DNA from: an uncultured Pseudomonadales bacterium
GTDB lineage: Bacteria > Pseudomonadota > Gammaproteobacteria > Pseudomonadales > Azotimanducaceae
NCBI GenBank assembly: GCA_951813295.1
Contig: CATOTI010000002.1
Location: 248,001-312,000 of the forward strand
Reading direction: 5' to 3'
DNA length: 64,000 nt
Part shown: in pieces, positions 1 to 64,000 of the stretch
Numbering within the stretch: position 1 is the stretch's first letter
How the letters are laid out: each line of letters begins with the position of its first letter
Program-made: the position numbers and the translations under genes
Notes under the pieces: generated by a model
What the model was told of the DNA's origin: nothing
The model's database searches: none
Seen by the model: the letters and a program-made list of their open reading frames with translations, nothing else

Positions 1-802
1 TGCCCTCGATCCGACCGTCAGACACGCTGACCGGCGCCTCGATGGGAACGATGTGCGCATTCGATTCGCGACGCAGCAGCCATTCGACGACACCCTCGTT
101 TTCCCTGGCGCTCAGTGAACACGTGCAGTAGACGAGCACCCCGCCGGATTTCAGCGCCCGGAAAGCCGACGCAATCAATCCGCGCTGCTTACGCACGACC
201 TCTTTTGTCTTGCGTGGCGTCCAATGCGAAAACGTCGACGGATCGTCCGTACGAAAACGAGCTTCCGACGCACAAGGTGCATCGAGTAGCACTCGGTCGA
301 ACCGTTCCGGTGTTTTCCGTCCCGTCCGCCGACCGTCGTCCTGATAACACCGCGCGATTGCGACGCCACACCGATCGAGATTGGCTTTTAGCCGGAAAAA
401 CCGGGCACGGATCGGTTCGACCGCCGCTATGCGTCCCGTATTCTGCATCGCGGCCGCCATGACGATCGTCTTGCCGCCTGGCGCGGCAGCGAGATCGAGA
501 ATCTCTTCGCCATGACACGGCGCCAGGGCACGCACGGCGACGAGACTCGACGGATTGAGTAGGTAGATTCGACCATCACGCGCGGCCGGACGATCGACGA
601 GTGCCGCGCGCTCGGTGGCATCGACCGCATAAACGTCCACCATCCCGTCGATGGCCGCGCCCACGTCGGGCGTGTCGCCGGCTACGAGCGGGTTGATCCA
701 AAACGCGGTTCGTTTCTCGGTCGAGAAGCTCGCGAGAACACGTTCCCTGATCCGGGCGCCGAATTCGGCTTCGAGACGATCGACGAATTCCGACGGAATC
801 AT
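1..802 (-). CDS. NSUN/RsmB-RsmF family RNA m5C methyltransferase (C-terminus cut by window edge)
   Basis: This is a SAM-dependent cytosine-C5 RNA methyltransferase of the NOL1/NOP2/Sun family, probably acting on 16S rRNA. Reading from the ATG, the SAM-binding motif I (DLAAAPGGKT) is at residues 103-112, the motif IV DAPC at 174-177 and the motif VI TCS at 227-229, whose Cys is the usual catalytic nucleophile. The reading frame is open to the window edge, so the last part of the protein lies outside. The N-terminus lacks the NusB-like domain of RsmB, which makes an RsmF-like or generic NSUN protein more likely. I cannot assign the exact target base. Confidence 0.85.
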   Translation of the reverse strand, partial: MIPSEFVDRLEAEFGARIRERVLASFSTEKRTAFWINPLVAGDTPDVGAAIDGMVDVYAVDATERAALVDRPAARDGRIYLLNPSSLVAVRALAPCHGEEILDLAAAPGGKTIVMAAAMQNTGRIAAVEPIRARFFRLKANLDRCGVAIARCYQDDGRRTGRKTPERFDRVLLDAPCASEARFRTDDPSTFSHWTPRKTKEVVRKQRGLIASAFRALKSGGVLVYCTCSLSARENEGVVEWLLRRESNAHIVPIEAPVSVSDGRIEG

Positions 803-874
803 CCCGTCCGCCTGTAGACGCGATGTCACTTGCTCGTTACCGTGCGCGCGATCGTAAATACATCGGAGAGCGTC

Positions 875-1153
875 ATGTTCTGGAGCTTTCTCATCCTGGT
901 AGCGGTCTTTGCGATCGCCTATTTTGTCTGGCGAATCGTCGACATGCTGCCGGATTTCATTTTTCGCCTGAGCGAGATCCAGCGCGACTTGGCGGAAATC
1001 CGTCGGCAGCTCGCTGACGCAAGCATCGAAGCCGATACGCTCGACGACGAACCGGCCCCGGCGGTGACGAATTCCTCCGCGCCCGCGCCGACGCCAACCG
1101 TGTCGACTGACGCGTCGCCCGCCGCTTCCGCGGAGGAAGACGACAAGGTCTAG
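875..1153 (+). CDS. small single-pass membrane protein with coiled-coil and Pro/Ala-rich tail
   Basis: A 92-residue protein of unknown function. It opens with a hydrophobic segment (about residues 3-25), continues with a charged heptad-like stretch rich in Glu, Arg and Leu (about 30-52), and ends in a Pro/Ala/Thr-rich acidic tail. The start was set at the ATG preceded by GGAGAG about five bases upstream. An upstream in-frame ATG would add 15 residues with no ribosome site. It sits two bases before the next gene, which also combines membrane segments with a coiled coil, so the two are likely co-expressed and may form a complex (inference). Confidence 0.6.
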   Translation: MFWSFLILVAVFAIAYFVWRIVDMLPDFIFRLSEIQRDLAEIRRQLADASIEADTLDDEPAPAVTNSSAPAPTPTVSTDASPAASAEEDDKV

Positions 1154-1155
1154 CC

Positions 1156-1908
1156 TTGGATTGGCGAATACTACTGGGACTGGGCCTCACCGGCGTCTGG
1201 CTGGCGCTCGGTTTCGTCTATATCGCCGGCGTCGTCGGCTTCAAAGAATTCGGCACGCTACCCGCCGCCGATATCGGCAGTTTTTTCGAAGGCGCATTTG
1301 CACCCCTCGCGTTTCTCTGGCTGGTGATCGGCTATTTCCTGCAACAACAGGAACTCGAGCAGAACACGCGCGCACTCACGAGCCAGGCTGAAGAGATCCA
1401 ACGAACTGCCGAACAAGCGATCATCCAGTCGGAAAAGATGGCGGCGAACGAGATGCACGCCCGGCAGGATGCCTTCCTGTCGATCTCCGACTCCGTCAAC
1501 CACCAACTGGGGCTGATTGCGGGGTTCCTGTATCTGTCGAGCCATACGGCGGCGGAAGGCGGACGGGTGACCTCCGATGAGATCGGCTCCATGTTCACGG
1601 CCTTGTCCCGATCAGATCACGAGGTCTTTTCGCGTCAGTTGATGTCGGCACACATCGAGGCGGCGCCGGAGGATCGTTACGACCTCTTCTACGGCACCAA
1701 CATTCGCGCGCGGCATTCCAATCATTTCATCTGGGTGTTCGAACGACTGTTGCAGCGCGGCGAAGAAGTCGACATCGACGGTCTCTTGCAGGACGCGCTC
1801 GTCGCCAACACGCATGGTCTGATCTACGGGCTCGCCAAGCGCCATCAAGCCGAAGCGCCGCCAGAGCTGGCTAATGTCGAACTCACCGGGCGACACTTGC
1901 AGCTCTGA
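1156..1908 (+). CDS. membrane protein with two TM segments and coiled coil, unknown function
   Basis: A 250-residue protein I do not recognise. Two hydrophobic segments (about residues 5-27 and 46-63) are followed by a long Gln/Glu-rich helix (about 64-105) that looks like a coiled coil, and then a soluble domain. The only early start is a TTG directly after the stop of the preceding membrane gene, so translation is probably coupled. The architecture resembles the many bacterial inner-membrane proteins with a helical-hairpin anchor and a cytoplasmic sensor-like domain, but no catalytic motif is visible. Confidence 0.6.
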   Translation: MDWRILLGLGLTGVWLALGFVYIAGVVGFKEFGTLPAADIGSFFEGAFAPLAFLWLVIGYFLQQQELEQNTRALTSQAEEIQRTAEQAIIQSEKMAANEMHARQDAFLSISDSVNHQLGLIAGFLYLSSHTAAEGGRVTSDEIGSMFTALSRSDHEVFSRQLMSAHIEAAPEDRYDLFYGTNIRARHSNHFIWVFERLLQRGEEVDIDGLLQDALVANTHGLIYGLAKRHQAEAPPELANVELTGRHLQL

Positions 1909-1925
1909 TTGAGAGAGATAGGACC

Positions 1926-2783
1926 ATGGCAAGACGAATCATCGCGCTCGCGGCGCTGTTCATGATCGTGCCGGCTGCCGCCGGGCCCGCCAGCCAGTTC
2001 GATGCCGTCCAGATGCGCGCAACGCATGTCGCCGGATCGATCCACATGCTCGAGGGCGCTGGTGGCAACATCGGCGTCAGCATCGGCGACGACGGTACGC
2101 TCATCATCGACGATCAGTTCGCGCCGCTTGCCGACAAGATCCAAGCGGCGCTTGACGATCTCGGTGGCGACCGACCGCGCCTGATCCTGAACACGCACTA
2201 CCACGGCGACCACACAGGCAGTAACGCCCATTTCGGCCGAGACGGCGTCATCGTAGCGCACGATAACGTCCGGGCCCGGTTGGTGCTCTCGGCGCCACGC
2301 GAAGCACTACCCGTCGTCACGTACGCTGATTTCATCAACGTGCACTTCAACGGTGAGTCGATCGAACTCATTCACCTGCCAGAGGGCCATACCGACGGTG
2401 ACACGGTCGTCTGGTTCGCCCAGTCGAACGTCATCCACATGGGCGACCATCTTTTCAACGGTGCCTTTCCCTACGTCGACGTCCCGTCCGGCGGTTCGGT
2501 CACCGGGTTCGTCGCGAACCTCATGAAGGTGCACGCGATGATCAACGACGAGACCCAGGTGATTCCGGGCCACGGTCCACTGGGCAACCGGGCCGATATC
2601 GAACGCGCAGTCGAGGTCATCACGAAAACCCGCAAGATCGTCCTCGACCATCTCGGGGCCGGAACGGTCGCCGAGTTGAGGGCGGCGGGCTTTGGCGCGG
2701 AGTACGAGTCCTGGGGGCGGGGATTCATCGGCCAGGACCGCTGGATCGACATCGTCGTCGAAAGCCAGCTTTCGGATCGCTGA
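1926..2783 (+). CDS. secreted metallo-beta-lactamase-fold hydrolase
   Basis: A zinc hydrolase of the MBL superfamily, probably periplasmic: residues 1-20 form a typical Sec signal peptide. The metal-binding motif HYHGDH is at residues 91-96, with further ligand motifs GHTDGD, GDH and PGHGP downstream in the expected order. Length (285 aa) and motif spacing fit the broad group of periplasmic MBL hydrolases; the substrate cannot be read from sequence. A second MBL gene at 35.4 kb is clearly homologous (shared HFNGE, GSNVIH-like and IPGHGPL segments), so this is one of two paralogs. It is followed three bases later by the PNPOx-like gene. Confidence 0.85.
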   Translation: MARRIIALAALFMIVPAAAGPASQFDAVQMRATHVAGSIHMLEGAGGNIGVSIGDDGTLIIDDQFAPLADKIQAALDDLGGDRPRLILNTHYHGDHTGSNAHFGRDGVIVAHDNVRARLVLSAPREALPVVTYADFINVHFNGESIELIHLPEGHTDGDTVVWFAQSNVIHMGDHLFNGAFPYVDVPSGGSVTGFVANLMKVHAMINDETQVIPGHGPLGNRADIERAVEVITKTRKIVLDHLGAGTVAELRAAGFGAEYESWGRGFIGQDRWIDIVVESQLSDR

Positions 2784-2786
2784 GGC

Positions 2787-3362
2787 GTGAGCACAGCAGA
2801 GAACCCGCTCCAACGTCTGAAGGACGATCGCGGACGCGCCCGGGAGGCACAAGATCCGATGGCTGGCGTCGCCATCGTCGCGTCGGTCACGCCAGCGGGT
2901 GAGCCCGCCGCACGAACACTCGTCCTGCGCGACCTCGACTCCGAACTCGCACTCTTCATCAACGCGACGAGTCCGAAGATGACCGAGTTCGACGCGTCAG
3001 AGACGATCGCTCTCGTCGTGTGGTTGCCGTCGATCCAGGTTCAATACCGCCTCACCGCTCGTCTCGAGCGGATTCCGGTGGACGTGATACACGACAGTTG
3101 GCGACTCCGACCCGATCCACCGAAGAAGATGGATTGGGTCTATCGGGACCATCCCCAATCGAGCGAGATCGCGAGTCGAGCCGCGTTGCTCGATGTCTTG
3201 CCCGAGGAAGTACCGACAACCGCGCCCGAGAGCGCGGTCGGCTTCTTTCTTCGCGTCGATCTTCTCGAGCGTCTGGATCTCGGCCAGGCCAACGGCGTGC
3301 ACGACCGACGGATGTATCGGCGAACTGACACGGACTGGGCGGAGTCCGTCCTCGTTCCCTAA
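2787..3362 (+). CDS. pyridoxamine 5'-phosphate oxidase-family flavoprotein
   Basis: A 191-residue FMN split-barrel protein resembling PdxH. The N-terminal part has the PEP/RTLVLRD-type strand pair that lines the FMN site, and the C-terminus ends with a VHDRRMYRR stretch comparable to the substrate-binding C-terminal motif of PNPOx enzymes. It is somewhat shorter and more divergent than true PdxH (about 210-220 aa), so it may be a PdxH-like oxidase with another substrate. The start is a GTG three bases after the MBL gene stop. Its stop overlaps the stop of the convergent metR gene. Confidence 0.7.
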   Translation: MSTAENPLQRLKDDRGRAREAQDPMAGVAIVASVTPAGEPAARTLVLRDLDSELALFINATSPKMTEFDASETIALVVWLPSIQVQYRLTARLERIPVDVIHDSWRLRPDPPKKMDWVYRDHPQSSEIASRAALLDVLPEEVPTTAPESAVGFFLRVDLLERLDLGQANGVHDRRMYRRTDTDWAESVLVP

Positions 3363-4330
3363 CGCCGCGCGAGCTCACCGTCCCGGGCCGCGTCGACCTC
3401 GGCATCCGCCGGCACGATGCCGATCAGGTTCGCAAAGCAGGTCTGGCGCGCGAGTTCGACGAACGCCTCGAGGAAGGGCGCATTCGCCTGATCGGCACGG
3501 ACCGCTGCAAAGAGATTCGGCCAGATACCGTCCTCGCCCAGCGAGCGTGCGACCACGTAGTCGCGTTCGGTATATTCGTGCAGAGCCCAGTTCGGCAAGC
3601 AACACACACCCCGACCCGATGAAACGAGCTGAATCATCATCGTCGTGAGTTCGGCTGTTCGCACCCGCGCTGGCTCGAAGCCCGCCGGGTCGAGAAACTG
3701 CGTGAAGACGTCCAACCGCGATCGATCGACCGGGTAGGTGATCAGCGTTTCCGTCGCGAGATCGGCCGGTTCGATCCACTCCTTCTCAACCCAGGGATGA
3801 TCCTTGGCCACGGCGATCTGGGCTTCGTAGCTGAAGAGCGGCCAATAGATCAGGTCTTCGCCCGAACTCGGATCGGCTGTTATGACGAGATCGAGGTCAC
3901 CGCGCGCGAGCGCCGGCAGCGGCTGGAAGTGAAATCCCCCGGAAACGTCGAGTTCCACCTCGGGCCAGCTCTCACGATAGGCATCGATCGCCGGCAGCAA
4001 CCACTCGAAGCAGGAGTGGCACTCGATCGCCATGAAGAGCCGTCCCAACTCACCACCGGCTAATCGGGCCAGGTCGAGATCGGCGCGTTGAACGGCCGGC
4101 AGAACCTCGTCAGCGAGTTCGAGCAGGCGTTGCCCCGCGGGCGTGAAACGAACCGGTTTGGTCTTTCGGATGAAGAGTCTCGAACCGAGCCGGTCTTCGA
4201 GATCTTTGATCTGGTGCGAGAGGGCTGACTGGGTGAGGAATACCTGTTCGGCCGCTTCCACCAGACTGCCTGTCTCTCGAAGCGCCGTCAGCGTTCGTAA
4301 ATGGCGAAGTTCCAGGTTTTGCATACGCAT
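3359..4330 (-). CDS. metR: LysR-type regulator of methionine biosynthesis MetR
   Basis: A LysR-family activator closely resembling enterobacterial MetR along its full length. It has an N-terminal winged helix-turn-helix (about residues 5-62, with the SALSHQIKDLEDRLG recognition region), the MetR-typical AIECHSCFEWLLPA segment opening the effector domain, and the YPVDRSRLDVFTQFLDPAG motif later. MetR uses homocysteine as co-effector and activates metE/metH-type genes. The start may be either of two close ATGs; GGAG lies about eight bases before the second (4324), giving 321 residues. No metE is visible here, but a trans-sulfuration-type gene lies at 11-12.3 kb. Confidence 0.9.
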   Translation of the reverse strand: MRMQNLELRHLRTLTALRETGSLVEAAEQVFLTQSALSHQIKDLEDRLGSRLFIRKTKPVRFTPAGQRLLELADEVLPAVQRADLDLARLAGGELGRLFMAIECHSCFEWLLPAIDAYRESWPEVELDVSGGFHFQPLPALARGDLDLVITADPSSGEDLIYWPLFSYEAQIAVAKDHPWVEKEWIEPADLATETLITYPVDRSRLDVFTQFLDPAGFEPARVRTAELTTMMIQLVSSGRGVCCLPNWALHEYTERDYVVARSLGEDGIWPNLFAAVRADQANAPFLEAFVELARQTCFANLIGIVPADAEVDAARDGELARR

Positions 4331-4351
4331 GGCTCCATCCGGAGCAGCGCA

Positions 4352-4365
4352 TCATTCATGAATGA
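4352..4365. promoter_or_regulatory. 14-bp perfect palindrome upstream of metR
   Basis: TCATTCATGAATGA is a perfect palindrome 22 bp upstream of the first metR ATG. LysR regulators commonly bind dyads in their own promoters, so autoregulation is plausible. It does not fit the known MetR consensus (TGAA-N5-TTCA) exactly, so the assignment is an inference. Confidence 0.35.
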
Positions 4366-4419
4366 ATTTTGTTTTTCAAAGGCGGAACTTGAAGCACCCG
4401 CATATAGCAGGCGGTTCTA

Positions 4420-4605
4420 TCAAGCGCCGACCACAAAAAAGACCACTGGAAACGCCGCGACGAAGGAGATGCCGACAAAGACGAAGAAGTTGAGGATGTC
4501 GTTTTGTTGTTGGTCTTCGGCGAGCCGGAACCGACTTGGCAGAACCAACCAGCCGATCCCCGCGAGGAGGAAGGCCAAGGATGCCGAGAGGACAACCGCC
4601 GCCAT
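4420..4605 (-). CDS. two-TM miniprotein following the carboxyltransferase gene
   Basis: A 61-residue protein made almost entirely of two hydrophobic segments (about residues 2-20 and 38-60) joined by a short polar loop containing RLAEDQQQND. Its ATG lies three bases after the TAA of the carboxyltransferase gene, so it is probably translated from the same mRNA. Small membrane subunits exist in Na+-translocating decarboxylases (OadG/MmdD type), but those have one TM and a different tail, so no homology is claimed. It may anchor the carboxylase or be unrelated. Confidence 0.5.
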   Translation of the reverse strand: MAAVVLSASLAFLLAGIGWLVLPSRFRLAEDQQQNDILNFFVFVGISFVAAFPVVFFVVGA

Positions 4606-4608
4606 CGC

Positions 4609-6162
4609 TTAAGGCCGCATCGGGAACTTCACCGACCCGGTGAGTTGTTCGAGTTGCGGTTGGATCCAATCCACCCATTGGCAGAGCATTGGTCGCGTCT
4701 CGCGCGGGTCGATCAACTCGTGCACCGCAAAGGATTCGGCACGCGGAAACGGCGAACGTGCCTGGCGCAGTCGATCCTCGATTTCCTGGCGTTTGGCTTC
4801 CGGGTTCGCCGCGGCTGCGATCTCGCGATGGAACGCGACGGCCACGCCCCCTTCGAGGGGTAGCGCGCCCGATTCGACGGATGGCCACGCGAGCACGTAC
4901 GCGTTTTGACCATAGTGCGCGGCCGTGGCGACACCGAAGCCCTTGTGAATCTGGATCGACGCCCACGGTACGGTTGCCTGGACCGCCGCCGCGACAGCCG
5001 CCATGCCGTAGCGGATCGTGCCGTTGCGCTCTGACTCGGGGCCGATCATGAAACCGGGCTGGTCGACGAAGTTGACGATCGGGATGTGGAACGTGTCGCA
5101 CATCTCGACGAAACGGCGATACTTCTGTGCGGCTTCCGCCGTCATCGCGCCGGCATAAACCTGACAGTCGTTTGCCATGACGCCGACCGGTTGCCCGTCG
5201 AGCCGCGCGAGGCCGACCACCTGGCTCGCGCCGTACGCAGGGGCAATTTCGAAGAACGAATCGCGATCGAACACCATTTCGATGATGTCGCGAACTTCGA
5301 ACGGCGCATTCGAGTCGCGCGGAATGACCGACAGCAGCTCGTCTTCCATCCGCTCCACCGGATCATCCGACACGATCCGCGGCGCGCGTTCTTCGACGCT
5401 CGACGGGAGATAGCTCAAGAAACGCCGCACCTGCTTGAACGCGTCGTACTCATCGTCGGCAATGTTGTCGACGATGCCGCTTTTCGCGTGAATGTGAGCA
5501 CCACCCAACTCATCCTTGGTGAGGCTCACCCCGAGCGCACGTTCGACGAGTTTCGGCCCGCCGATCATGACCTGGGCGGTGTGTCGGGCCATCACCGAGA
5601 AATGCGCCGCGACCATACGGCCGGCCGGGAATCCCGCGACTGCCCCGCCCGCCATCGAGACAACGGGAACTTTGCCCATGGCATCGGCGATGATCTTGAA
5701 ACGGGGCTCCGTGAATACGGGTTCGCCGACGGTCCCGCCTTTACGCCCGCCGCCTTTGACACTTCCGCCGCCGCCTTCGAGGCTGCGGATCAACGGAATC
5801 TTGTACTGCACCGCCAGATGTTCGGCGTAGATGCTCTTGCGAAGCCCCGCCCCATTGGGTGAGCCACCTTTCAGCGTGAAATCTTCGCCGCCGACGACTA
5901 CGCGGCGACCTTCGACACGGCCGAAGCCCACGACATAGTTCGCAGGCACATAGCCGAGCAGGTTGTCATTCTCGTCGTACTCGGGAATCGCCGTCGCGAG
6001 CCCCTGCTCCTGGAACGAGCCCTCGTCGAGCACCGCTTCGATGCGCTCGCGGATCGTCAAACGCCCGCGCGCGTGCTGCTTCGCTATTCCTTCTTCACCG
6101 CCCTGCACCTGGGCCAGGCGACGGCGGCGGTGGATCTCGTGGACTTCTTCTTCCCAGCTCAT
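4609..6162 (-). CDS. acyl-CoA carboxylase carboxyltransferase (beta) subunit
   Basis: Transfers carboxyl from carboxybiotin to an acyl-CoA. The 517-residue protein has the two crotonase-fold halves of propionyl-CoA/methylmalonyl-CoA type carboxyltransferases. A glycine-rich LEGGGGSVKGGG segment contributes to the first oxyanion hole, an AGGAVAGFPAGRM stretch follows, and the second half contains VDQPGFMIGPESE and a C-terminal IDPRETRPMLCQWV motif. It is downstream of BCCP and biotin carboxylase genes on the same strand, completing a three-polypeptide enzyme. The acyl-CoA substrate (propionyl-, acetyl- or longer) is not determined by these motifs. Confidence 0.9.
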   Translation of the reverse strand: MSWEEEVHEIHRRRRLAQVQGGEEGIAKQHARGRLTIRERIEAVLDEGSFQEQGLATAIPEYDENDNLLGYVPANYVVGFGRVEGRRVVVGGEDFTLKGGSPNGAGLRKSIYAEHLAVQYKIPLIRSLEGGGGSVKGGGRKGGTVGEPVFTEPRFKIIADAMGKVPVVSMAGGAVAGFPAGRMVAAHFSVMARHTAQVMIGGPKLVERALGVSLTKDELGGAHIHAKSGIVDNIADDEYDAFKQVRRFLSYLPSSVEERAPRIVSDDPVERMEDELLSVIPRDSNAPFEVRDIIEMVFDRDSFFEIAPAYGASQVVGLARLDGQPVGVMANDCQVYAGAMTAEAAQKYRRFVEMCDTFHIPIVNFVDQPGFMIGPESERNGTIRYGMAAVAAAVQATVPWASIQIHKGFGVATAAHYGQNAYVLAWPSVESGALPLEGGVAVAFHREIAAAANPEAKRQEIEDRLRQARSPFPRAESFAVHELIDPRETRPMLCQWVDWIQPQLEQLTGSVKFPMRP

Positions 6163-6297
6163 TCGAGTTTTCCGATTGCGATCGGCGGGAAGTAAACCAC
6201 ACGACTCATGACGAGAAGAACTGGCACGACAGCGTCAGTCGCCGCCATCGCGTGTGTACGGTTGTTCCGTCAGCGCGCGCTCTGGCGCGCAAGGCCA

Positions 6298-6519
6298 TCA
6301 GGTCTCGAGGACGACGACGACCTGGTCTTCTTCGACGGAATCTTCAGGGGCGACTTTGAGCTCGGCGACGGTTCCGGCTGCCGGCGCCTCGACCGGGATT
6401 TCCATCTTCATCGATTCGAGAATGATGAGCACGTCACCTTCCTGAACGGAGTCGCCTTCAGCGACCTCTACCTTCCAAACGTTACCGGTGACTTCGCTCT
6501 CGACATCGACTCGCGCCAT
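6298..6519 (-). CDS. biotin carboxyl carrier protein (stand-alone)
   Basis: A 73-residue biotinyl domain with little else. The canonical ESMKM motif is at residues 35-39, so Lys38 should be biotinylated by BirA. Hammerhead-fold features (EGDSVQEGDVL before, APAAGTV after) are present. It lies between the biotin carboxylase and carboxyltransferase genes; a 135 bp gap containing a GCGCGC-TCTG-GCGCGC hairpin separates it from the carboxyltransferase, which may adjust subunit stoichiometry. Free-standing BCCPs of this size are known in multi-subunit acyl-CoA carboxylases. Confidence 0.9.
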   Translation of the reverse strand: MARVDVESEVTGNVWKVEVAEGDSVQEGDVLIILESMKMEIPVEAPAAGTVAELKVAPEDSVEEDQVVVVLET

Positions 6520-6546
6520 GGATACCCCCCGAAAAATGACGACGCT

Positions 6547-7872
6547 TTATAGCAGATCGTCCAGGAAACCGGTATGAACCTCGCCCGCCACGAACGCATC
6601 GTTCAGAAGAGCTCGCTCCAAAAGCGGCCGGTTGGTCTGGATCCCCTGAATCTCGAACGCCCGCACACCGACCAATGCACGGCCGATCGCTTGCGCCCGG
6701 GTCTTCCCGGTGCCGATGATCTTCGCTATCAGCGGGTCGTAATGTGGGGTCACCATTTGACCTTCCTGATAGCCGGCCTCTACACGAACACCGATCAGAT
6801 TCGGTGGTCGATAGACGGACAACCGCCCGCTCGACGGTAGGAGCCGCTCGGAATCCTCGGCATAAACGCGCACCTGAACGGCATGTCCCGTCGCCGTGAT
6901 GTCATCCGGCAGAACGCCGCTCAACCGTTCGCCCGCGGCGACCTTGATCTGCGCCTGCACTAGATCGATACCCGTGATTTCCTCGGTCACGCCGTGCTCG
7001 ACCTGCAGCCTCGTGTTGACCTCGAGAAATCCGACGTTTTCACCCGCGAAGAGCGTCTCGACCGTGCCGAGGTTGCGGTAGCCGATCGCTTGCATGGCGG
7101 CGACCGCATCGGTCTCGATCCGGCGAACGAGCGCTCGGTCGAGGCCCGGCGCCGGCGCTTCTTCGATCACTTTCTGATGGCGTCGCTGTAATGAGCAGTC
7201 CCGCTCGAAAACGCCCCGCACGTTTTCTCCGTCCCCGATGATCTGGAACTCGACGTGGCGAGGGCGTTCGAGAAACGCCTCGATATAGATGGCGTCGTCA
7301 TCAAATGCCGCGGCCGCCAGCCGACTCGCTTCCCAGAACGCCGCAACGATGTCCTCACCCTCACGAACGACGCGCATGCCGATTCCGCCGCCACCTGCCG
7401 CGGGTTTCAACATGACAGGAAAGCCGATGCGTCGCGCTTCGTCGGCAACGTTGCTCTCGTCGACCACGTCCGAACCCGCCCCAACGGGAAAGCCTGCCGC
7501 GGCAAAGGTCTGCCGGGCAGTCGTTTTGGTGCCCATCGTCGCGATGTGCTCCGGAGACGGTCCGATGAATCGAATGCCCGTTTCTTCACACGCACGCGCA
7601 AAACCCGCGTTTTCGCTCAAGAAGCCATAGCCGGGGTGGATGCCGTCGCAGCCCGCGGACTTCGCGACATCGATCAAACGGGCTTGATCGAGGTAGGTCT
7701 CCGCGGCCGTGACGCCGGATAAAGGCTCCGCGCTCGTGGCTTCGGCGAGATACGGCGCTTCGGCATCCGCTTCGCTGTAGACGACGACACTCTCGATACC
7801 GAGTTCGTTCAAGGCACGCACGACGCGGCGTGCGACGACCCCACGATTCGCGATCAATACGCGTTCAAACAT
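6547..7872 (-). CDS. biotin carboxylase subunit of acyl-CoA carboxylase
   Basis: An ATP-grasp biotin carboxylase of 441 residues, close to the AccC size. It opens with FERVLIANRGVVARRVVRA, has HPGYGFLSEN near residue 80, the glycine-rich ATP lid GGGGIGMR, and the catalytic LEVNTRLQVEHGVTEEITG region. Unlike two-subunit alpha chains it ends without a biotin domain, matching the separate BCCP gene. The ATG at 7872 was chosen over the TTG one codon upstream. It overlaps the end of the small preceding gene by eight bases. Confidence 0.92.
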   Translation of the reverse strand: MFERVLIANRGVVARRVVRALNELGIESVVVYSEADAEAPYLAEATSAEPLSGVTAAETYLDQARLIDVAKSAGCDGIHPGYGFLSENAGFARACEETGIRFIGPSPEHIATMGTKTTARQTFAAAGFPVGAGSDVVDESNVADEARRIGFPVMLKPAAGGGGIGMRVVREGEDIVAAFWEASRLAAAAFDDDAIYIEAFLERPRHVEFQIIGDGENVRGVFERDCSLQRRHQKVIEEAPAPGLDRALVRRIETDAVAAMQAIGYRNLGTVETLFAGENVGFLEVNTRLQVEHGVTEEITGIDLVQAQIKVAAGERLSGVLPDDITATGHAVQVRVYAEDSERLLPSSGRLSVYRPPNLIGVRVEAGYQEGQMVTPHYDPLIAKIIGTGKTRAQAIGRALVGVRAFEIQGIQTNRPLLERALLNDAFVAGEVHTGFLDDLL

Positions 7873-8161
7873 CAACGGCCCTCCCGCAAGCTTCCCATTG
7901 TTTGATCATGACCTGCCCCGCATCCGCCGTGCGAAGCGCGTCGAGGACACGTGGTATCAAAGGTTTCAGGTCCGCCACGAAAAAAAGATCGGCGCGCTCG
8001 TCCCCTCTAAATCCAACCGGCTTCTCGATCGACGGCCGGGCCAGAACGGCACTGATCGCGCCCGACGAGGTGTCATCGACGAGCACGCGGGTTCGCTCGA
8101 GCAGAAGGCGCGTCATGACATCGTCCCGGTCCGCGATCTCGCGGTACTCGATCCACTCCAC
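7865..8161 (-). CDS. small conserved-looking protein of unknown function
   Basis: A 98-residue protein from a GTG eight bases after the AICAR-transformylase stop; an internal ATG would give 83 residues. The composition (many Asp/Arg/Val, no TM segment) and its placement in a run of overlapping genes support a real gene. No family is recognised. It is far too short to be the missing IMP cyclohydrolase domain of PurH. Its end overlaps the biotin carboxylase start, suggesting translational coupling. Confidence 0.5.
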   Translation of the reverse strand: MEWIEYREIADRDDVMTRLLLERTRVLVDDTSSGAISAVLARPSIEKPVGFRGDERADLFFVADLKPLIPRVLDALRTADAGQVMIKQWEACGRAVDV

Positions 8162-8168
8162 GCGGCGG

Positions 8169-9317
8169 CTAGTGGTGGAAAAGCCGCAGGCTCGTATGCG
8201 CCATCGCGATGCCGTATTCGCGGCACGCCTCGGCCACCTCGCCGTCCCGACTCGAACCTCCCGGTTGCGCAACGAAGCGAACGCCATGTTTCTGCGCATG
8301 ATCGACGTTGTCTCGAAACGGGATGTAGCCGTCGCTCACCATCGCCACTCCGTCGAGGCCCGCCAGCCACTCTCGCTTCTCGACGCTCGTCAACGGCTCG
8401 GCTGATTCGGCCAGGATCGCATCGAACATGGCCGCTTCCGATGTCGTCATGTCGCCTTCGATGTAGCGAATCCGCCAGTTGATTCGCTCCTGACGTTTGA
8501 CGTTCCTATCGAAAACGAGGCGACGGACCTTCGGGTGCAATCCGAGGTACCAGGTATCGGCCTTTGCGCCGGCGAGTTTCGTGCAGTCGACGCGCGACTG
8601 CTGGCCCGCGCCGATGCCGATCATCTGACCGTCCTTGGCATATCCCACCGAGTTCGACTGCGTGTACTTCAACGTGACCAGGCCGAGGAGCAGATCACGG
8701 CGCGCCGCATCGGTCAGCTCACCCGTCACGACTTCATCGAGGTCACCGAGTGTCACCGCTCGGTTGTTGCGCGTCTGGGTCAACCGCACGCCGAACACCT
8801 CGCGGGTTTCGACTTCCGGCGGTCGATAACTCGAATCGACCTCGAAGACGATGAAGCTACCGCCCTTCTTATTGGCGAGAATCGCCGCGGCATCACCTTC
8901 GAAGCCAGGTGCGATCACGCCATCGCTGACAACGCCCTTCAGATAGTTTGCCGTCGGCTCATCGACCGGGTCCGACAACGCGACGAAGTCACCGAAGGAA
9001 CACTTCGGATCGGCACCCCGAGCACGCACATAGGCCGTTGCGAGGGGCGTCAATGACCGGTTACCGATTTCGTAGACGCTACGCAGATCGTCGTCGATCG
9101 GCACCGCCACCGCCGCGCCCGCCGGCGACACGTGCTTGAACGACGCCGCTGCTGGGAGGTCGGTCGCGCGGCGAAGTTCGTCGACGAGTTGCCACGCATT
9201 GAGAGCGTCAAGGAAGTTGATCATCGACGGATTACCGTTTCGAACGGCGATCGCATCGGTTTCCGCGCTCGCAATCGGTTGATGCGGGTTGCAGCCGTAC
9301 TTGAGCGATATCGTCAC
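8169..9317 (-). CDS. stand-alone AICAR transformylase (PurH C-terminal domain only)
   Basis: Catalyses formylation of AICAR to FAICAR in purine synthesis. The 382-residue protein begins directly with the AICARFT domain (KYGCNPHQ, then SFKHVSPAG with the catalytic Lys61-His62 pair) and ends with SDGYIPFRDNVDHA and a GGSSRDGEV stretch, as in PurH C-terminal halves. The IMP cyclohydrolase domain normally at the PurH N-terminus (about 200 residues) is absent and is not found elsewhere in this window. The start codon overlaps the purC stop by four bases (ATGA). Single-domain forms are known in Archaea and some bacteria; a separate cyclohydrolase must then exist. Confidence 0.88.
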   Translation of the reverse strand: MTISLKYGCNPHQPIASAETDAIAVRNGNPSMINFLDALNAWQLVDELRRATDLPAAASFKHVSPAGAAVAVPIDDDLRSVYEIGNRSLTPLATAYVRARGADPKCSFGDFVALSDPVDEPTANYLKGVVSDGVIAPGFEGDAAAILANKKGGSFIVFEVDSSYRPPEVETREVFGVRLTQTRNNRAVTLGDLDEVVTGELTDAARRDLLLGLVTLKYTQSNSVGYAKDGQMIGIGAGQQSRVDCTKLAGAKADTWYLGLHPKVRRLVFDRNVKRQERINWRIRYIEGDMTTSEAAMFDAILAESAEPLTSVEKREWLAGLDGVAMVSDGYIPFRDNVDHAQKHGVRFVAQPGGSSRDGEVAEACREYGIAMAHTSLRLFHH

Positions 9318-10231
9318 GAGAGTTCTAGCCTTTGGTCAGTGAGGCGCTCGTAGGCTTCGAGGTAGCGCGCCATGGTGTCGGTGAGCACGTCGTCCGGCAG
9401 CATCGGCGCTGGCGGCGTTTTATCCCACGCCTGTGTTTCGAGGTAGTTGCGCACGTACTGCTTGTCAAAGCTTTCCTGCTCGCGACCCGGCTGCCAGGCG
9501 GCAAGCGGCCAGAAGCGGGAGCTATCGGGCGTAAAGATTTCGTCGATCAGAAGCGGTGCCGGTTCGCCATCGACGACCCCGAACTCGAATTTGGTATCAG
9601 CCAGGATGATGCCGCGGTGAAACGCGAAATCGCGCGCTCGCGTATAAAGCTCGACCGTCGTGTCGGCGAGCCAGCGCATCACATCGAAACCGACCATTCG
9701 AACACCGTCGTCGAAGGTGATGTTCATGTCGTGGTCGCCATCTTCGGCTTTGGTCGACGGCGTGAAGAGCGGCTCCTCCAGGCGATCGCCATTCGTGAGC
9801 CCGGGGCGCAGTTCGATGCCGCAAACCTGACCTGTTTGCTGATAGTCCTTCCAACCGCTCCCGGTCAGGTAGCCGCGCGCGATGCACTCGATCGGGATGA
9901 CGTTCGTCTTACGACAGAGAATGACCCGGCCGTCGAGCAACAAGCGCTCCGCGTCAGTCAATCCCGGCACGTCAGCGACGTCGGTCGAAATCACGTGGTG
10001 CGGGAACCGACCACCAAAATGCTCGAACCAGAAATTGGAAAGCTGGGTCAGCACAACGCCCTTGCCGGGGATGCCGTTCGGCATCACCACGTCGAATGCG
10101 CTGATCCGATCCGTTGCGATGATCAGAAGCGCCGTCGTTCCGTCGGGCATCTCGACGTCGTAGAGGTCGCGCACCTTGCCCTTTCGCTTGTTCGGCAAGG
10201 AAAGGTTCGTATCCATGATCAGATCGACCAC
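9314..10231 (-). CDS. purC: phosphoribosylaminoimidazole-succinocarboxamide synthase
   Basis: SAICAR synthetase, joining aspartate to CAIR in purine synthesis. The 305-residue protein resembles the longer, yeast ADE1-like type: GKVRDLYDVE, ATDRISAFDVVMPNGIPGKG, IECIARGYLTGSGWKDY, and LIDEIFTPDSSRFWP are all present in order. The GTG start was preferred because GGGGGA lies five bases upstream; an internal ATG (10216) lacks such a site. It forms an overlapping pair with the AICAR transformylase gene, so two non-adjacent steps of the pathway are co-expressed. Confidence 0.93.
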   Translation of the reverse strand: MVDLIMDTNLSLPNKRKGKVRDLYDVEMPDGTTALLIIATDRISAFDVVMPNGIPGKGVVLTQLSNFWFEHFGGRFPHHVISTDVADVPGLTDAERLLLDGRVILCRKTNVIPIECIARGYLTGSGWKDYQQTGQVCGIELRPGLTNGDRLEEPLFTPSTKAEDGDHDMNITFDDGVRMVGFDVMRWLADTTVELYTRARDFAFHRGIILADTKFEFGVVDGEPAPLLIDEIFTPDSSRFWPLAAWQPGREQESFDKQYVRNYLETQAWDKTPPAPMLPDDVLTDTMARYLEAYERLTDQRLELS

Positions 10232-10274
10232 TTGAATCCCCCAAAGCGGCAGGGCGGCGGTGGGAGCGCGCCCC

Positions 10275-11042
10275 TCAGTACTGGCTGTTGCCTCCGTCGG
10301 CTTTGTAGATCGAGCCGGTCAAGAACTCGGCTTCGTCGCTCGCGAGGAAAGCCATGACATTCGCGATGTCCTCCGGCTCCGCGTAGCGCCCGAGCGGGAT
10401 GTTGGCGCGAATCCGTTCGCGTGCACCTTCGGGGTCGTCCGGCGCCATGCTCGCTTCGAGGCTTCTCATCATGCGAGTTTCGACGGGCGACGGGTTGACG
10501 GTATTCACACGGATGTTCTGCGGCGCGCACTCGCGCGCTGCCGCGCGCATGAGCCCGATCACGGCATGCTTACTCGTGCCATACGGTGCGATCGACGGCG
10601 TACCGGTCACACCAGCCACGCTCGACGTGATGACGATCGATCCGCCGCCGCGTTTCGCGATCGCCGGAATGGCATGTTTGAGACCGAGCCAGACCCCTTT
10701 GACGTTCACTGCGATCACCCGATCGAAGTCGTCCTCGGACATCTCGGTAATCGGCGCCGCCACCCCTTCGATTCCTGCATTGGCAAGCAGCGTGTCGACA
10801 CCGCCATAACGTTCGACTGCAGTCGCGATCATTTGCGCGTTGTCTTCGCTGGCGGTCACATCGCCGACGAACCCCGTCACGCGGTTGTCACTAATCCAGG
10901 CAAGGGCTTCATCGACGGCCTCTTGAGACATGTCGGCGATGAGCACGTTTGCGCCTTCAGCCGCGAACTTCTTCGCCGCCGCTCGACCTATTCCGCCCGC
11001 GCCACCGGTGATGACGGCTACTTTGCCTTCCAAACGCCCCAT
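10275..11042 (-). CDS. short-chain dehydrogenase/reductase
   Basis: A classical 255-residue SDR. It has the nucleotide-binding TGGAGGIGRA near the N-terminus, NAGIEG in mid-protein, ITSSVAG for the catalytic Ser, and YGTSKHAVIGL with the catalytic Tyr-Lys pair. The Asp in LIADMS after the second strand favours NAD(H). The C-terminus has the usual DGG ending. Substrate unknown; a hydroxyacyl-CoA or hydroxysteroid-type alcohol would fit the surrounding catabolic genes, but this is inference. Confidence 0.85.
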   Translation of the reverse strand: MGRLEGKVAVITGGAGGIGRAAAKKFAAEGANVLIADMSQEAVDEALAWISDNRVTGFVGDVTASEDNAQMIATAVERYGGVDTLLANAGIEGVAAPITEMSEDDFDRVIAVNVKGVWLGLKHAIPAIAKRGGGSIVITSSVAGVTGTPSIAPYGTSKHAVIGLMRAAARECAPQNIRVNTVNPSPVETRMMRSLEASMAPDDPEGARERIRANIPLGRYAEPEDIANVMAFLASDEAEFLTGSIYKADGGNSQY

Positions 11043-11095
11043 CGCTCCCCCTGTTCGTGCAATAAGCTGCGTGAATCAAAGCGCATCCGCGCCGA

Positions 11096-12319
11096 TCAGC
11101 CGAATCCCCGATCGAAGTCTTCGATGAGGTCGTCGACATCCTCGATACCGACCGAGATTCGCACGAGCGATTCCTTGATGCCCATACTCGCGCGCCGCTC
11201 GCGTCCCATCTCGAAATAGATGGTTTGCGCGACCGGAATCGCGAGAGTGCGGTTGTCGCCGAGGTTCGACGACTTGATGACGACTTCGAGGCGGTTGAGA
11301 TAATCGAACGTATCCACATCCTCCGCCAATTCGAAGCTGAAGAGCGCGCCGGGATGGCGGAAGAGCTCTTTCGCGCGGGCATGCTCAGGGTGGCTTTCGA
11401 GCCCCGGGTAATACACCGCGTCGACTTTTTCGTGATTCTCGAGAAACTTCGTGACCGTCTTGGCATTGGCGCACTGGCGTTCGAGCCGCAGCGCAAGTGT
11501 TTCCGAGCCGATACCAATGTGGTGAGCCGCCTCCGCACCTAACGCGCCGCCGAAATCACGCAAACCCTTTTTGCGAATCTGGGTGATTCCCCACTTCTTT
11601 GGATCAGCGCCCCGGTAGGTGTCATAGATGTTGTCGAACAACTCCCAGTTGTATAGCCCCGTTTCAGTGATCGCGCCACCGAGCGCATTACCGTGGCCAC
11701 CGATATACTTTGTCAGGCTGTTGACAATAAGTGACGCACCCACGTCGGCCGGCTGGAAAAGGTAAGGCGACGTCATGGTGTTATCCACGACATAAATCAA
11801 CTCGCGTTCTCGACAAAGCTCGCCGATTTCGCGAAGCGCCGCGACCTGGGTTCGCGGATTGGCGATTGTCTCGACGAAGACGAGCTTCGTTTCCTCGCGG
11901 ATTGCACCCGCCACGGCCTCGACGTCAGTCGCATCGACAAAAGACGCGTCAACGCCGTGCACACTGAAACTCTGGAAGAGGCTATTGGTGTTGCCGAAGA
12001 GGAAGGACGAAGAAACGAAATGATCACCCCGACGTAGCAGCGCAAACAACAACGTCCCGATAGCAGCCATGCCCGTAGCGAAACAGACGGTGGCTATCCC
12101 ACCTTCCATTCGATCGATCTTCGATTCGAGTGCGGAAACCGTCGGGTTGACCTGGCGACCGTATGAATAGCCCGAGCTTTTGCCCTGGAAAACGTCGGCG
12201 AGGTCCTGGACGTCTTCATAGCCGTAGGCAACGGTCGCATGAATCGGCTTCTGCAGCGATCCGTGCTCGATCGGGTCACGGCGGTCGGAGTGAACGATCG
12301 TCGTCGTGAAGCCGCTCAT
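11096..12319 (-). CDS. cystathionine gamma-synthase/O-acetylhomoserine sulfhydrylase-family PLP enzyme
   Basis: A 407-residue fold-type I PLP enzyme of the Cys/Met metabolism family. The PLP lysine lies in NSLTKYIGGHGNALGG, preceded by the YVVDNTMTSPYLFQP stretch, and the substrate-side YSYGRQVNPTVSALE motif is near residue 50. The C-terminus carries ESLVRISVGIEDVDDLIEDF, typical of the family. The family includes MetB, MetC, MetY and MetZ; which reaction applies cannot be decided from motifs. A methionine role is supported by metR in the same window, although 7 kb away. Confidence 0.85.
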   Translation of the reverse strand: MSGFTTTIVHSDRRDPIEHGSLQKPIHATVAYGYEDVQDLADVFQGKSSGYSYGRQVNPTVSALESKIDRMEGGIATVCFATGMAAIGTLLFALLRRGDHFVSSSFLFGNTNSLFQSFSVHGVDASFVDATDVEAVAGAIREETKLVFVETIANPRTQVAALREIGELCRERELIYVVDNTMTSPYLFQPADVGASLIVNSLTKYIGGHGNALGGAITETGLYNWELFDNIYDTYRGADPKKWGITQIRKKGLRDFGGALGAEAAHHIGIGSETLALRLERQCANAKTVTKFLENHEKVDAVYYPGLESHPEHARAKELFRHPGALFSFELAEDVDTFDYLNRLEVVIKSSNLGDNRTLAIPVAQTIYFEMGRERRASMGIKESLVRISVGIEDVDDLIEDFDRGFG

Positions 12320-12349
12320 GAGAGGGGGCCCTGTCGCGGAAGGGGCGCG

Positions 12350-12355
12350 ACTATA
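12350..12355 (-). promoter_or_regulatory. putative -10 element (TATAGT) for the PLP enzyme gene
   Basis: Reading on the minus strand, TATAGT preceded by CGG lies about 30 bases before the ATG, giving a short leader of about 20-25 nt. No clear -35 is seen at the ideal distance, and no SAM riboswitch-like structure is apparent. Confidence 0.35.
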
Positions 12356-12485
12356 CCGATTCCGATGTCCCGTTTATAGCGTTCGGGTCCCTTCGAAAGC
12401 GTTGAATGAGCGACGCGTCGGTCGTTTTACGCGTTGCGTCGCGGGAGGAGACCGCTCGCCGCGATCGATCCTCCCGGCGCAGGGT

Positions 12486-12809
12486 TCAGATCTTCATGTC
12501 CTCGAGAGACGTACCCGCTTCGAGGCGGCTGATGAGCCATCCAGGTTTACGCCCACGGCCCGTCCAGGTCTCCTCTGGATTGTCGGGATTCTTATACATC
12601 GGCACGCCCGCGGTCTTTCGCCGCCCGCCCGTGCCTTTGAGCACACGAAGTACCTCGTCACTCGAAATATTGAGTTCCTCGGCGCGTTCGACAATCTGAG
12701 CAAAGAAGTCCCGTTTTTCTTCCGCCTCACGACGCTTTAGTTCTTCGGTCAGGCGAGAAATCTGTGCTCGGATTTCAGTCGATGAAAGATCAGATAGATC
12801 ACTTTCCAT
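12486..12809 (-). CDS. H-NS-family nucleoid protein
   Basis: A 107-residue H-NS/MvaT-like DNA-bridging protein. A charged N-terminal coiled coil (about residues 10-50, EIRAQISRLTEELKRREAEEKRD in part) serves oligomerisation, and the C-terminus has the signature YKNPDNPEETWTGRGRKPGWL, the AT-hook-like loop that binds the minor groove. The start was set at the ATG before ESDLSD; a longer frame upstream looks non-coding. H-NS proteins silence AT-rich, often transferred DNA. Terminator-like GGGAGGA/TCCTCCC arms lie just downstream. Confidence 0.9.
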   Translation of the reverse strand: MESDLSDLSSTEIRAQISRLTEELKRREAEEKRDFFAQIVERAEELNISSDEVLRVLKGTGGRRKTAGVPMYKNPDNPEETWTGRGRKPGWLISRLEAGTSLEDMKI

Positions 12810-12915
12810 TGGTAGTGTATTTACCCTCGCAATTGTCGTTGATTGTCGCGGCGCGCATCGTAATCGCAACGACGGCAAATTGAAAGTTCTGAGCGCATCG
12901 AATACGGGGATTCCC

Positions 12916-13482
12916 TTAGCCCCCTACCCGGGGAAACAAATCAAAGACTCGCGTCAACGCTGAAAGCGCCAATACATGCCGCAACTCCCCCGAATGCACG
13001 ACCGTTCGAATTTCTGCTTCCGACATCAATCGGATGGCAATGGCTTCGCCGGGACCCGGCTCCTGGTCGGCAATCCGCGTGACATCTTTCGCCAGAAAAT
13101 GGTGGCAAAGATGAGGGTGTATCGCGGGATTCGGTTCAACCGCCCCGAGTTCGTGCCACTCGCCGCCCCCGTAGCCGGTTTCTTCGAGTAATTCACGCTG
13201 TGCGGCTTCGAGGGGCGTTTCGCCCGCGTCGACCATACCGCCCGGCGTCTCGATCGTGCGTTCGCCCGTGCCGAAGCGAAACTGCTCGACCATGATCGAG
13301 CGACCGTCGGTATCGAGAGCGACCACGTTGATCCAGTCGACGGATTCGAGCACCAGGCGTTTCAACACGCGTTCGGCCTGCGGGTGGCGCATCCAATCGA
13401 AACGGACCTGCAGGATCCCGAGGTCCGGGCCCGACTCCGAACGTTCCCGGTGCCAATCAAGCTCTTCATCCACGTCAGTCAT
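12916..13482 (-). CDS. Nudix hydrolase, ADP-sugar pyrophosphatase type
   Basis: Hydrolyses a nucleoside diphosphate linked to another moiety, most likely ADP-ribose. The 188-residue protein contains a complete Nudix box (GGMVDAGETPLEAAQRELLE continuing with ETGY), in which the Glu cluster binds Mg2+. The preceding VEQFRFG and following EPNPAIHPHLCHHFLA stretch resemble NudF-like enzymes. The ATG was chosen because GGGGGAG lies just upstream; a GTG four codons earlier is the alternative. Divergence or operon with neighbours is not obvious. Confidence 0.88.
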   Translation of the reverse strand: MTDVDEELDWHRERSESGPDLGILQVRFDWMRHPQAERVLKRLVLESVDWINVVALDTDGRSIMVEQFRFGTGERTIETPGGMVDAGETPLEAAQRELLEETGYGGGEWHELGAVEPNPAIHPHLCHHFLAKDVTRIADQEPGPGEAIAIRLMSEAEIRTVVHSGELRHVLALSALTRVFDLFPRVGG

Positions 13483-13511
13483 TCGCTCCCCCACTTTGAA
13501 TCCACGTCTGG

Positions 13512-14612
13512 TCAGGGCGCGTATCCCGTCATTTCGAGATAGCCACGCCCCACTCGTTCTCCGCCCTCATCGAATATGTCGACCACGCCTTCCCAATAGC
13601 GGATCGACGTGTTCATGACTTGATCGGCAAAGGCAGCCTTCACTCGCCATTGTTCACCCCGAACACGCAAACGCCATTCGATCGGCCAACCCCGCCAGGT
13701 ATCGACGTGGGTGAACTCGAGGTCCTCCGCGGTTAGTGATTCGCTTCCACCGGCCGCATGGATCATGGAACCCGCGTTGTATTCGCTCGCCGCACCATCG
13801 CGGCGGCGCAATTGAAACGCCATGACGTTATCACCGCCATCGAAGTGCAACGCAAACCAGTCCCAGCCGACGAACTCGGGCGCCAGCACGCTCGTGCTCC
13901 ACTCGCGGTCGAGCCATGCCAACCCCGTGACGGCATGGGACTCACCATCGATTTCGATCCGCCCATGTGCGCTCAGACGCGGAATGGAATAGTAGTAGGA
14001 AGCGTTATCGCCTCCCTTCATCGACAGTCCACGATCGCCCTGAAGCGTGACCGGCTGCACGACTGCCATATCGAGCTCGATCGAACCGTCGGACAACGGC
14101 ACGTGGAGCGCGAACTCCTCGAATGACGCATTGGCCGTCAGCCGCCAGTTCTCGATGAAAGCCTCGAAGGGATCAACACGTACACCCGCAAGCTGGGGAT
14201 GCCCCCGGCTGATGCGCTCCCATTCACGATGCGAGCGCGAATCGACGTCCGCGAGTCCGACATGGCCGAGGTAAACCTGAGCACCACGCCAGCCGTCGCA
14301 CAACTCATCACAGCGACGGAGCGCCTGGCGGAACAGCGTGAATTGCACGCCGAACGTCCGCCCGCCGCTCGTCTCGAGCACCACCGTGAGATACCACCAT
14401 TCGCTGCGAAACGCCGGATGCGGCCCGTGATCCCGCGGGAACTCGAAATCCACGACGCGATCCGCTTGCGCAAACGATCGGTCACCGGCGTCGTTTTCAC
14501 CGTTCTCCCCGAGTACCTCACCGATCCCGACCCGGCCTTGCGCCGATTCGCTGATGTTCTGATCGCAGCCGAGAAGCACGAGCAACAAGGCGAGGACGAG
14601 AGCGTTCTTCAT
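13512..14612 (-). CDS. AttH/CrtC-like lipocalin-domain lipoprotein
   Basis: A 366-residue putative outer-envelope lipoprotein. The signal peptide ends in a lipobox LLGC with Cys16. The mature part has the SEWWYLTVVL and GLAWLDREWS segments typical of the AttH/hydroxyneurosporene-synthase (carotenoid 1,2-hydratase-like) double-lipocalin fold. The ATG overlaps the stop of the FtsX-type permease (ATGA). Together with the permease and ATPase this recreates the attEFGH-like arrangement known from Agrobacterium and others; the ligand exported or bound is unknown. No carotenoid genes are nearby, so a hydratase role is unlikely. Confidence 0.8.
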   Translation of the reverse strand: MKNALVLALLLVLLGCDQNISESAQGRVGIGEVLGENGENDAGDRSFAQADRVVDFEFPRDHGPHPAFRSEWWYLTVVLETSGGRTFGVQFTLFRQALRRCDELCDGWRGAQVYLGHVGLADVDSRSHREWERISRGHPQLAGVRVDPFEAFIENWRLTANASFEEFALHVPLSDGSIELDMAVVQPVTLQGDRGLSMKGGDNASYYYSIPRLSAHGRIEIDGESHAVTGLAWLDREWSTSVLAPEFVGWDWFALHFDGGDNVMAFQLRRRDGAASEYNAGSMIHAAGGSESLTAEDLEFTHVDTWRGWPIEWRLRVRGEQWRVKAAFADQVMNTSIRYWEGVVDIFDEGGERVGRGYLEMTGYAP

Positions 14613-16948
14613 CGCGCGACTCGATACGCCGGCGCAACGCCGGCGACAGCACTGCCGAGCATCGCCAGGAGAATGGGGTTCGCCAACGCGACCGCGTCGA
14701 GGCGGAGGTTGACCGACCAGCCGAATGCCGCTGGGTTCACGATCTCGCAGAGCACCCAGCCAATCACGATTCCGAGCGGCACGGCCGCCAGCGTCGCCAT
14801 CCCACCGAGGATCAGGCTCTGCGACCACGCAACTGACACGACCGAGCCGCGGCTGAAGCCCATCGCGTGCAGTAAGCCGAACTCCTGCTGACGCGCCATC
14901 TGCAGCACATTGAGCGAGCCGATCAGGCCCACAACCGCCACGGTCAACGCAACGACCGTGAGCGCTTCCGAGAGCGCGAAGGTACGGTCGAAGACATCGA
15001 GCGCCACAGCCCGAATCTCCGCATGATTGCTGACGCTCACATGCGGCAAGGCTTCTCCGATGATCGCAGTCAGCACGTCGGTATCGCCGGACAAACGAAT
15101 CGAAATCTCCTCCCAATCGGCCTGTAGCGGCGACGCCTCGAAGGTTTTGCGCGGCATGATCAGCCGCGGTAGTGGGCTGCCGAAGTCCCTGAACACGGCA
15201 CCGATCGATACCGGCAGTTCCGCATCGCCCTGCTTGACGATGATCGAGTCCGAAACGCCAAGACCATTCAGCAGCGCGAGCGACTCGCTGACGATGACCG
15301 TCCGTTCTCCCGGACGTGACTGGTACACCAATCCGTACCGGCCAGCTTCGGCCTTATCCCACGTCGCAACGGTCAATTCCGCTCGACCGAGACCGACGAG
15401 CGCAACCTCGGCGCGCCCGTACTCGCGGATCTCCGCCGTCGAGAAGGTCGCACCTGCCGCACCCGCAACCACTGAGAGGTCGCCCGGGCGGGCATCACGA
15501 AGGTATATCCCGGGCCACAATCGGTCTTCGAGGACATCGAGGAAATCCGTGCGCAGGCTCTCGACCATGAGCCCCATGCCGATCGCTGTCGCGACCGCAA
15601 CGGACAGCGCGCCGACGGCGAGATGCACCTCGTCGATACGCGACGTCAACGCACGCAGCGTCATCCGGACGCGCAAACCCGGCAGTAGCCCCGCAAGCCA
15701 TTTCACGCCATGCGAAGCGAACGGTGTGACGGATCGGATCTGAACGAAACAGAGAAGCAGCAAGGCGAGGAAACCGAACAGCAAACCGCCCTTGATGAGC
15801 GCGATCCCCGCCGCACCGACGTAAACGACGCTCGCGATCCAACGACCGCGTGATCGATGCGCCCGCATCGCAAGAACACAGGCGAGCAACGCGACCCCGG
15901 GGCCCGCGACGAGAGCTTTGGAAATCATCCAGACATCGACACCGCCCGTGGAGACCCCGACGCCCGTGGCAAGCGTTTCGGCCAACCACATCCCCGCCGC
16001 AAGTCCGACCATCGCCGCAACCGCCGCGATCAAGACGATCTCGAGCCCTTGCAACGCGCCGATCCATCCACCGGGGATGCCCATCATTTCGAAGCGTTCA
16101 CGATCGCGTTCCTGTCGGGCGATCCGCGAAATCACCGTCTGGTAGACGAGAAAGGCCGCGACCAACAGCGATACCGCACCGAGCGCTCCCATATTGAAGA
16201 CGATCGCGTCTGCAAATCGGGCAAGTGGATTGAAAGTGTTGCGATCGAGAACCGTCACGGCGTCGAGTTCGAGCGGCGAATCCACGAATGCGGCGATTCC
16301 GGGAAGGACCCGATCGATCCAGACCAGAATACCGGCCACGGGCGGCGTGGCTCGTAGCCAGATCGAGTCAACGCTTTCGGGCCGGTCGAGGATCCGCTGA
16401 GCGGTGTATAGGTCGGCGACGACCGATTGGCCCGATCCCATGATCTCCGCCGTCACGACGATTCCGCCCAGCCGGTACTCGGCGTCCATGAGCGCTTCGA
16501 GCAAGGACGCGGGCAGAAGCACATGATCCGTCGTGAGGAGCCGCATATCGGGCGCTCCGGAACCGCTTTCCGCCGTACTGCCCAGTTCGAAGTCGGCCAG
16601 CGGTTCGAACCCGACGACGGAGACCCGCTGTCCCCCCAGTTCCACTGTGCCTTCGATCATCGGCACCATGCCGACGACGCGCGACCACGCGCCTGAACGC
16701 CAGACCGACCGCCACTCGAAATAGTCATCGACCGTGATCGGCGCGCCATCGTCCGAGCTCACGATGGTGTAATCGTAGGCGCGAAAGAGATCGTCGCCCG
16801 CAACGGTGGCGCGGATCGCAACGCTCACCTGGTGGACCGTCACGATTGACGTCACGCCCAACGCGATCGCGATCAGCGCGATGGCGATCGAGAGCGGATT
16901 CGTCAGCGCGAGCCGCCGCTGGTGCCGGGCGAGAAGACGAATCCTCAA
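14609..16948 (-). CDS. FtsX/MacB-type ABC transporter permease
   Basis: A 779-residue membrane protein with the double FtsX-permease layout: an N-terminal TM anchor (about residues 15-45), a large periplasmic domain, a three-to-four TM bundle beginning around residue 255, a second periplasmic domain, and a final bundle in the last 130 residues. Such permeases work with LolD/MacB-like ATPases in mechanotransmission or lipoprotein/lipid handling at the periplasmic face. It overlaps both neighbours by four bases, so ATPase, permease and lipoprotein form one translationally coupled unit. Confidence 0.85.
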   Translation of the reverse strand: MRIRLLARHQRRLALTNPLSIAIALIAIALGVTSIVTVHQVSVAIRATVAGDDLFRAYDYTIVSSDDGAPITVDDYFEWRSVWRSGAWSRVVGMVPMIEGTVELGGQRVSVVGFEPLADFELGSTAESGSGAPDMRLLTTDHVLLPASLLEALMDAEYRLGGIVVTAEIMGSGQSVVADLYTAQRILDRPESVDSIWLRATPPVAGILVWIDRVLPGIAAFVDSPLELDAVTVLDRNTFNPLARFADAIVFNMGALGAVSLLVAAFLVYQTVISRIARQERDRERFEMMGIPGGWIGALQGLEIVLIAAVAAMVGLAAGMWLAETLATGVGVSTGGVDVWMISKALVAGPGVALLACVLAMRAHRSRGRWIASVVYVGAAGIALIKGGLLFGFLALLLLCFVQIRSVTPFASHGVKWLAGLLPGLRVRMTLRALTSRIDEVHLAVGALSVAVATAIGMGLMVESLRTDFLDVLEDRLWPGIYLRDARPGDLSVVAGAAGATFSTAEIREYGRAEVALVGLGRAELTVATWDKAEAGRYGLVYQSRPGERTVIVSESLALLNGLGVSDSIIVKQGDAELPVSIGAVFRDFGSPLPRLIMPRKTFEASPLQADWEEISIRLSGDTDVLTAIIGEALPHVSVSNHAEIRAVALDVFDRTFALSEALTVVALTVAVVGLIGSLNVLQMARQQEFGLLHAMGFSRGSVVSVAWSQSLILGGMATLAAVPLGIVIGWVLCEIVNPAAFGWSVNLRLDAVALANPILLAMLGSAVAGVAPAYRVAR

Positions 16949-17667
16949 CGCAGTTCGATCACACGGTCGGCACGTGAGGCGATCGCTTCGCTGTGGGTCG
17001 CCACGACCAGGCCCGTCCTCGCGGTGTCGACTTCGCGCCAGAGCAGGTCGGTCACGAGTGTGGCGTTTTCGAGATCCAGGTTACCGGTAGGTTCGTCCGC
17101 AAGCACCAGCTCGGGCTCATGAGCCAACGCCCGAGCGATAGCGACGCGCTGCTGTTCACCACAGGACAAGGTCGCGGGGAAATCGTCCAGATGATCGGCC
17201 ATCGACAATGCGCTGAGGCGATCGAGAGCGGCGTGTCGATTCTCGAGTCCGTTCACTTCGAGCGGTAACTCGACGTTTTCCGCGACGGTCAGTGTCGGGA
17301 TGAGATTGAAGAACTGGAATATGTAGCCGATGTAGCGCCGCCGGTAAGCACTGCGCGTCTGTTCGGTCTCTTCAGCGAGCGCGATAGGGGCGTCACCGTT
17401 CGGTGGAAGAAACTGGATCGAACCGCAAGTCGGTACGTCGAGCCCCGCAATGAGCGCCAGCAGCGTCGACTTGCCGGACCCACTCGGGCCCCAGAGCGCG
17501 ACCTTTTCGCCGCGTCTGACCCCGAACGATAGATCCGAGAGAACCCACCGCTCACCCGCGCCGTCGCCGAAACGCTTGCCTACATCACGGACATCGAGCA
17601 GGAGCGCATCGGCGTCCCCGCCGTCGGCGTCGTTCAACGCTGCCAATCTCGACAGGGGTGTGAACAA
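16945..17667 (-). CDS. LolD-like ABC transporter ATP-binding protein
   Basis: The ATPase partner of the adjacent permease. It has Walker [10 protein letters not shown], a Q-loop near [16 protein letters not shown], the signature sequence in the variant form LSCGEQQR, Walker B ELVLADEP, the GNLD D-loop region and the H-loop ATHSE. The signature glycine second position is Cys, a common harmless variation. The protein has no ATG; TTG at the listed position gives 240 residues, but any of several TTGs within the first 15 codons could be used, so the start is uncertain. It faces the RHH regulator gene across 47 bp. Confidence 0.85.
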
Positions 17668-17714
17668 GCAATCGCCGCGCGACGCTTATCCAGGAAGGCG
17701 ATAAGCTCGACATC

Positions 17715-18011
17715 GTGGCTAGTAAGACTCTGCCCTATCGGTTCTTGGTTCGGTTTCCGCCCGAATTGCGGGTTCGGATTGCGCACGCCGCAGGACATTA
17801 TCGCAGGAGCCTGAATTCCGAAATCGTAGCACGGCTCGAACGCTCTTTTGACGGCCTGCCGCGCGACGAGGCGGGCAGCGACGAAGCGCGAGCCGACGAC
17901 CGTTTCGCCTTCGCGAGTGACCTGACCGATGAAGAAGCCCGCCTCCTGCGGCGCTACCGGCGGTTGTCCGAACGCCAGCGCGCGGCCCTCCTCGAGCTTC
18001 TGTCGGGCTGA
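17715..18011 (+). CDS. Arc-family ribbon-helix-helix DNA-binding protein
   Basis: A 98-residue regulator. The first 45 residues form an Arc-like RHH domain: a strand (YRFLVRFPPEL) followed by two helices (VRIAHAAGHYRRSLNSEIVARLERS). The C-terminal half is acidic, then ends in an Arg/Leu-rich helix (about 70-97) that could oligomerise. The start is GTG. It is divergent from the ABC exporter operon, sharing a 47 bp intergenic region, and so is a candidate regulator of it. Confidence 0.75.
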   Translation: MASKTLPYRFLVRFPPELRVRIAHAAGHYRRSLNSEIVARLERSFDGLPRDEAGSDEARADDRFAFASDLTDEEARLLRRYRRLSERQRAALLELLSG

Positions 18012-18019
18012 CGCCAGCG

Positions 18020-18799
18020 CTACTTGAGCGCCTCGATCCAGGCCGCGTCACGCTTCTCGCGGAACGCGGCCATACCTTCGGCCCCTTCATCGCTACGGAA
18101 CATCCGACCACTCCACTCGGCCGTGACGTCGAAGCCTTCCTCGATCGACATCGTCGGCACCTTGTTGACGAGTTTCTTACACTCGACGACGGCGATCGGG
18201 CCGCCACGGTTGATCATGTCGAGCTCCTCGTTCACGGCGGCTTCGAGCTCCGACCGCGGCACAGCGCGGTGCGCAAATCCCATCTCCACGGCTTCGATAC
18301 CCGTGAAACGCTTACCCGTGACGAACAACCGCATCGCGTGATGCTTGCCGAGTTTGGGAATACAGACCACCGAGATCACGGCTGGAATCACACCGATCCG
18401 CACCTCGCTGAAACTGAACTGCACCTCTTCGGCTGTGATGACGATATCCGACGCGCCGACGAGCCCCAGGCCGCCTGCGAACGCCGCCCCGTTGACTGCC
18501 GCGATCACCGGCTTCGGGCTCTCCATGATCTGCGTCAGCACTTTCGGATAGGGCACCGATTCGCGACCCTCGATGGATGCGCCTGGCGGGCTCTTCAGAT
18601 CGGCTCCGGCACAAAACGCAGGATCGGTCCCCGTGATGACGATCGAGCGGACGTTCGGGTCGTCGTTCGCGCGCAGGAGGTTCTCGTAGAGCTCGATCAC
18701 CAGGATCGATGACAAGGCGTTACGGTTTTCCGGCCGGTTCAACGTGATCCACGCCGCTCCGTTCTTGACCTCGTATAGGGTTGCTTCCAGTTCCGCCAC
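18020..18799 (-). CDS. enoyl-CoA hydratase/isomerase
   Basis: A 259-residue crotonase-fold enzyme. It has NRPENRNALS at the N-terminus, CAGADLKS for the first oxyanion hole, and AAFAGGLGLVGASDIVI for the second. The acidic residue in FSEVRIGVIPA matches the catalytic Glu region of hydratases. GTG was chosen because AGGAGG lies seven bases before it. It ends the operon that carries a methylcrotonyl-CoA-type carboxylase and an HMG-CoA-lyase-like protein, so a methylglutaconyl-CoA hydratase role (LiuC) is likely but not proven. Confidence 0.85.
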   Translation of the reverse strand: MAELEATLYEVKNGAAWITLNRPENRNALSSILVIELYENLLRANDDPNVRSIVITGTDPAFCAGADLKSPPGASIEGRESVPYPKVLTQIMESPKPVIAAVNGAAFAGGLGLVGASDIVITAEEVQFSFSEVRIGVIPAVISVVCIPKLGKHHAMRLFVTGKRFTGIEAVEMGFAHRAVPRSELEAAVNEELDMINRGGPIAVVECKKLVNKVPTMSIEEGFDVTAEWSGRMFRSDEGAEGMAAFREKRDAAWIEALK

Positions 18800-18827
18800 G
18801 GTGGTTCCTCCTGAGTCTTGTTTGAGT

Positions 18828-20819
18828 CTATTCGGCGTTGGCGTTGGGATCTTCGAGCAGCACCAGCAACGCGCCGTTGGCCACCTGATCGCCTTCCGCG
18901 ACATGCAGCTCCGTGACGACCCCGTCGAACGGGGCCGTGATGCGATGCTGCATCTTCATCGCCTCGAGGATCAGGAGGATTTGCCCTTCACTGACCGCAT
19001 CACCGACTGAAACGTTGGTGCCGATGACATTACCCGGCATCGGCGCCGTCAATCCGCCCTTCAATTCCAGAGCGCCCGGCACCGGCAACCGCGGTAATTC
19101 GGTCATTTCCAAATCACCGAACGCCGAGTGCACCAGATAACGATCGTCGGTATGGGTGACGGCGAACGTCACACGACGACCGTCGATTTCGACATCGATC
19201 CGGTCATCGCCGGTATCGCCCATACGCGCGACGAACGCTCCGTCCCCTATCGAAAAGGTGAACGAGCCGTCCCGACGCGAGCGGTACTCGACGGCAATCT
19301 CGTCATCACCAATCGTATAAGTCGTCCGCTCCGGCGGCATGAGCGAGTTACGCCAGCCCGAGGCAATGGTCGTCAGCACGCGCGCGGCGGCCCGGCGTTC
19401 CGCCTGACCAAACAGCGTCGCCGCGATGATCGCGTCCGCGATTTCACCTTCGGAAAGTTCCCGGGTTCGTGCCGGTTCGACCCGCTCGATGAAATCCGTC
19501 GTCGTATCGCCGGCGATGAATGCGGGGTGACGCAACGTCGCAACCAGGAAGTCGCGGTTGTTTCGAAGTCCCTGCAGGCGCGTCTGCTCGAGCGCGCGCG
19601 CCAATCGGGCAGAGGCTTCCCGGCGTGTCGGCGCGTGCACGATCACCTTCGCGATCATCGGATCGAACTCCTGGCTGACCTCACTGCCCGATTCGACGCC
19701 CGAATCGAAGCGTGCGAGCTCGAGAGCCGGTTGCCAGATCTCGACCAGGCCCGGTGAAGGTAGAAAGCCACGCGAGGGATCCTCGGCGTAGAGCCGCGCT
19801 TCGATCGCATGACCGTCGATCGCGAGGTCCGCCTGTTCGTAGCCGAGTTCTTCACCTTCGGCGATCCGCAACTGTTCACGCACGAGATCGAGACCCGTGA
19901 TCGCCTCGGTAACGGGATGCTCGACCTGCAAGCGGGTGTTGACCTCGAGGAACCAGAAATCGTCGCCGTCGAGTAGAAATTCGACGGTTCCCGCCGACGC
20001 GTAGCCGATCTCCTTTGCCGCCGAAACCGCGGCTGCACCCATCGCTTCGCGCAAAGCCGGCGTCACCGCGGGCGACGGGGCTTCTTCGATGACTTTCTGA
20101 TGACGACGCTGAATCGAGCACTCGCGCTCGAAGAGATGCACGAGGTTGCCGTAACCGTCGCCGAGGATCTGAATCTCGACATGGCGAGCCGACGTCACCC
20201 AACGTTCGAGGAAGAGCGTGTCGTCACCGAAAGCCGATCCCGCTTCGCGCCGCGCACCCGTGATCGCATCCGCGAGGTCGCCCGAGCCGTCGACGACCCG
20301 CATTCCGCGTCCCCCGCCGCCGGCGGACGCTTTGACCAGCACCGGATAGCCGATCTCGGCGGCGGCCGCCTCGATATCGGCCCCGTCGTCGAGTTCGATC
20401 GCGGGTAGCGTCGGTACGTTCGCCTCCGTAATGACGCGTTTCGCCGAAAGCTTGTCGCCCATCTGACGGATCGCCGACGGCGGCGGTCCGACCCAGCGGA
20501 TCCCCGCGTTCGTGATCGCCTCGGCGAAGTCGGTGTTCTCCGAAAGGAAGCCGTAGCCGGGATGTACCGCATCCGCCCCGGTGCGCAGACACGCATCGAT
20601 GACTTTCTGGACGTCGAGATAGGTTTCCGCCGACGTCCTGCCGTTGAGCGCAATCGCCGTGTCCGCTTCCGCGACGAACGGTGCGTCGCGATCGCCATCG
20701 GCGTAGATCGCCACGGTGCTGATGCCCATGTCGTGTGCCGAACGAATAATGCGTCGGGCAATCTCGCCGCGGTTCGCGATCAGCAGTCGTTCGATCGGTT
20801 TGATACTTACATCCGCCAC
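18828..20819 (-). CDS. methylcrotonyl-CoA-type carboxylase alpha subunit (biotin carboxylase plus BCCP)
   Basis: A 663-residue two-domain subunit: biotin carboxylase (about residues 1-450, with IANRGEIARRI, HPGYGFLSEN, GGGGRGMR and EVNTRLQVEHPVTE) and a C-terminal biotinyl domain with EAMKM around residue 622. A middle region of about 130 residues corresponds to the BT linker of MccA/PccA. GTG preceded by AAGGAG eight bases upstream was chosen; this overlaps the beta-subunit stop by 13 bases. Pairing with the downstream enoyl hydratase suggests leucine (LiuD) or acyclic-terpenoid breakdown; the substrate itself is inferred. Confidence 0.88.
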   Translation of the reverse strand: MADVSIKPIERLLIANRGEIARRIIRSAHDMGISTVAIYADGDRDAPFVAEADTAIALNGRTSAETYLDVQKVIDACLRTGADAVHPGYGFLSENTDFAEAITNAGIRWVGPPPSAIRQMGDKLSAKRVITEANVPTLPAIELDDGADIEAAAAEIGYPVLVKASAGGGGRGMRVVDGSGDLADAITGARREAGSAFGDDTLFLERWVTSARHVEIQILGDGYGNLVHLFERECSIQRRHQKVIEEAPSPAVTPALREAMGAAAVSAAKEIGYASAGTVEFLLDGDDFWFLEVNTRLQVEHPVTEAITGLDLVREQLRIAEGEELGYEQADLAIDGHAIEARLYAEDPSRGFLPSPGLVEIWQPALELARFDSGVESGSEVSQEFDPMIAKVIVHAPTRREASARLARALEQTRLQGLRNNRDFLVATLRHPAFIAGDTTTDFIERVEPARTRELSEGEIADAIIAATLFGQAERRAAARVLTTIASGWRNSLMPPERTTYTIGDDEIAVEYRSRRDGSFTFSIGDGAFVARMGDTGDDRIDVEIDGRRVTFAVTHTDDRYLVHSAFGDLEMTELPRLPVPGALELKGGLTAPMPGNVIGTNVSVGDAVSEGQILLILEAMKMQHRITAPFDGVVTELHVAEGDQVANGALLVLLEDPNANAE

Positions 20820-22438
20820 GTGCCGAACTCCTTCGTGCCCTGAACCGCCTTGTTGTGACATGCCGACAGCGCGATCGCGATGACATCGCGCGTGTCACGC
20901 GGATCGAGCATGCCGTCATCGGAAATCCGCGATGTGGCGAAGAGCCCTTTGGAGCGCTCTTCGGCCCAGAATTCGACGTTCTCGACGCGTGCGTTGTTCG
21001 CCTCTTCGTCGAACTCCAACCCTCGTCGTTCGGCGGCCCCTCGTTGCACGATCGTCATGACGCCGGCCATTTGTTTAGGCCCCATGACGGCGATCTTCGC
21101 CGTCGGCCAGGTAAACGCGAACCGTGTGCCGAACGCCCGGCCGCTCATACCGTAGTTACCCGCACCGTAGGACGCGCCGACGATCGTCGTGATATGCGGC
21201 ACCGTCGAGTTCGCGACGGCGTTGATCATCTTCGAGCCGTTCTTGGCGATTCCGCCCTGCTCGAAATCCGTACCGACGATGAAGCCCGTGATGTTGTGCA
21301 TGAAGAGCAGCGGCACATCGATCTGATTGCAGAGCTGGATGAATTGGGCCGCCTTCTCGGAGGACTCCGATAGGAGCGCCCCGTTGTTCCCGAGAATGCC
21401 GATCGGGTAACCGTGGATTGACGCCCAGCCCGTGACCAGCGTCGGTCCATAAGCCGGTTTGAACTCCTCGAACCGCGATCCGTCGACCACTCGCGCGATC
21501 ACTTCTCGCATATCGAACGGGATCGTCAGGTCTTCACCGACGATGCCGAGCAACTCCTGCGGGTCGTAGACCGGTGGGTCGTCTGGCAAGGAAGGCCCCG
21601 GCCCTTCCTTACGCCAGTTGAGGTGGCGCACGACCTCACGACACATCCGAATGCCGTCGAGTTCGTCTTCCGCAAGAAAATCGCCGAGGCCCGAAACGTG
21701 TGTGTGCATTTCGGCGCCGGCGAGTTGCTCGTAGTCGGCGTCCTCACCCGTCGCCATCTTGACGAGCGCCGGTCCACCGAGTGCTACCTGGGATTGCTTC
21801 TTGATGAAGATGTTGTAGTCGCTCATTCCAGGCTGGTATGCGCCACCCGCGGTCGATGCGCCGAAGACGACGGAGATCGTCGGAATCCGCATCTTCGACA
21901 GCTCGGTGATTTCGTAGAAAAGACGTCCCGATTCGGCGAAATGACCGGTCTCGCGCCGCAGCCCTTCCTCCGGATCGCCTCCCGCCTCACCGCGCAGGTC
22001 GGCGCCCGCCGACTCCACGAACTGCACGTACGGCATCCGGTTTTCGCGCGCTATCTCGAGCCCGCGCATGAGCTTTTTCGAATTGAACGGGTTGAATGCG
22101 CCGGCGCGGACGGATGGGTCATGACCGAGGATCACGCACTCGACGCCTTCGATCACGCCGATTCCGACGACGAAACCCGATCCCACGACGAAGTCGGAGC
22201 GCCACGCGGCCAACGGGCTCACTTCGTAGAACGGCGAATCCGGATCCAGAACATGCGCGATACGCTCGCGGATCGGCATCTTGTTGCGTGTCGCGAGACG
22301 CGCCATGGACTCTTCGCCCCCGCCGCGAGCGGCTTCCTCGTAGAGGCCGTCCAGAAAGGCGATCTTGGCCAACATGTCCTCGCGGTTCTTCACGAACTGC
22401 TCGGACCGGGTATCCAAACGTGACTGCAAAACCGGCAT
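20807..22438 (-). CDS. methylcrotonyl-CoA-type carboxylase beta subunit (carboxyltransferase)
   Basis: A 543-residue carboxyltransferase of the MccB/LiuB/AtuC type. It shows the family-typical RNKMPIRERI, VESAGADLRGEAG, FGASTAGGAYQPGMSDYN and MHNITGFIVGTDFEQGGIAKNG segments. The ATG has a strong AGGAGG site. The Phe/Ala-rich substrate region could distinguish methylcrotonyl- from geranyl-CoA, but I cannot resolve this by reading. It directly precedes and overlaps the alpha subunit gene, giving a complete two-subunit enzyme. Confidence 0.88.
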   Translation of the reverse strand: MPVLQSRLDTRSEQFVKNREDMLAKIAFLDGLYEEAARGGGEESMARLATRNKMPIRERIAHVLDPDSPFYEVSPLAAWRSDFVVGSGFVVGIGVIEGVECVILGHDPSVRAGAFNPFNSKKLMRGLEIARENRMPYVQFVESAGADLRGEAGGDPEEGLRRETGHFAESGRLFYEITELSKMRIPTISVVFGASTAGGAYQPGMSDYNIFIKKQSQVALGGPALVKMATGEDADYEQLAGAEMHTHVSGLGDFLAEDELDGIRMCREVVRHLNWRKEGPGPSLPDDPPVYDPQELLGIVGEDLTIPFDMREVIARVVDGSRFEEFKPAYGPTLVTGWASIHGYPIGILGNNGALLSESSEKAAQFIQLCNQIDVPLLFMHNITGFIVGTDFEQGGIAKNGSKMINAVANSTVPHITTIVGASYGAGNYGMSGRAFGTRFAFTWPTAKIAVMGPKQMAGVMTIVQRGAAERRGLEFDEEANNARVENVEFWAEERSKGLFATSRISDDGMLDPRDTRDVIAIALSACHNKAVQGTKEFGTWRM

Positions 22439-22451
22439 GAAACCTCCTTTC

Positions 22452-23063
22452 CTACATCTCGAACGAGCGCAGATAAGCGGGGCGCTCGGTAATCATGTCC
22501 CAATAACGTTTGACGTTCGGCGTGAAGACTTCCTCGATATCGAGGGAGTCGGCGAGCACCACGCAGTAGACGATCGCGATATCGGCGATCGTGAAGCGAT
22601 CCGCGCATAGGTACTCGCGGTCTTCGAGCGCCGCCTCGACGGATCGCATCCGGTGCAGGAACCACTTGCGGTAGTCGTTGGCCACCTGCGGGTTGCGCTT
22701 CTCTTCCGGCTCGAGGCGCGTGTAGCGCAACACGAGGGTTTGCGGAAACGTCAGCGTCGCATCACTCCGGTGCAGCCAGTTGAGATAGAGACCGTAGTCG
22801 TGTTCGTCCGGGGCGACCGCGAGATCCGTCGGGCCGTACTTGTCGACGAGGTACTGACAGATGCCCGCCGACTCCGTCATCGTGACGTCGCCGTCGACCA
22901 GCGCCGGGACGGTCCCGAGCGGGTTGATCTCAAGGTATTCCTTGTGCAGATAGCGCGGCGGGAACTCCATCGCGACAAGTTCGTATTCGAGCCCCATTTC
23001 TTCCAACGTCCAGAGTGGACGCATCGAGCGGGCACGCAGACAGTGATAAAGCGTTAACGCCAA
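22452..23063 (-). CDS. glutathione S-transferase family protein
   Basis: A 203-residue GST. The N-terminal thioredoxin fold has LYHCLRARSMRPLWTLEEMGL, cis-Pro in TVPALVDGD, and the glutathione gamma-Glu contact in TESAGICQYL. The helical C-terminal domain has the FTIADIAI N-capping motif. It sits 13 bases before the carboxylase beta gene in the catabolic operon, so it may deal with an electrophilic unsaturated CoA thioester or be a maleylacetoacetate-isomerase-like enzyme; the role is inferred. Confidence 0.85.
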   Translation of the reverse strand: MALTLYHCLRARSMRPLWTLEEMGLEYELVAMEFPPRYLHKEYLEINPLGTVPALVDGDVTMTESAGICQYLVDKYGPTDLAVAPDEHDYGLYLNWLHRSDATLTFPQTLVLRYTRLEPEEKRNPQVANDYRKWFLHRMRSVEAALEDREYLCADRFTIADIAIVYCVVLADSLDIEEVFTPNVKRYWDMITERPAYLRSFEM

Positions 23064-23118
23064 GATCGAATCCTTTTGTTGGGCCGCGGCGCTTACGAAG
23101 AACGCCGCGTGAAAGGGA

Positions 23119-23147
23119 CGGGACCGCTACGGTCCCGCCCTCCGGGC
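23119..23147. other. double hairpin in intergenic spacer
   Basis: CGGGACCG-CTA-CGGTCCCG is immediately followed by GCCC-TCC-GGGC, sharing one base. There is no T-tract, so it is more likely an mRNA-stability or attenuation structure, or a REP-like palindrome, than a terminator between two operon genes. Confidence 0.45.
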
Positions 23148-23150
23148 GGC

Positions 23151-24245
23151 TCAGGCCTTGCCGCCACCGATCAGCGCGCTGCCTTCCTGCCAGGGCGAGA
23201 TCTGGCCGTCATAGACCGACGCCCCGTTGCGGAAGTGCGCCGCCTCATCGAGCGACTCGACGAACGGCATGTCGAGCGGATAGAGCCGGTCGTTGCGCGG
23301 TCGCGGCCCCGCCTTGGAGACGTGTCCGTAGAGCGCATGGCCGACGACTTCCTCGGCGATCGCGGCGGCCTCGATCAACTTGTCGAGGTTGTAGCCCGTC
23401 TCGATTCCAAGTTCGTGACAGAGGTCGACGAAGTCCTCGGTCGGCACATGGCCCGCGGCCCGGCCGTTACCGCAATACGGGCAGCCGCCCATGCCGGCAA
23501 GCGAGGTATCGAACTCGGTCGCACCGAGGCGCAATGCCTCGTAGAAGCTCGCCATCGTCACACCGCGCGTGTTGTGCAGGTGCATGTGGAATATCTCGAC
23601 CTCGGGATACTTGTCGCGGATCGCCGTCATCGTTTCGCCGACCTGTTGCGGCATGTTCCAGCCCATCGCATCGAGAAAGGAGACCTTCTTCACGACAATG
23701 CCGACGCTGTGCCACTTCTCGACCATGAGGTCCAGCAGCTCCATGCGCTGATCGAGCGTGAACATGCCTTCAAAGTTCGAGCCGAACGGGTTACCGAGTG
23801 CCACGCTTCCGGATTCCGCACCGGCCTCCTTCGCGCCGTTCACGGACGCGTCCATGCCGGCGATCTGCTGGGCTTGTGTCCGGTTGTAGTTGCGCCGTGC
23901 AAACGAGTCGCAGAGTTCGACGTGGGTGCCGAAACGACGTGCCCGAACATCGATCTTCGGATAGTACGAATCGGCTCGATCAAAGCCCTTCTTGTTGAAC
24001 ACGGCCGCGGTGTATTTGACACCCGGCTTGGGAATGAACGCATCGGCAAGCTCATCGATGCATTCCATCGACGGCGTCCATTTGGGATGAGCGAACGACC
24101 CGATCGAGATCACTTTGGCGCCGGTCTCGCCGAGCGCGTCAAGCAGCCTCAGCTTCTCGGATACCGGAATATCGGCATCCTCGATCTGCAAGCCTTCTCG
24201 CATCGTGTCATCGGTAATCGTGACGCTTTTCGGGAACATGTCCAT
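23151..24245 (-). CDS. HMG-CoA-lyase-like (HMGL/DRE-TIM) aldolase
   Basis: A 364-residue TIM-barrel lyase. It has the metal-site DTMREGLQ near residue 13, the HMHLHNTRG His-X-His ligands, and the GGCPY loop carrying the catalytic Cys of HMG-CoA lyases. After the Cys the usual A-x-GASGNVATED is replaced by CGNGRAAGHVPTED, and the protein is about 60 residues longer than typical HMG-CoA lyase. It is therefore a divergent member that may cleave a related 3-hydroxy-3-methylacyl-CoA. The ATG was picked with GGAGGGG nine bases upstream over a GTG six codons earlier. Confidence 0.75.
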   Translation of the reverse strand: MDMFPKSVTITDDTMREGLQIEDADIPVSEKLRLLDALGETGAKVISIGSFAHPKWTPSMECIDELADAFIPKPGVKYTAAVFNKKGFDRADSYYPKIDVRARRFGTHVELCDSFARRNYNRTQAQQIAGMDASVNGAKEAGAESGSVALGNPFGSNFEGMFTLDQRMELLDLMVEKWHSVGIVVKKVSFLDAMGWNMPQQVGETMTAIRDKYPEVEIFHMHLHNTRGVTMASFYEALRLGATEFDTSLAGMGGCPYCGNGRAAGHVPTEDFVDLCHELGIETGYNLDKLIEAAAIAEEVVGHALYGHVSKAGPRPRNDRLYPLDMPFVESLDEAAHFRNGASVYDGQISPWQEGSALIGGGKA

Positions 24246-24327
24246 GGATCGGGACCCCTCCACCTCGTTTGCTTGAACTATAACGCGCCTTTCAGTCGAC
24301 TGGATCGACCCTGAGCGCTCTTGGCCG

Positions 24328-25098
24328 CTAACCGTCGATCTTCGCCTGCACCCGACGCATACCCGACAACCACCGCTCGAGATCCGACGCCTTACGGTCC
24401 ATCCACGTCTGTGCGAGCGGATCGGTGAGGATCAGAAAGCGTTCCTCGAAGACTGCTTCGACTACCTGACGGGCCACCTCTTCGGGCTCCTTGACCGGTC
24501 CTGCGGTACTGCTCGTCGAGCCACCGCCGATGCCTGCCAGCATCGGTGTGTTGACGCCGAGCGGCGCGAGAAGCGACGTCTTGACGCCTTTGTCGTGATA
24601 GGTGATCGACAACCATTCGGCAAGGCCCACGACTGCGTGCTTCGTCGCAGCGTAAGTGGCGTTTCCGTGCACCGACAGAATGCCGGCCATCGAGGCGGTG
24701 TGAATCAGATAGCCCGATTCTCGCTCGAGCATCGACGGCAGCACCGCGCGCAGCGCATAGACATGGGCCATGACGTTGATGGCCCATTGCTCGTCCCAGA
24801 TCTCGGGCGGCGTTTCGATCGGATCGCCGCCGGTCGCGACACCCGCGTTGGAGAAGAACACATCCACCGGGCCGAACCGATCTTCGGCTGCGCGGACCAA
24901 CGCCTGGACGTCGGACTCTTTGCCGACGTCGCAGCGAACACCCAAGCCCCCAAATTCGTCCGCGACCGCCGCGGCGCCATCACCATCGAGATCCGCGACC
25001 ACGACATTCGCCCCGACGCGCGCGAACTCGCGTGCGCTCGCCCGGCCGATCCCACTCGCACCACCCGTGACGATGGCGTGTTTGTCCTGGAGATCCAT
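24328..25098 (-). CDS. short-chain dehydrogenase/reductase
   Basis: A 256-residue SDR with TGGASGIGRAS, the NAD-type acidic residue in VVADLDGD, NAGVATG, the Ser of IHTASMAG, and YAATKHAVVGL with intact Tyr-Lys. The ATG overlaps the stop of the preceding SDR by one base (TGATG). The C-terminal tail is longer than in FabG and lacks the DGG ending, resembling SDRs acting on bulky alcohols. Substrate unknown. Confidence 0.85.
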   Translation of the reverse strand: MDLQDKHAIVTGGASGIGRASAREFARVGANVVVADLDGDGAAAVADEFGGLGVRCDVGKESDVQALVRAAEDRFGPVDVFFSNAGVATGGDPIETPPEIWDEQWAINVMAHVYALRAVLPSMLERESGYLIHTASMAGILSVHGNATYAATKHAVVGLAEWLSITYHDKGVKTSLLAPLGVNTPMLAGIGGGSTSSTAGPVKEPEEVARQVVEAVFEERFLILTDPLAQTWMDRKASDLERWLSGMRRVQAKIDG

Positions 25099-25886
25099 CA
25101 GACGACCGGCGCGCTGCCGCCGTCCACGTTGACGGCCGTTCCCGTGACATAGCTCGCCGCCGCCGAACACATGAACGCGATGACATCGCCGGCTTCGCTG
25201 GCTTCGCCGACCCGTCCCAGCGGAACACTCTTACCAAACTGCTCGTATAGTTCGTCGAGCGTGGTCGATTCGCCGCGCTCCTGTGCCGCCTCGACGCGCC
25301 GTTCGTGCTGGCGGCTCTTCAGAAGCCCGACGCAAACCGTGTTCACCCGCACGTTGTCCGCCGCAAACTCCTTCGACCACGTCTTGGTCAGCGAGATGCC
25401 CGCCGCTCGCGACAAGGCCGTCGGCTGACTGCCCGGACCCGGCGCTTTACCACCCGGCGTCGTCGTATTGCAGATCGCGCCCTGGTTCTTGCGCAGTTCC
25501 GCGATCGCATGACGGGTGCAATAGATCGCGCCCATGACTTTGAGCGTGAAGTCTTCCTCGACCTGCTCGTTGGTCATCTTGTCGAATCGCGCCGCAGAGG
25601 ACGTACCGGCGTTGTTGATCAGGATATCGATTCGACCAAAACGCTCGACGACACCTTTCATCATTGCTTCGACCGCCGCTTCGTCGCGGACGTCGGCTGC
25701 CATGCCGATGGCTTCATTACCCGTCGACGAGGCGATTCGCTCGGCCGCGGCATCGAGGTCAGCTTGCGTGCGCGAGACGAGGACGACCTTCGCGCCCTCC
25801 GCCGACAAACGATGCGCGGCAGCAAAGCCGATTCCGTCGCTGCCACCTGTGACGACCGCGACCTTTCCTTCCACCCCCAAATCCAT
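25098..25886 (-). CDS. SDR-family protein with substituted catalytic residues
   Basis: A 262-residue SDR-fold protein with an intact cofactor site (TGGSDGIGFA, the VSRTQ NADP-type turn, NNAGTSS) and an intact C-terminal VDGGSAP end. The active site is unusual: where YxxxK is expected the sequence reads TALSR, so Tyr is replaced by Thr and Lys by Arg, and the Ser strand reads NTTTPGG. By alignment to standard SDRs this protein should not perform the usual hydride-transfer chemistry with Tyr as acid/base. It could be a divergent dehydratase-like enzyme, or a partner of the following intact SDR, with which it overlaps by one base. Confidence 0.75.
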   Translation of the reverse strand: MDLGVEGKVAVVTGGSDGIGFAAAHRLSAEGAKVVLVSRTQADLDAAAERIASSTGNEAIGMAADVRDEAAVEAMMKGVVERFGRIDILINNAGTSSAARFDKMTNEQVEEDFTLKVMGAIYCTRHAIAELRKNQGAICNTTTPGGKAPGPGSQPTALSRAAGISLTKTWSKEFAADNVRVNTVCVGLLKSRQHERRVEAAQERGESTTLDELYEQFGKSVPLGRVGEASEAGDVIAFMCSAAASYVTGTAVNVDGGSAPVV

Positions 25887-25960
25887 AGCTCTCCCCTAAC
25901 TGTCGATTCGAACGCGCATGGTAGGCGAAGGCCTCGGATCATCGATAGGGAGACGGAGGC

Positions 25961-27130
25961 TCAAGCGCCGAACACTTCCTCGTTGTGCTCGCCGAGGAGC
26001 GGCGCGCGACGCGCGATGCGCCAGGGTGAATCACCATAGATGCCGCCGCTGCCCGGATACTTGAACGACGTGCCGAGCTCGGGATGCTCGACGTCGACCC
26101 AAAAACCGCGATCATCCAGGTGCTGGTCGTCGAGGATTTCGTCGATCGAGCGGATCGCGCCCCAGGTGAACCCGCGCTCCTGGCCGCCGTGGTACGCCTC
26201 ATCCGCCGTCAACTGCGCCACGAAGTCACCGACGCGCGCGATGATGTCGGCGTAGTTCGCACGAATCGCTCGACGGTCCGCGTAGCGTTCGTCCAGGAGA
26301 TCGCCCGCCATGCCGTACTCGTCCATCCACTCGGCGAGTTGGCGCAACGCCTTCGGGTCGCCAGCGATCAGCGCGTTGACGTAGCGACCGTCTTTGCAGC
26401 GAAACTGCGTGGGCGGCGTTGGTTCGGTCGCGTGGTGGCGACCCGTGCGACGCTCGACTACATCGCCACGATAGATAAAGGCCGCCATCGCCGCTTCGGT
26501 CGACAGCGCGCAGGCATCGTGAATCGACGCATCGATGAATTGACCTTCGCCCGTCATCTGACGCTGGAAGAGCGCCGCCACCACGGCGATGTAGGCATAG
26601 TGCGCGCCTGTGTGGTGGGCGTTGCCGCCGCCCGGGGCGATGGGCGGGGCATCCGCTTCGTCGTAGCCGCTCGAGGCCATCTGCCCGCCGGCCGCGAAAT
26701 GCACGAGCTCGCCGGCGCGGTAGTCGGCCCACGGCCCAGTCTGGCCGAAGTCGGACAACGCACAGAAAACGAGAGCTGAGTGATCATGCGAGAGCGCGTC
26801 GAAGCCGAGATCGAACCGCTCGAGATAACCGCGATCCTTGGCTTCGATCACGACGTCGACCGAGCCCGCGAGTTCGATGAACCGATCCCGGTCGGAAGCG
26901 CTCTCGAGGTCCAATGTGATGCCGCGTTTGGACGTGTTGTAGTGCCAGAACCAAAGGCTTCGGTCATCACCCCCTTCATCGGCGAGGAACGGTCCGATGC
27001 GACGCGTTCGTTCACCTTCGGGCGGTTCGATCTTGATTACGTCCGCGCCGTGATCCGCCAAGAGCTTACCCAGGAACTCGCCGCGTTCGTCGGCGACTTC
27101 AAGGACTCGAACCCCCTCGAGCGGTGCCAT
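25961..27130 (-). CDS. CaiB/BaiF family (class III) CoA-transferase
   Basis: A 389-residue intertwined-dimer CoA-transferase. The N-terminal GVRVLEVADERGEFLGKLLADHGADVIKIE is typical, and the catalytic Asp is in GQFIDASIHDAC. It overlaps the next upstream CoA-transferase by one base (TGATG), suggesting the two are produced together, possibly as a heteromeric or sequentially acting pair as seen for some bile-acid and carnitine enzymes. It is shorter than its neighbour, and the acyl group transferred is unknown. Confidence 0.85.
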   Translation of the reverse strand: MAPLEGVRVLEVADERGEFLGKLLADHGADVIKIEPPEGERTRRIGPFLADEGGDDRSLWFWHYNTSKRGITLDLESASDRDRFIELAGSVDVVIEAKDRGYLERFDLGFDALSHDHSALVFCALSDFGQTGPWADYRAGELVHFAAGGQMASSGYDEADAPPIAPGGGNAHHTGAHYAYIAVVAALFQRQMTGEGQFIDASIHDACALSTEAAMAAFIYRGDVVERRTGRHHATEPTPPTQFRCKDGRYVNALIAGDPKALRQLAEWMDEYGMAGDLLDERYADRRAIRANYADIIARVGDFVAQLTADEAYHGGQERGFTWGAIRSIDEILDDQHLDDRGFWVDVEHPELGTSFKYPGSGGIYGDSPWRIARRAPLLGEHNEEVFGA

Positions 27131-28458
27131 CAGGCGAGCATCTCGTCGATGTGGGCGTGTCGCGGGGCGTCACTAGGCCAAAACGTGCCGTCCTCATAGC
27201 CTGACTGGAAATCCGCTTCGGAAAGCCCGAGCTCATCGACGAAGAGTGCACGGTTGTCGGCGCCGATCCGAGGCGCTGCCGAGCGATTGTCCGTGCGCGA
27301 GCCCGACATGGAAAACGGCGCGCCCTGGACCGCGAAACGGCCGAGTTCCGGGTGGTCGAGTTCCCGATACATGCCCCGTTCCGCAAGCTGCGGGTCGCTC
27401 TCGAACCGGTCTTGAGAGCTTTGCACCGCGGACGCCGCGATTCCCCGCTCCTGGCATGCGGTCATGACGTCGTATTTGCCACGTTCACGTGTCCAAGCCT
27501 CGATCAGCCGGTCGAGTTCGTCCTGATGCTCGAGGCGAGAGCCGAGCGTCGCGAATCGCTCGTCGCTCGCCCACGAAGGGGTTCCCAGCACCTCCGCGAG
27601 CTTCGAGAAATCGCCATCGTCGTAGCACGCGATCACGCACCAATCGTTGTAACCGCCGGGCGCCGTCCGATAGGCGTTGTGCGGCGCCGCCCACGTGCCG
27701 CGATAGTTGTCGAGGCGCGCGGTCCCTGGCGTATGGGTGCGATTACCCGGTGGAAACCCCGGCCTCCGTGCGCGTCGGCCATTCACCGTCCGATCCAGGA
27801 TGGCAGGACCGTTCTGCGTCACGCCCATGACCATCTGCGACTGATCCACGTGCTGACCGCGACCCGTTCGCGACCGATGGTAGAGCGCATTCAAGACCCC
27901 CATCGCGCCGTAGAGCCCGCCGGTATCGTCGAGATACGACCACCCCCATCCGGCCGGTTCCCGCTCCGGCAGCCCCGATGAGAACGTCAGGCCCGACAGG
28001 GCCTGTGCGACCGGGCCGAACGTCTTGTAGCTGTGGTGACGACCCGTGTGCCCGAATCCCGACATCGACACATAGATGATGTCAGGCTTGATCTTCATGA
28101 GTTCCTCGAACCCGAGTCCCCAGCTCGTGAACACTCGCGAACTGAAGTTCTCGATCACGACGTCCACGGTGCCGATCACCTGTTTGATGAGTTCGAGCCC
28201 GCGTGGCATACGCACGTTGATCGTCACGCCGCGCTTGTTCGCGTTGGTGTCGTTGAAGTTGCCGTTCGTATTCGGTGTTCGCTCGATCGCCGCGGGCGTC
28301 ATCTGGCCCGTCATGCGACCACGCTCGTTCTCCGGCCACTCGACTTTGATCACTTCAGCACCCAAGGCGCCGAGCCAACGGGTCGCCCAGGGCCCGGCAC
28401 GGACCCACGAAAAATCCAGGACCCGGATCCCATCGAGGCTGCGGTTCGATACTGGCAT
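27130..28458 (-). CDS. CaiB/BaiF family (class III) CoA-transferase
   Basis: A 442-residue CoA-transferase with GIRVLDFSWVRAGPWATRWLGALGAEVIKVE at the N-terminus and the catalytic Asp in RGQHVDQSQMVMG. The Trp/Arg-rich insert (RAGPWATRW) is typical of the subgroup found in aromatic-acid and toluene-pathway (BbsE/F-like) CoA-transferases. The ATG before PVSNRS was chosen; the upstream extension of this frame is antisense to the next gene and looks non-coding. It is divergent from the solute-binding protein gene across 88 bp. Confidence 0.85.
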   Translation of the reverse strand: MPVSNRSLDGIRVLDFSWVRAGPWATRWLGALGAEVIKVEWPENERGRMTGQMTPAAIERTPNTNGNFNDTNANKRGVTINVRMPRGLELIKQVIGTVDVVIENFSSRVFTSWGLGFEELMKIKPDIIYVSMSGFGHTGRHHSYKTFGPVAQALSGLTFSSGLPEREPAGWGWSYLDDTGGLYGAMGVLNALYHRSRTGRGQHVDQSQMVMGVTQNGPAILDRTVNGRRARRPGFPPGNRTHTPGTARLDNYRGTWAAPHNAYRTAPGGYNDWCVIACYDDGDFSKLAEVLGTPSWASDERFATLGSRLEHQDELDRLIEAWTRERGKYDVMTACQERGIAASAVQSSQDRFESDPQLAERGMYRELDHPELGRFAVQGAPFSMSGSRTDNRSAAPRIGADNRALFVDELGLSEADFQSGYEDGTFWPSDAPRHAHIDEMLA

Positions 28459-28546
28459 CCGCTCAGTGTACGAAGGAAACCGGCCCTGGCCATAGAGCCG
28501 CGCGGTCACGGTATCCTCAGAGACGACAAAGATGTGCGAGGTTGCC

Positions 28547-30547
28547 ATGCGGCGAACCTTGATTGGCCTCACGGCAGGAACGTTGATCGTGGCGGCGTCT
28601 TCCGGCGCTGATGATCTCGAGTGGCGCGACGTCGGTCGAGCGCCGACGAGCGTGCCCAAGGCCGAGACCGCCTTCGCCGATCGCGACTGGCCGGAAGAAT
28701 GGTTCCACGCCCCAACGACCGCGAGCGAACGCGGCATCACACGCTACGCCGAGAGCCCCTATCTCGACCGCTACGATCTGCCGCCCGTCGAAGAGCGCCT
28801 ACCGAAGGATCCGCAGGTGATCACGCCGTACCGGCGCGTCGGCAAGTACGGCGGCAAGGCCAGAATCACCACCGGGGACGGCTGGACGTTCTTCAACTGG
28901 GAGGCCGCCCTCACGATCTCGGCCGATATGAGTCGTCTGCTACCCAATCTCGCCAAGACGTGGACGGTGAGCGAAGACGGTCGCACGATCACGATTCAAC
29001 TCCGTGAAGGGCTGCGTTGGTCCGACGGCGAACTTCTCACGAGCGACGACTTCGTCTTTACCTTCAATCACATCTGGCTCGACAAGGAAGCCTCGCCCGT
29101 CACCTCCCGGCTGATCCTCGGCGGGCGTATCGAGAAGCTCGACGAGCTGAATTTTCGCTACGTCTTCAACGATCCGAACCCCTTGTTCGTCAACCTGATC
29201 GCGCAATACGGCAACTTCCTGGTCGACCCCGAGCACTACTACCGGAACTGGCACCCGGCGTTTACGGATCGAGATGCACTGAACGAGCGCATCAAGGAAA
29301 TGGGCTTCGTGTCGTGGATGGCTTTCGTCGACGCCCAGCGCAACGCCCGCATCGAGGAGAGCGCGGAGGTACCGACGCTGCGCGCCTACCGACTCGTCAG
29401 TCGTTCGCTCAATATGATGCGATTCGAACGCAATCCCTACTATCACAAGGTCGATCCCGCCGGTCAGCAGCTCCCGTACATCGACACGATCGACGCGGAA
29501 GTGATCAACGACAACGCGCAACTCGTCTCGGCCAAGGCGTCGTCCGGGCAGCTTGATTTCGCCTCGTTTGCGCTACGAACCCAGGACATCCCGCTCTTGA
29601 AGCTCGGCGAAGGCACCGGCCTCATCGACGTCATGATCTGGACGCGCCTGCACACGAGCGACGTCGTGATCCAGCCGAACTACAACCACGCCGACGAACC
29701 ACTCCGCACACTCTTCCTTGATCAACGCTTCCGCCGCGCCCTGTCGCACGCGATCGACCGCGACGAGATGAACAAGACCATCTACTTCGGCCGCGGCGTC
29801 GGGCAACAGGTGTCCGTCCACCCCACGAGCATCTACTACGACCCGGCCGTACCGCAGACCCACGCGGAATACGATCCCGATCTCGCCAACGCGCTGCTCG
29901 ACGAGTTGGGGCTCGCGGACGACGACGACGACGGATTGCGCGAATACCCCGACGGCAGCGATCTCATCATCACGATGGAGTTTCTCGACTTCGAGACACC
30001 GAAGGGGATCTCGATGGAACTCGTGAGTGAATACTGGCGTTCGGTCGGCATCGACCTGCGCCTCAAGCTCGTCGACCGCGGCCTGCAATCGGCCCGCGCG
30101 CAGTCGGGCCACATGCAGATGACGCTCTGGCACGCCGACTTTTCGAGCGACATCCTCTTCCCCATCATCCCGCGCTGGTGGGCACCGGTGTACAACGGTT
30201 GGGACAACACGATGTGGAACGACTGGGTGCGCCACTACCACACCGACGGCCGTCTCGGAACACCGCCGCCTCGCGAGCTGCGCGAAGTTCAGCATTGGGC
30301 TGACGAACTGCGGACTTCAGTCGACCCGGCCGTACGTGTCGCCGCCGGAAAACGCATTCTCAAAGGCGCCGCGGAGAACGTCTGGACGCTCGGTACGGTG
30401 GGACTCGCTCCCCATCCGGTCGTGATCTCCAGCCGTCTGAAGAACGTCATCCGAGACGGCATTTGGGGTTGGGACAATCGATGGACGCTCTCCTACCACC
30501 CGTCGACCTGGTACTTCGACGACGACGCATCCGGAGGTGACGAATGA
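28547..30547 (+). CDS. family 5 extracellular solute-binding protein (orphan)
   Basis: A 666-residue peptide/nickel-type ABC solute-binding protein. It starts with a Sec signal (RRTLIGLTAGTLIVAASSGA), then has the SBP_bac_5 landmarks SEDGRTITIQLREGLRWSDG, DFVFTFNHI and FRRALSHAIDRDEMN. It is longer than the usual 530-600 aa, with an N-terminal acidic/Trp-rich extension. No permease or ATPase genes follow, so it is an orphan or uses transporter parts encoded elsewhere. The second ATG was chosen because GAGG precedes it by five bases. It overlaps the following dioxygenase gene by four bases. Confidence 0.85.
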   Translation: MRRTLIGLTAGTLIVAASSGADDLEWRDVGRAPTSVPKAETAFADRDWPEEWFHAPTTASERGITRYAESPYLDRYDLPPVEERLPKDPQVITPYRRVGKYGGKARITTGDGWTFFNWEAALTISADMSRLLPNLAKTWTVSEDGRTITIQLREGLRWSDGELLTSDDFVFTFNHIWLDKEASPVTSRLILGGRIEKLDELNFRYVFNDPNPLFVNLIAQYGNFLVDPEHYYRNWHPAFTDRDALNERIKEMGFVSWMAFVDAQRNARIEESAEVPTLRAYRLVSRSLNMMRFERNPYYHKVDPAGQQLPYIDTIDAEVINDNAQLVSAKASSGQLDFASFALRTQDIPLLKLGEGTGLIDVMIWTRLHTSDVVIQPNYNHADEPLRTLFLDQRFRRALSHAIDRDEMNKTIYFGRGVGQQVSVHPTSIYYDPAVPQTHAEYDPDLANALLDELGLADDDDDGLREYPDGSDLIITMEFLDFETPKGISMELVSEYWRSVGIDLRLKLVDRGLQSARAQSGHMQMTLWHADFSSDILFPIIPRWWAPVYNGWDNTMWNDWVRHYHTDGRLGTPPPRELREVQHWADELRTSVDPAVRVAAGKRILKGAAENVWTLGTVGLAPHPVVISSRLKNVIRDGIWGWDNRWTLSYHPSTWYFDDDASGGDE

Positions 30548-31434
30548 AGGCATACGTCGAAGGCGACACACTCGAGGACATACCCGTCGACGTCGAGGCG
30601 CTCGATGAGCTACGCGAAGAATTCTTCGCCAACGGTTTCGTGCTGATCCGAAACGCGTTACCAACGGGCCAGGTCGAGCGGCTGCTCGGCGCGGTCGACC
30701 ACGTCCACCGGAATTTTCACGACCATCCGCACCGCAACCCGAACCCCCAGGGATTCAACATGCGCCCGGTGATCGACAAACACCCGGCGTTTCGCGAACT
30801 CCTCATCACGCCGACGACGTTCCCCGCGGTCGTACGCTTCCTCGATCACTTCAGCATTCAGCTCCTGCAATCGCACCTCTTCGAGGCGGATCCGACAACG
30901 AACGACAACGGCCGGGGCACCGGCTGGCACAACGACGGTGGCGAACCGGCACTCGAAGTGAACGGCATTCGCGCATTCGGCAGTCTCAAGGTCGGCTATT
31001 TCCTGCGCGACCGGCTGGCCGACGACATGGGCTCGCTGATGGTCGTGCCCGGCAGCCATCGATCCCAGGGACCACCCGCCTGGGTAGGCGACGACGCCGA
31101 TCCGGCCGGCGCCATTCAGCTCAAAGCCCATGCCGGGGACGCGGTCGTTTTCCATCAGGGAACCTGGCACGCCGCCGCGCCCAACTACGCGAACGACACC
31201 CGCATCCTGCTCTACTACGGCTATGGCTATCGCGTCTTCCGCCCGATCGACTACCACTCGTTCGACGAGGCGTTTCTCTCCACCGCCTCACCGGTCGAGC
31301 GGCAGCTCCTGGGCGAGACGGTCAACCATCAGGGCTACTACGTGCCGACCATCGAAGACACGCCACTCAAGACCTGGTACGAGCATCACTTTGGCGCGCC
31401 CTCCAATCGCGGCAATCTGACCCGCCTGCGCTGA
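30544..31434 (+). CDS. phytanoyl-CoA dioxygenase (PhyH)-family Fe(II)/2OG oxygenase
   Basis: A 296-residue non-haem iron oxygenase. The facial triad is visible as WHND (His and Asp) near residue 125 and the distal His in HQGTWHAAAPNY, followed by the Arg in NDTRILLYYGYGYR that binds 2-oxoglutarate. Its start overlaps the solute-binding protein stop (ATGA), so the two are translationally coupled. The family hydroxylates carbons next to carboxylates or CoA thioesters and also acts on free small molecules; the coupling to a binding protein suggests the imported compound is its substrate (inference). Confidence 0.88.
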   Translation: MKAYVEGDTLEDIPVDVEALDELREEFFANGFVLIRNALPTGQVERLLGAVDHVHRNFHDHPHRNPNPQGFNMRPVIDKHPAFRELLITPTTFPAVVRFLDHFSIQLLQSHLFEADPTTNDNGRGTGWHNDGGEPALEVNGIRAFGSLKVGYFLRDRLADDMGSLMVVPGSHRSQGPPAWVGDDADPAGAIQLKAHAGDAVVFHQGTWHAAAPNYANDTRILLYYGYGYRVFRPIDYHSFDEAFLSTASPVERQLLGETVNHQGYYVPTIEDTPLKTWYEHHFGAPSNRGNLTRLR

Positions 31435-31513
31435 CCTCGTGTCCGAGCAGCGAACCAATTCAGCTTGGATTCACAGACGCCGCCCTAACGTTCACTGCAC
31501 GGAACTGACGTAG

Positions 31514-32119
31514 GTGAACCGTTTGTCCGATCGCCTGGCCCTGATCTTCGTGGTGCTTCTACTCGCGTCGACCGTCGGTTTAACAACCGTGAAGCGCTCG
31601 ATCGACGGCCCCCTCACCGACATGATTCCCGGCGGACGGCTGGTCGACGGTCACCTGGTCGACGTCTTTCCCACCAACTGGGACGACGAACTCGAATCCA
31701 TTCGCGGTTGTCGCGGCATCGAATGCAACGCCAACGTGCTCGTCGAACTCCAGCTCGTCGAGCCGGTGAGTTCACGCTACACCGGCATCATGGTGCGCGA
31801 CGGCGAACTCTACGTGCCGTGTGACTTGGGCTTCATGTGGAACCGCTTCGACGGCCAACAGCGCTTCATGCTCAGGCTCATCTACTGGTTCAAGACCTGG
31901 CACGAACACGCCGTCCTCGACGGCCGCGCCGTCATTCGCCTCGACGGAAACCGCTACGAGGGCGCTCTCGTGCGCGTAACCGACGCATCACTCGAGGAGG
32001 CGCTACGCGCCCAGCTCGAGACCATGGCATCCACCTCGCTCGCGCCCGAGACCTTGGGCCCACGACCGGCCGAAGCGCCGAACGACATCTGGTTCTTTCG
32101 GTTGGAGGCACGTGAGTGA
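31514..32119 (+). CDS. membrane-anchored protein of unknown function
   Basis: A 201-residue protein from a GTG start. An N-terminal hydrophobic stretch (about residues 9-26) is a signal anchor, and the rest is probably periplasmic. Trp/Tyr/Arg-rich segments (LIYWFKTWHEHAVLDGR) and two Cys in RGCRGIECNA, which may form a disulfide, are the only distinctive features. No family is recognised. It is 79 bp downstream of the dioxygenase and could belong to the same transcript. A GC-rich repeat begins about 60 bases after it. Confidence 0.55.
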   Translation: MNRLSDRLALIFVVLLLASTVGLTTVKRSIDGPLTDMIPGGRLVDGHLVDVFPTNWDDELESIRGCRGIECNANVLVELQLVEPVSSRYTGIMVRDGELYVPCDLGFMWNRFDGQQRFMLRLIYWFKTWHEHAVLDGRAVIRLDGNRYEGALVRVTDASLEEALRAQLETMASTSLAPETLGPRPAEAPNDIWFFRLEARE

Positions 32120-32178
32120 GGCGGCGTTGGTTCCCGCGAATGTGTCGGCTGGCGAGCTGGGAAGTGTCGATCCGACGC

Positions 32179-32625
32179 CAGTTTGAGACTGCAATTTCGT
32201 GGCTTTTTCTTCTAGGGGGGACCCTCCGGGTCCCCCCTAGGACCCCCCTGCGTCGCGGCGTTGCCGCGCCGGGCTCTTACGTCTCGATTTCGCTGATTGG
32301 GGTTTGCCGGCTTTAGAACTAATTTGCCCTTAGGTAGATCGTAGCGAACTGATCAGCCTGCAAATCCTTTCCAGGACATCGAGCGGAGGGATGCAGCAGG
32401 ATCCTGGAAATCGGACTAAAACCACCTGCGAATCGCGCCCGATATCGACAGACACCTTCCGGCGAACACGCCTTCCGCCGGGGCCCCGCGCGCAAAGCGC
32501 GCCAGGGGGGAACCACCCCCAGCGATTCCGCGCCGCGACTTAAGCGCGCGGCGAGATTCCCCCATCCGCCAACTCAGACTTCGCGCCGATCCGGCGGGGG
32601 CGTGGGGGCGGAGCCCCCGCAAGAA
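32179..32625. repeat. host repeat, copy A, left arm (GC-rich, palindrome-bearing)
   Basis: This non-coding stretch matches 51034-51482 with roughly 80-85% identity by eye, far below the near identity of the adjoining IS element. It contains a 13-bp stem (CTAGGGGGGACCC / GGGTCCCCCCTAG, loop TCC), a CGCGC-AAA-GCGCG hairpin and a GGGGGC-GGA-GCCCCC hairpin. The IS element interrupts it just after GCAAGAA. It looks like an older dispersed intergenic repeat rather than a gene. Confidence 0.8.
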
Positions 32626-32640
32626 ATGTATGGGCCACCC

Positions 32641-32884
32641 CATCGTTGCAACAGTCATTGGCGACTTTGGCAATCAGTCGGTCTGCACAAATGTATCCGG
32701 CCTGTTAATGGGCTATTTCACGCCCTGGCCTGAGTGGGATCCGCGGCTCGTCGGCTCAATTAGCAAGGCGGGTTCGTAGACCCCTTTTTCTTGCCCGAGC
32801 TTCGACGAAGCTGGATCGACTGATGAAGCCTGCCGCTAACGAGATGCCCGATGGGCAACCAAAATCCGTTCCCTACAACTGCCG
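32641..32884 (-). ncRNA. candidate bridge/seek RNA in the IS 3' end, copy A
   Basis: Read on the transposase strand, this region holds GCCC-ATC-GGGC and AGCTTC-GTC-GAAGCT hairpins and then two guide-like loops. Loop 1 has GCAAGAAAAA (32785-32794), a short GGGT/ACCC hairpin and TTGCTAAT (32759-32766). Loop 2 has CCCATTA (32706-32712), nine bases, then ATACATTT (32689-32696). These match respectively the left flank GCAAGAAA, the complement of right-flank ATTAGCAA, the element's left-end CCCATTA, and the complement of its right-end AAATGTAT. This is the order and strand logic of a bridge RNA (target loop, then donor loop). Transcript ends are unknown. Confidence 0.6.
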
Positions 32885-33910
32885 CTACGCGCGCCCTGGA
32901 TCGTACTCCTCACCACTGCGCAGGACTGCCCATGACAGGCGCGCCAGTTTGTTCGCTAACGCCGTGATGATCACGTTCGGGTGCAAGCCCCGCGCCTCAA
33001 GGTCATTCAGCCAAACACCTAGGCGGTGATCCTCCCGGCACAGGTTGTAGTAGCAGCTGCGCGCGCCGTGTATCAGCAGACTCCGAACGTAGCGGTTGCC
33101 GCGTTTGCTGATCCCCAGCAATCGCGTCCGGCCGCCTGTCGAGTGTTGCCGTGGCACCACCCCGAGCCACGCCGATACATCTCGGGCGCGTGTGAACTGC
33201 TCACCCTTGCCGATCGCCGCCACCAACGCCGTCGATGTCAGCGTGCCAATGCCCGGAATCGTCTGCAGACGCCGGCAGTCATCGCGCTCTCGCGCGATCT
33301 GCTCGATCTCCCGGGTAATCGTGCGAACTTCATCATCTAAGTAACGCCACTGTCGTTGCAGTAATCCCAAAAGCGCGCGTAGACGCCGCGACAATGTGCT
33401 CTCGTCGTCCGCCAGTATCGTCGGTAAGGCCTTCGACAACGCTGTCGGACTCGTGCGCACCGTGATACCTCGCTCCAACAGAAACGCTCGGATCTCGTTG
33501 ATGACGCTTGTGCGCGTCTTCATGAGCTGCTGACGGACGCGGTGCAGGGCTTGCTGATCGTGTTGCTCGATCGTCTTGATCGGCACATATCGCATGGTCG
33601 GGCGCCGCACCGCCTCCGCAATCGCCAAGGCGTCGTTGAAGTCGTTCTTGTTGGTCTTCACGTACGGCTTGACGAACTGCGCTGCCATCAATCGAACGTC
33701 ATGACCGTCGCGTTCAAACTGCCGCGCCAGGTGTTGTGAACCAGCGCACGCTTCCATGCCGATCACACATCGGCTGTGAGTGGCGACAAACTCAGCAAGC
33801 TTCGCTCGGCTGAACTGCTGCCGGAACACCGGCTTACCCGTGTGCGTCGTACCGACCACGTGGAAGGTGCTCTTGCCGACATCGATACCTAGGGTCACGA
33901 TCTGCGTCAT
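32885..33910 (-). CDS. IS110-family DEDD transposase/recombinase, copy A
   Basis: A 341-residue recombinase. The N-terminal RuvC-like DEDD domain has Asp10 in GIDVGK, Glu53 in GMEACAG, and Asp90/Asp93 in NKNDFNDAL. A coiled-coil region (about 115-215) follows, and the C-terminal Tnp_20 domain has IPGIGTLTSTALVAAIG, AWLGVVPRQHSTGG and GISKRGNRYVRSLLIHGARS, containing the candidate nucleophilic Ser. RPTMRYVPIKT is typical of the IS1111 group. The ATG at TQIVTL was chosen since GAGGAGA lies eight bases upstream. These enzymes recombine DNA using a structured guide RNA from the element. Confidence 0.93.
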   Translation of the reverse strand: MTQIVTLGIDVGKSTFHVVGTTHTGKPVFRQQFSRAKLAEFVATHSRCVIGMEACAGSQHLARQFERDGHDVRLMAAQFVKPYVKTNKNDFNDALAIAEAVRRPTMRYVPIKTIEQHDQQALHRVRQQLMKTRTSVINEIRAFLLERGITVRTSPTALSKALPTILADDESTLSRRLRALLGLLQRQWRYLDDEVRTITREIEQIARERDDCRRLQTIPGIGTLTSTALVAAIGKGEQFTRARDVSAWLGVVPRQHSTGGRTRLLGISKRGNRYVRSLLIHGARSCYYNLCREDHRLGVWLNDLEARGLHPNVIITALANKLARLSWAVLRSGEEYDPGRA

Positions 33911-33977
33911 GGGATGGTCTCCTCGAGGGAACGTCGTGTGGGGACACTGATTGTCCACTCGGGGTGGACCATCCCAT

Positions 33978-34030
33978 TAGCAATCAGAAACCCAGCCTAC
34001 TCCTCCGGCCAGTCAACGCTTCCCAGCGTC
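33978..34030. repeat. host repeat, copy A, right arm
   Basis: About 53 bp directly after the IS left end that match 52835-52887 with about three mismatches, after which the two loci diverge completely. It represents the other side of the interrupted host repeat. From its end to the next gene (about 70 bp) nothing is recognised. Confidence 0.7.
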
Positions 34031-34103
34031 GCCAATTCCCAATTCCCAGCCCACCGAATCAGAACTTTCCAGGTCATCGAGCGACATTTCCCAGCGCCAT
34101 CCC

Positions 34104-35243
34104 CTACTCCACCAAATGCGCCTTCAACACCGCCTCATCGAACTCGATCCCGAGTCCCGGCCCCGTCGGCGGCACGATATATCCGTTCTCGAACACCAAC
34201 GGTTCCTTGAAGATCTTCTTGTGCAGCGGTCCCTGATTCGCTTCCTGGATCATGAAATTCGGCGAGCAGGTGTCGATCTGGATCGCCGCGGCGGCGGCGA
34301 CCGGGCCGCAGTACATGTGCGGCGCGATGACGGCGTAGTGCGCTTCGGCCATGGTGGCGATCTTCTTGGCCTCCGTGATGCCGCCGCACTGGCCGACATC
34401 GAGCTGAATGATCTGCGCGGCCTGAGCCTGGAGTACTTTAGCGAATTCGTACTTCGTCACCAGCCGTTCACCCGTGGCGATCGGAATGCTGGTGTGCCGC
34501 GCGACCCGTGCCATCTCGTCGACGTTCTCCGGCATCACCGGCTCTTCGAACCAGAACGGGTGGTAAGGCTCGAGAAAGTCCGCGACCCGAATGGCGCTAT
34601 AGGTCGTGAGTTGGCCGTGGGTGCCGATGCCGACCTCGAGTTCGTTACCAACAGTCGAGCGAATGCTCTCGAAGATCTTCGCGGCGTTCTCGATCTCCTT
34701 CAGCGGGATGTCACGGATCGGGAAGAGCGGCATGAACGGATCGATCTTGCAGGCCGAATTGCCTTCTTCGAGGAGCTTCGCGGCGACATCGCCCGCACGC
34801 TCCGGGTGCTCGACCAAGCCTTCGCTCGGCATGTAGGCGTAGGCGCGGAGTTTCTCGTGATACATCCCGCCGAGTAGGTTGTAGATCGGCTGGTTGGAAG
34901 CCTTGCCCAGGATGTCCCAGAGCGCCATGTCGATCGCGCTGATGACCGGGGTCGCATAGAGACTCGGGTGACGCAGGTCATGGCGCGTGCCGTACATCCG
35001 ATCCCAAATGAGTTCGATGTTGAGGGGGTTCTCGCCCATCACGAACTGACCGACGAATTCCTCGATCAGGCTCACCTGCGATTTGATGTCCTTCAGATGA
35101 TCCGAATACGAGCTGCCGGCGATGCGTTCACCGATACCCGTGATGCCTTCGTCCGTGTGGAGTTCGAGGAATAGGAAATACTTGCCGCCGATATAGGGCG
35201 GTTCGGCCTCGACGACCATCGTTTTGAGTCCGGTCACTTTCAT
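34104..35243 (-). CDS. enolase-superfamily dehydratase (mandelate racemase/galactonate dehydratase-like)
   Basis: A 379-residue member of the MR/MLE superfamily. The N-terminal capping domain is followed by a barrel carrying EVGIGTHGQ (first ligand region with a His acid/base), the second ligand in WFEEPVMPEN, and the third in ATGERLV. QLDVGQCGGITEAKKIA and IAPHMYCGPVA complete the ManD/DgoD-like signature. These enzymes dehydrate sugar acids. It is encoded alone, divergent from the MBL/TauD pair across 144 bp, so the specific sugar acid is unknown. Confidence 0.85.
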   Translation of the reverse strand: MKVTGLKTMVVEAEPPYIGGKYFLFLELHTDEGITGIGERIAGSSYSDHLKDIKSQVSLIEEFVGQFVMGENPLNIELIWDRMYGTRHDLRHPSLYATPVISAIDMALWDILGKASNQPIYNLLGGMYHEKLRAYAYMPSEGLVEHPERAGDVAAKLLEEGNSACKIDPFMPLFPIRDIPLKEIENAAKIFESIRSTVGNELEVGIGTHGQLTTYSAIRVADFLEPYHPFWFEEPVMPENVDEMARVARHTSIPIATGERLVTKYEFAKVLQAQAAQIIQLDVGQCGGITEAKKIATMAEAHYAVIAPHMYCGPVAAAAAIQIDTCSPNFMIQEANQGPLHKKIFKEPLVFENGYIVPPTGPGLGIEFDEAVLKAHLVE

Positions 35244-35387
35244 GGTGGTTCCTCATTTCGTTGCGACATAACGAGGTTATGCCATGTCGCGTCCCGATCT
35301 CGCGGTGATCCGAACCCGACGCGATCGACGTGAGGCAAACGCCGGATTGCGATAGGTTCGAATGCCAGGAACCTCAGAGACGTCAGC

Positions 35388-36278
35388 ATGACCATCCATC
35401 CGAGATCCATCGGCGTAGCACTCGCACTCGTCATCGTTTGCCAGGCGAACGCACAAGAAGTGGCCCTCACCCAAGACCACACGCAATTGAGCGACACCGT
35501 TCACTTGCTGGTACCCAACCCGGCAACGGCCGGCAACCTCGCCGTGTCCGCCGGCGAGGACGGCATTCTCGTTGTCGACGATCAGCTCGAAACATCGGCG
35601 CCTTCGATTCGTGCGGCAGTTGCGGCGATCCAGCCCGGGCGGATCGACTTCATCGTCAACAGCCACTACCACTTCGATCATGCCGGCTCCAACGCGTCCT
35701 TCGGCGCCGATAGCACGATCGTCGCGCACAGCAGTGTTCGGATGCGCCTCGCGGAAGGGCGCGAGGCCGGCGCGCGATTCATTCAGGGCGAGCGGCCACG
35801 CGAGGCGTTACCGAAGGTGACGTTCGACGATCGCGTGACCGTTCACTTCAACGGAGAAGACATCGACATCATCCATCTGGCGAATCCTGCGCATACGGAT
35901 GGCGACGCGGTGATCTTTTTCCGCGGCTCGAACGTGATTCATACGGGCGATCAATTCATCAACCTGGGCGGATTCCCGTACATTGATCGAGACGTCGGTG
36001 GAAGCGCCGTGGGTTTACGCGACAACCTCGCGACGTTGCTGACCATGATCGACGATCACACCCGCATCATTCCCGGGCATGGACCGCTCGCGATGAAGCC
36101 CGATCTGAAGGCGTTCTACAATCTGGTGGCCGACACCATCGATCTCGTCGCGCTACAGAAACGAGAAGGCAAGACGCTGACCGAAATCCAGGAAACCGGG
36201 CTCCCCGAACAGTACGACTCGGCCGCCGGATTCATCCCCGAAGGCCTGTGGATCCAGTTCATTTTCGAGAGTCTCTAG
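35388..36278 (+). CDS. secreted metallo-beta-lactamase-fold hydrolase, paralog of the 1.9 kb gene
   Basis: A 296-residue MBL protein with a signal peptide (cleavage likely after NAQ at about residue 23). The zinc motif HYHFDH is at residues 93-98, with AHTDGD, GDQF and IPGHGPL downstream. Similarity with the protein at 1926-2783 runs along most of the chain. Its stop touches the start codon of the following TauD-like gene, so the two are co-transcribed; the hydrolase may release or cleave the compound that the dioxygenase oxidises (inference). Confidence 0.85.
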   Translation: MTIHPRSIGVALALVIVCQANAQEVALTQDHTQLSDTVHLLVPNPATAGNLAVSAGEDGILVVDDQLETSAPSIRAAVAAIQPGRIDFIVNSHYHFDHAGSNASFGADSTIVAHSSVRMRLAEGREAGARFIQGERPREALPKVTFDDRVTVHFNGEDIDIIHLANPAHTDGDAVIFFRGSNVIHTGDQFINLGGFPYIDRDVGGSAVGLRDNLATLLTMIDDHTRIIPGHGPLAMKPDLKAFYNLVADTIDLVALQKREGKTLTEIQETGLPEQYDSAAGFIPEGLWIQFIFESL

Positions 36279-37118
36279 ATGCTCGAGTTCGAGCCTTTGC
36301 CCGGACCGTTTGGTCGCCAGGTCCGCGAGATCGACGTCGCGGACCTCGCCGACGACGATCTCGCGGCACTACTGCACGAACTCTATCGCCACCGGATCCT
36401 CGTGCTTCGAACGGGAGGATTGTCGGCCGATGACTACATCGACTTCGCCTACCGCGTCGGCGACCCGTTGAAACGCCCGGGCGTCGAGGCGCACGCCGAG
36501 ATCATTCCGATCACGAATGTCGGCGTCGATACCAGCGCGGAGAAGCGCGGCGCGGCCCATTGGCATACCGACCAGTCATTCACCGAACCCGTTGCCTCGG
36601 TGACGATGCTCTACTCGGTCAAAGCGCCGACCGCGGGGGGCGAGACGCGGTTCTGCGATATGGCGGCGGCTTACGCCGCACTCGACGAAGAAACCAGAGA
36701 CGCCATCGAGGATCTGATGGTGCTGCACCGGCACGGCGTCTCGATCGTTGCGCAGCCCGACGATCACGTACCGATCCCGCCGCGCGGCTGGGATCCGGAC
36801 AAGACGGTCAAACACCCGCTCGTGAGGCGCCATCCGATTACCGGAGAGAAGACGCTTTACGCGATCACGGGCACGAGCCAAGGCATTGAGGGATTGTCGC
36901 GCGCAGAAGCCAAGGCGTTGCTCGTACGCTTTTGTCGACACGCCTTCGCCGAGCCGTTTCTCAACTCCCACCAGCACGCGGTCGGCGACATCCTGATGTG
37001 GGACAACCCCACGACCATGCATAGCGCCTCCCCGATCGAAGCGGCCACGGACGCGACCAACACGCGCGAAATTCGCCGCATCAGCCTGCGCGGTACACCC
37101 AGCGTCTTCGCTGACTGA
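36279..37118 (+). CDS. TauD/TfdA-family alpha-ketoglutarate dioxygenase
   Basis: A 279-residue Fe(II)/2OG oxygenase. The iron ligands are His and Asp of HWHTDQSF near residue 92 and the distal His in MWDNPTTMHSASP, followed by an Arg-rich C-terminus (TREIRRISLRG) that binds 2-oxoglutarate. Members release sulfite from taurine, cleave phenoxyacetates or hydroxylate many carboxylates. The gene starts directly after the MBL stop codon. A DLAAL/LRTGG region near the N-terminus is usual for the family. Substrate not predictable. Confidence 0.88.
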   Translation: MLEFEPLPGPFGRQVREIDVADLADDDLAALLHELYRHRILVLRTGGLSADDYIDFAYRVGDPLKRPGVEAHAEIIPITNVGVDTSAEKRGAAHWHTDQSFTEPVASVTMLYSVKAPTAGGETRFCDMAAAYAALDEETRDAIEDLMVLHRHGVSIVAQPDDHVPIPPRGWDPDKTVKHPLVRRHPITGEKTLYAITGTSQGIEGLSRAEAKALLVRFCRHAFAEPFLNSHQHAVGDILMWDNPTTMHSASPIEAATDATNTREIRRISLRGTPSVFAD

Positions 37119-37146
37119 CCATCGATGGCTGATGGTCGACGATCGT

Positions 37147-37166
37147 TACTGTATATATAAACAGTA
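37147..37166. promoter_or_regulatory. LexA (SOS) box upstream of SbcD-like gene
   Basis: TACTGTATATATAAACAGTA is an essentially perfect match to the gamma/beta-proteobacterial LexA consensus (CTGT-N8-ACAG, flanked by TA). It ends 18 bp before the start codon of the phosphoesterase, overlapping where the promoter -10 would be, so LexA bound here would block transcription until DNA damage. Confidence 0.9.
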
Positions 37167-37184
37167 TCGCGTTAGAGTCGCCGC

Positions 37185-38039
37185 ATGGCGAAACGCGTCC
37201 TGTTCTTCTCCGACACCCATCTCGGCTTCGACTATCCCGTGCGGTCCAAACGAAGCGCGCCGCATCGTCGCGGTGAGCAGTTCTTCAAGAACTTCGAGAC
37301 AGCCCTCGCCCATGGCGTCGAGCACTGCGATCTCATCATTCACGGCGGCGATTTCTTCCATCGCAGTCGTCCGCATCCGAGCGTCGTCGATCGGGCCTAT
37401 CTGACGTTGGTTGAAGCGGCTTCCGCGGGCGTGCCGATCATCATCGTGCCCGGCAATCACGAGCGATCCGTGCTGCCGCCGTCGCTCTGGCTTTCACATC
37501 GTTTTCTCACCGTGTTCGGCCAGCCACAGTCCATCGCGATGGATCTCGACGGGGTCGTCGTCGAGATCACTGGCGTTCCGCATCTGAACGACGTTCGCGG
37601 GCAGATGGCGCGAACACTCGCCGAACTCCCGCGCGTTCACGAAGCCCAGCATCGGCTCTGCGTCATCCACCAGGCGGTCGACGGGTCAACGGTCGGACCG
37701 GGGGATTTCACCTTCTTTAATCGTCCCGACACCGTGGCGCGGCATGAACTCGACCAGAACTTCGACCTGGTCCTGTCCGGCCATATCCACCGTCACCAAC
37801 TACTGCCCGGTCGTCCGCCCGTGCTGCACTGCGGGTCTACCGAGCGGACGTCGAGAGCAGAGGTCGCCGAGCAGAAGGGATACGCGGTGATCGAGCTCGA
37901 ATCCGCAGCCGATCCCAGCATCACTTTCCACGCCCTACCCATGACCGAGCTACCCGAGCCCTGGCGTGATCGCGCCGCGGCAGTCGCGGCCGCGGGCGCG
38001 CTTGACTACGATGACGCCCATCTCGCGCAAACGCGCTAA
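37185..38039 (+). CDS. SbcD/Mre11-like metallophosphoesterase under SOS control
   Basis: A 284-residue calcineurin-like phosphoesterase. All five metal motifs are present: D10-T-H12, GGD at 54-56, GNHE at 90-93, His161, and GHIHRH at 198-203. The order and spacing resemble SbcD-type DNA exonuclease subunits, but the SbcC-binding C-terminal extension is short and no sbcC gene follows. A LexA operator directly upstream strongly supports a DNA-repair or nuclease function induced by damage. The following LLM gene, 20 bp downstream, may be co-transcribed. Confidence 0.85.
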   Translation: MAKRVLFFSDTHLGFDYPVRSKRSAPHRRGEQFFKNFETALAHGVEHCDLIIHGGDFFHRSRPHPSVVDRAYLTLVEAASAGVPIIIVPGNHERSVLPPSLWLSHRFLTVFGQPQSIAMDLDGVVVEITGVPHLNDVRGQMARTLAELPRVHEAQHRLCVIHQAVDGSTVGPGDFTFFNRPDTVARHELDQNFDLVLSGHIHRHQLLPGRPPVLHCGSTERTSRAEVAEQKGYAVIELESAADPSITFHALPMTELPEPWRDRAAAVAAAGALDYDDAHLAQTR

Positions 38040-38059
38040 CACATGCTTGGAGGGTAGCT

Positions 38060-38986
38060 GTGGATTTTGGGGTGCAGGTCAACGTATATCGAACGAGCTG
38101 GGATGCCGTACGGGCTTCTGTCGAAGCGATGGAAGCCGGGCCATGGGACAGTGTGTGGTTCGCCGACCATTTCATCCCGCCGGGTGCAACTCACGACCAG
38201 GAAGCGCTCACCGCCTTCGAAGGCCTCACAGCAATCGCCTTTGCCGGGGGTATGACGAAGAAACTTCGCCTCGGCAATCTGGTGCTCGGCAACACGTACC
38301 GCAACCCCGCGCTCGTCGCGAAGATCGCGGGCACGATCGATACAATGACCGAGGGACGTTTCACGCTCGCGATCGGCGCTGGTTGGTACCAGCGCGAGCA
38401 CGAAGCCTACGGCTGGACGTTTCCGCCGATGAAGGAACGCCAGGATCGCTTCGAAGAAGCAGTCGAGCTGATCCGCCTCCTGGTGCACAACGACGATCCG
38501 GTCGACTTCAATGGCGCGTATTACCAGATCGATAAGGCACGTTTGTCGCCTGGGTCTTTCGACAACGCCAATCCCATTCCGATCATGGTCGGCGGCACCG
38601 GGCCGAAGCGAACACTTCGTACGCTCGCGAAATACGGCGACGTCATGAACCTCGATGGCTGGGCTCGTGCGGGCATGTCACTCGAGCTCTACCAGGCAAA
38701 GGCCGAGATCCTCGAGCGGCACTGCGAGGACGTCGGCCGTGATCCGGCGGAGATACGCCGCACGCTCCTGATGCCCTGCTATCTGACGGAAGATCAGGAC
38801 ATGATCGACCGGGCGGTTAAAGCACTCGGACCCGGAACAGTCGCGGGTTCGAAGCAATACATCATCGATCGCATCGGCGAGTTCGCCGACGCGGGCATCA
38901 AAGAGGTGATGTTCGGCGCTATCCCCTCGGGTGACGTCGAGCGTCTGAAGGAGTTCGAAGAAGAGATCCTCTCGGCGTTTCGCTAG
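38060..38986 (+). CDS. luciferase-like (LLM) flavin/F420-dependent oxidoreductase
   Basis: A 308-residue TIM-barrel enzyme of the bacterial luciferase-like family. The N-terminus (FGVQVNVYRTSWDAV), ADHFIPPG, NLVLGNTYRNPALVAKIAGTID, and GRFTLAIGAGWYQREHEAYG match the group often annotated as F420-dependent. The start is GTG. Whether FMN or F420 is used cannot be told by eye. The gene is followed by a strong bidirectional terminator. Confidence 0.85.
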   Translation: MDFGVQVNVYRTSWDAVRASVEAMEAGPWDSVWFADHFIPPGATHDQEALTAFEGLTAIAFAGGMTKKLRLGNLVLGNTYRNPALVAKIAGTIDTMTEGRFTLAIGAGWYQREHEAYGWTFPPMKERQDRFEEAVELIRLLVHNDDPVDFNGAYYQIDKARLSPGSFDNANPIPIMVGGTGPKRTLRTLAKYGDVMNLDGWARAGMSLELYQAKAEILERHCEDVGRDPAEIRRTLLMPCYLTEDQDMIDRAVKALGPGTVAGSKQYIIDRIGEFADAGIKEVMFGAIPSGDVERLKEFEEEILSAFR

Positions 38987-39005
38987 ACCGTTAGTCTCGA
39001 ACGAC

Positions 39006-39033
39006 AAAGGGGGACTTCAGTCCCCCTTTTTTT
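39006..39033. terminator. bidirectional intrinsic terminator
   Basis: AAAGGGGGAC-TTCA-GTCCCCCTTT forms a perfect 10-bp stem followed by more Ts on the plus strand, and preceded by few As for the minus strand. It lies between two convergent genes and ends the LLM transcript. Confidence 0.9.
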
Positions 39034-39056
39034 GGCGTCGCCATCGTCGCCGCTGA

Positions 39057-40121
39057 CTACTCTTCGCCCGCCGCGACCTCGCCTTTCCACTCCCTCTCGA
39101 GGCGCCGAGCCCCGCGCAGGATGTTGCCCATCGCGTAGTTGCCCTCGTGGCAGGCGTACTCGTAAACCGGCTTATCGGTCGCACGCCAGACGTACTCGCC
39201 ACTCCAGGGGGCCGTCCAAGCGGTCGGATCGTCGACGGTGAAGTCGTAGACCAGATGGCCGTCCTCACGCATCGTGAACTTCTCGATGAGGTGCAGGTTT
39301 TCATCCCCACCGTAGAGGCCGGTGTCTTCTCGGAAGTGCTTCGTCTCGACCACGAGCGTGTCGCCTTCCCAATGGCCAACCGAATCGCCCAGCCATTTGC
39401 GCATGCCCTCGGGTCCATGCTCGACGCCCAAGCGGATGACGCGGGCGTCATGCACCATTTCGACCAGGATCATCACATGCGTTTCGGTCTGCACGATGCG
39501 CTTGTAGTTGTTGTAGAGCCCGGGAAGCATCGGCGGCCCGGCGCTGAAACCGAGCAGACACCGCTCGGCCAAAGCAAGCGTCTCGGGGCCATCGAAAGGC
39601 CCTGCCCCCGGAAACTGCAACCATGAGGCCGTGCCGTCGTTGTCGTAGGCGAACGACTTGAAGTTGTTCGCCATCTTCTGCATGCCGCGCGGGGTCATCT
39701 GCGGGCGCCGTCCGTTCGACGGGTCGTAGATGATCGACGTTCGAAATTGCCCGTCGAGTTCGATCAATCCTTCGCCTCGATCCACCCACCAGGTGTTATA
39801 TCCACCGACATTGCCGGCGCCGAACGCATTGATGCCGTCGCCACCTTTCTTCGGCGCGCTTCGGTTGGGATCGGAAGATGCTTCGCCGAGCGTCTGGCTG
39901 AGGTCCGCCCGCGCGATGAGCGCTTCGGCCTCCTCCCGCGTCATGAACTGCTTGTCGCCGAAGTAGCGGGGTCGGTCCACGGGCGTCAATGTGCCGCTGT
40001 CGTAGTTGCCGGAAAGATCGGGAACACCCGACTTTGTACGTTTGATATCGCCTTCAGCGATCCCAGCCGTGGCGAGGGCCACGAGTACTGAAAACGCGGG
40101 CAGGAATCTATGGTTGATCAT
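39057..40121 (-). CDS. secreted protein of the PDLSG/GHWEGDTLVV family, unknown function
   Basis: A 354-residue protein with a signal peptide (about residues 1-22). It has the GVPDLSGNYDSGTL segment early and GDSVGHWEGDTLVVETKHF late, both recurring features of a family of secreted hypothetical proteins common in Acidobacteria and marine Gammaproteobacteria. No catalytic residues are known to me for this family. The ATG was set by AAGGAGA seven bases upstream. It is 79 bp downstream of a PhyH gene on the same strand. Confidence 0.65.
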   Translation of the reverse strand: MINHRFLPAFSVLVALATAGIAEGDIKRTKSGVPDLSGNYDSGTLTPVDRPRYFGDKQFMTREEAEALIARADLSQTLGEASSDPNRSAPKKGGDGINAFGAGNVGGYNTWWVDRGEGLIELDGQFRTSIIYDPSNGRRPQMTPRGMQKMANNFKSFAYDNDGTASWLQFPGAGPFDGPETLALAERCLLGFSAGPPMLPGLYNNYKRIVQTETHVMILVEMVHDARVIRLGVEHGPEGMRKWLGDSVGHWEGDTLVVETKHFREDTGLYGGDENLHLIEKFTMREDGHLVYDFTVDDPTAWTAPWSGEYVWRATDKPVYEYACHEGNYAMGNILRGARRLEREWKGEVAAGEE

Positions 40122-40200
40122 CGCTTGTCTCCTTCGCGAATCTCGATCGTCAGATGGGCGATTGTCTTGAAGCGCGGCTTGAGCGTCCATGCCGTGTCCA

Positions 40201-41064
40201 TCAGGCGCTTTCGATGAGGCCGTTCTCTTCGAGCCAGAACTTGAGCGGGACATCGGCATCCTCCGGCGAGGAAAACCCGTGCCCGTCATGGCACGCACCT
40301 AAAAGCTGTCGGCGGATGGGATCGGTCAAGTGCTCGAAGTCTTCGATCCGCGTGTTGTCACGTGGTCGCAACCAACGGTAGCTGTAGCCGTAGAAGATCG
40401 CCTTGCGCGGCGAATCGGTGTAGTTCGGGCTCTTCGAGTGAAAGAGCCGTCGATCGAAGAGAACGGCCGTCCCAGCCGGCACCTGAATCGGAATCGCGTC
40501 GGCCGGTTCCCCTTCGGCGGGTACATCGATCTCGTTGCCGAGGTGACTGCCCGGAACGACATAGAAATTCCCACAATCCGCAGACGTCGTATCGGTCAGG
40601 AAATACGCCACCTTGACCGAGAGCCTGGGACGCGGATTGCCCTCCATCTCGACGTTGACGCGTCCGCTGTCCTGATGCCAGCCGAGCGGCGGGACGACGT
40701 CGGGCCTCGGTTCCGGCGGCGTCACGTTCAGGTGGTGCAAGTAGAGCTGGATGTGCCAGCCGAGGATTCCCCAGATCTTCGGAAAGGTCGTGGGCCAGTC
40801 GAGAAGTTCGAGGAAAAGCGGGTCTTCGTTCAGGAAATCGCGATGATGCAACCGGCCCGTCAGCCCGAGCGATTGTTGTTCCCGCTCGACCGTATCGATT
40901 CGATCCACCAGATCGATCAGCCGATCGCGAGTCTCCTCGTCGAGCGCATTAGGAACGACCAGATAGCCATCAGCCTCGAAACGAGCCGACTCGTCATCCG
41001 TCAGAACATGGGGTAGGCATCGACCGTCGATCGTCAGTCTCCGGGGCTTGAGGTCAACGGCCAA
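40201..41064 (-). CDS. phytanoyl-CoA dioxygenase (PhyH)-family oxygenase, second copy
   Basis: A 287-residue Fe(II)/2OG oxygenase. The facial triad is WHQD near residue 129 and His in RRLFHSKSPNYT, with the 2OG-binding Arg in SPRKAIFYGYSYRW. It shares LFHS/ADGY-type features with the genes at 30.5 and 44.1 kb but is not a recent duplicate. It is divergent from the alpha/beta-hydrolase gene and upstream of the secreted unknown protein. Confidence 0.88.
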   Translation of the reverse strand: MAVDLKPRRLTIDGRCLPHVLTDDESARFEADGYLVVPNALDEETRDRLIDLVDRIDTVEREQQSLGLTGRLHHRDFLNEDPLFLELLDWPTTFPKIWGILGWHIQLYLHHLNVTPPEPRPDVVPPLGWHQDSGRVNVEMEGNPRPRLSVKVAYFLTDTTSADCGNFYVVPGSHLGNEIDVPAEGEPADAIPIQVPAGTAVLFDRRLFHSKSPNYTDSPRKAIFYGYSYRWLRPRDNTRIEDFEHLTDPIRRQLLGACHDGHGFSSPEDADVPLKFWLEENGLIESA

Positions 41065-41159
41065 GACTCTCGCATGGAAAGAATGAATGATCCAAGTCGA
41101 TGCACGGACGATCGCCGCTCTTAGCTACACTCATGGCTCCCAAGCTTTCGGTCCTGACC

Positions 41160-41942
41160 ATGTCGCTCGTCAGCCACGTGCAGATCCTCCACGACCTCGC
41201 CTACGGTCCCGATGTCGATCAACGCCTCGACATTTCCTGGCAAGGTACACGAGTCGGCGAACCGCGATTCTTCGATGTAGCGCAAGACGCCCGGCCGCTG
41301 CTCCTCTGGATCCATGGCGGTGGTTGGCTGCGCGGCGACAAGGCGGCGCAGTGGCATCAGACCGTGCCGTTTCTCGAAGCCGGATGGCATGTCGCGAATA
41401 CCAACTACCGGCAGGGTCCTCGTACCGCGCCCCTCGCCGTCGAAGACTGTCTGGCAGCGCTACAGTTCGTCCGGCAACGCGCGAACGACGATGGCGTTGC
41501 GATCGACCGCGTCGTCGTCGCAGGCGCTTCCGCGGGCGGCCACCTCGCGCTCACGACCGGAATCCGCGCCGCCGATGTGGCGGCCATCATCAACTGGTAC
41601 GGGATCACGGATATCGCCGCCGTGGCGACCTACCTCGACGGCGCCCGTCCCGGTTCGAACTATGCGCGGACTTGGATCGGTGATGGCGATATCGAAGCAA
41701 TTTCGGCGGCCCATTCACCCCTCCACCTTCTCAGCGACGGCACGCCACCGATCCTTACGATCCATGGCGATGCGGATACGGTCGTGCCGACCGAGCAGGC
41801 GCACGCACTCGATGCACGAATCAAGGAACTCGGCCTCACGGGGGAACTCGAGATCGTGCCGGGCGGAACGCACGGCGGGTTTACCGGCGAGCAATACGAC
41901 GCGGTATTCGCGCGCGTCTTCGAGTTCCTCGCGACAATATGA
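41160..41942 (+). CDS. alpha/beta-hydrolase (HSL/BD-FAE-like esterase)
   Basis: A 260-residue esterase. The oxyanion motif HGGGW is at residues 52-56, the nucleophile Ser124 in GASAGG, the Asp in HGDADTVVP and the His in GGTHGGF, so the triad is complete. Three in-frame ATGs are possible (41100, 41133, 41160); the last was chosen because a TACACT -10-like element at 41126-41131 would place the transcript start after the first two. It overlaps the following CoA-transferase by four bases. Confidence 0.8.
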   Translation: MSLVSHVQILHDLAYGPDVDQRLDISWQGTRVGEPRFFDVAQDARPLLLWIHGGGWLRGDKAAQWHQTVPFLEAGWHVANTNYRQGPRTAPLAVEDCLAALQFVRQRANDDGVAIDRVVVAGASAGGHLALTTGIRAADVAAIINWYGITDIAAVATYLDGARPGSNYARTWIGDGDIEAISAAHSPLHLLSDGTPPILTIHGDADTVVPTEQAHALDARIKELGLTGELEIVPGGTHGGFTGEQYDAVFARVFEFLATI

Positions 41943-43159
41943 CAATGAACGTATTCGAGAATCTCAAGGTCGTCGACTGCGGCTCGTACGTCGCCGGCCC
42001 CGCTGCCGCGACCGTGCTCGCAGACCTCGGCGCCGACGTCATCAAGATCGAACCGGCCGAAGGTGATCCGCTGCGTCGTCTGGCCCCGGTTTATCCGTCC
42101 TATTTCTGGCGCTTGGATGCGCGCAGCAAACGTGGTCTTTCGATCGACCTGAAGCATCCCAGCGGACGCGAGGCATTTGAGCGACTGATCCGTTCCGCCG
42201 ATGTCTTCGTGACCAACTACCGGACCTCTCTCATCGAGCGGCTCGAGCTCGACTACGAGACGCTTGCTTCCCTCAATCCAAGGCTGGTCTACGGCCACAT
42301 GTCCGGCTACGGCACGCGCGGCGAGGAAGCCGATCGCACCGCGTTCGACAGTACCGCGTGGTGGGGACGTTCGGGCATGCAGGATTGGATCCGCAACAAG
42401 GATGCCGAGACCACGGTTTCCTCGCCGGGCATGGGCGATCACGCGACCGCGATGTCGCTCTTTGGCGCGATCATGGCCGCGCTCTATCAGCGGGAGATCA
42501 CCGGCGTCGGCACGCGGGTACACACATCCCTCGCCGCGAATGGTATCTGGTCGCACAGCATGGCGATCCAAGCGGTCCTCGCCGATGCAAAGTGGGCACA
42601 AAACCACCCCAACCGACCCGATCACGCGCCACCGAATCTCAACCAGCAGTATCGAACCGCGGACGAGCGCATCATTCTGATGAGCCTGCTGAACCGCGAG
42701 AAAGAATACGTCCCGCTCTTGCGCTCACTGGGCCTCGAAGCGCTGACCGCCGATCCGCGATTTGCCGATGCGACGGTCGGTTTCCAGAACGTCCGTGAAC
42801 TCGTCTCGGCGGTCGAAGCGGCCATCAGCGAGCGCACGCTTGCCGAGTTGCGAGCGGCCTTCGATCGACACGGCATCACTTACGGATTTGCGCAGCATAC
42901 GACCGAGGTCATCGACGATCCGCAGCTCCGGGAGAACGACATCGTGATCGATGTCGAAGCGCCGGTCCCCGGTTATGAGGCGACCGTGGCAAGTCCCGTC
43001 TGGATCGACGGTGTCGACAAACGACCACCCCGACTCGCGCCCGAGATCGGGGAACACAACACCGAAATCCTGACCGAACTCGGATTCACGCCCGAGGAAA
43101 TCGACACGATGGCGCAGGAACGCGTCACCACAACATTCATTCCGCAGAAGGAGGAGTAA
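41939..43159 (+). CDS. CaiB/BaiF-like CoA-transferase with altered active site
   Basis: A 406-residue class III CoA-transferase-fold protein. The N-terminus (LKVVDCGSYVAGPAAATVLADLGADVIKIEP) and the GYGTRGEEADRTAFD region are normal. At the catalytic position, where most members have V-D-x-S, this protein reads VHTSLAANGIW, so Asp is replaced by His. Related mesaconyl-type transferases show comparable TSLLANG motifs, so activity may rest on another residue. A second ATG two codons downstream is equally possible. It is coupled to the esterase before it and followed three bases later by an LLM gene. Confidence 0.8.
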   Translation: MTMNVFENLKVVDCGSYVAGPAAATVLADLGADVIKIEPAEGDPLRRLAPVYPSYFWRLDARSKRGLSIDLKHPSGREAFERLIRSADVFVTNYRTSLIERLELDYETLASLNPRLVYGHMSGYGTRGEEADRTAFDSTAWWGRSGMQDWIRNKDAETTVSSPGMGDHATAMSLFGAIMAALYQREITGVGTRVHTSLAANGIWSHSMAIQAVLADAKWAQNHPNRPDHAPPNLNQQYRTADERIILMSLLNREKEYVPLLRSLGLEALTADPRFADATVGFQNVRELVSAVEAAISERTLAELRAAFDRHGITYGFAQHTTEVIDDPQLRENDIVIDVEAPVPGYEATVASPVWIDGVDKRPPRLAPEIGEHNTEILTELGFTPEEIDTMAQERVTTTFIPQKEE

Positions 43160-43162
43160 CCG

Positions 43163-44068
43163 ATGGGTCTTCGTTTTGGTATTGGACTTCGGCGTCTCGA
43201 CGACGTCGCGAGAAGCGCACAAGAGGCCGAAGATCTCGGTTACGAATTCGTCTGCACCGGGGAGCACGTTTTCTTCTACGGCCCGATCAACAACGGCCTG
43301 ATCACGCTCGCCGCGGCCGCGGGTGCGACCAGCAAGATTCAGCTTTTAAGTGCGATAACGCTCGTGCCGCTCTACCCCGCCGCACTCCTGACGAAGCTCG
43401 TGACCTCCCTTTCCGTGGTCTCAAACGGTCGTTTTCATCTCGGCGTCGGCGTGGGCGGTGAGTTTGCGAAGGAGTTCGACGCCTGCGGCGTGCCGGTGAA
43501 GGAGCGGGGCGCCCGCACGAACGAAGCGCTCGAAATCATGGAGCGACTCATGCGGGAGGACGATGTGCACTTCGACGGGCGCTTCACGAGTCTCGATGGG
43601 GTAACGCTCGCGCCGAAGCCCCCGACACCGCCGCCCGTCTGGGTCTCCGGACGAAGCGATGCGGCGATGCGACGCGCCGCCCGATACGGCACCGGATGGC
43701 TACCCTACATGTACACGCCGGAACGCCTCGCCGGCAGCGTCGAGACCATCAACGCGCTCACCGAAGATCGCGAACCTGTCGAACCGGGACTTTTTATCTT
43801 CTTCGCCGTTCATGAAGACGGCGATCGAGCGCGCGAGATGGCAATCGAGCGACTTTCCATCCAATACAACCAGGACTTCACCAACCTCGTGGGCCGATAC
43901 GCGCTCGCCGGCAATCCGGACGAGTGCATCGCGCGGCTGCAGGAGTACATCGCGGCCGGTGCGAGAACGGTGATCCTCAACTCAGCTTGTCCGGGGAGTT
44001 ACATTCCAGAGAACGAGCGTCTCCTGGCGGAGACCGTGCTGCCGGCGTTACGCCGCGCTAATCCCTGA
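43163..44068 (+). CDS. luciferase-like (LLM) flavin/F420-dependent oxidoreductase
   Basis: A 301-residue LLM enzyme with GLRFGIGLRR at the N-terminus, CTGEHVFFYGP, SAITLVPLYPAALLTKLV, and GRFHLGVGVGGEFAKEFDACGV, typical of the F420-associated TIGR03619-like group. The ATG has GGAGGAG-like sequence just upstream. It is third in an esterase, CoA-transferase, LLM operon. Its last 11 bases overlap a convergent PhyH gene. Confidence 0.85.
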   Translation: MGLRFGIGLRRLDDVARSAQEAEDLGYEFVCTGEHVFFYGPINNGLITLAAAAGATSKIQLLSAITLVPLYPAALLTKLVTSLSVVSNGRFHLGVGVGGEFAKEFDACGVPVKERGARTNEALEIMERLMREDDVHFDGRFTSLDGVTLAPKPPTPPPVWVSGRSDAAMRRAARYGTGWLPYMYTPERLAGSVETINALTEDREPVEPGLFIFFAVHEDGDRAREMAIERLSIQYNQDFTNLVGRYALAGNPDECIARLQEYIAAGARTVILNSACPGSYIPENERLLAETVLPALRRANP

Positions 44069-44894
44069 CCGGGATCTGGTTGCCTGACGGGCGCGGATGG
44101 TTCGCCCAATGGCCGGTCGGTTCGACACCGCGGCAGACGACGGAGTGGGCGTTCCAACCGTCGTAAGCACGAACGTCCTTCGATAGATAACGGAGCGCCA
44201 AACCGCAACGGCGCTTCGATGAGGTGTTCGGCTCTGAGCCGTGCAGGATCCAATCGCTGTGCAGCGATGCCTGTCCTGCGCGCAGTTCGAGGGCGACGGG
44301 CTGGTCACCATGTCGATCGGGATTCGGCACCGTCTGACGCAGGACGTTTTGTTCTTCGGGCGCGCTCTCCAGAAACGGTATCTGAGCACGTCGGTGGGAT
44401 TTCGGGATGACCGACATCGCGCCGTTTTCGACGAATGAATCGTCGATCGCAAGCCAGAGCGTCACGACCTTGCTCGGTGTGATCGGCCAGTACGATGCGT
44501 CCTGATGCCAACTCACCCGCTTACCGTCTCCGGGGAGCTTGGCGAAGAAGTGGCTGTGGCGACAAATCACCGTCTCGCCGACGAGATCGGCAACGATGTC
44601 CACAATGCGCGGATGGGAAACGAGATCCCAGACACCGGCGCAGGTCTTGTGCCAGTTGGTCATCTCGTAGTTATCCCAACCGGCGGCCAGCGCTCGCTCG
44701 AGGAGATCGTCGAAGTACTCACGAATCCGGTCGATCTCGTCGCTGTCGAAGATATCGAACGGCGCGAGATAGCCTTCCGCGTTGTACTGATCGATCTCAG
44801 CGGGCGTCAACCGCCCGGGCGAATCGACGCCGAGCGGATAGAACGTGAGATCGCGCTCGAGATCGGGATAGGCGTTCTCGTGCTCGATGCTCAC
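44058..44894 (-). CDS. phytanoyl-CoA dioxygenase (PhyH)-family oxygenase, third copy
   Basis: A 278-residue Fe(II)/2OG oxygenase. The iron ligands are WHQD around residue 128 and His of WILHGSEPNTS, with Arg in RRCGLALRYL for 2-oxoglutarate. It lies nine bases downstream of the selenoperoxiredoxin gene, so the two are probably co-transcribed. An antioxidant paired with an iron oxygenase is a plausible functional link because uncoupled turnover makes peroxide (inference). Confidence 0.88.
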   Translation of the reverse strand: MSIEHENAYPDLERDLTFYPLGVDSPGRLTPAEIDQYNAEGYLAPFDIFDSDEIDRIREYFDDLLERALAAGWDNYEMTNWHKTCAGVWDLVSHPRIVDIVADLVGETVICRHSHFFAKLPGDGKRVSWHQDASYWPITPSKVVTLWLAIDDSFVENGAMSVIPKSHRRAQIPFLESAPEEQNVLRQTVPNPDRHGDQPVALELRAGQASLHSDWILHGSEPNTSSKRRCGLALRYLSKDVRAYDGWNAHSVVCRGVEPTGHWANHPRPSGNQIPVRD

Positions 44895-44903
44895 GCTCCC
44901 TGG

Positions 44904-45362
44904 CTAGCCGTTCAGTTCCGCGAGCTTCTCGAGCGTCGCGCCAACGTCCGGCAACGTGGTCGTATGGGCTTCGCTGTGCCTCACGACCCCTTCACCGTCG
45001 ATGATGAAGAGCGCGCGCCCGGCGATCCCGACGGCATCGTTGAAGATACCGAGTTCTTTCGCGGTACCCCCATGCGGCCAGAAATCGGCCAACAACGGAT
45101 GGCGAATGCCGCCCATCGCCGTCGCCCACGTGCCGAGTGCAAAACGTGAATCGACGGACAGACCCAGCACCTTAGCCCCGGCTTCATCAAACTGCTTCAA
45201 CGCACGGTTGAAAGTAGATGTTTGACTACTTCAGCCGCCGGTAAAGGCGAGGGGGAAGGTGTGTAGTACTACCCAGGAACCCGCAAGCGACTCGAGCGAT
45301 ACCTCGTCTCCGGTATGACTCGTCAGCTTGAAATCGGGTGCTTTGTCTCCTGCTTGAAGCAC
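44904..45362 (-). CDS. selenocysteine-containing peroxiredoxin
   Basis: One continuous frame of 152 residues interrupted only by an in-frame TGA at codon 44 (45231-45233). Upstream of TGA the protein reads AGDKAPDFKL...LHTFPLAFTGG, and downstream SSQTSTFNRALKQFDEAGAK...VLGLSVDSR, a complete AhpC/TSA-type fold. TGA sits at the catalytic position of P-x-x-x-T-x-x-C (P37, T41, U44). The predicted protein has no Cys at all, so it would be a one-Sec peroxidase. AGGAG lies six bases before the GTG start. The conserved Arg later in GIAGRALFIID is present. Reading TGA as a stop would leave two useless fragments. Confidence 0.85.
45196..45230 (-). promoter_or_regulatory. candidate bacterial SECIS element
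   Basis: Immediately after the TGA the mRNA can fold TTCAAC-CGTGC-GTTGAA, extended by a G-U pair, with an apical five-base loop starting 25 nt after the TGA and a G at loop position 2. These fit the bacterial SECIS rules (loop about 16-37 nt downstream, early G). An alternative AAGTAG/CTACTT stem overlaps its base. Confidence 0.65.
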
Positions 45363-45392
45363 AAAGAACTCCTTTTAGAAAAAAAATGAACA

Positions 45393-45406
45393 ATTCGTTT
45401 TCGAAT
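45393..45406. promoter_or_regulatory. inverted repeat upstream of the selenoperoxiredoxin
   Basis: ATTCG-TTTT-CGAAT lies about 30 bp before the start codon, where a redox-responsive regulator could bind. The regulator is not identified. Confidence 0.35.
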
Positions 45407-45465
45407 CGGCGCCCAAAATACACGCGTGGCCCGGATCGGACCATGAGAACACGTCAAACGCCGGG

Positions 45466-45497
45466 CAAAAAAAAGCCCCTTCCGAGGAAGGGGCTTT
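45466..45497 (-). terminator. intrinsic terminator of the TonB receptor gene
   Basis: On the minus strand AAAGCCCCTTCC-TC-GGAAGGGGCTTT is followed by a run of Ts. It is 20 bp after the receptor stop and isolates that gene from the selenoperoxiredoxin. Confidence 0.92.
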
Positions 45498-45517
45498 GAT
45501 TCAAAGGAGCAGAACGT

Positions 45518-48500
45518 CTAGATAGACGCGCCTACCCGCATGAAGAAGATACGACCACGAGCGTCGTGGAGACGCGGATCGTATGCCGTGATGTACGAAA
45601 CAACCGGCGGCTCTTCGTCGAAGATGTTCTGGATACCAACGGTGACGTTGGTGTCGCTGAAGAACGCGGTTTCGCCGAAGTTGTAGTTGTACTGCAGATC
45701 GACGGTGATCATGTCTTCGATCACCCCATCCGCCATGTCGTTGGCGATGGTGTCGTTACCTGCAAGGCGTGCAACTGCCGCGAAGAATCCAGCCGTTCCC
45801 AGCGGAATGTCTTCATCGACTTCATCGATGTAACGCGCGAGCGCGTACAGACGATGGTTGTCACGGCTCCACGAAGCCGACAGATTGACCTTCCACTCGG
45901 GGAGCGGACGAGCAACGTTGTTCGTGAAGTTGTAGCTACCGATCGCGTCGATCGTGTTACCACCGATCTGGACGTCATAGGTGCGTGCCCAAGCGGACTG
46001 CGCACCAACACGCCAGCTACCCCAATCGTTGTCCCAGCGATAGCTGACCGTGAGGTCCATCCCGTTGACTTCCGCCGAGTCGGCGTTGGCCAGGTCCGGG
46101 AGGATCCGCAGCAGAATGCCGGACGCGTTACGAATGACCTGACGTCGGTTACCGACACCCGCCTCGATCGCCGCCACCGCATCGGGGCAGTTGTTCGAGA
46201 CACAGGTTGATCCCGGAACGTTCGTCGCGATCCAGTCGGTGATAGCCGCGTTGTCGGCCGCGAGGAGCGCATTACCCGCTTCACGCGTAATGATCTCTTC
46301 GTACTCGTAGTTGTAGTAGTCGAAATCGATCGACAAACCCTCGAGCGGGCCGCCAGTCGGCACGTACGAGAAGCCGATGTTCCACGTATCAGCAGACTCC
46401 GGACCCAGGTTCGGGTTACCGCGGGTGATCGACGGCTTGTACGTCGTACCACCGACGAGGTCGGCCTGGTTGGCAACCGTCGTGATCGTACCGAACGACT
46501 GTAGAAGCGACGGGACGCGGAACGAGCTGCCGCCCGAAGCGCGAATCGTCAAATCATCCGTCGGACGGATGAGCAACGTGAACTTCGGATCAAACGTGCT
46601 TTCACCGATCTCGTCGAAGTCTTCGTAACGACCAGCGATGTTGAGTTCGACCATCTGACCGATCGGAATACCGATTTCCGCGAAAAACGCCGTCGTCGTC
46701 AGCTTGCCGGACCAGTCCTTGGCGCCGAATACGAAGTCGAGGTTGTCAGTAGCGAGCGAAGAGTCGACGAAGCTCGTCGCATCATCACGACGCTGCTGGA
46801 TACCAAGGGCCAAGCCGATCGGACCTGCGTCCGTGTCGAAGAGGTCACCAGCAATGACGACTTCTGCGACGCGCTGACGGTAGTCCTGCATGCTGATCGC
46901 ACGACCAAGCAACCACTCGTAGAGTTCCGGCGGGTTGCGCAATTCCAGGCTATGTGCGCCGAGGGAACCATCGCGACCCCAAACGGAGCTACCGAAGGGG
47001 TTGAAGTAATAGCACTTACCAGCGCCGAAATCGCCGCCCGAGGCAGCATAGGCCGCGTTGCCGCTGCCAGGCACGTCGTTGAACGGATCACAGTTCGGAC
47101 CACCGAAACCGTTGAGCGATAGCTCCATGTGCGTCGACAAGGTGTCCTGCACCTGAGCGCTCTGGCGCGTGTGATGGCTTGCCGTGAAGTCGGCATCAAC
47201 AACCCATGAGCGACCGCCAATTTCGACGTCCCATTCGAGACCAACGTTGAACCGCTGATCGTTGTTGTTGGCGTCCGTGAACGTCGTCAGCGGACGAATC
47301 CAGGAGCCGTTCTCCGCCGAGGAGTAACCCTGCATACGCGTGAGGTTGGCATACTCGATCGGCTCGATGCCGCGACGATATGCGTCTTCGACACTACCGG
47401 GGTTCGCCGCCCAGGCAATGTTGCCACTGGCGTCGATGTAGGAGGTACCGGTCGGGATCGTCAACGCCGGCGCGTTCGGGTTGAGCGAGTTCAAACGAGC
47501 AAACTCGTTGTGGCTAGCCGCAAACTCGAAGTTGGCCGTCAGCGTTTCGGAGATGTCGTAGTGACCCGACAGGAAGTAATTGGTCAGCTTCTCGTCCGCC
47601 TGGATCGAGAAGAACGAACCGTAGTCGTAGACACAACGATTGAAGAGGTTACCCAGCGCCCCACCGCGGCCCCGCGTAAAGGCTGCCGCATCTTCACAGT
47701 TGACGTCGGCCTGACCGTAGTTCGAACCAACCGCGTCGCGCGGCAGATTGTTCAGCGACGTCTCGTCGTTTGCCCCGACTTGCTGGCCCGGGTGCAAGCC
47801 GTGTGAGGCCCACGTGATCGTTTGACCCGCGATAGGGCTCACTCGACCCGGCTGACCGGTCGACGAAAGCGTCGTGCCCCAAACCGCTCGTAGTCGTCCG
47901 CGATGTTGATCTCGCTGCGGTCGGTCATCGACGCAGAGAAGATGACACCGCCGCGATCACCCTGGATGCCCCACAAGACAGACATCTGACCCGTGTCGCC
48001 TTCGCCGGTTTTGTCGTCCGTCGTCCACTGGGCGGAGACGTCAAAGCCTTCGAAATCGCTCTTGGTGATGAAATTCACAACACCCGCCACAGCATCTGAA
48101 CCGTAGAGGGCGGAAGCACCGTCCTTGACGATCTCGATTCGCTCAATCGCGATGGTCGGAACCAGCGCGTTGATGTTGGTGGATGCGTTACCCCGTCCGT
48201 TGTACCAAGAGGGCACGTGGCGCTTGCCGTTCACCAACGGAAGCGTGGCACCGTGGCCCAAGTTTCGGAGATTGACGTTGTTCCGACCGTCTGCCCCTTC
48301 CCCTTGGAATGTCGCGGCACGGGTCTGAGAACCAGAGTTCCACGGCATCGAGGCGATGACCTCGGCGACATCGGCGGCGCCGATGTCTTCGATGTCGGCT
48401 GACGTCATGATAGATAGAGGCGATGGCGAATCTTGAGCCGATCGTTTCAGGTACGAACCCGTTACGACGACTTCTTCGATCGCTTCGTCTTCTTCTGCAG

Positions 48501-48567
48501 CAAAAGCGAATGGGGAACCCGCGAGGGTCACCAATGCGCTCAGACAAAATAAAGTCGAACTTCTCAA
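45518..48567 (-). pseudogene. TonB-dependent outer-membrane receptor with a single-base frameshift
   Basis: A receptor of about 1016 residues split into two frames. The first 242 codons give a signal peptide, a TonB box (EEVVVTG) and a full plug domain (IEIVKDGASALYGSDAVAGVVNFITK). They run off frame at about 47877-47883, where the minus strand reads TTTGGGG. The second frame continues with GTTLSSTGQPGR and then VSPIAGQTITW, directly joining the plug to the barrel. One missing base restores a length divisible by three. TTG with GGGAAGG upstream was taken as start. It is either a recent inactivation or a sequencing/assembly error; everything after the shift looks intact to the C-terminal strand. 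Confidence 0.85.
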
Positions 48568-48713
48568 GAGAACCTTCCCGATCTGTATGAAAGTGTTTTG
48601 TATACGTATAGGAATGTTTCGAAGCGGTTACCACTTCGAATGCGCGGACTTAAACGCCCCGCCCGGGCAATGTCAACTCTTCGCTGGACGAGATTTTTCG
48701 CAGCTTTTACGCG

Positions 48714-49289
48714 CTACTCGAGTTGGCGAACCCGGGTGCTCGTGCCGCGCTCGGAGCGCATGATGAAACCACCGATCGTGCCGCTCTTGATGGTGACCTG
48801 ATCACCGACTGAAAAGGGCAATTCCCGCGGCGTGTTTTGCATCCAGATCTGACCGTTGGCGAGACGAAAAACCATCCGCTGTTGCTCACCACGACGCACA
48901 ACCGTGAGTTCGCTCGAGATTTCGGTCTTGTCGCCCAGCCAGGAGAAGAGACCACGTTTCTCGTCCTTTGCGGGCGCGGGCACGGACGCGCGTTCCTTTG
49001 CAGGCGCGCTGACCGTGACCGGCGCCGTTTGCGTCGCCTCAGGCTCCACCCGACGGCTCTGGTAGGTGGCGCGGGCGGGGCGCGCCGCTGCTTCAGTTCT
49101 CGCCTCGGGCGCGGGCGGGCCGCTTTGATCGACTCTCGCCTGGCGCGCACGGTGCTGGCGGTCGTAACAATCGAGGCGTTCGATCGCGCTCTCGATATCG
49201 GCGCACACCTCCGATTCTTCTGCGTGCGCGGCCATCGAGAACGAGAGAACGGACGCCAAAAGAGCAAATGGAACGGAGCGCTTCAACAT
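48714..49289 (-). CDS. periplasmic protein with Cys-RL-CYD motif
   Basis: A 191-residue secreted protein: a signal peptide ending in AAHA at about residue 22, then EVCADIESAIERLDCYDRQ, the two-Cys helical motif seen in T6SS-associated TagO/VasI and many small envelope proteins. A Pro/Ala-rich linker follows, and the C-terminal half is a small beta domain. No T6SS genes are nearby, so a generic envelope role is more likely. The start was chosen for signal-peptide quality; an ATG six codons upstream is possible. Confidence 0.6.
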   Translation of the reverse strand: MLKRSVPFALLASVLSFSMAAHAEESEVCADIESAIERLDCYDRQHRARQARVDQSGPPAPEARTEAAARPARATYQSRRVEPEATQTAPVTVSAPAKERASVPAPAKDEKRGLFSWLGDKTEISSELTVVRRGEQQRMVFRLANGQIWMQNTPRELPFSVGDQVTIKSGTIGGFIMRSERGTSTRVRQLE

Positions 49290-49377
49290 ACTCGAGGTCC
49301 GACTCATGAGAGTGGCGGCGGAGTCTACGCGAGCACCTGGCGGCCTCAAAGCCTGTGACGAGAGTCGCTCGAACGTC

Positions 49378-49809
49378 CTACCACCGCCGCAGGTTCTTGG
49401 CTTCGCCACGCTGATTGAGCGCAGCCGCGCTGATCGCGAAGGAGATCGATCCCAACGCGACGCTGAAGCCCACCAACGTGTACTCGTCCCATACCGCCAC
49501 GACCCCACGGTTGGTGTCGGCGATCGACGCCATGATGAAGAGCACTTGCGCACCCAGGCCGCAGATGTATGACGTCTTCGCGGCCCGCGGATAGCGGTCG
49601 ACGAAAGTTTTCGTTGCCGCGCCAAGCAGCGCAAAGACAAGGCAGGCGATCTGCCAGAAAACCCAGTCCTTGAATTCGAAATACGGATGCGAAAACAGGA
49701 TCAGGGGACCAACGAACGCGAGAGCGACCAACGCCACGTGGGGCGGCCACCGCGCGAGCCAGTGGGTTGTCGTTTCGCTCGTTTCCCCCCGACCGGGTTC
49801 GTCGTGCAC
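49378..49809 (-). CDS. four-TM membrane protein, unknown
   Basis: A 143-residue hydrophobic protein with four predicted TM segments (about residues 22-40, 50-66, 80-97 and 112-130) and a basic tail. The start is GTG. No family is recognised. It is divergent from the following dehydrogenase gene over 110 bp that contains a TATACA -10-like element at 49879-49884. Confidence 0.55.
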   Translation of the reverse strand: MHDEPGRGETSETTTHWLARWPPHVALVALAFVGPLILFSHPYFEFKDWVFWQIACLVFALLGAATKTFVDRYPRAAKTSYICGLGAQVLFIMASIADTNRGVVAVWDEYTLVGFSVALGSISFAISAAALNQRGEAKNLRRW

Positions 49810-49919
49810 TCGAGTCCTCGGAGATAGTCGTCAGGTAGGGGCCGCCGAAAACCGATCGCGAGCCCCGCGAGACGATCTTATACACTCGCCGGTTTTCTCG
49901 AACCCCGGTCCCGAAGCCC

Positions 49920-51008
49920 ATGCTGAAACGTTTTCTCGTCCCCGAAGAGGATCAGGTCCTCGTCTCCGAAACCAACGCCCGTGCGGCAACCCAGATGATC
50001 TTCGAGAAGATGGGGCTCTCGACCGTCGACGCCGAATGTTGTGCCGACGTCCTAATCACGTCAGACCTACGCGGCTGTGAAAGCCACGGCGTGTCGAACA
50101 TGCTGCGCAACTACGTGCGTCTTTATCAGGAAGGCCGACAAAACCCGACGCCGAACGTTAAGGTGCTGCGCGAGTCTGCCGTGAGCGCAACGCTCGACGC
50201 GGATCAGGGACTCGGCATCCAGGTCGGCCCACGCGCCATGGAGATGGCGATCGAGAAAGCCGAGACCACCGGCATCGGCGCCGTCGCGATCCAGAACTGC
50301 GGCCACGTCGGCATGCTCGCCTATTACCCACTGATGGCGATCGAACACGACATGATCGGTGTCTGCATGGTTTCCGCCGGCGGCGGCCTTCAAGTGCCAA
50401 CGTTCGGCTCCGAACCCATCTTCGGCACGCACCCGATCGCCTGGTCCGCACCGGCCGACAAAATGCCGCCTTTCGTCTTCGACGTCGCGACGACCCAGGT
50501 CGCCGCCAACAAGCTCATGCTGACAAGGCGCATCGGCTCGCAACTCGAGCCCGGCTGGATCACCGATCTCGACGGCAACCCGATCATGGAACCCATCGAC
50601 TCGCCCAACTACGGCGGCTTCTTCATGCTGCCCTTCGGCGGCACCCGCGAGAACGGCGGCCACAAGGGCTACGGATTCGCGATGATCGTCGACATCATGT
50701 CCGGCATCCTCTCCGGCAACGGCCCCGGCTTCCTCGCCCCACCGAACGCACACTCGCAATTCGTGATGGCCATCAAAATCGACGCATTCGTCGACGTCGC
50801 CGATTTCAAATCCGACCTCGACAAACTGCTCGAACGACTCTCGACCATGAAACCGGCCGAAGGCCACGACCGCGTCTACTACGCCGGCCTCCTCGAGCAC
50901 GAAGAAACGTCGATCCGCCGTGAGCAAGGCATCCCCTATCACCGCGAAGTCGTCGACTGGTTCAACCAGGCAGCGACGGATCTGGGGTTGAATTACCGGC
51001 TGCCGTAG
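49920..51008 (+). CDS. malate/L-lactate dehydrogenase-family (Ldh2) oxidoreductase
   Basis: A 362-residue NAD(P)-dependent dehydrogenase of the LDH2/MDH2 type, a fold distinct from ordinary lactate and malate dehydrogenases. It has the N-terminal dimerisation helix, CESHGVSNMLRNYVR near residue 45, AIQNCGHVGMLAYYPLMA with the catalytic His, and PIFGTHPIAWSAP and FDVATTQVAANKL. The C-terminal GHKGYGFAMIVDIMSGILSGNGPG is typical. Members reduce various 2-oxoacids, including ureidoglycolate and sulfolactate, so the substrate is uncertain. A host repeat starts about 25 bp after the stop. Confidence 0.88.
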   Translation: MLKRFLVPEEDQVLVSETNARAATQMIFEKMGLSTVDAECCADVLITSDLRGCESHGVSNMLRNYVRLYQEGRQNPTPNVKVLRESAVSATLDADQGLGIQVGPRAMEMAIEKAETTGIGAVAIQNCGHVGMLAYYPLMAIEHDMIGVCMVSAGGGLQVPTFGSEPIFGTHPIAWSAPADKMPPFVFDVATTQVAANKLMLTRRIGSQLEPGWITDLDGNPIMEPIDSPNYGGFFMLPFGGTRENGGHKGYGFAMIVDIMSGILSGNGPGFLAPPNAHSQFVMAIKIDAFVDVADFKSDLDKLLERLSTMKPAEGHDRVYYAGLLEHEETSIRREQGIPYHREVVDWFNQAATDLGLNYRLP

Positions 51009-51033
51009 GAGGTTGGCGGTTTCGATCGGGCGG

Positions 51034-51482
51034 CAGTTCGAGGCTGGGATTTTGTGGGCTTTTTCTTCTAGGTGGGACCCTCCGGGTCCCCCCTAGGACC
51101 CCCCTGCGTCGCGGCGTTGCCGCGCCGGGCTCGAAGTCATCGATTTCGCTGATTGGGGTTTGCCGGCTTTAGGACTAATTTGCCCTTAGAAAGACCGTAG
51201 CGAACCGATCAGCCTGCAAATCCGTTCCCGGGCATCGAGCGGAGGGAGAAGCTGCAGGATCCCGCAAACCCGACTAAACCATCCTGCGAATCGCCCCCAA
51301 TATCGATCGGAGCCCTCCGGCGAACATGCCTTCCGCCGGGGCCCCGCGCGCAAAGCGCGCAGGGGGGAATCACCTGCGGTGATTCCGCGCCGCACTGGGC
51401 GCGCGGCGAGATTCCCCCATCCGTCAACTCAGACTCGGCGCCGATCCGGCGGGGGCGTGGGGGCGGAGCCCCCACAAGAAAA
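51034..51482. repeat. host repeat, copy B, left arm
   Basis: The same GC-rich, palindrome-bearing non-coding repeat as at 32179-32625, about 80-85% identical by eye. The first stem carries one mismatch here (GGTGGGACCC). The junction with the IS reads ACAAGAAAA, two bases longer than in copy A. No gene is supported in it. Confidence 0.8.
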
Positions 51483-51497
51483 ATGTATGGGCCACCC

Positions 51498-51741
51498 CAT
51501 CGTTGCAACAGTCATTGGCGACTTTGGCAATCAGTCGGTCTGCACAAATGTATCCGGCCTGTTAATGGGCTATTTCACGCCCTGGCCTGAGTGGGATCCG
51601 CGGCTCGTCGGCTCAATTAGCAAGGCGGGTTCGTAGACCCCTTTTTCTTGCCCGAGCTTCGACGAAGCTGGATCGACTGATGAAGCCTGCCGCTAACGAG
51701 ATGCCCGATGGGCAACCAAAATCCGTTCCCTACAACTGCCG
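51498..51741 (-). ncRNA. candidate bridge/seek RNA in the IS 3' end, copy B
   Basis: Identical to the copy A region. Here the left flank CAAGAAAAA (51475-51483) matches the RNA segment GCAAGAAAAA over nine bases, better than in copy A. The right flank ATTAGCAA matches the complement of the second segment. Confidence 0.6.
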
Positions 51742-52767
51742 CTACGCGCGCCCTGGATCGTACTCCTCACCACTGCGCAGGACTGCCCATGACAGGCGCG
51801 CCAGTTTGTTCGCTAACGCCGTGATGATCACGTTCGGGTGCAAGCCCCGCGCCTCAAGGTCATTCAGCCAAACACCTAGGCGGTGATCCTCCCGGCACAG
51901 GTTGTAGTAGCAGCTGCGCGCGCCGTGTATCAGCAGACTCCGAACGTAGCGGTTGCCGCGTTTGCTGATCCCCAGCAATCGCGTCCGGCCGCCTGTCGAG
52001 TGTTGCCGTGGCACCACCCCGAGCCACGCCGATACATCTCGGGCGCGTGTGAACTGCTCACCCTTGCCGATCGCCGCCACCAACGCCGTCGATGTCAGCG
52101 TGCCAATGCCCGGAATCGTCTGCAGACGCCGGCAGTCATCGCGCTCTCGCGCGATCTGCTCGATCTCCCGGGTAATCGTGCGAACTTCATCATCTAAGTA
52201 ACGCCACTGTCGTTGCAGTAATCCCAAAAGCGCGCGTAGACGCCGCGACAATGTGCTCTCGTCGTCCGCCAGTATCGTCGGTAAGGCCTTCGACAACGCT
52301 GTCGGACTCGTGCGCACCGTGATACCTCGCTCCAACAGAAACGCTCGGATCTCGTTGATGACGCTTGTGCGCGTCTTCATGAGCTGCTGACGGACGCGGT
52401 GCAGGGCTTGCTGATCGTGTTGCTCGATCGTCTTGATCGGCACATATCGCATGGTCGGGCGGCGCACCGCCTCCGCAATCGCCAAGGCGTCGTTGAAGTC
52501 GTTCTTGTTGGTCTTCACGTACGGCTTGACGAACTGCGCTGCCATCAATCGAACGTCATGACCGTCGCGTTCAAACTGCCGCGCCAGGTGTTGTGAACCA
52601 GCGCACGCTTCCATGCCGATCACACATCGGCTGTGAGTGGCGACAAACTCAGCAAGCTTCGCTCGGCTGAACTGCTGCCGGAACACCGGCTTACCCGTGT
52701 GCGTCGTACCGACCACGTGGAAGGTGCTCTTGCCGACATCGATACCTAGGGTCACGATCTGCGTCAT
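51742..52767 (-). CDS. IS110-family DEDD transposase/recombinase, copy B
   Basis: The same 341-residue protein as copy A, with all DEDD residues and the Tnp_20 serine intact, so both copies look functional. GAGGAGA precedes the ATG. Confidence 0.93.
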   Translation of the reverse strand: MTQIVTLGIDVGKSTFHVVGTTHTGKPVFRQQFSRAKLAEFVATHSRCVIGMEACAGSQHLARQFERDGHDVRLMAAQFVKPYVKTNKNDFNDALAIAEAVRRPTMRYVPIKTIEQHDQQALHRVRQQLMKTRTSVINEIRAFLLERGITVRTSPTALSKALPTILADDESTLSRRLRALLGLLQRQWRYLDDEVRTITREIEQIARERDDCRRLQTIPGIGTLTSTALVAAIGKGEQFTRARDVSAWLGVVPRQHSTGGRTRLLGISKRGNRYVRSLLIHGARSCYYNLCREDHRLGVWLNDLEARGLHPNVIITALANKLARLSWAVLRSGEEYDPGRA

Positions 52768-52834
52768 GGGATGGTCTCCTCGAGGGAACGTCGTGTGGGG
52801 ACACTGATTGTCCACTCGGGGTGGACCATCCCAT

Positions 52835-52887
52835 TAGCAATCAGAACCCCAGCCTACTCCTCCGGCTAGTCAACGCTTCCCAGCGTC
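52835..52887. repeat. host repeat, copy B, right arm
   Basis: Matches the right flank of copy A with about three differences and ends at the same point, CAGCGTC. Confidence 0.7.
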
Positions 52888-53079
52888 CCGCCGACGGCCC
52901 ACCACCATCCCGCGATTTCTACGCGATATCGAACAAAGCCGCCCGATCCCACCTAAACTTAGACCCCGGCGCGCAAAGCGCGTCGATAACCTATCTACGC
53001 GACGGCAGCTTTTTCTGAAAAGACTGCCGACGAGCCGCCCAGCGGCTCGAGCGTGCTTCGCATCAGGGGGAAAGCATCC
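52888..53079. other. intergenic spacer between IS copy B and the single-chain carboxylase
   Basis: Contains a GGCGCGC-AAA-GCGCGTC hairpin near 52968-52984, similar to one inside the host repeat, and AGGGGGA before the next ATG. No gene or clear promoter is seen. Confidence 0.5.
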
Positions 53080-56000
53080 ATGGGTTTCGAGCGAGTTCTG
53101 ATCGCCAATCGCGGCGAGATCGCCATTCGTATCGCACGCGCGGCGAGCGCATTGGGAATCGAGAGTGTCGCGGTCTACGCACCGATCGATGCCATGGCGC
53201 TCCACGCCCGCGTCGCCGATCAGGCGCACGAGATCCAGAGTAACGGCGATCCGGTCGGTGCTTATCTCGACATCGACGCGATCGTGGAGATCGCCAAGGC
53301 CACCGATTGCGACTGTGTCCATCCGGGATACGGCTTCCTGTCAGAGAACACCGCGTTCGCCGAACGTTGCCAAGCGGAAGGGATTCGCTTTATCGGGCCG
53401 TCGCCCGCGGCACTGGCGCTTTTCGGTGACAAGGTGCGCGCGCGTGATTTGGCGATCGCGCAGAACATCCCCGTCATCCCGGGGAGCGAAACGGCACTAG
53501 CCGATGCGGTGGCCGCGGGCGCGACCGCCGACCGAATCGGCTATCCCGTCATGTTGAAGGCCGCGGCCGGCGGTGGCGGGCGCGGTATGCGCGCCGTGCA
53601 CGATCCAACCGATCTCGCGGATGCGTTCGAACGTTGCCGCAGCGAAGCGGAGTCGGCGTTCGGCGACGGCGCGGTCTTCATTGAAAAGCTGATCGAGAAC
53701 CCACGTCACATCGAAGTTCAGATCGTCGCCGATGGTCAGCATCGCGCGGTCCATCTTTATGAGCGGGATTGCTCGGTGCAGTTGCGCAACCAGAAAGTTG
53801 TCGAGATCGCGCCCGCGCCAAACCTCGATCCCGATTTGCGCCAAAAGATTCTCACCGACGCGATTCGTCTCGTCGAAGCGGCCGACTACGAGAACGCGGG
53901 CACCGTGGAATTCCTCATCGAGCCGGAGACCAGCACCTACTACTTTATCGAGTGCAATCCGCGGATTCAGGTCGAACACACGATCACCGAGCAGGTGACC
54001 AACATCGACCTCGTCGAGACGCAGTTCGCGATTGCCGGCGGTGCCTCGGTCGATGCGCTCGCCCTCGACACGGTCGGCGAACCCCGCGGCTATGCAATCC
54101 AATCTCGCGTCGTCGCACGAGGTGCGGGGACCATCAACGCATACAAAGAACCGTCGGGTGCGGGAATCCGCGTGGATGCTTGTGGCTATACCGGGCTGAC
54201 GCCGCCGCCGCAATTCGACCCGTTGCTGGCGAAAGTCATCACCACGAGCCGGTCGAGCGACTTCGCCGTCGCGGCGACGCGCGCGGCGAAAGCACTGGAG
54301 GAGTTTCACGTCGGGGGGTTGCCGACGAATATCGAACAACTGCACGCCATTCTTCTTGCTGGGACCTTCCAATCGGGCGATGCGCGGACATCGTTTCTCA
54401 GCGAGCATCCCGAGATCGTCAACGCGAAGCTCGATCGACCCACGCACGCGGTCGCTTTTCTGCAGCAGCAGGCCACGACGATCGGCGCCTCCGGTGCGGG
54501 CTCCGTCGCAATGGCGATGACACCCGAAGCGCCGAGCCTTGCCGTCGGTGACGGCGAACGGGGCGCAGAGTGTGCGATGGCCGGTACCGTGGTCGAGGTA
54601 CAGGTTCGGCCAGGCGATTCCGTCGCCGCCGGTGACACACTCGTCGTAATCAGCGCGATGAAGATGGAGTCGGCCGTCAGCGCCCCCTGCGCCGGCACCG
54701 TCGTCGCTGTGCAGGACCTGACGCCCGGTGACAACGTCGCGGCCGGCCAGATCGTCGTCACGATCGCGGCTACCGCCGGGAGCGACGCGACACAGGAATA
54801 CGGCGCCAATACGTGGGCGCCGGTACTCGATGAAGTGGCCCAGCTCAAAGCCCTCGCGTTGAGACGGCTCCTGCCAGGTTCAAACGATCCCGGCGTCGTG
54901 CGGCAACGATCGCGCGGCAAGCTCACCTGTCGTGAGCGCATCCTCATGTTCCTCGACGCGGATTCGTTCCGCGAAGTCGGCAGCGTCGCGGGATTTGCGA
55001 CCTACGACGAATACGGCGAGATCGAGGCATTCACCCCCGCCAACAGCGTCGGCGGGTGGGGCAAGGTCTCGGGACGAGAGACGGTCGTCTGTGCTGATGA
55101 CTTCACCTCGCGCGGCGGTCACGCCGACGGGGCGATCGGCGCCAAGAGCGGCTATCTCGATCGTCTCGCCATGGAGATGCGCATTCCGAGTGTCCGCATG
55201 CTCGACGGCTCGTCCGGCGGCGGTAGTGTCGCGGCCATGGTTCCGGCACAAAAGAAAGAAGGCGAATCGACGGCGGAGGAAAGCTCGGGCGCGATCAAAG
55301 CCGGTCGACCACGCGTCGCGGGCGGCGGGGGTTCATTCCTGCCGGGCCACCTCGGCAGCAACATGTACGCCGAGCAACTGTCGACCGTCCCGGTCGTCAA
55401 CATGCTGCTCGGGAGCGTCGTCGGCATTGGCGCCGCAAAAGCGGTGTTGGGCCATTTTTCAGTCATGGTGCGCGACATCTCGCAACTGTTCGTCGCCGGA
55501 CCGCCCGTTGTTTCGCACGCGATGGGTTACGACATCACCAAAGAAGACCTGGGCGGCTGGCATATCCACTGCACGAACGGATCGGTCGACAACCTCGCCG
55601 AATCCGAAGAAGAAGCCGCGCGAATGGCGCAGCGCTTCCTGAGCTATCTCCCCACGAGCGTGTATGAAGTCCCGCCTGTCACCACGCCCGACCCGAGTGA
55701 CCCGCCCGACCGCCGCGAGGAAGAACTCTTCACCCTCGTGCCGCGCAAACGAACGATGACCTTCGACATGCGCAAAGCCATCCGGCTGATTGCCGACAAG
55801 GATTCGTTCTTCGAGGTTGGACCACTCTGGGGGACAGATCAGATCACCGGGTTCGCGCGATTCAACGGTCACCCGATCGGGATCATCGCCTCCGACAGTC
55901 AGCACACCAATGGCGGGGCCCTCACGGCCGACGGCTGCGACAAGCTCAAGCGTCACCTGGACCTCTGCGATCTCTTCCATATCCCGGTGCTGAACCTCGT

Positions 56001-56472
56001 CGACAACCCGGGCTTCGCGGTGGGTCTCGAGCACGAGCTCGCCGGCACGATCCGCAAAGGTGGCGAATGGATGGTGGCGTTCGCACAGGTCTCTGTGCCG
56101 ATCTTCACGGTCGTCATGCGGCGAAGCTTCGGCGTAGCCGGCAACAACTACGCGACGCCGCGATCGCGGCCGTCGATGCGCGTCGCATGGCCGGCGGCCG
56201 ATGTCGGCGGCATCCCACCCGAGGGCGGCATCGAGGCGGCGTACAAGCGCCAGCTCGCCGAAGCCGACGATCCTGTGGCCTTGCGTGCGGAAATCGACGC
56301 CCGGATCGAAAGCGCACGCGGACCGGTTGGTCCACTGGGCAAGTTCCAGATGGAGGAAATGATCGATCCGCGAGACACGCGCAAGTACGTCTGCGAATGG
56401 GTGGAAACGGCCTACCGCATCGTCAGCCAGCCGTCGCGGCTGGTACCACGCGCGCTGCAGTTCAGGCCTTGA
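53080..56472 (+). CDS. single-chain acyl-CoA carboxylase (BC-BCCP-CT fusion)
   Basis: A 1130-residue fusion of all three activities. Biotin carboxylase occupies about residues 1-450 (IANRGEIAIRI, HPGYGFLSEN, GGGGRGMR, and an EVNTR-equivalent ECNPRIQVEHTITEQ). The biotinyl domain is near 500-560 with AMKME and biotin on Lys528. The carboxyltransferase runs from about 590 to the end, with LDGSSGGGSV, VDNPGFAVGLEHE and IDPRDTRKYVCEWVE. Single-polypeptide long-chain acyl-CoA carboxylases with this order are known in some bacteria. The ATG with AGGGGGA eight bases upstream was used. It is monocistronic. Confidence 0.9.
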   Translation: MGFERVLIANRGEIAIRIARAASALGIESVAVYAPIDAMALHARVADQAHEIQSNGDPVGAYLDIDAIVEIAKATDCDCVHPGYGFLSENTAFAERCQAEGIRFIGPSPAALALFGDKVRARDLAIAQNIPVIPGSETALADAVAAGATADRIGYPVMLKAAAGGGGRGMRAVHDPTDLADAFERCRSEAESAFGDGAVFIEKLIENPRHIEVQIVADGQHRAVHLYERDCSVQLRNQKVVEIAPAPNLDPDLRQKILTDAIRLVEAADYENAGTVEFLIEPETSTYYFIECNPRIQVEHTITEQVTNIDLVETQFAIAGGASVDALALDTVGEPRGYAIQSRVVARGAGTINAYKEPSGAGIRVDACGYTGLTPPPQFDPLLAKVITTSRSSDFAVAATRAAKALEEFHVGGLPTNIEQLHAILLAGTFQSGDARTSFLSEHPEIVNAKLDRPTHAVAFLQQQATTIGASGAGSVAMAMTPEAPSLAVGDGERGAECAMAGTVVEVQVRPGDSVAAGDTLVVISAMKMESAVSAPCAGTVVAVQDLTPGDNVAAGQIVVTIAATAGSDATQEYGANTWAPVLDEVAQLKALALRRLLPGSNDPGVVRQRSRGKLTCRERILMFLDADSFREVGSVAGFATYDEYGEIEAFTPANSVGGWGKVSGRETVVCADDFTSRGGHADGAIGAKSGYLDRLAMEMRIPSVRMLDGSSGGGSVAAMVPAQKKEGESTAEESSGAIKAGRPRVAGGGGSFLPGHLGSNMYAEQLSTVPVVNMLLGSVVGIGAAKAVLGHFSVMVRDISQLFVAGPPVVSHAMGYDITKEDLGGWHIHCTNGSVDNLAESEEEAARMAQRFLSYLPTSVYEVPPVTTPDPSDPPDRREEELFTLVPRKRTMTFDMRKAIRLIADKDSFFEVGPLWGTDQITGFARFNGHPIGIIASDSQHTNGGALTADGCDKLKRHLDLCDLFHIPVLNLVDNPGFAVGLEHELAGTIRKGGEWMVAFAQVSVPIFTVVMRRSFGVAGNNYATPRSRPSMRVAWPAADVGGIPPEGGIEAAYKRQLAEADDPVALRAEIDARIESARGPVGPLGKFQMEEMIDPRDTRKYVCEWVETAYRIVSQPSRLVPRALQFRP

Positions 56473-56547
56473 GGAGAAGGCATCGCCGCAAACGCCGGCG
56501 ATGCCTCGTTCGAATTGGAACCGCGACGTTCGCGCGTCGCGCAGTGG

Positions 56548-57606
56548 CTACGCTTCGGCGTCGCGCGCCGCGACCAACTCCCGTAACCGGGGAATCAGCT
56601 CACGACCGTAATCTTCCGCATCGGCGACCGGGTCGTAGCCACGAATGAGTAGACTCGTCGCCCCGAGGTCGTAGTAGGCAGCCATGGCTTTCGCGACCGT
56701 CTCGGGTGTGCCGACGAGCGCCGTCGAATTGCCCGGCGCGCCGGAAGCCTCGGCGAGCTTCGTGAAGAGGCACGTATCGAAGACATCCTCTTGTGCCGCC
56801 ACCGCGAGCAATCGCTTGGACGCTTCGTTGGTCGGCACGCGTGTCCGACCACCGTTGACGGCCTTCACCTGATCGAGAATTTTGTACGCCCGCTCCCAGG
56901 CAGCGTCTTCCGTCTCGCCGAGGATCGGTCGCGTCGATACGCTGAACGTCACGGGATTGACGCCCGCGGCGTCACGCACACGTTGCATGAATTCCGCGGT
57001 CTCCTTGAGCGGCTCACCCCAAAGCATGAAGACATCGACGTTGGGCGCCAGCGCGTCGATGGCCGACTGCGAACCACCGCCCCCATACACGGGGATCCGC
57101 GGTTCCTGCACGCAGCGAATCTCTGAATACGCTTTCTCGACGCGATAGAACTCGCCGTCGTGCGAAAAAGGAACGTCCGAAGTCCAGGTCTCTTTGAGGA
57201 GTTCGATGTACTCCGCCGTGCGCCGATAGCGTCCGGCGTGATCGACATAGTCGCCATCCTTCGCCTGGTCGGCATCGTTGCCGCCCGAGATGAAATGTAC
57301 GGCCGCGCGACCACCCGAGAGTTGATCGAGCGTCGCGACCTTGCGGGCGGCGAGCGTCGGCGCGACGAACCCCGGGCGGTGGGCGAGGAGAAGGCCCAGT
57401 CGCTCGGTCGAAGCCGCCGCATGAGCACCGACCAGGAAACCATCGGGCGCGCTCGTGAAGTAGCCGATCAGCGCCCGGTCGAAGCCGGCGTCCTCATGGA
57501 TCCGGGCGGTGTGGGCGATGACGTCGGGATCGAAAGGTACGCCGCTCGGCGGAATCGTCTCCGAGGTTACCCGGGGGGCGACCCACCCGATCACTTCTAC
57601 TGGCAT
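56548..57606 (-). CDS. LLM flavin monooxygenase, alkanesulfonate monooxygenase (SsuD)-like
   Basis: A 352-residue luciferase-like enzyme. LLAHRPGFVAPTLAARKVATLDQLSGGRAAVHFISGG and GDYVDHAGRYRRTAEYIELLKETW closely follow SsuD, which desulfonates alkanesulfonates with FMNH2 and O2. The GGGGSQSAIDALA and LWGEPL segments are also SsuD-like. No ssuE reductase or sulfonate transporter is nearby, so another substrate is possible. The neighbouring acyl-CoA-dehydrogenase-like gene on the same strand is a typical partner type. Confidence 0.85.
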   Translation of the reverse strand: MPVEVIGWVAPRVTSETIPPSGVPFDPDVIAHTARIHEDAGFDRALIGYFTSAPDGFLVGAHAAASTERLGLLLAHRPGFVAPTLAARKVATLDQLSGGRAAVHFISGGNDADQAKDGDYVDHAGRYRRTAEYIELLKETWTSDVPFSHDGEFYRVEKAYSEIRCVQEPRIPVYGGGGSQSAIDALAPNVDVFMLWGEPLKETAEFMQRVRDAAGVNPVTFSVSTRPILGETEDAAWERAYKILDQVKAVNGGRTRVPTNEASKRLLAVAAQEDVFDTCLFTKLAEASGAPGNSTALVGTPETVAKAMAAYYDLGATSLLIRGYDPVADAEDYGRELIPRLRELVAARDAEA

Positions 57607-57642
57607 GTTGTTTCTCCTCTCTCAGTCAACGCAGCACGCTTT

Positions 57643-57688
57643 CACCGGAGCACTCTTTATCACCGGAGCACTCTTTATCACCGGAGCA
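57643..57688. repeat. 18-bp tandem repeat at the 3' end of a gene
   Basis: CACCGGAGCACTCTTTAT occurs twice in tandem, followed by a partial third unit (CACCGGAGCA). On the coding strand each unit contains CTCCGG-TGA, the last two codons and stop of the adjacent acyl-CoA-dehydrogenase-like gene, so the end of that gene has been locally multiplied. Confidence 0.85.
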
Positions 57689-58811
57689 TCAGGGGATAAT
57701 CGAGCGGGACGCCCCATTTCACCTGCGCGACGCTGCCGAATCGTTGTTCGTTCGCGAAGCCATGATGACGCAACACTTCCATATCGCGAACGATGGCCTC
57801 CAATGGATGGTCGAGATAGACCGCGCTCGTCCCGGCCACATCGGCGACGAGCCGAACCACATCCGCCGATGCCTGCACCGCATGCACGCCGGCGAGATAG
57901 AGATCCGCCTTCTCATCGTCGCTGGCATCGCGTCCGAGTGCGGCCCGATCCCAAGCTGCCTGCATCGTGTCGTAGTAGTAGTTGTAGGCCGATCGATAGA
58001 GCGCAAGACCTTTGCCGTACTTGATCTGCGCGACGGATCGATGCGCGAGTTTGTTCTGCGTCGCATAGGGCGTCTTTTTCCGCGCGAGCGCGGTGAGTTC
58101 TTCGAGCGCTCGCCGTGCCAACACGAAGGCGAGCGGTACGTAGGTCGCGAAGACGATTCTTCCGGGGCATCGAAAAAGCACGTCGTCGCAGAAATCGTTG
58201 CCTTTTCCCGGCCCGGGCGACATCGCTTGAACGTCGGGCAGGAAAACACGATCGAGCGTAACGTCGTTGCTGCCCGTCCCGCGCAGCCCGGAGGTACGCC
58301 AGTTGTCCTCGATCTCTACCGCGTCGAGGGGGATGAACGCCGTACGAATCCCGTCGTCGAGTTTGAGCGGGCAGAGCAGCCAATCGGCATGGTGACAGCC
58401 GCTGACGAAGCCGATACGGCCCGAGACGACGACGCCACCCTCAACGAGTTCCCCCGTGAGCGCCGCATTCCCGCTACCGGCAACAAGCGTGTCGATGTCG
58501 TCGCCCCACAGAAGATCAAAAAGCGCAGGCGAAAATCCTTTTGCACCGACGCGGACGGCATTGGAAACCATGACGAACCAGGCCGCGGCGGGATCCCAAT
58601 CGGCAAGCTGTTCCGTCACGCGCGAAACCGTCACGGGATCCGCGCCGAATCCGCCCCGAGACGTCGGCGCATAGAGCCGGGTGACACCCGCCGCCTTGAG
58701 GGCTTCGACGACCGGCACGGCCAACCGACCCGTTCGCTCGGCTTCGCCACGATGCTCGCGCACCGTCGCTTCGATCGAGCCGAGCGCTGTGAGAACGCTC
58801 TCCCCCGGCAT
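57678..58811 (-). CDS. acyl-CoA dehydrogenase-fold flavin monooxygenase (DszC/HpaB-like group)
   Basis: A 377-residue protein of the acyl-CoA dehydrogenase fold. It has VVEALKAAGVTRLYAPTSRGGFGADPVTVSRVTEQLADWDPAAAW at the N-terminus and GRIGFVSGCHHADW and NWRTSGLRGTGSNDVTL in the FAD/FMN sheet. The catalytic Glu of true acyl-CoA dehydrogenases is not evident, which fits group D monooxygenases (DszC, HpaH, SfnC-like). It sits between two LLM genes, overlapping the upstream one by one base. SfnC/SsuD-type pairs are known in organosulfur use, so this cluster may oxidise a sulfur or nitrogen heterocycle (inference). Confidence 0.8.
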   Translation of the reverse strand: MPGESVLTALGSIEATVREHRGEAERTGRLAVPVVEALKAAGVTRLYAPTSRGGFGADPVTVSRVTEQLADWDPAAAWFVMVSNAVRVGAKGFSPALFDLLWGDDIDTLVAGSGNAALTGELVEGGVVVSGRIGFVSGCHHADWLLCPLKLDDGIRTAFIPLDAVEIEDNWRTSGLRGTGSNDVTLDRVFLPDVQAMSPGPGKGNDFCDDVLFRCPGRIVFATYVPLAFVLARRALEELTALARKKTPYATQNKLAHRSVAQIKYGKGLALYRSAYNYYYDTMQAAWDRAALGRDASDDEKADLYLAGVHAVQASADVVRLVADVAGTSAVYLDHPLEAIVRDMEVLRHHGFANEQRFGSVAQVKWGVPLDYPLMLR

Positions 58812-59647
58812 CAGCCCAGGAGTTCAGCGTAGCGGTCGAGCCGCGGCAGAATGTCGTCGGCGTCGCGCGAAGGCAGCGCGAGAATCGACCGATCGATGCC
58901 GGCCGCGGCATAGTCTTCGAGAACTTCAGCCTTAGCGGGCGCACCAAAAACGCTGATCGAAAGCGTCGAGAAATCACGTCCTCGTTCGTCCGCTACCGCG
59001 CGCAGCCGCCCCACCTCAGTCGCAGCGTCGAAGCCGTGCCGCGTGCGCGGAAACCAACCATCACCGTAGTCCACGACCCGCCGCAGCGTGTGAATCGATT
59101 CACCACCGATCAGGATCGGCGGATGCGGCTTCTGCACGGGTTTCGGGTAACACCAGACCGGGTCGAAGTCGACGAACTCGCCGTGGAACTCCGGCTCTTC
59201 CTCCGAAAGCAACGTCTTGATCGCCTGGGCACGCTCGCTCATCACGCGAAACCGATTCTGAAACGCCGTGCCATGATTCTCCATCTCCTCGGCATTCCAG
59301 CCCGCGCCGATACCGAGTTCGAGCCTTCCGTTGGATAGGAAGTCCACACTCGCGATCTCCTTCGCGAGCACGAGCGGATCACGTTCCGTCAGCAAGCAGA
59401 TCCCCGTACCGACACGCAGCTTGGTGGTGGCTTGCGCGGCCGCCATCAACGAGACGAACGGATCGAGCGTATGCCAGTACTCCTTCGGTAGGTCGGCACC
59501 ACCTGGCCAGGGGCTCTCGCGGCTCGTCGGAATGTGGGTGTGTTCCGGGACGAACAGTGATTCGAAGCCACGTTCCTCGGCCGCGACCGCGAGTTCGTCG
59601 ATCCGCATCGCGTAACCCGTCGCAAACATAAACAAGCCGATCTTCAA
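58811..59647 (-). CDS. luciferase-like (LLM) flavin/F420-dependent oxidoreductase
   Basis: A 278-residue LLM enzyme with KIGLFMFATGYAMRIDELAVAAEERGFESLFVPEHTHIP, GTGICLLTERDPLVLAKEIASVD and GRLELGIGAGWNAEEMENHG, the TIGR03619-like pattern. TTG was chosen because GGGAGAG lies five bases before it. The stop overlaps the following gene start (TGATG). Confidence 0.82.
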   Translation of the reverse strand: MKIGLFMFATGYAMRIDELAVAAEERGFESLFVPEHTHIPTSRESPWPGGADLPKEYWHTLDPFVSLMAAAQATTKLRVGTGICLLTERDPLVLAKEIASVDFLSNGRLELGIGAGWNAEEMENHGTAFQNRFRVMSERAQAIKTLLSEEEPEFHGEFVDFDPVWCYPKPVQKPHPPILIGGESIHTLRRVVDYGDGWFPRTRHGFDAATEVGRLRAVADERGRDFSTLSISVFGAPAKAEVLEDYAAAGIDRSILALPSRDADDILPRLDRYAELLG

Positions 59648-59715
59648 TTCATCTCTCCCAATGGATGGTTCTGTTTTAGCGCCGAAAAACGGCGCGAATC
59701 GCTGCCCCGGCGGAG

Positions 59716-61281
59716 CTAGTCCGCGCCTTGCAGCATCTTCCGGATATTGCCCAACGGATCGTCGACGACGGCCGGTTGCGTTCGAAAGAGCATCGTTGCG
59801 CGCCGCTCGGGCGTGTACGCCGGCCAGTCGGGTAGATCTTCCGTGTTCGGATCTCCCGAACGCGCGAAAGCGAGCCACGCATTCGACATGAACCGCTCGA
59901 GGAGATAAGCCTCCCCATCGCCGGTCAGCACTTCGGACTTATCGACGTTCTTGAACGCTAGCGGGATATCGAGTGTGTGCGGTGATTTGAAGATGCCGCC
60001 CGCGACGGGTGTTTCCCATTCGAGTCGATACATGTAGACGGGTGCCTTGCCTCTCGCGTGCTTGCGCTCCGCGAGTTCTATCGACGGCAGGAAGAACGCG
60101 ACATCACCGAAGAGAGCATTGGTCACGTAATCGGGCGCGTCCCCGGGGTAGCGATCCTCGTATGCGGCGTAGAGCGAATCACCTCTCCCCGGAAACGCCG
60201 CGCCAACGCGGGCAATCCCATCGTCCCTCGACGCACTACCCCATCCGGGGCCGAACACCGAGAAGAGGCTCAACTCGTCTTTCGTTACGCCGATCAGGAT
60301 CGGCACGTCGTCGGAGATTTGTGGCGCGCCAGGCGAAAATGGATGCCGAGGCAGAGCGGCCCCGTCGACGACTGGCGCGAACCGAACACCGGCCTGATTC
60401 ATCCGCGCTCGATTCATGGCGGCGAGGATCTCGTCCGCCGACGCACCAGCGAGCCGCTCGAGACCGCCCATCTCATCGATCAACGCCCGGCTCGACCGTT
60501 CCGCCACGTCCTGCGGAAGTGCCTCGAGCCCGGCACCACTCTGGATGACAGCGCGGTGGATCAATCCGCGCGCCGCCGGCATGGCCAGCAAGGTCGAAAC
60601 CTTCATGCCTCCGCCCGATTCACCCAGAATCGTGACGTTGTCCGGATCACCGCCGAACACCGCGATGTTGTCCCGGATCCACTCGAGCGCCGCGACGATG
60701 TCGAGCATGCCGGCATTCCCCGCGCCGCGGAAATCCGCGTCGATCGGATCGAGATACAGATGACCGAAGACGTTGAGGCGATGGTTCAACGTGACGAACA
60801 CCACGTCGCCGACGCGCGCCATGTTGGCGCCATCGAAACTCGGCCAGGCACCTGAGCCGTAGCTGAAGCCGCCCCCGTGCAACCAGACCATGACCGGGCG
60901 GCGTTCACCGTCGAGACTCGGCGACCAAACGTTCAGGTAGAGGCAGTCCTCGTTGTCGATCTTCATTTCCGAATTCATCGGGAAGATTTCCGCGAGCCGC
61001 CAACCGAGTTCCGTATCGGAACTGCCGCCGTAGTCCTGCATTGCAGGTGCGCCGAAATCGATCGCATCGAACGTAGCACGCCAGGGCGTCACCGGTTCGG
61101 GGGGCCGAAATCGGCGCGCGCCGACCGGCGGCGCCGCGTAGGGAATGCCCTTGAACGTGTGCACGCCCGCATCGAGGACGCCGCGGATCGGCCCGTCGGT
61201 CGTCTGGACGCGGTCCGTCAGATCGAAGGCGACGCCCGGCGCCGCGAGAACGAGACTCAGCAGGAAAAATATGGCACGCAT
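59716..61281 (-). CDS. secreted type-B carboxylesterase
   Basis: A 521-residue carboxylesterase/lipase with a signal peptide (about residues 1-18). GIPYAAPPVGARRFRPPEPV, EDCLYLNVW, the oxyanion HGGGF at 135-139 and GESGGG with Ser222 are all standard for type B. The catalytic His is probably in SPHTLDIPLAF near residue 425. The ATG has GAGGAAA five bases upstream. Upstream on the same strand is a nitroreductase gene 13 bp away, so the two may be co-transcribed. Confidence 0.88.
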   Translation of the reverse strand: MRAIFFLLSLVLAAPGVAFDLTDRVQTTDGPIRGVLDAGVHTFKGIPYAAPPVGARRFRPPEPVTPWRATFDAIDFGAPAMQDYGGSSDTELGWRLAEIFPMNSEMKIDNEDCLYLNVWSPSLDGERRPVMVWLHGGGFSYGSGAWPSFDGANMARVGDVVFVTLNHRLNVFGHLYLDPIDADFRGAGNAGMLDIVAALEWIRDNIAVFGGDPDNVTILGESGGGMKVSTLLAMPAARGLIHRAVIQSGAGLEALPQDVAERSSRALIDEMGGLERLAGASADEILAAMNRARMNQAGVRFAPVVDGAALPRHPFSPGAPQISDDVPILIGVTKDELSLFSVFGPGWGSASRDDGIARVGAAFPGRGDSLYAAYEDRYPGDAPDYVTNALFGDVAFFLPSIELAERKHARGKAPVYMYRLEWETPVAGGIFKSPHTLDIPLAFKNVDKSEVLTGDGEAYLLERFMSNAWLAFARSGDPNTEDLPDWPAYTPERRATMLFRTQPAVVDDPLGNIRKMLQGAD

Positions 61282-61294
61282 TGCGATTTCCTCG

Positions 61295-61948
61295 CTAGAC
61301 GAACGTCGCCCAGACGTCGAGTGGCTCGCGATCAGAGACCAAGGTGTTGACCGGCGCGTCCGGGTTCGCCGCGCCGATCGCGACGCCACAGAACAGCATC
61401 AGCTCTTCGGGCGCATCGACGAACGATTTAACGGTGTCGGGTCGCGCGGCCCACGCCTCCTGCGGACAAGTGTCCAGACCAGCCTCCTGCGCGAGCAGCA
61501 TGAAGCTCTGCAGGAACATGCCGAGATCGGACCACTGCGGCGGTCCCATGATCTTGTCGACGAAACAGAAGATCGCCGCTGGCGCACCGAAGAACTCGAA
61601 GTTACGCGCGAGGTGCGCGAACCGCGCAGCCTTGTCCTCGCGTGGGATCCCGAGCAGCGCGTACATATCTTCACCGACCTTGAACCGTGACGAGCGATAC
61701 GGCTCCTTGAGGTTCGGCGGATAGACGGCGTACTCGGCCGTTTCGGCTTCCCGCTGCGACGCGACATGCTCACGAAAGCGAGTCATCGAGTCGCCGTTGA
61801 TCACATAGACACGCCATGGCTGCAGATTGCCGCCCGACGGCGCGCGAGCCGCCTTCTCGAGCAACTCGGCGATCGTCTCGTTCGAGACCTCCGTCGGCAG
61901 GAAGTTGCGGATCGTTTTTCGCGCCTTGAGCGCATCCCACACGTTCAA
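61295..61948 (-). CDS. nitroreductase-family FMN oxidoreductase
   Basis: A 217-residue nitroreductase with RKTIRNF near residue 10 and APSGGNLQPWRVYVI for FMN binding; the C-terminal GAANPDAPVNTLVSDREPLDVWATF is typical. It starts at TTG with GGGG upstream; no ATG fits. The enzyme may reduce nitro or quinone groups or supply reduced flavin to the neighbouring LLM monooxygenases. Confidence 0.85.
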   Translation of the reverse strand: MNVWDALKARKTIRNFLPTEVSNETIAELLEKAARAPSGGNLQPWRVYVINGDSMTRFREHVASQREAETAEYAVYPPNLKEPYRSSRFKVGEDMYALLGIPREDKAARFAHLARNFEFFGAPAAIFCFVDKIMGPPQWSDLGMFLQSFMLLAQEAGLDTCPQEAWAARPDTVKSFVDAPEELMLFCGVAIGAANPDAPVNTLVSDREPLDVWATFV

Positions 61949-62009
61949 CCCATTCCCCTTACGTACCCAATTCTTCTGTCGATTGTCCCAGAGAGCTCGC
62001 GCGAGAGCG

Positions 62010-63560
62010 CTACGGCATGTACGGCGTCGGGTTCAATCCGAGTTGCGTCTCGAGCATCGGCTGCGCCATCTCGACGAACTCGGCGAGCATCGGTCTCGTC
62101 TCGCGCGGATCGATGATGTCCTCGATATTGAACGCCTCGGCCGTTCGAAACGGCGACGCGAGCGCTTCGAGCTGCGCCTCGATTTCCGCCTTCTTGGCTT
62201 CCGGATCCTCCGATTCGGCAATCACGCGTCGGTAGGCGGCCGATACGCCGCCCGCGATGTGCATCGACCCCCAATGGCCGGATGGCCATGCGACGCGTTT
62301 GAACATCTCCGTCGGTCGATCGTGGCACTGGCCGGCGACACCACAGAGCTGGCGGATGATGATGGAGATCCACGGCACACGCGTGCGGAGCGTCGTGAGA
62401 ACGAGCTTCGCGCCGGCACGAAGAATGCCCTGACTCTGATGCTCGGGGCCGACCATGAATCCGGGTTCGTCCGCGAGATAGACGATCGGCAGGTGAAAGG
62501 TGTCGCATAGCTGCAGAAACCGAATCACCTTCGTGCCCGACGCGACGTCGGTAGAACCCCCGAGTCGTTTCGGATTGTTGATCATGACGCCGACCGGGTA
62601 GCCGTTGACCCGGCCGAGCCCGACGACGCGAGAGCGCCCGTAATGCGGCGTGATTTCGAAGAATGAGGCGTGGTCCAGAACAGAATCGAGAATCTTGTAG
62701 CAGTCGTAGACTCGGCGTTTTTCGCGCGGGATCGCCGAGAGCAGGTACTCGTCGCGCCGTTCGGGGTCGTCGTCGACTGGACCTCGCGGCGGCATCTGCC
62801 AGACGTTGTCCGGCAGGTAGCTCAAGAACTTCTTGATCATGTCGAACGCTTCTTCCTCGGTGTTGGCGAGGTTGTCGATCACGCCCGACTCGAACACCTG
62901 GCTGCGTTCGTCACCAAGATCTTCTTTACTGACATCGATGCCGAGGGCGGCTTTGACGACCGGCGGCCCGCCGGGAAACACCTGGCTGATGCCCTTCACC
63001 ATCACGTTGAAGTGGGCAAGGCAGGCATCGACGGCCGGCAACCCAGCGACCGAGCCGAGCGCTGCCGAGACGACCGGCACACGGCAAAGGAGATCCTGGA
63101 CGCCCGGGGTCACCGGGTTCGTCGGGATGTACGTGCGGCCGATCTGTTCGAAGGTCTTCACGCTGCCGCCGGTGGCGTCGAGCAGCCGGACGAAGGGAAG
63201 CTGCCAATCGAGTGCCATCTGCTGCGCGTGGCCACCCTTGTTACCGATGGACGCGTCGCTCGCCCCACCACGCACCGTGAAATCACCCGCCGTGACGACG
63301 GCGCGACGACCATTGAACTTGCCGACGCCGATGATCATGTTCGACGGTCGCACGTGCGTGAGGTCGTTCCCCTCGTAGGTCGCGGCGCCAGCCAGGCCAC
63401 CAATTTCCTGGAAGGTGCCGGGATCCGCGGCAATATCCAATCGTTCTCTTACCGTCAGCTTGCCCCGGCGTCGTTGTTCCTTGATCCCAGCCTCGCCGCC
63501 CATCTCCTCGGCGAAAGCTTTACGACGCTCGAGCTCATCGATCTCCGGTTGCCATGACAT
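62010..63560 (-). CDS. acyl-CoA carboxylase carboxyltransferase subunit (unpaired)
   Basis: A 516-residue carboxyltransferase homologous to the one at 4609-6162: RRGKLTVRERLDIAADPGTFQEIG, LLDATGGSVKTFEQIG, LADEPGFMVGPEHQ and IDPRETRPMLAEFVEMA. No biotin carboxylase or BCCP is adjacent, so it must borrow these subunits, perhaps from the 4.6-7.9 kb system. AAGGAGGGG precedes the ATG. The divergent SDR begins 142 bp away. Confidence 0.88.
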   Translation of the reverse strand: MSWQPEIDELERRKAFAEEMGGEAGIKEQRRRGKLTVRERLDIAADPGTFQEIGGLAGAATYEGNDLTHVRPSNMIIGVGKFNGRRAVVTAGDFTVRGGASDASIGNKGGHAQQMALDWQLPFVRLLDATGGSVKTFEQIGRTYIPTNPVTPGVQDLLCRVPVVSAALGSVAGLPAVDACLAHFNVMVKGISQVFPGGPPVVKAALGIDVSKEDLGDERSQVFESGVIDNLANTEEEAFDMIKKFLSYLPDNVWQMPPRGPVDDDPERRDEYLLSAIPREKRRVYDCYKILDSVLDHASFFEITPHYGRSRVVGLGRVNGYPVGVMINNPKRLGGSTDVASGTKVIRFLQLCDTFHLPIVYLADEPGFMVGPEHQSQGILRAGAKLVLTTLRTRVPWISIIIRQLCGVAGQCHDRPTEMFKRVAWPSGHWGSMHIAGGVSAAYRRVIAESEDPEAKKAEIEAQLEALASPFRTAEAFNIEDIIDPRETRPMLAEFVEMAQPMLETQLGLNPTPYMP

Positions 63561-63701
63561 CTGATCCCCTCCTTGTCTTTTCGTCTCAACGCGGTAAGCC
63601 GACAAGCGTATGCAATCTCCCGCGCTTCGTCAGGATTGCGCGAAGCCGTCCGGCATGCCCTATGCTCGGGCGTGACAACAACTACTCGAGGGATTAACAA
63701 G

Positions 63702-64000
63702 ATGAGTGTTGAAGATCGAGTCGCAATCGTCACGGGCGCGGGCGGAGGGTTGGGTAAACAGCACGCCCTCCTGCTGGCCGAACACGGCGCTAAAGTCGTC
63801 GTCAACGATCTCGGCGGCAACCTCGACGGCACGGGATCCGGGGACATGGCCGACCTCGTCGTCGAGGAGATCCGCGACAATGGCGGACAAGCCATCGCCA
63901 ACAAAGCGAGCGTCTCTGATCGGGACGCGTCAAAGACCATGGTCGACGACGCGGTCCGCGAATGGGGCACCGTGCACATCGTGGTCAACAACGCCGGGAT
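63702..64000 (+). CDS. short-chain dehydrogenase (N-terminal part, cut by window edge)
   Basis: The first 99 residues of an SDR: VAIVTGAGGGLGKQHALLLAEHGAKVVVNDLGGNLDGTGSG is the extended cofactor-binding region typical of HSD17B4/MFE-2-like 3-hydroxyacyl-CoA dehydrogenases, followed by VVNNAG. The catalytic Tyr-Lys lies beyond the window. ATG was chosen; no strong ribosome site is seen. Confidence 0.8.
   Translation, partial: MSVEDRVAIVTGAGGGLGKQHALLLAEHGAKVVVNDLGGNLDGTGSGDMADLVVEEIRDNGGQAIANKASVSDRDASKTMVDDAVREWGTVHIVVNNAG

Follow-up and report, generated by a model that had tools for sequence, protein, structure and literature searches.

The locus studied here raises the question whether an in-frame TGA, located at the peroxidatic position of a peroxiredoxin gene, ends translation or is read as selenocysteine (Sec). 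The gene, termed Sec-Prx, lies on the minus strand of the window, i.e. the whole 64,000-nucleotide stretch of DNA that was analysed (Table 1). A preliminary description, which left the strand unstated, had proposed a frame running from a GTG preceded by AGGAG through 43 codons, a TGA, and 108 further codons, and re-reading of the sequence bore this out, with the GTG at 45362-45360, the TGA at 45233-45231, and a terminal TAG at 44906-44904. The active site reads P37-LAF-T41-GG-U44, U44 being its last letter, and the 152 residues include no cysteine, both as given in that description.

The protein matches the AhpC/TSA domain with 109.4 bits against a Pfam cut-off of 26. Homologues of Sec-Prx contain 0 to 3 Cys per protein, and the Cys-free state is usual in the near relatives of the window, not a clade-wide rule. 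The open reading frame list made with translation table 11 gives just a 98-aa fragment, exactly what annotation pipelines had been expected to report, and its TTG start at 45200 (codon 55) is located inside the hairpin that follows the TGA.

Table 1. Features of the Sec-Prx locus and TGA-bearing genes of the same genome (positions are those of the window unless a contig is named).
Feature	Position	Strand	Remarks
Sec peroxiredoxin CDS	44904..45362	minus	152 residues + TAG; GTG start; Pfam AhpC-TSA 109.4 bits
In-frame TGA, codon 44	45231..45233	minus	Peroxidatic position of PxxxTxxU; predicted to be read as Sec
AGGAG ribosome-binding site	45369..45373	minus	6 nt 5' of GTG; read off the sequence
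Predicted bacterial SECIS, upper stem-loop UUCAAC(CGUGC)GUUGAA	45196..45212	minus	Codons 51-55 free of synonymous change
PhyH-type dioxygenase gene	44058..44894	minus	9 nt 3' of the Sec-Prx stop; Pfam PhyH 123.2 bits
12 TGA-bearing AhpC/TSA-fold genes	G000 contig C2, loci L125-L129, L131-L137		TGA in redox motif by eye

Conservation of the UGA codon and of the downstream hairpin

An alignment-based scan of contigs from 84,980 species yielded 35 Sec-Prx loci, 34 of which (L041-L074) were examined; the remaining one, L075, covers residues 50-88 alone and was left out. The scanned homologues share 47-72% identity in the best segment and carry the labels Gammaproteobacteria/Pseudomonadales, Deltaproteobacteria, Alphaproteobacteria, Betaproteobacteria, and Chloroflexi, the records being metagenome-assembled genomes (MAGs) whose labels may be wrong. 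A conserved stop or a sequencing error at codon 44 had been named as what would speak against Sec, and the 34 homologues, which come from many assemblies, without exception keep the TGA where codon 44 aligns. As the identical TGA recurs in this way, a sequencing error is unlikely. The TGA is also kept in all 15 relatives L002-L016, a set that overlaps with the 34 loci. We then turned to 40 loci of distant peroxiredoxins, one of which (L119) does not reach the motif. All 39 that cover the site have TGC or TGT at the Sec position, none having Trp, and the alignment thus places the Cys of these homologues opposite residue 44 as predicted.

Over 351 pairs, the frameshifted L064 being excluded and synonymous sites being near saturation, the median pN/pS was 0.397 for the part before the TGA and 0.445 for the part after it, suggesting that purifying selection is similar on either side of this codon. 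P37, T41, and R116 are invariant in the 28-row alignment, where the entry for L064, frameshifted ahead of R116, is not meaningful at the latter position. In L064 (4001-4434) the Sec-Prx frame breaks past residue 110 or so and the tblastn match runs on, reflecting either an assembly error or decay.

The hairpin with a CGTGC loop, also pointed out in the preliminary description, was located as stated there, its 5' arm beginning at nt 19 and its loop at nt 25 past the TGA, so that the element as a whole lies 19-35 nt downstream. The 5-nt loop, CGUGC in the RNA, has a G at position 2, followed by U. Its position after 24 nt and the 7-bp stem agree with the rules for bacterial SECIS elements as quoted in the accessible part of PMC13188914, a kind of rule that is often satisfied by chance, some hairpin being present at 115 of the 244 read-through TGAs of the window under a permissive version. 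Among those of the 115 permissive candidates that were read by eye, no other convincing selenoprotein of the window was found.

Not one of the 28 representatives, window included, departs from TTC AAC CGT GCG TTG in codons 51-55, the set omitting seven near-duplicates of more than 90% nucleotide identity (L045, L047, L048, L049, L051, L053, and L062). Across 35 sequences, whose labels are Gamma-, Alpha-, Beta-, and Deltaproteobacteria or Chloroflexi, these codons show no synonymous change. The exact 17-mer of the hairpin was found in 32 of the 34 scanned loci, the exceptions being L047 and L062, in which GGG replaces GCG at codon 54, altering the last base of the loop and changing Ala to Gly. 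The mean codon heterozygosity was 0.024 for codons 51-56 versus 0.548 for the 39 other columns in which one residue accounts for at least 90%, and none of 100,000 degeneracy-matched draws was as low as codons 51-56. The homologue search employed two peptide patterns, one of them spanning codons 51-55, meaning that the peptide was selected for but the codons were not. Moreover, the 17-mer is present in all 15 of the loci L001-L015 (window included), which were found without the peptide pattern, and is absent in L016.

The folding energy of the hairpin is not unusual (z-scores of -1.00, -0.49, 0.07, -1.39, and 1.05), and the minimum-energy fold around the UGA shows pairing other than the proposed hairpin. 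We therefore rejected folding energy as evidence for a SECIS in view of these ordinary z-scores and of the frequency of permissive hairpins at TGAs of the window. The signal stands above chance through conservation, not through folding. Covariation was almost nil among 20 sequences, with the five inner pairs invariant and the sixth differing in L016 alone; at the outermost, seventh pair both sides have changed once, and three sequences lack the pairing. L016 was also rejected as compensatory support, since the sequence branches outside the clade and has a CCAAU loop, which violates the G rule. A search of the genome of origin with Rfam SECIS_1, which we take to be a non-bacterial SECIS family, gave no match, and as the controls were equally blank this result is uninformative. 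The 17-mer has one exact match in that genome and thirty with 1-3 mismatches, the reversed control giving 12.

Sec machinery and further TGA-bearing genes

As a check on the Sec reading the preliminary description had pointed to selA, selB, selC, and selD, and all four were found in the genome of origin: selB with 394 bits (cut-off 242), selA with 541 (268), selD with 272 (125), and a tRNA-Sec with 68 bits (cut-off 47) and the anticodon TCA. The genes selA and selB are adjacent, the tRNA-Sec lies about 10 kb away, and selD is found on the same contig, C1, with the Sec-Prx window on C2. The assembly comprises 5.97 Mb in three contigs and is 98.59% complete with 7.4% contamination. Machinery and Sec-Prx gene being on different contigs and contamination not being nil, we counted this against the Sec reading. 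A further match to the tRNA-Sec model, at C2:2734807, scored 47.4 bits, barely above the cut-off, and is probably another tRNA.

Within the same genus, selA is present in 15 and selB in 14 of the 15 genomes besides that of origin, and in a set of 58 genomes, which are related so that counts are not independent events, selA occurs in 40 and selB in 38. Strong matches to a TGA-bearing peroxiredoxin (E<=1.7e-26) were obtained in 16 of these 58, all 16 having selA and 15 having selB, the exception being G006 (92% complete), which lacks a selB match. Where selA is lacking, in 18 genomes, no strong match was obtained. The gene is patchy within the genus, four of its 16 genomes (G003, G010, G013, and G014) having selA and selB and no strong match. 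Weaker TGA-bearing matches occur as well, some of them in genomes without selA, e.g. G055, where the match has no TGA within the AhpC/TSA domain; those read were L010, L016, and L094.

At E<=1e-10, 11 of 18 AhpC/TSA matches in the genome of origin carry an in-frame TGA. Four genomes that lack selAB gave 0 of 31 by the same count, and three that have selAB gave 5 of 32, where the position of the TGA was read for L010; these seven comparison genomes were hand-picked from 57 relatives. Relaxing the threshold to E<=0.001 gave 21 matches in the genome of origin, 12 of them, including Sec-Prx, with a TGA. All 12 TGAs were read by eye, the motif being TxxU in two and UPxC, USYC, or UGC in the rest. 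Eight of the eleven paralogues (all except L135-L137) were checked for a hairpin, and each of the eight has one, with a stem of 5-8 bp and a G early in the loop, the script having required that G. The stems of these eight differ, and one of them shares the CGUGC loop. Peroxiredoxin-fold genes without TGA are also present in the genome. According to the accessible part of PMC5029168, selenoprotein-rich organisms have six or more selenoprotein genes, and by this criterion the genome of origin would be selenoprotein-rich. It looks so because twelve AhpC/TSA-fold genes carry a TGA in a redox motif.

Relation to known peroxiredoxins and origin of the clade

A Sec peroxiredoxin was reportedly published in 2001, as referenced in PMC13188914. 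In the accessible parts of PMC1088965 and PMC2398784, Sec peroxiredoxins with a TxxU motif are represented by 43 sequences from the Sargasso Sea and 253 from the GOS data, and they rank among the commoner marine selenoproteins. The preliminary description thus set the novelty too high, TxxU Sec peroxiredoxins being known from these two sources and from what could be seen of PMC13188914. As they are already published, the window gene is a new member of this family; the clade to which it belongs is AhpE-like and poor in Cys, and its predicted SECIS is frozen.

The window protein resembles the bacterial Sec peroxiredoxins (PF00578, TxxU; e.g. PrxU of Eubacterium acidaminophilum) in its PxxxTxxU motif, AhpC/TSA fold, and predicted bacterial SECIS. 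It scores 66.8 bits on the PrxU model NCBIfam NF040737, far below the cut-off of 270, and the other NCBIfam models for peroxiredoxins likewise all score below threshold on this protein. Absence of Cys and a hairpin that is nearly identical clade-wide may set it apart from known Sec peroxiredoxins. Two further groups of Sec proteins with a peroxiredoxin fold are described in the accessible part of PMC13188914, the thiol peroxidase Prx-SUH (NF045827) and the Prx-like UxxC proteins (PF00578). The window protein gives 36.9 bits on the Prx-SUH model (cut-off 298), and its motif differs from that of the UxxC proteins, a kind that is, however, present among its paralogues in the same genome.

The best match in the PDB is AhpE of Mycobacterium tuberculosis (1xxu, 4x0x) with 88 bits over residues 1-132, compared to 73.5 bits for yeast TSA1, and the catalytic Thr and R116 align between AhpE and the window protein. 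AhpE is a one-Cys enzyme that is reduced by mycoredoxin/mycothiol, according to what is accessible of PMC4360819. The window protein differs from it in having Sec in place of Cys and in its host, which is outside Actinomycetota. We call it AhpE-like as, in the search against solved structures, AhpE is its closest peroxiredoxin and as a resolving Cys is lacking. Plasmid-encoded 'redoxin domain' proteins of Sphingomonadaceae (WP_066516364.1, WP_047100275.1) are about 41% identical to it and share its active-site layout; they differ in having Cys in place of Sec, in a PLDWSPGC motif, in forming a separate clade, and in being followed by a glutaredoxin-family gene. Such a gene comes after the Cys homologues L117, L118, and L121, located on conjugative-typed plasmids of Sphingobium, Sphingomonas, and Phenylobacterium, and possibly hints at the reductant.

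In the literature searched, which covered few subscription papers, we found no description of a clade of AhpE-like proteins whose SECIS has stayed frozen in different phyla, nor of this selenoprotein-rich host. The main text of deep-Sep contains neither 'peroxiredoxin' nor 'Prx'.

The tree comprises 49 rows, including 21 of the 40 distant loci and omitting L064. The 27 Sec rows form one side of a branch supported at 100/99. Alpha- and Betaproteobacterial rows are intermixed, and the Deltaproteobacterial row is found among Gammaproteobacterial ones, a pattern that we read as suggesting one origin and transfer between groups. The tree program flagged long branches, among them L016, L020, L078, and L116. 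L016 (1501-1965; G017, a related genus) is a TGA-bearing peroxiredoxin with a DWTPNU motif and 39-42% identity. It was placed outside the Sec clade on a long branch, with its position unsure, and was counted apart; it may represent an independent Cys-to-Sec change. Our wider proposal, to which we give even chances, is that an AhpE-like Sec-Prx of single origin, often Cys-free and with a nucleotide-frozen 17-nt SECIS, spread between classes and phyla together with its signal, and that it resides in hosts, such as the probable gammaproteobacterium of this study with its 12 candidates, in which much of the peroxiredoxin-fold repertoire has turned into selenoproteins.

Proposed decoding and function

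We are highly confident that Sec-Prx is an AhpE-like Sec peroxiredoxin of the one-Cys kind in which UGA 44 would be read as Sec via the downstream hairpin and the U44 selenol would reduce peroxides. Sec insertion at UGA 44, as the preliminary description had proposed, is supported by the complete machinery, the conservation of the TGA, and the Cys of the distant homologues. The hairpin (45212-45196) would bind SelB carrying Sec-tRNA-Sec, resulting in UGA 44 being read as Sec. In the Prx family the peroxidatic residue attacks the peroxide, aided by the Pro, Thr, and Arg equivalents of P37, T41, and R116. By this mechanism the U44 selenol, held by these three residues, would attack H2O2 or organic/lipid hydroperoxides, giving a selenenic acid. 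As the protein is Cys-free it has no resolving residue and would need an outside reductant. Regeneration of the selenol might fall to glutathione or another small thiol, to a redoxin, or to both, in analogy to mycothiol/mycoredoxin for M. tuberculosis AhpE (accessible part of PMC4360819), glutathione/glutaredoxin being our guess. Without Sec insertion a mere 43-residue peptide lacking the active site would be made, and the activity would thus be wholly selenium-dependent.

The PhyH gene is probably co-transcribed with Sec-Prx. Of the 34 homologous loci, a tblastn search of the neighbouring genes revealed 5 with a PhyH relative adjoining Sec-Prx; the other 29 have no such neighbour, two of them ending inside or at the gene, and the pairing is thus local, not general. 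At about 45467-45500 of the window a GC-rich hairpin and a T run, noticed by eye, follow a TonB-receptor gene on the minus strand and probably constitute its terminator, which, if real, implies that Sec-Prx has its own promoter. Elsewhere in the window, near-identical open reading frames at about 32319-34236 and 51186-53018 suggest a repeat roughly 2 kb long.

The alternative that fares best accepts Sec insertion and assigns the protein a main role other than bulk peroxide removal; it might, for example, sense peroxide, take part in a redox relay, or protect the PhyH iron dioxygenase encoded next to it. The PhyH gene only 9 nt downstream, its recurrence in five loci, and the TGA-free peroxiredoxin-fold genes of the genome are in line with such a role, but the 29 loci without a PhyH neighbour speak against a fixed partner and the Prx catalytic residues are retained; on balance we regard it as unlikely, if still worth considering. 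That UGA is read as Trp, or that Cys takes the place of Sec at low selenium, so that the protein is no selenoenzyme in practice, is compatible with the sequence, and Cys-for-Sec substitution occurs in other systems. We consider this very improbable, however, in the face of the full Sec machinery, the Cys, never Trp, that aligns with UGA in all 39 distant homologues reaching the site, and the frozen hairpin codons. Least probable of all is a true stop in a pseudogene or a misread sequence, leaving the 98-aa downstream fragment or nothing: table 11 yields that fragment alone, TGAs in single genomes can be errors, and L064 is frameshifted, but the TGA is shared by all 34 examined homologues, purifying selection appears similar on either side of it, and the TTG start of the fragment sits within the hairpin.

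Under the favoured reading of Sec-Prx as a one-Cys-kind Sec peroxiredoxin, standard annotation cuts off a complete active site. The clade represents a natural experiment, the synonymous sites of a predicted SECIS having stayed the same in distant bacteria, and it is useful for testing what SelB reads. A Sec-bearing, Cys-free enzyme provides a clean model for the recycling of a one-Sec peroxidase. Deltaproteobacteria, Clostridia, and Synergistetes made up the majority of selenoprotein-rich organisms in the accessible part of PMC5029168, a paper of 2016, and our data point to a selenoprotein-rich lineage beyond these three groups.
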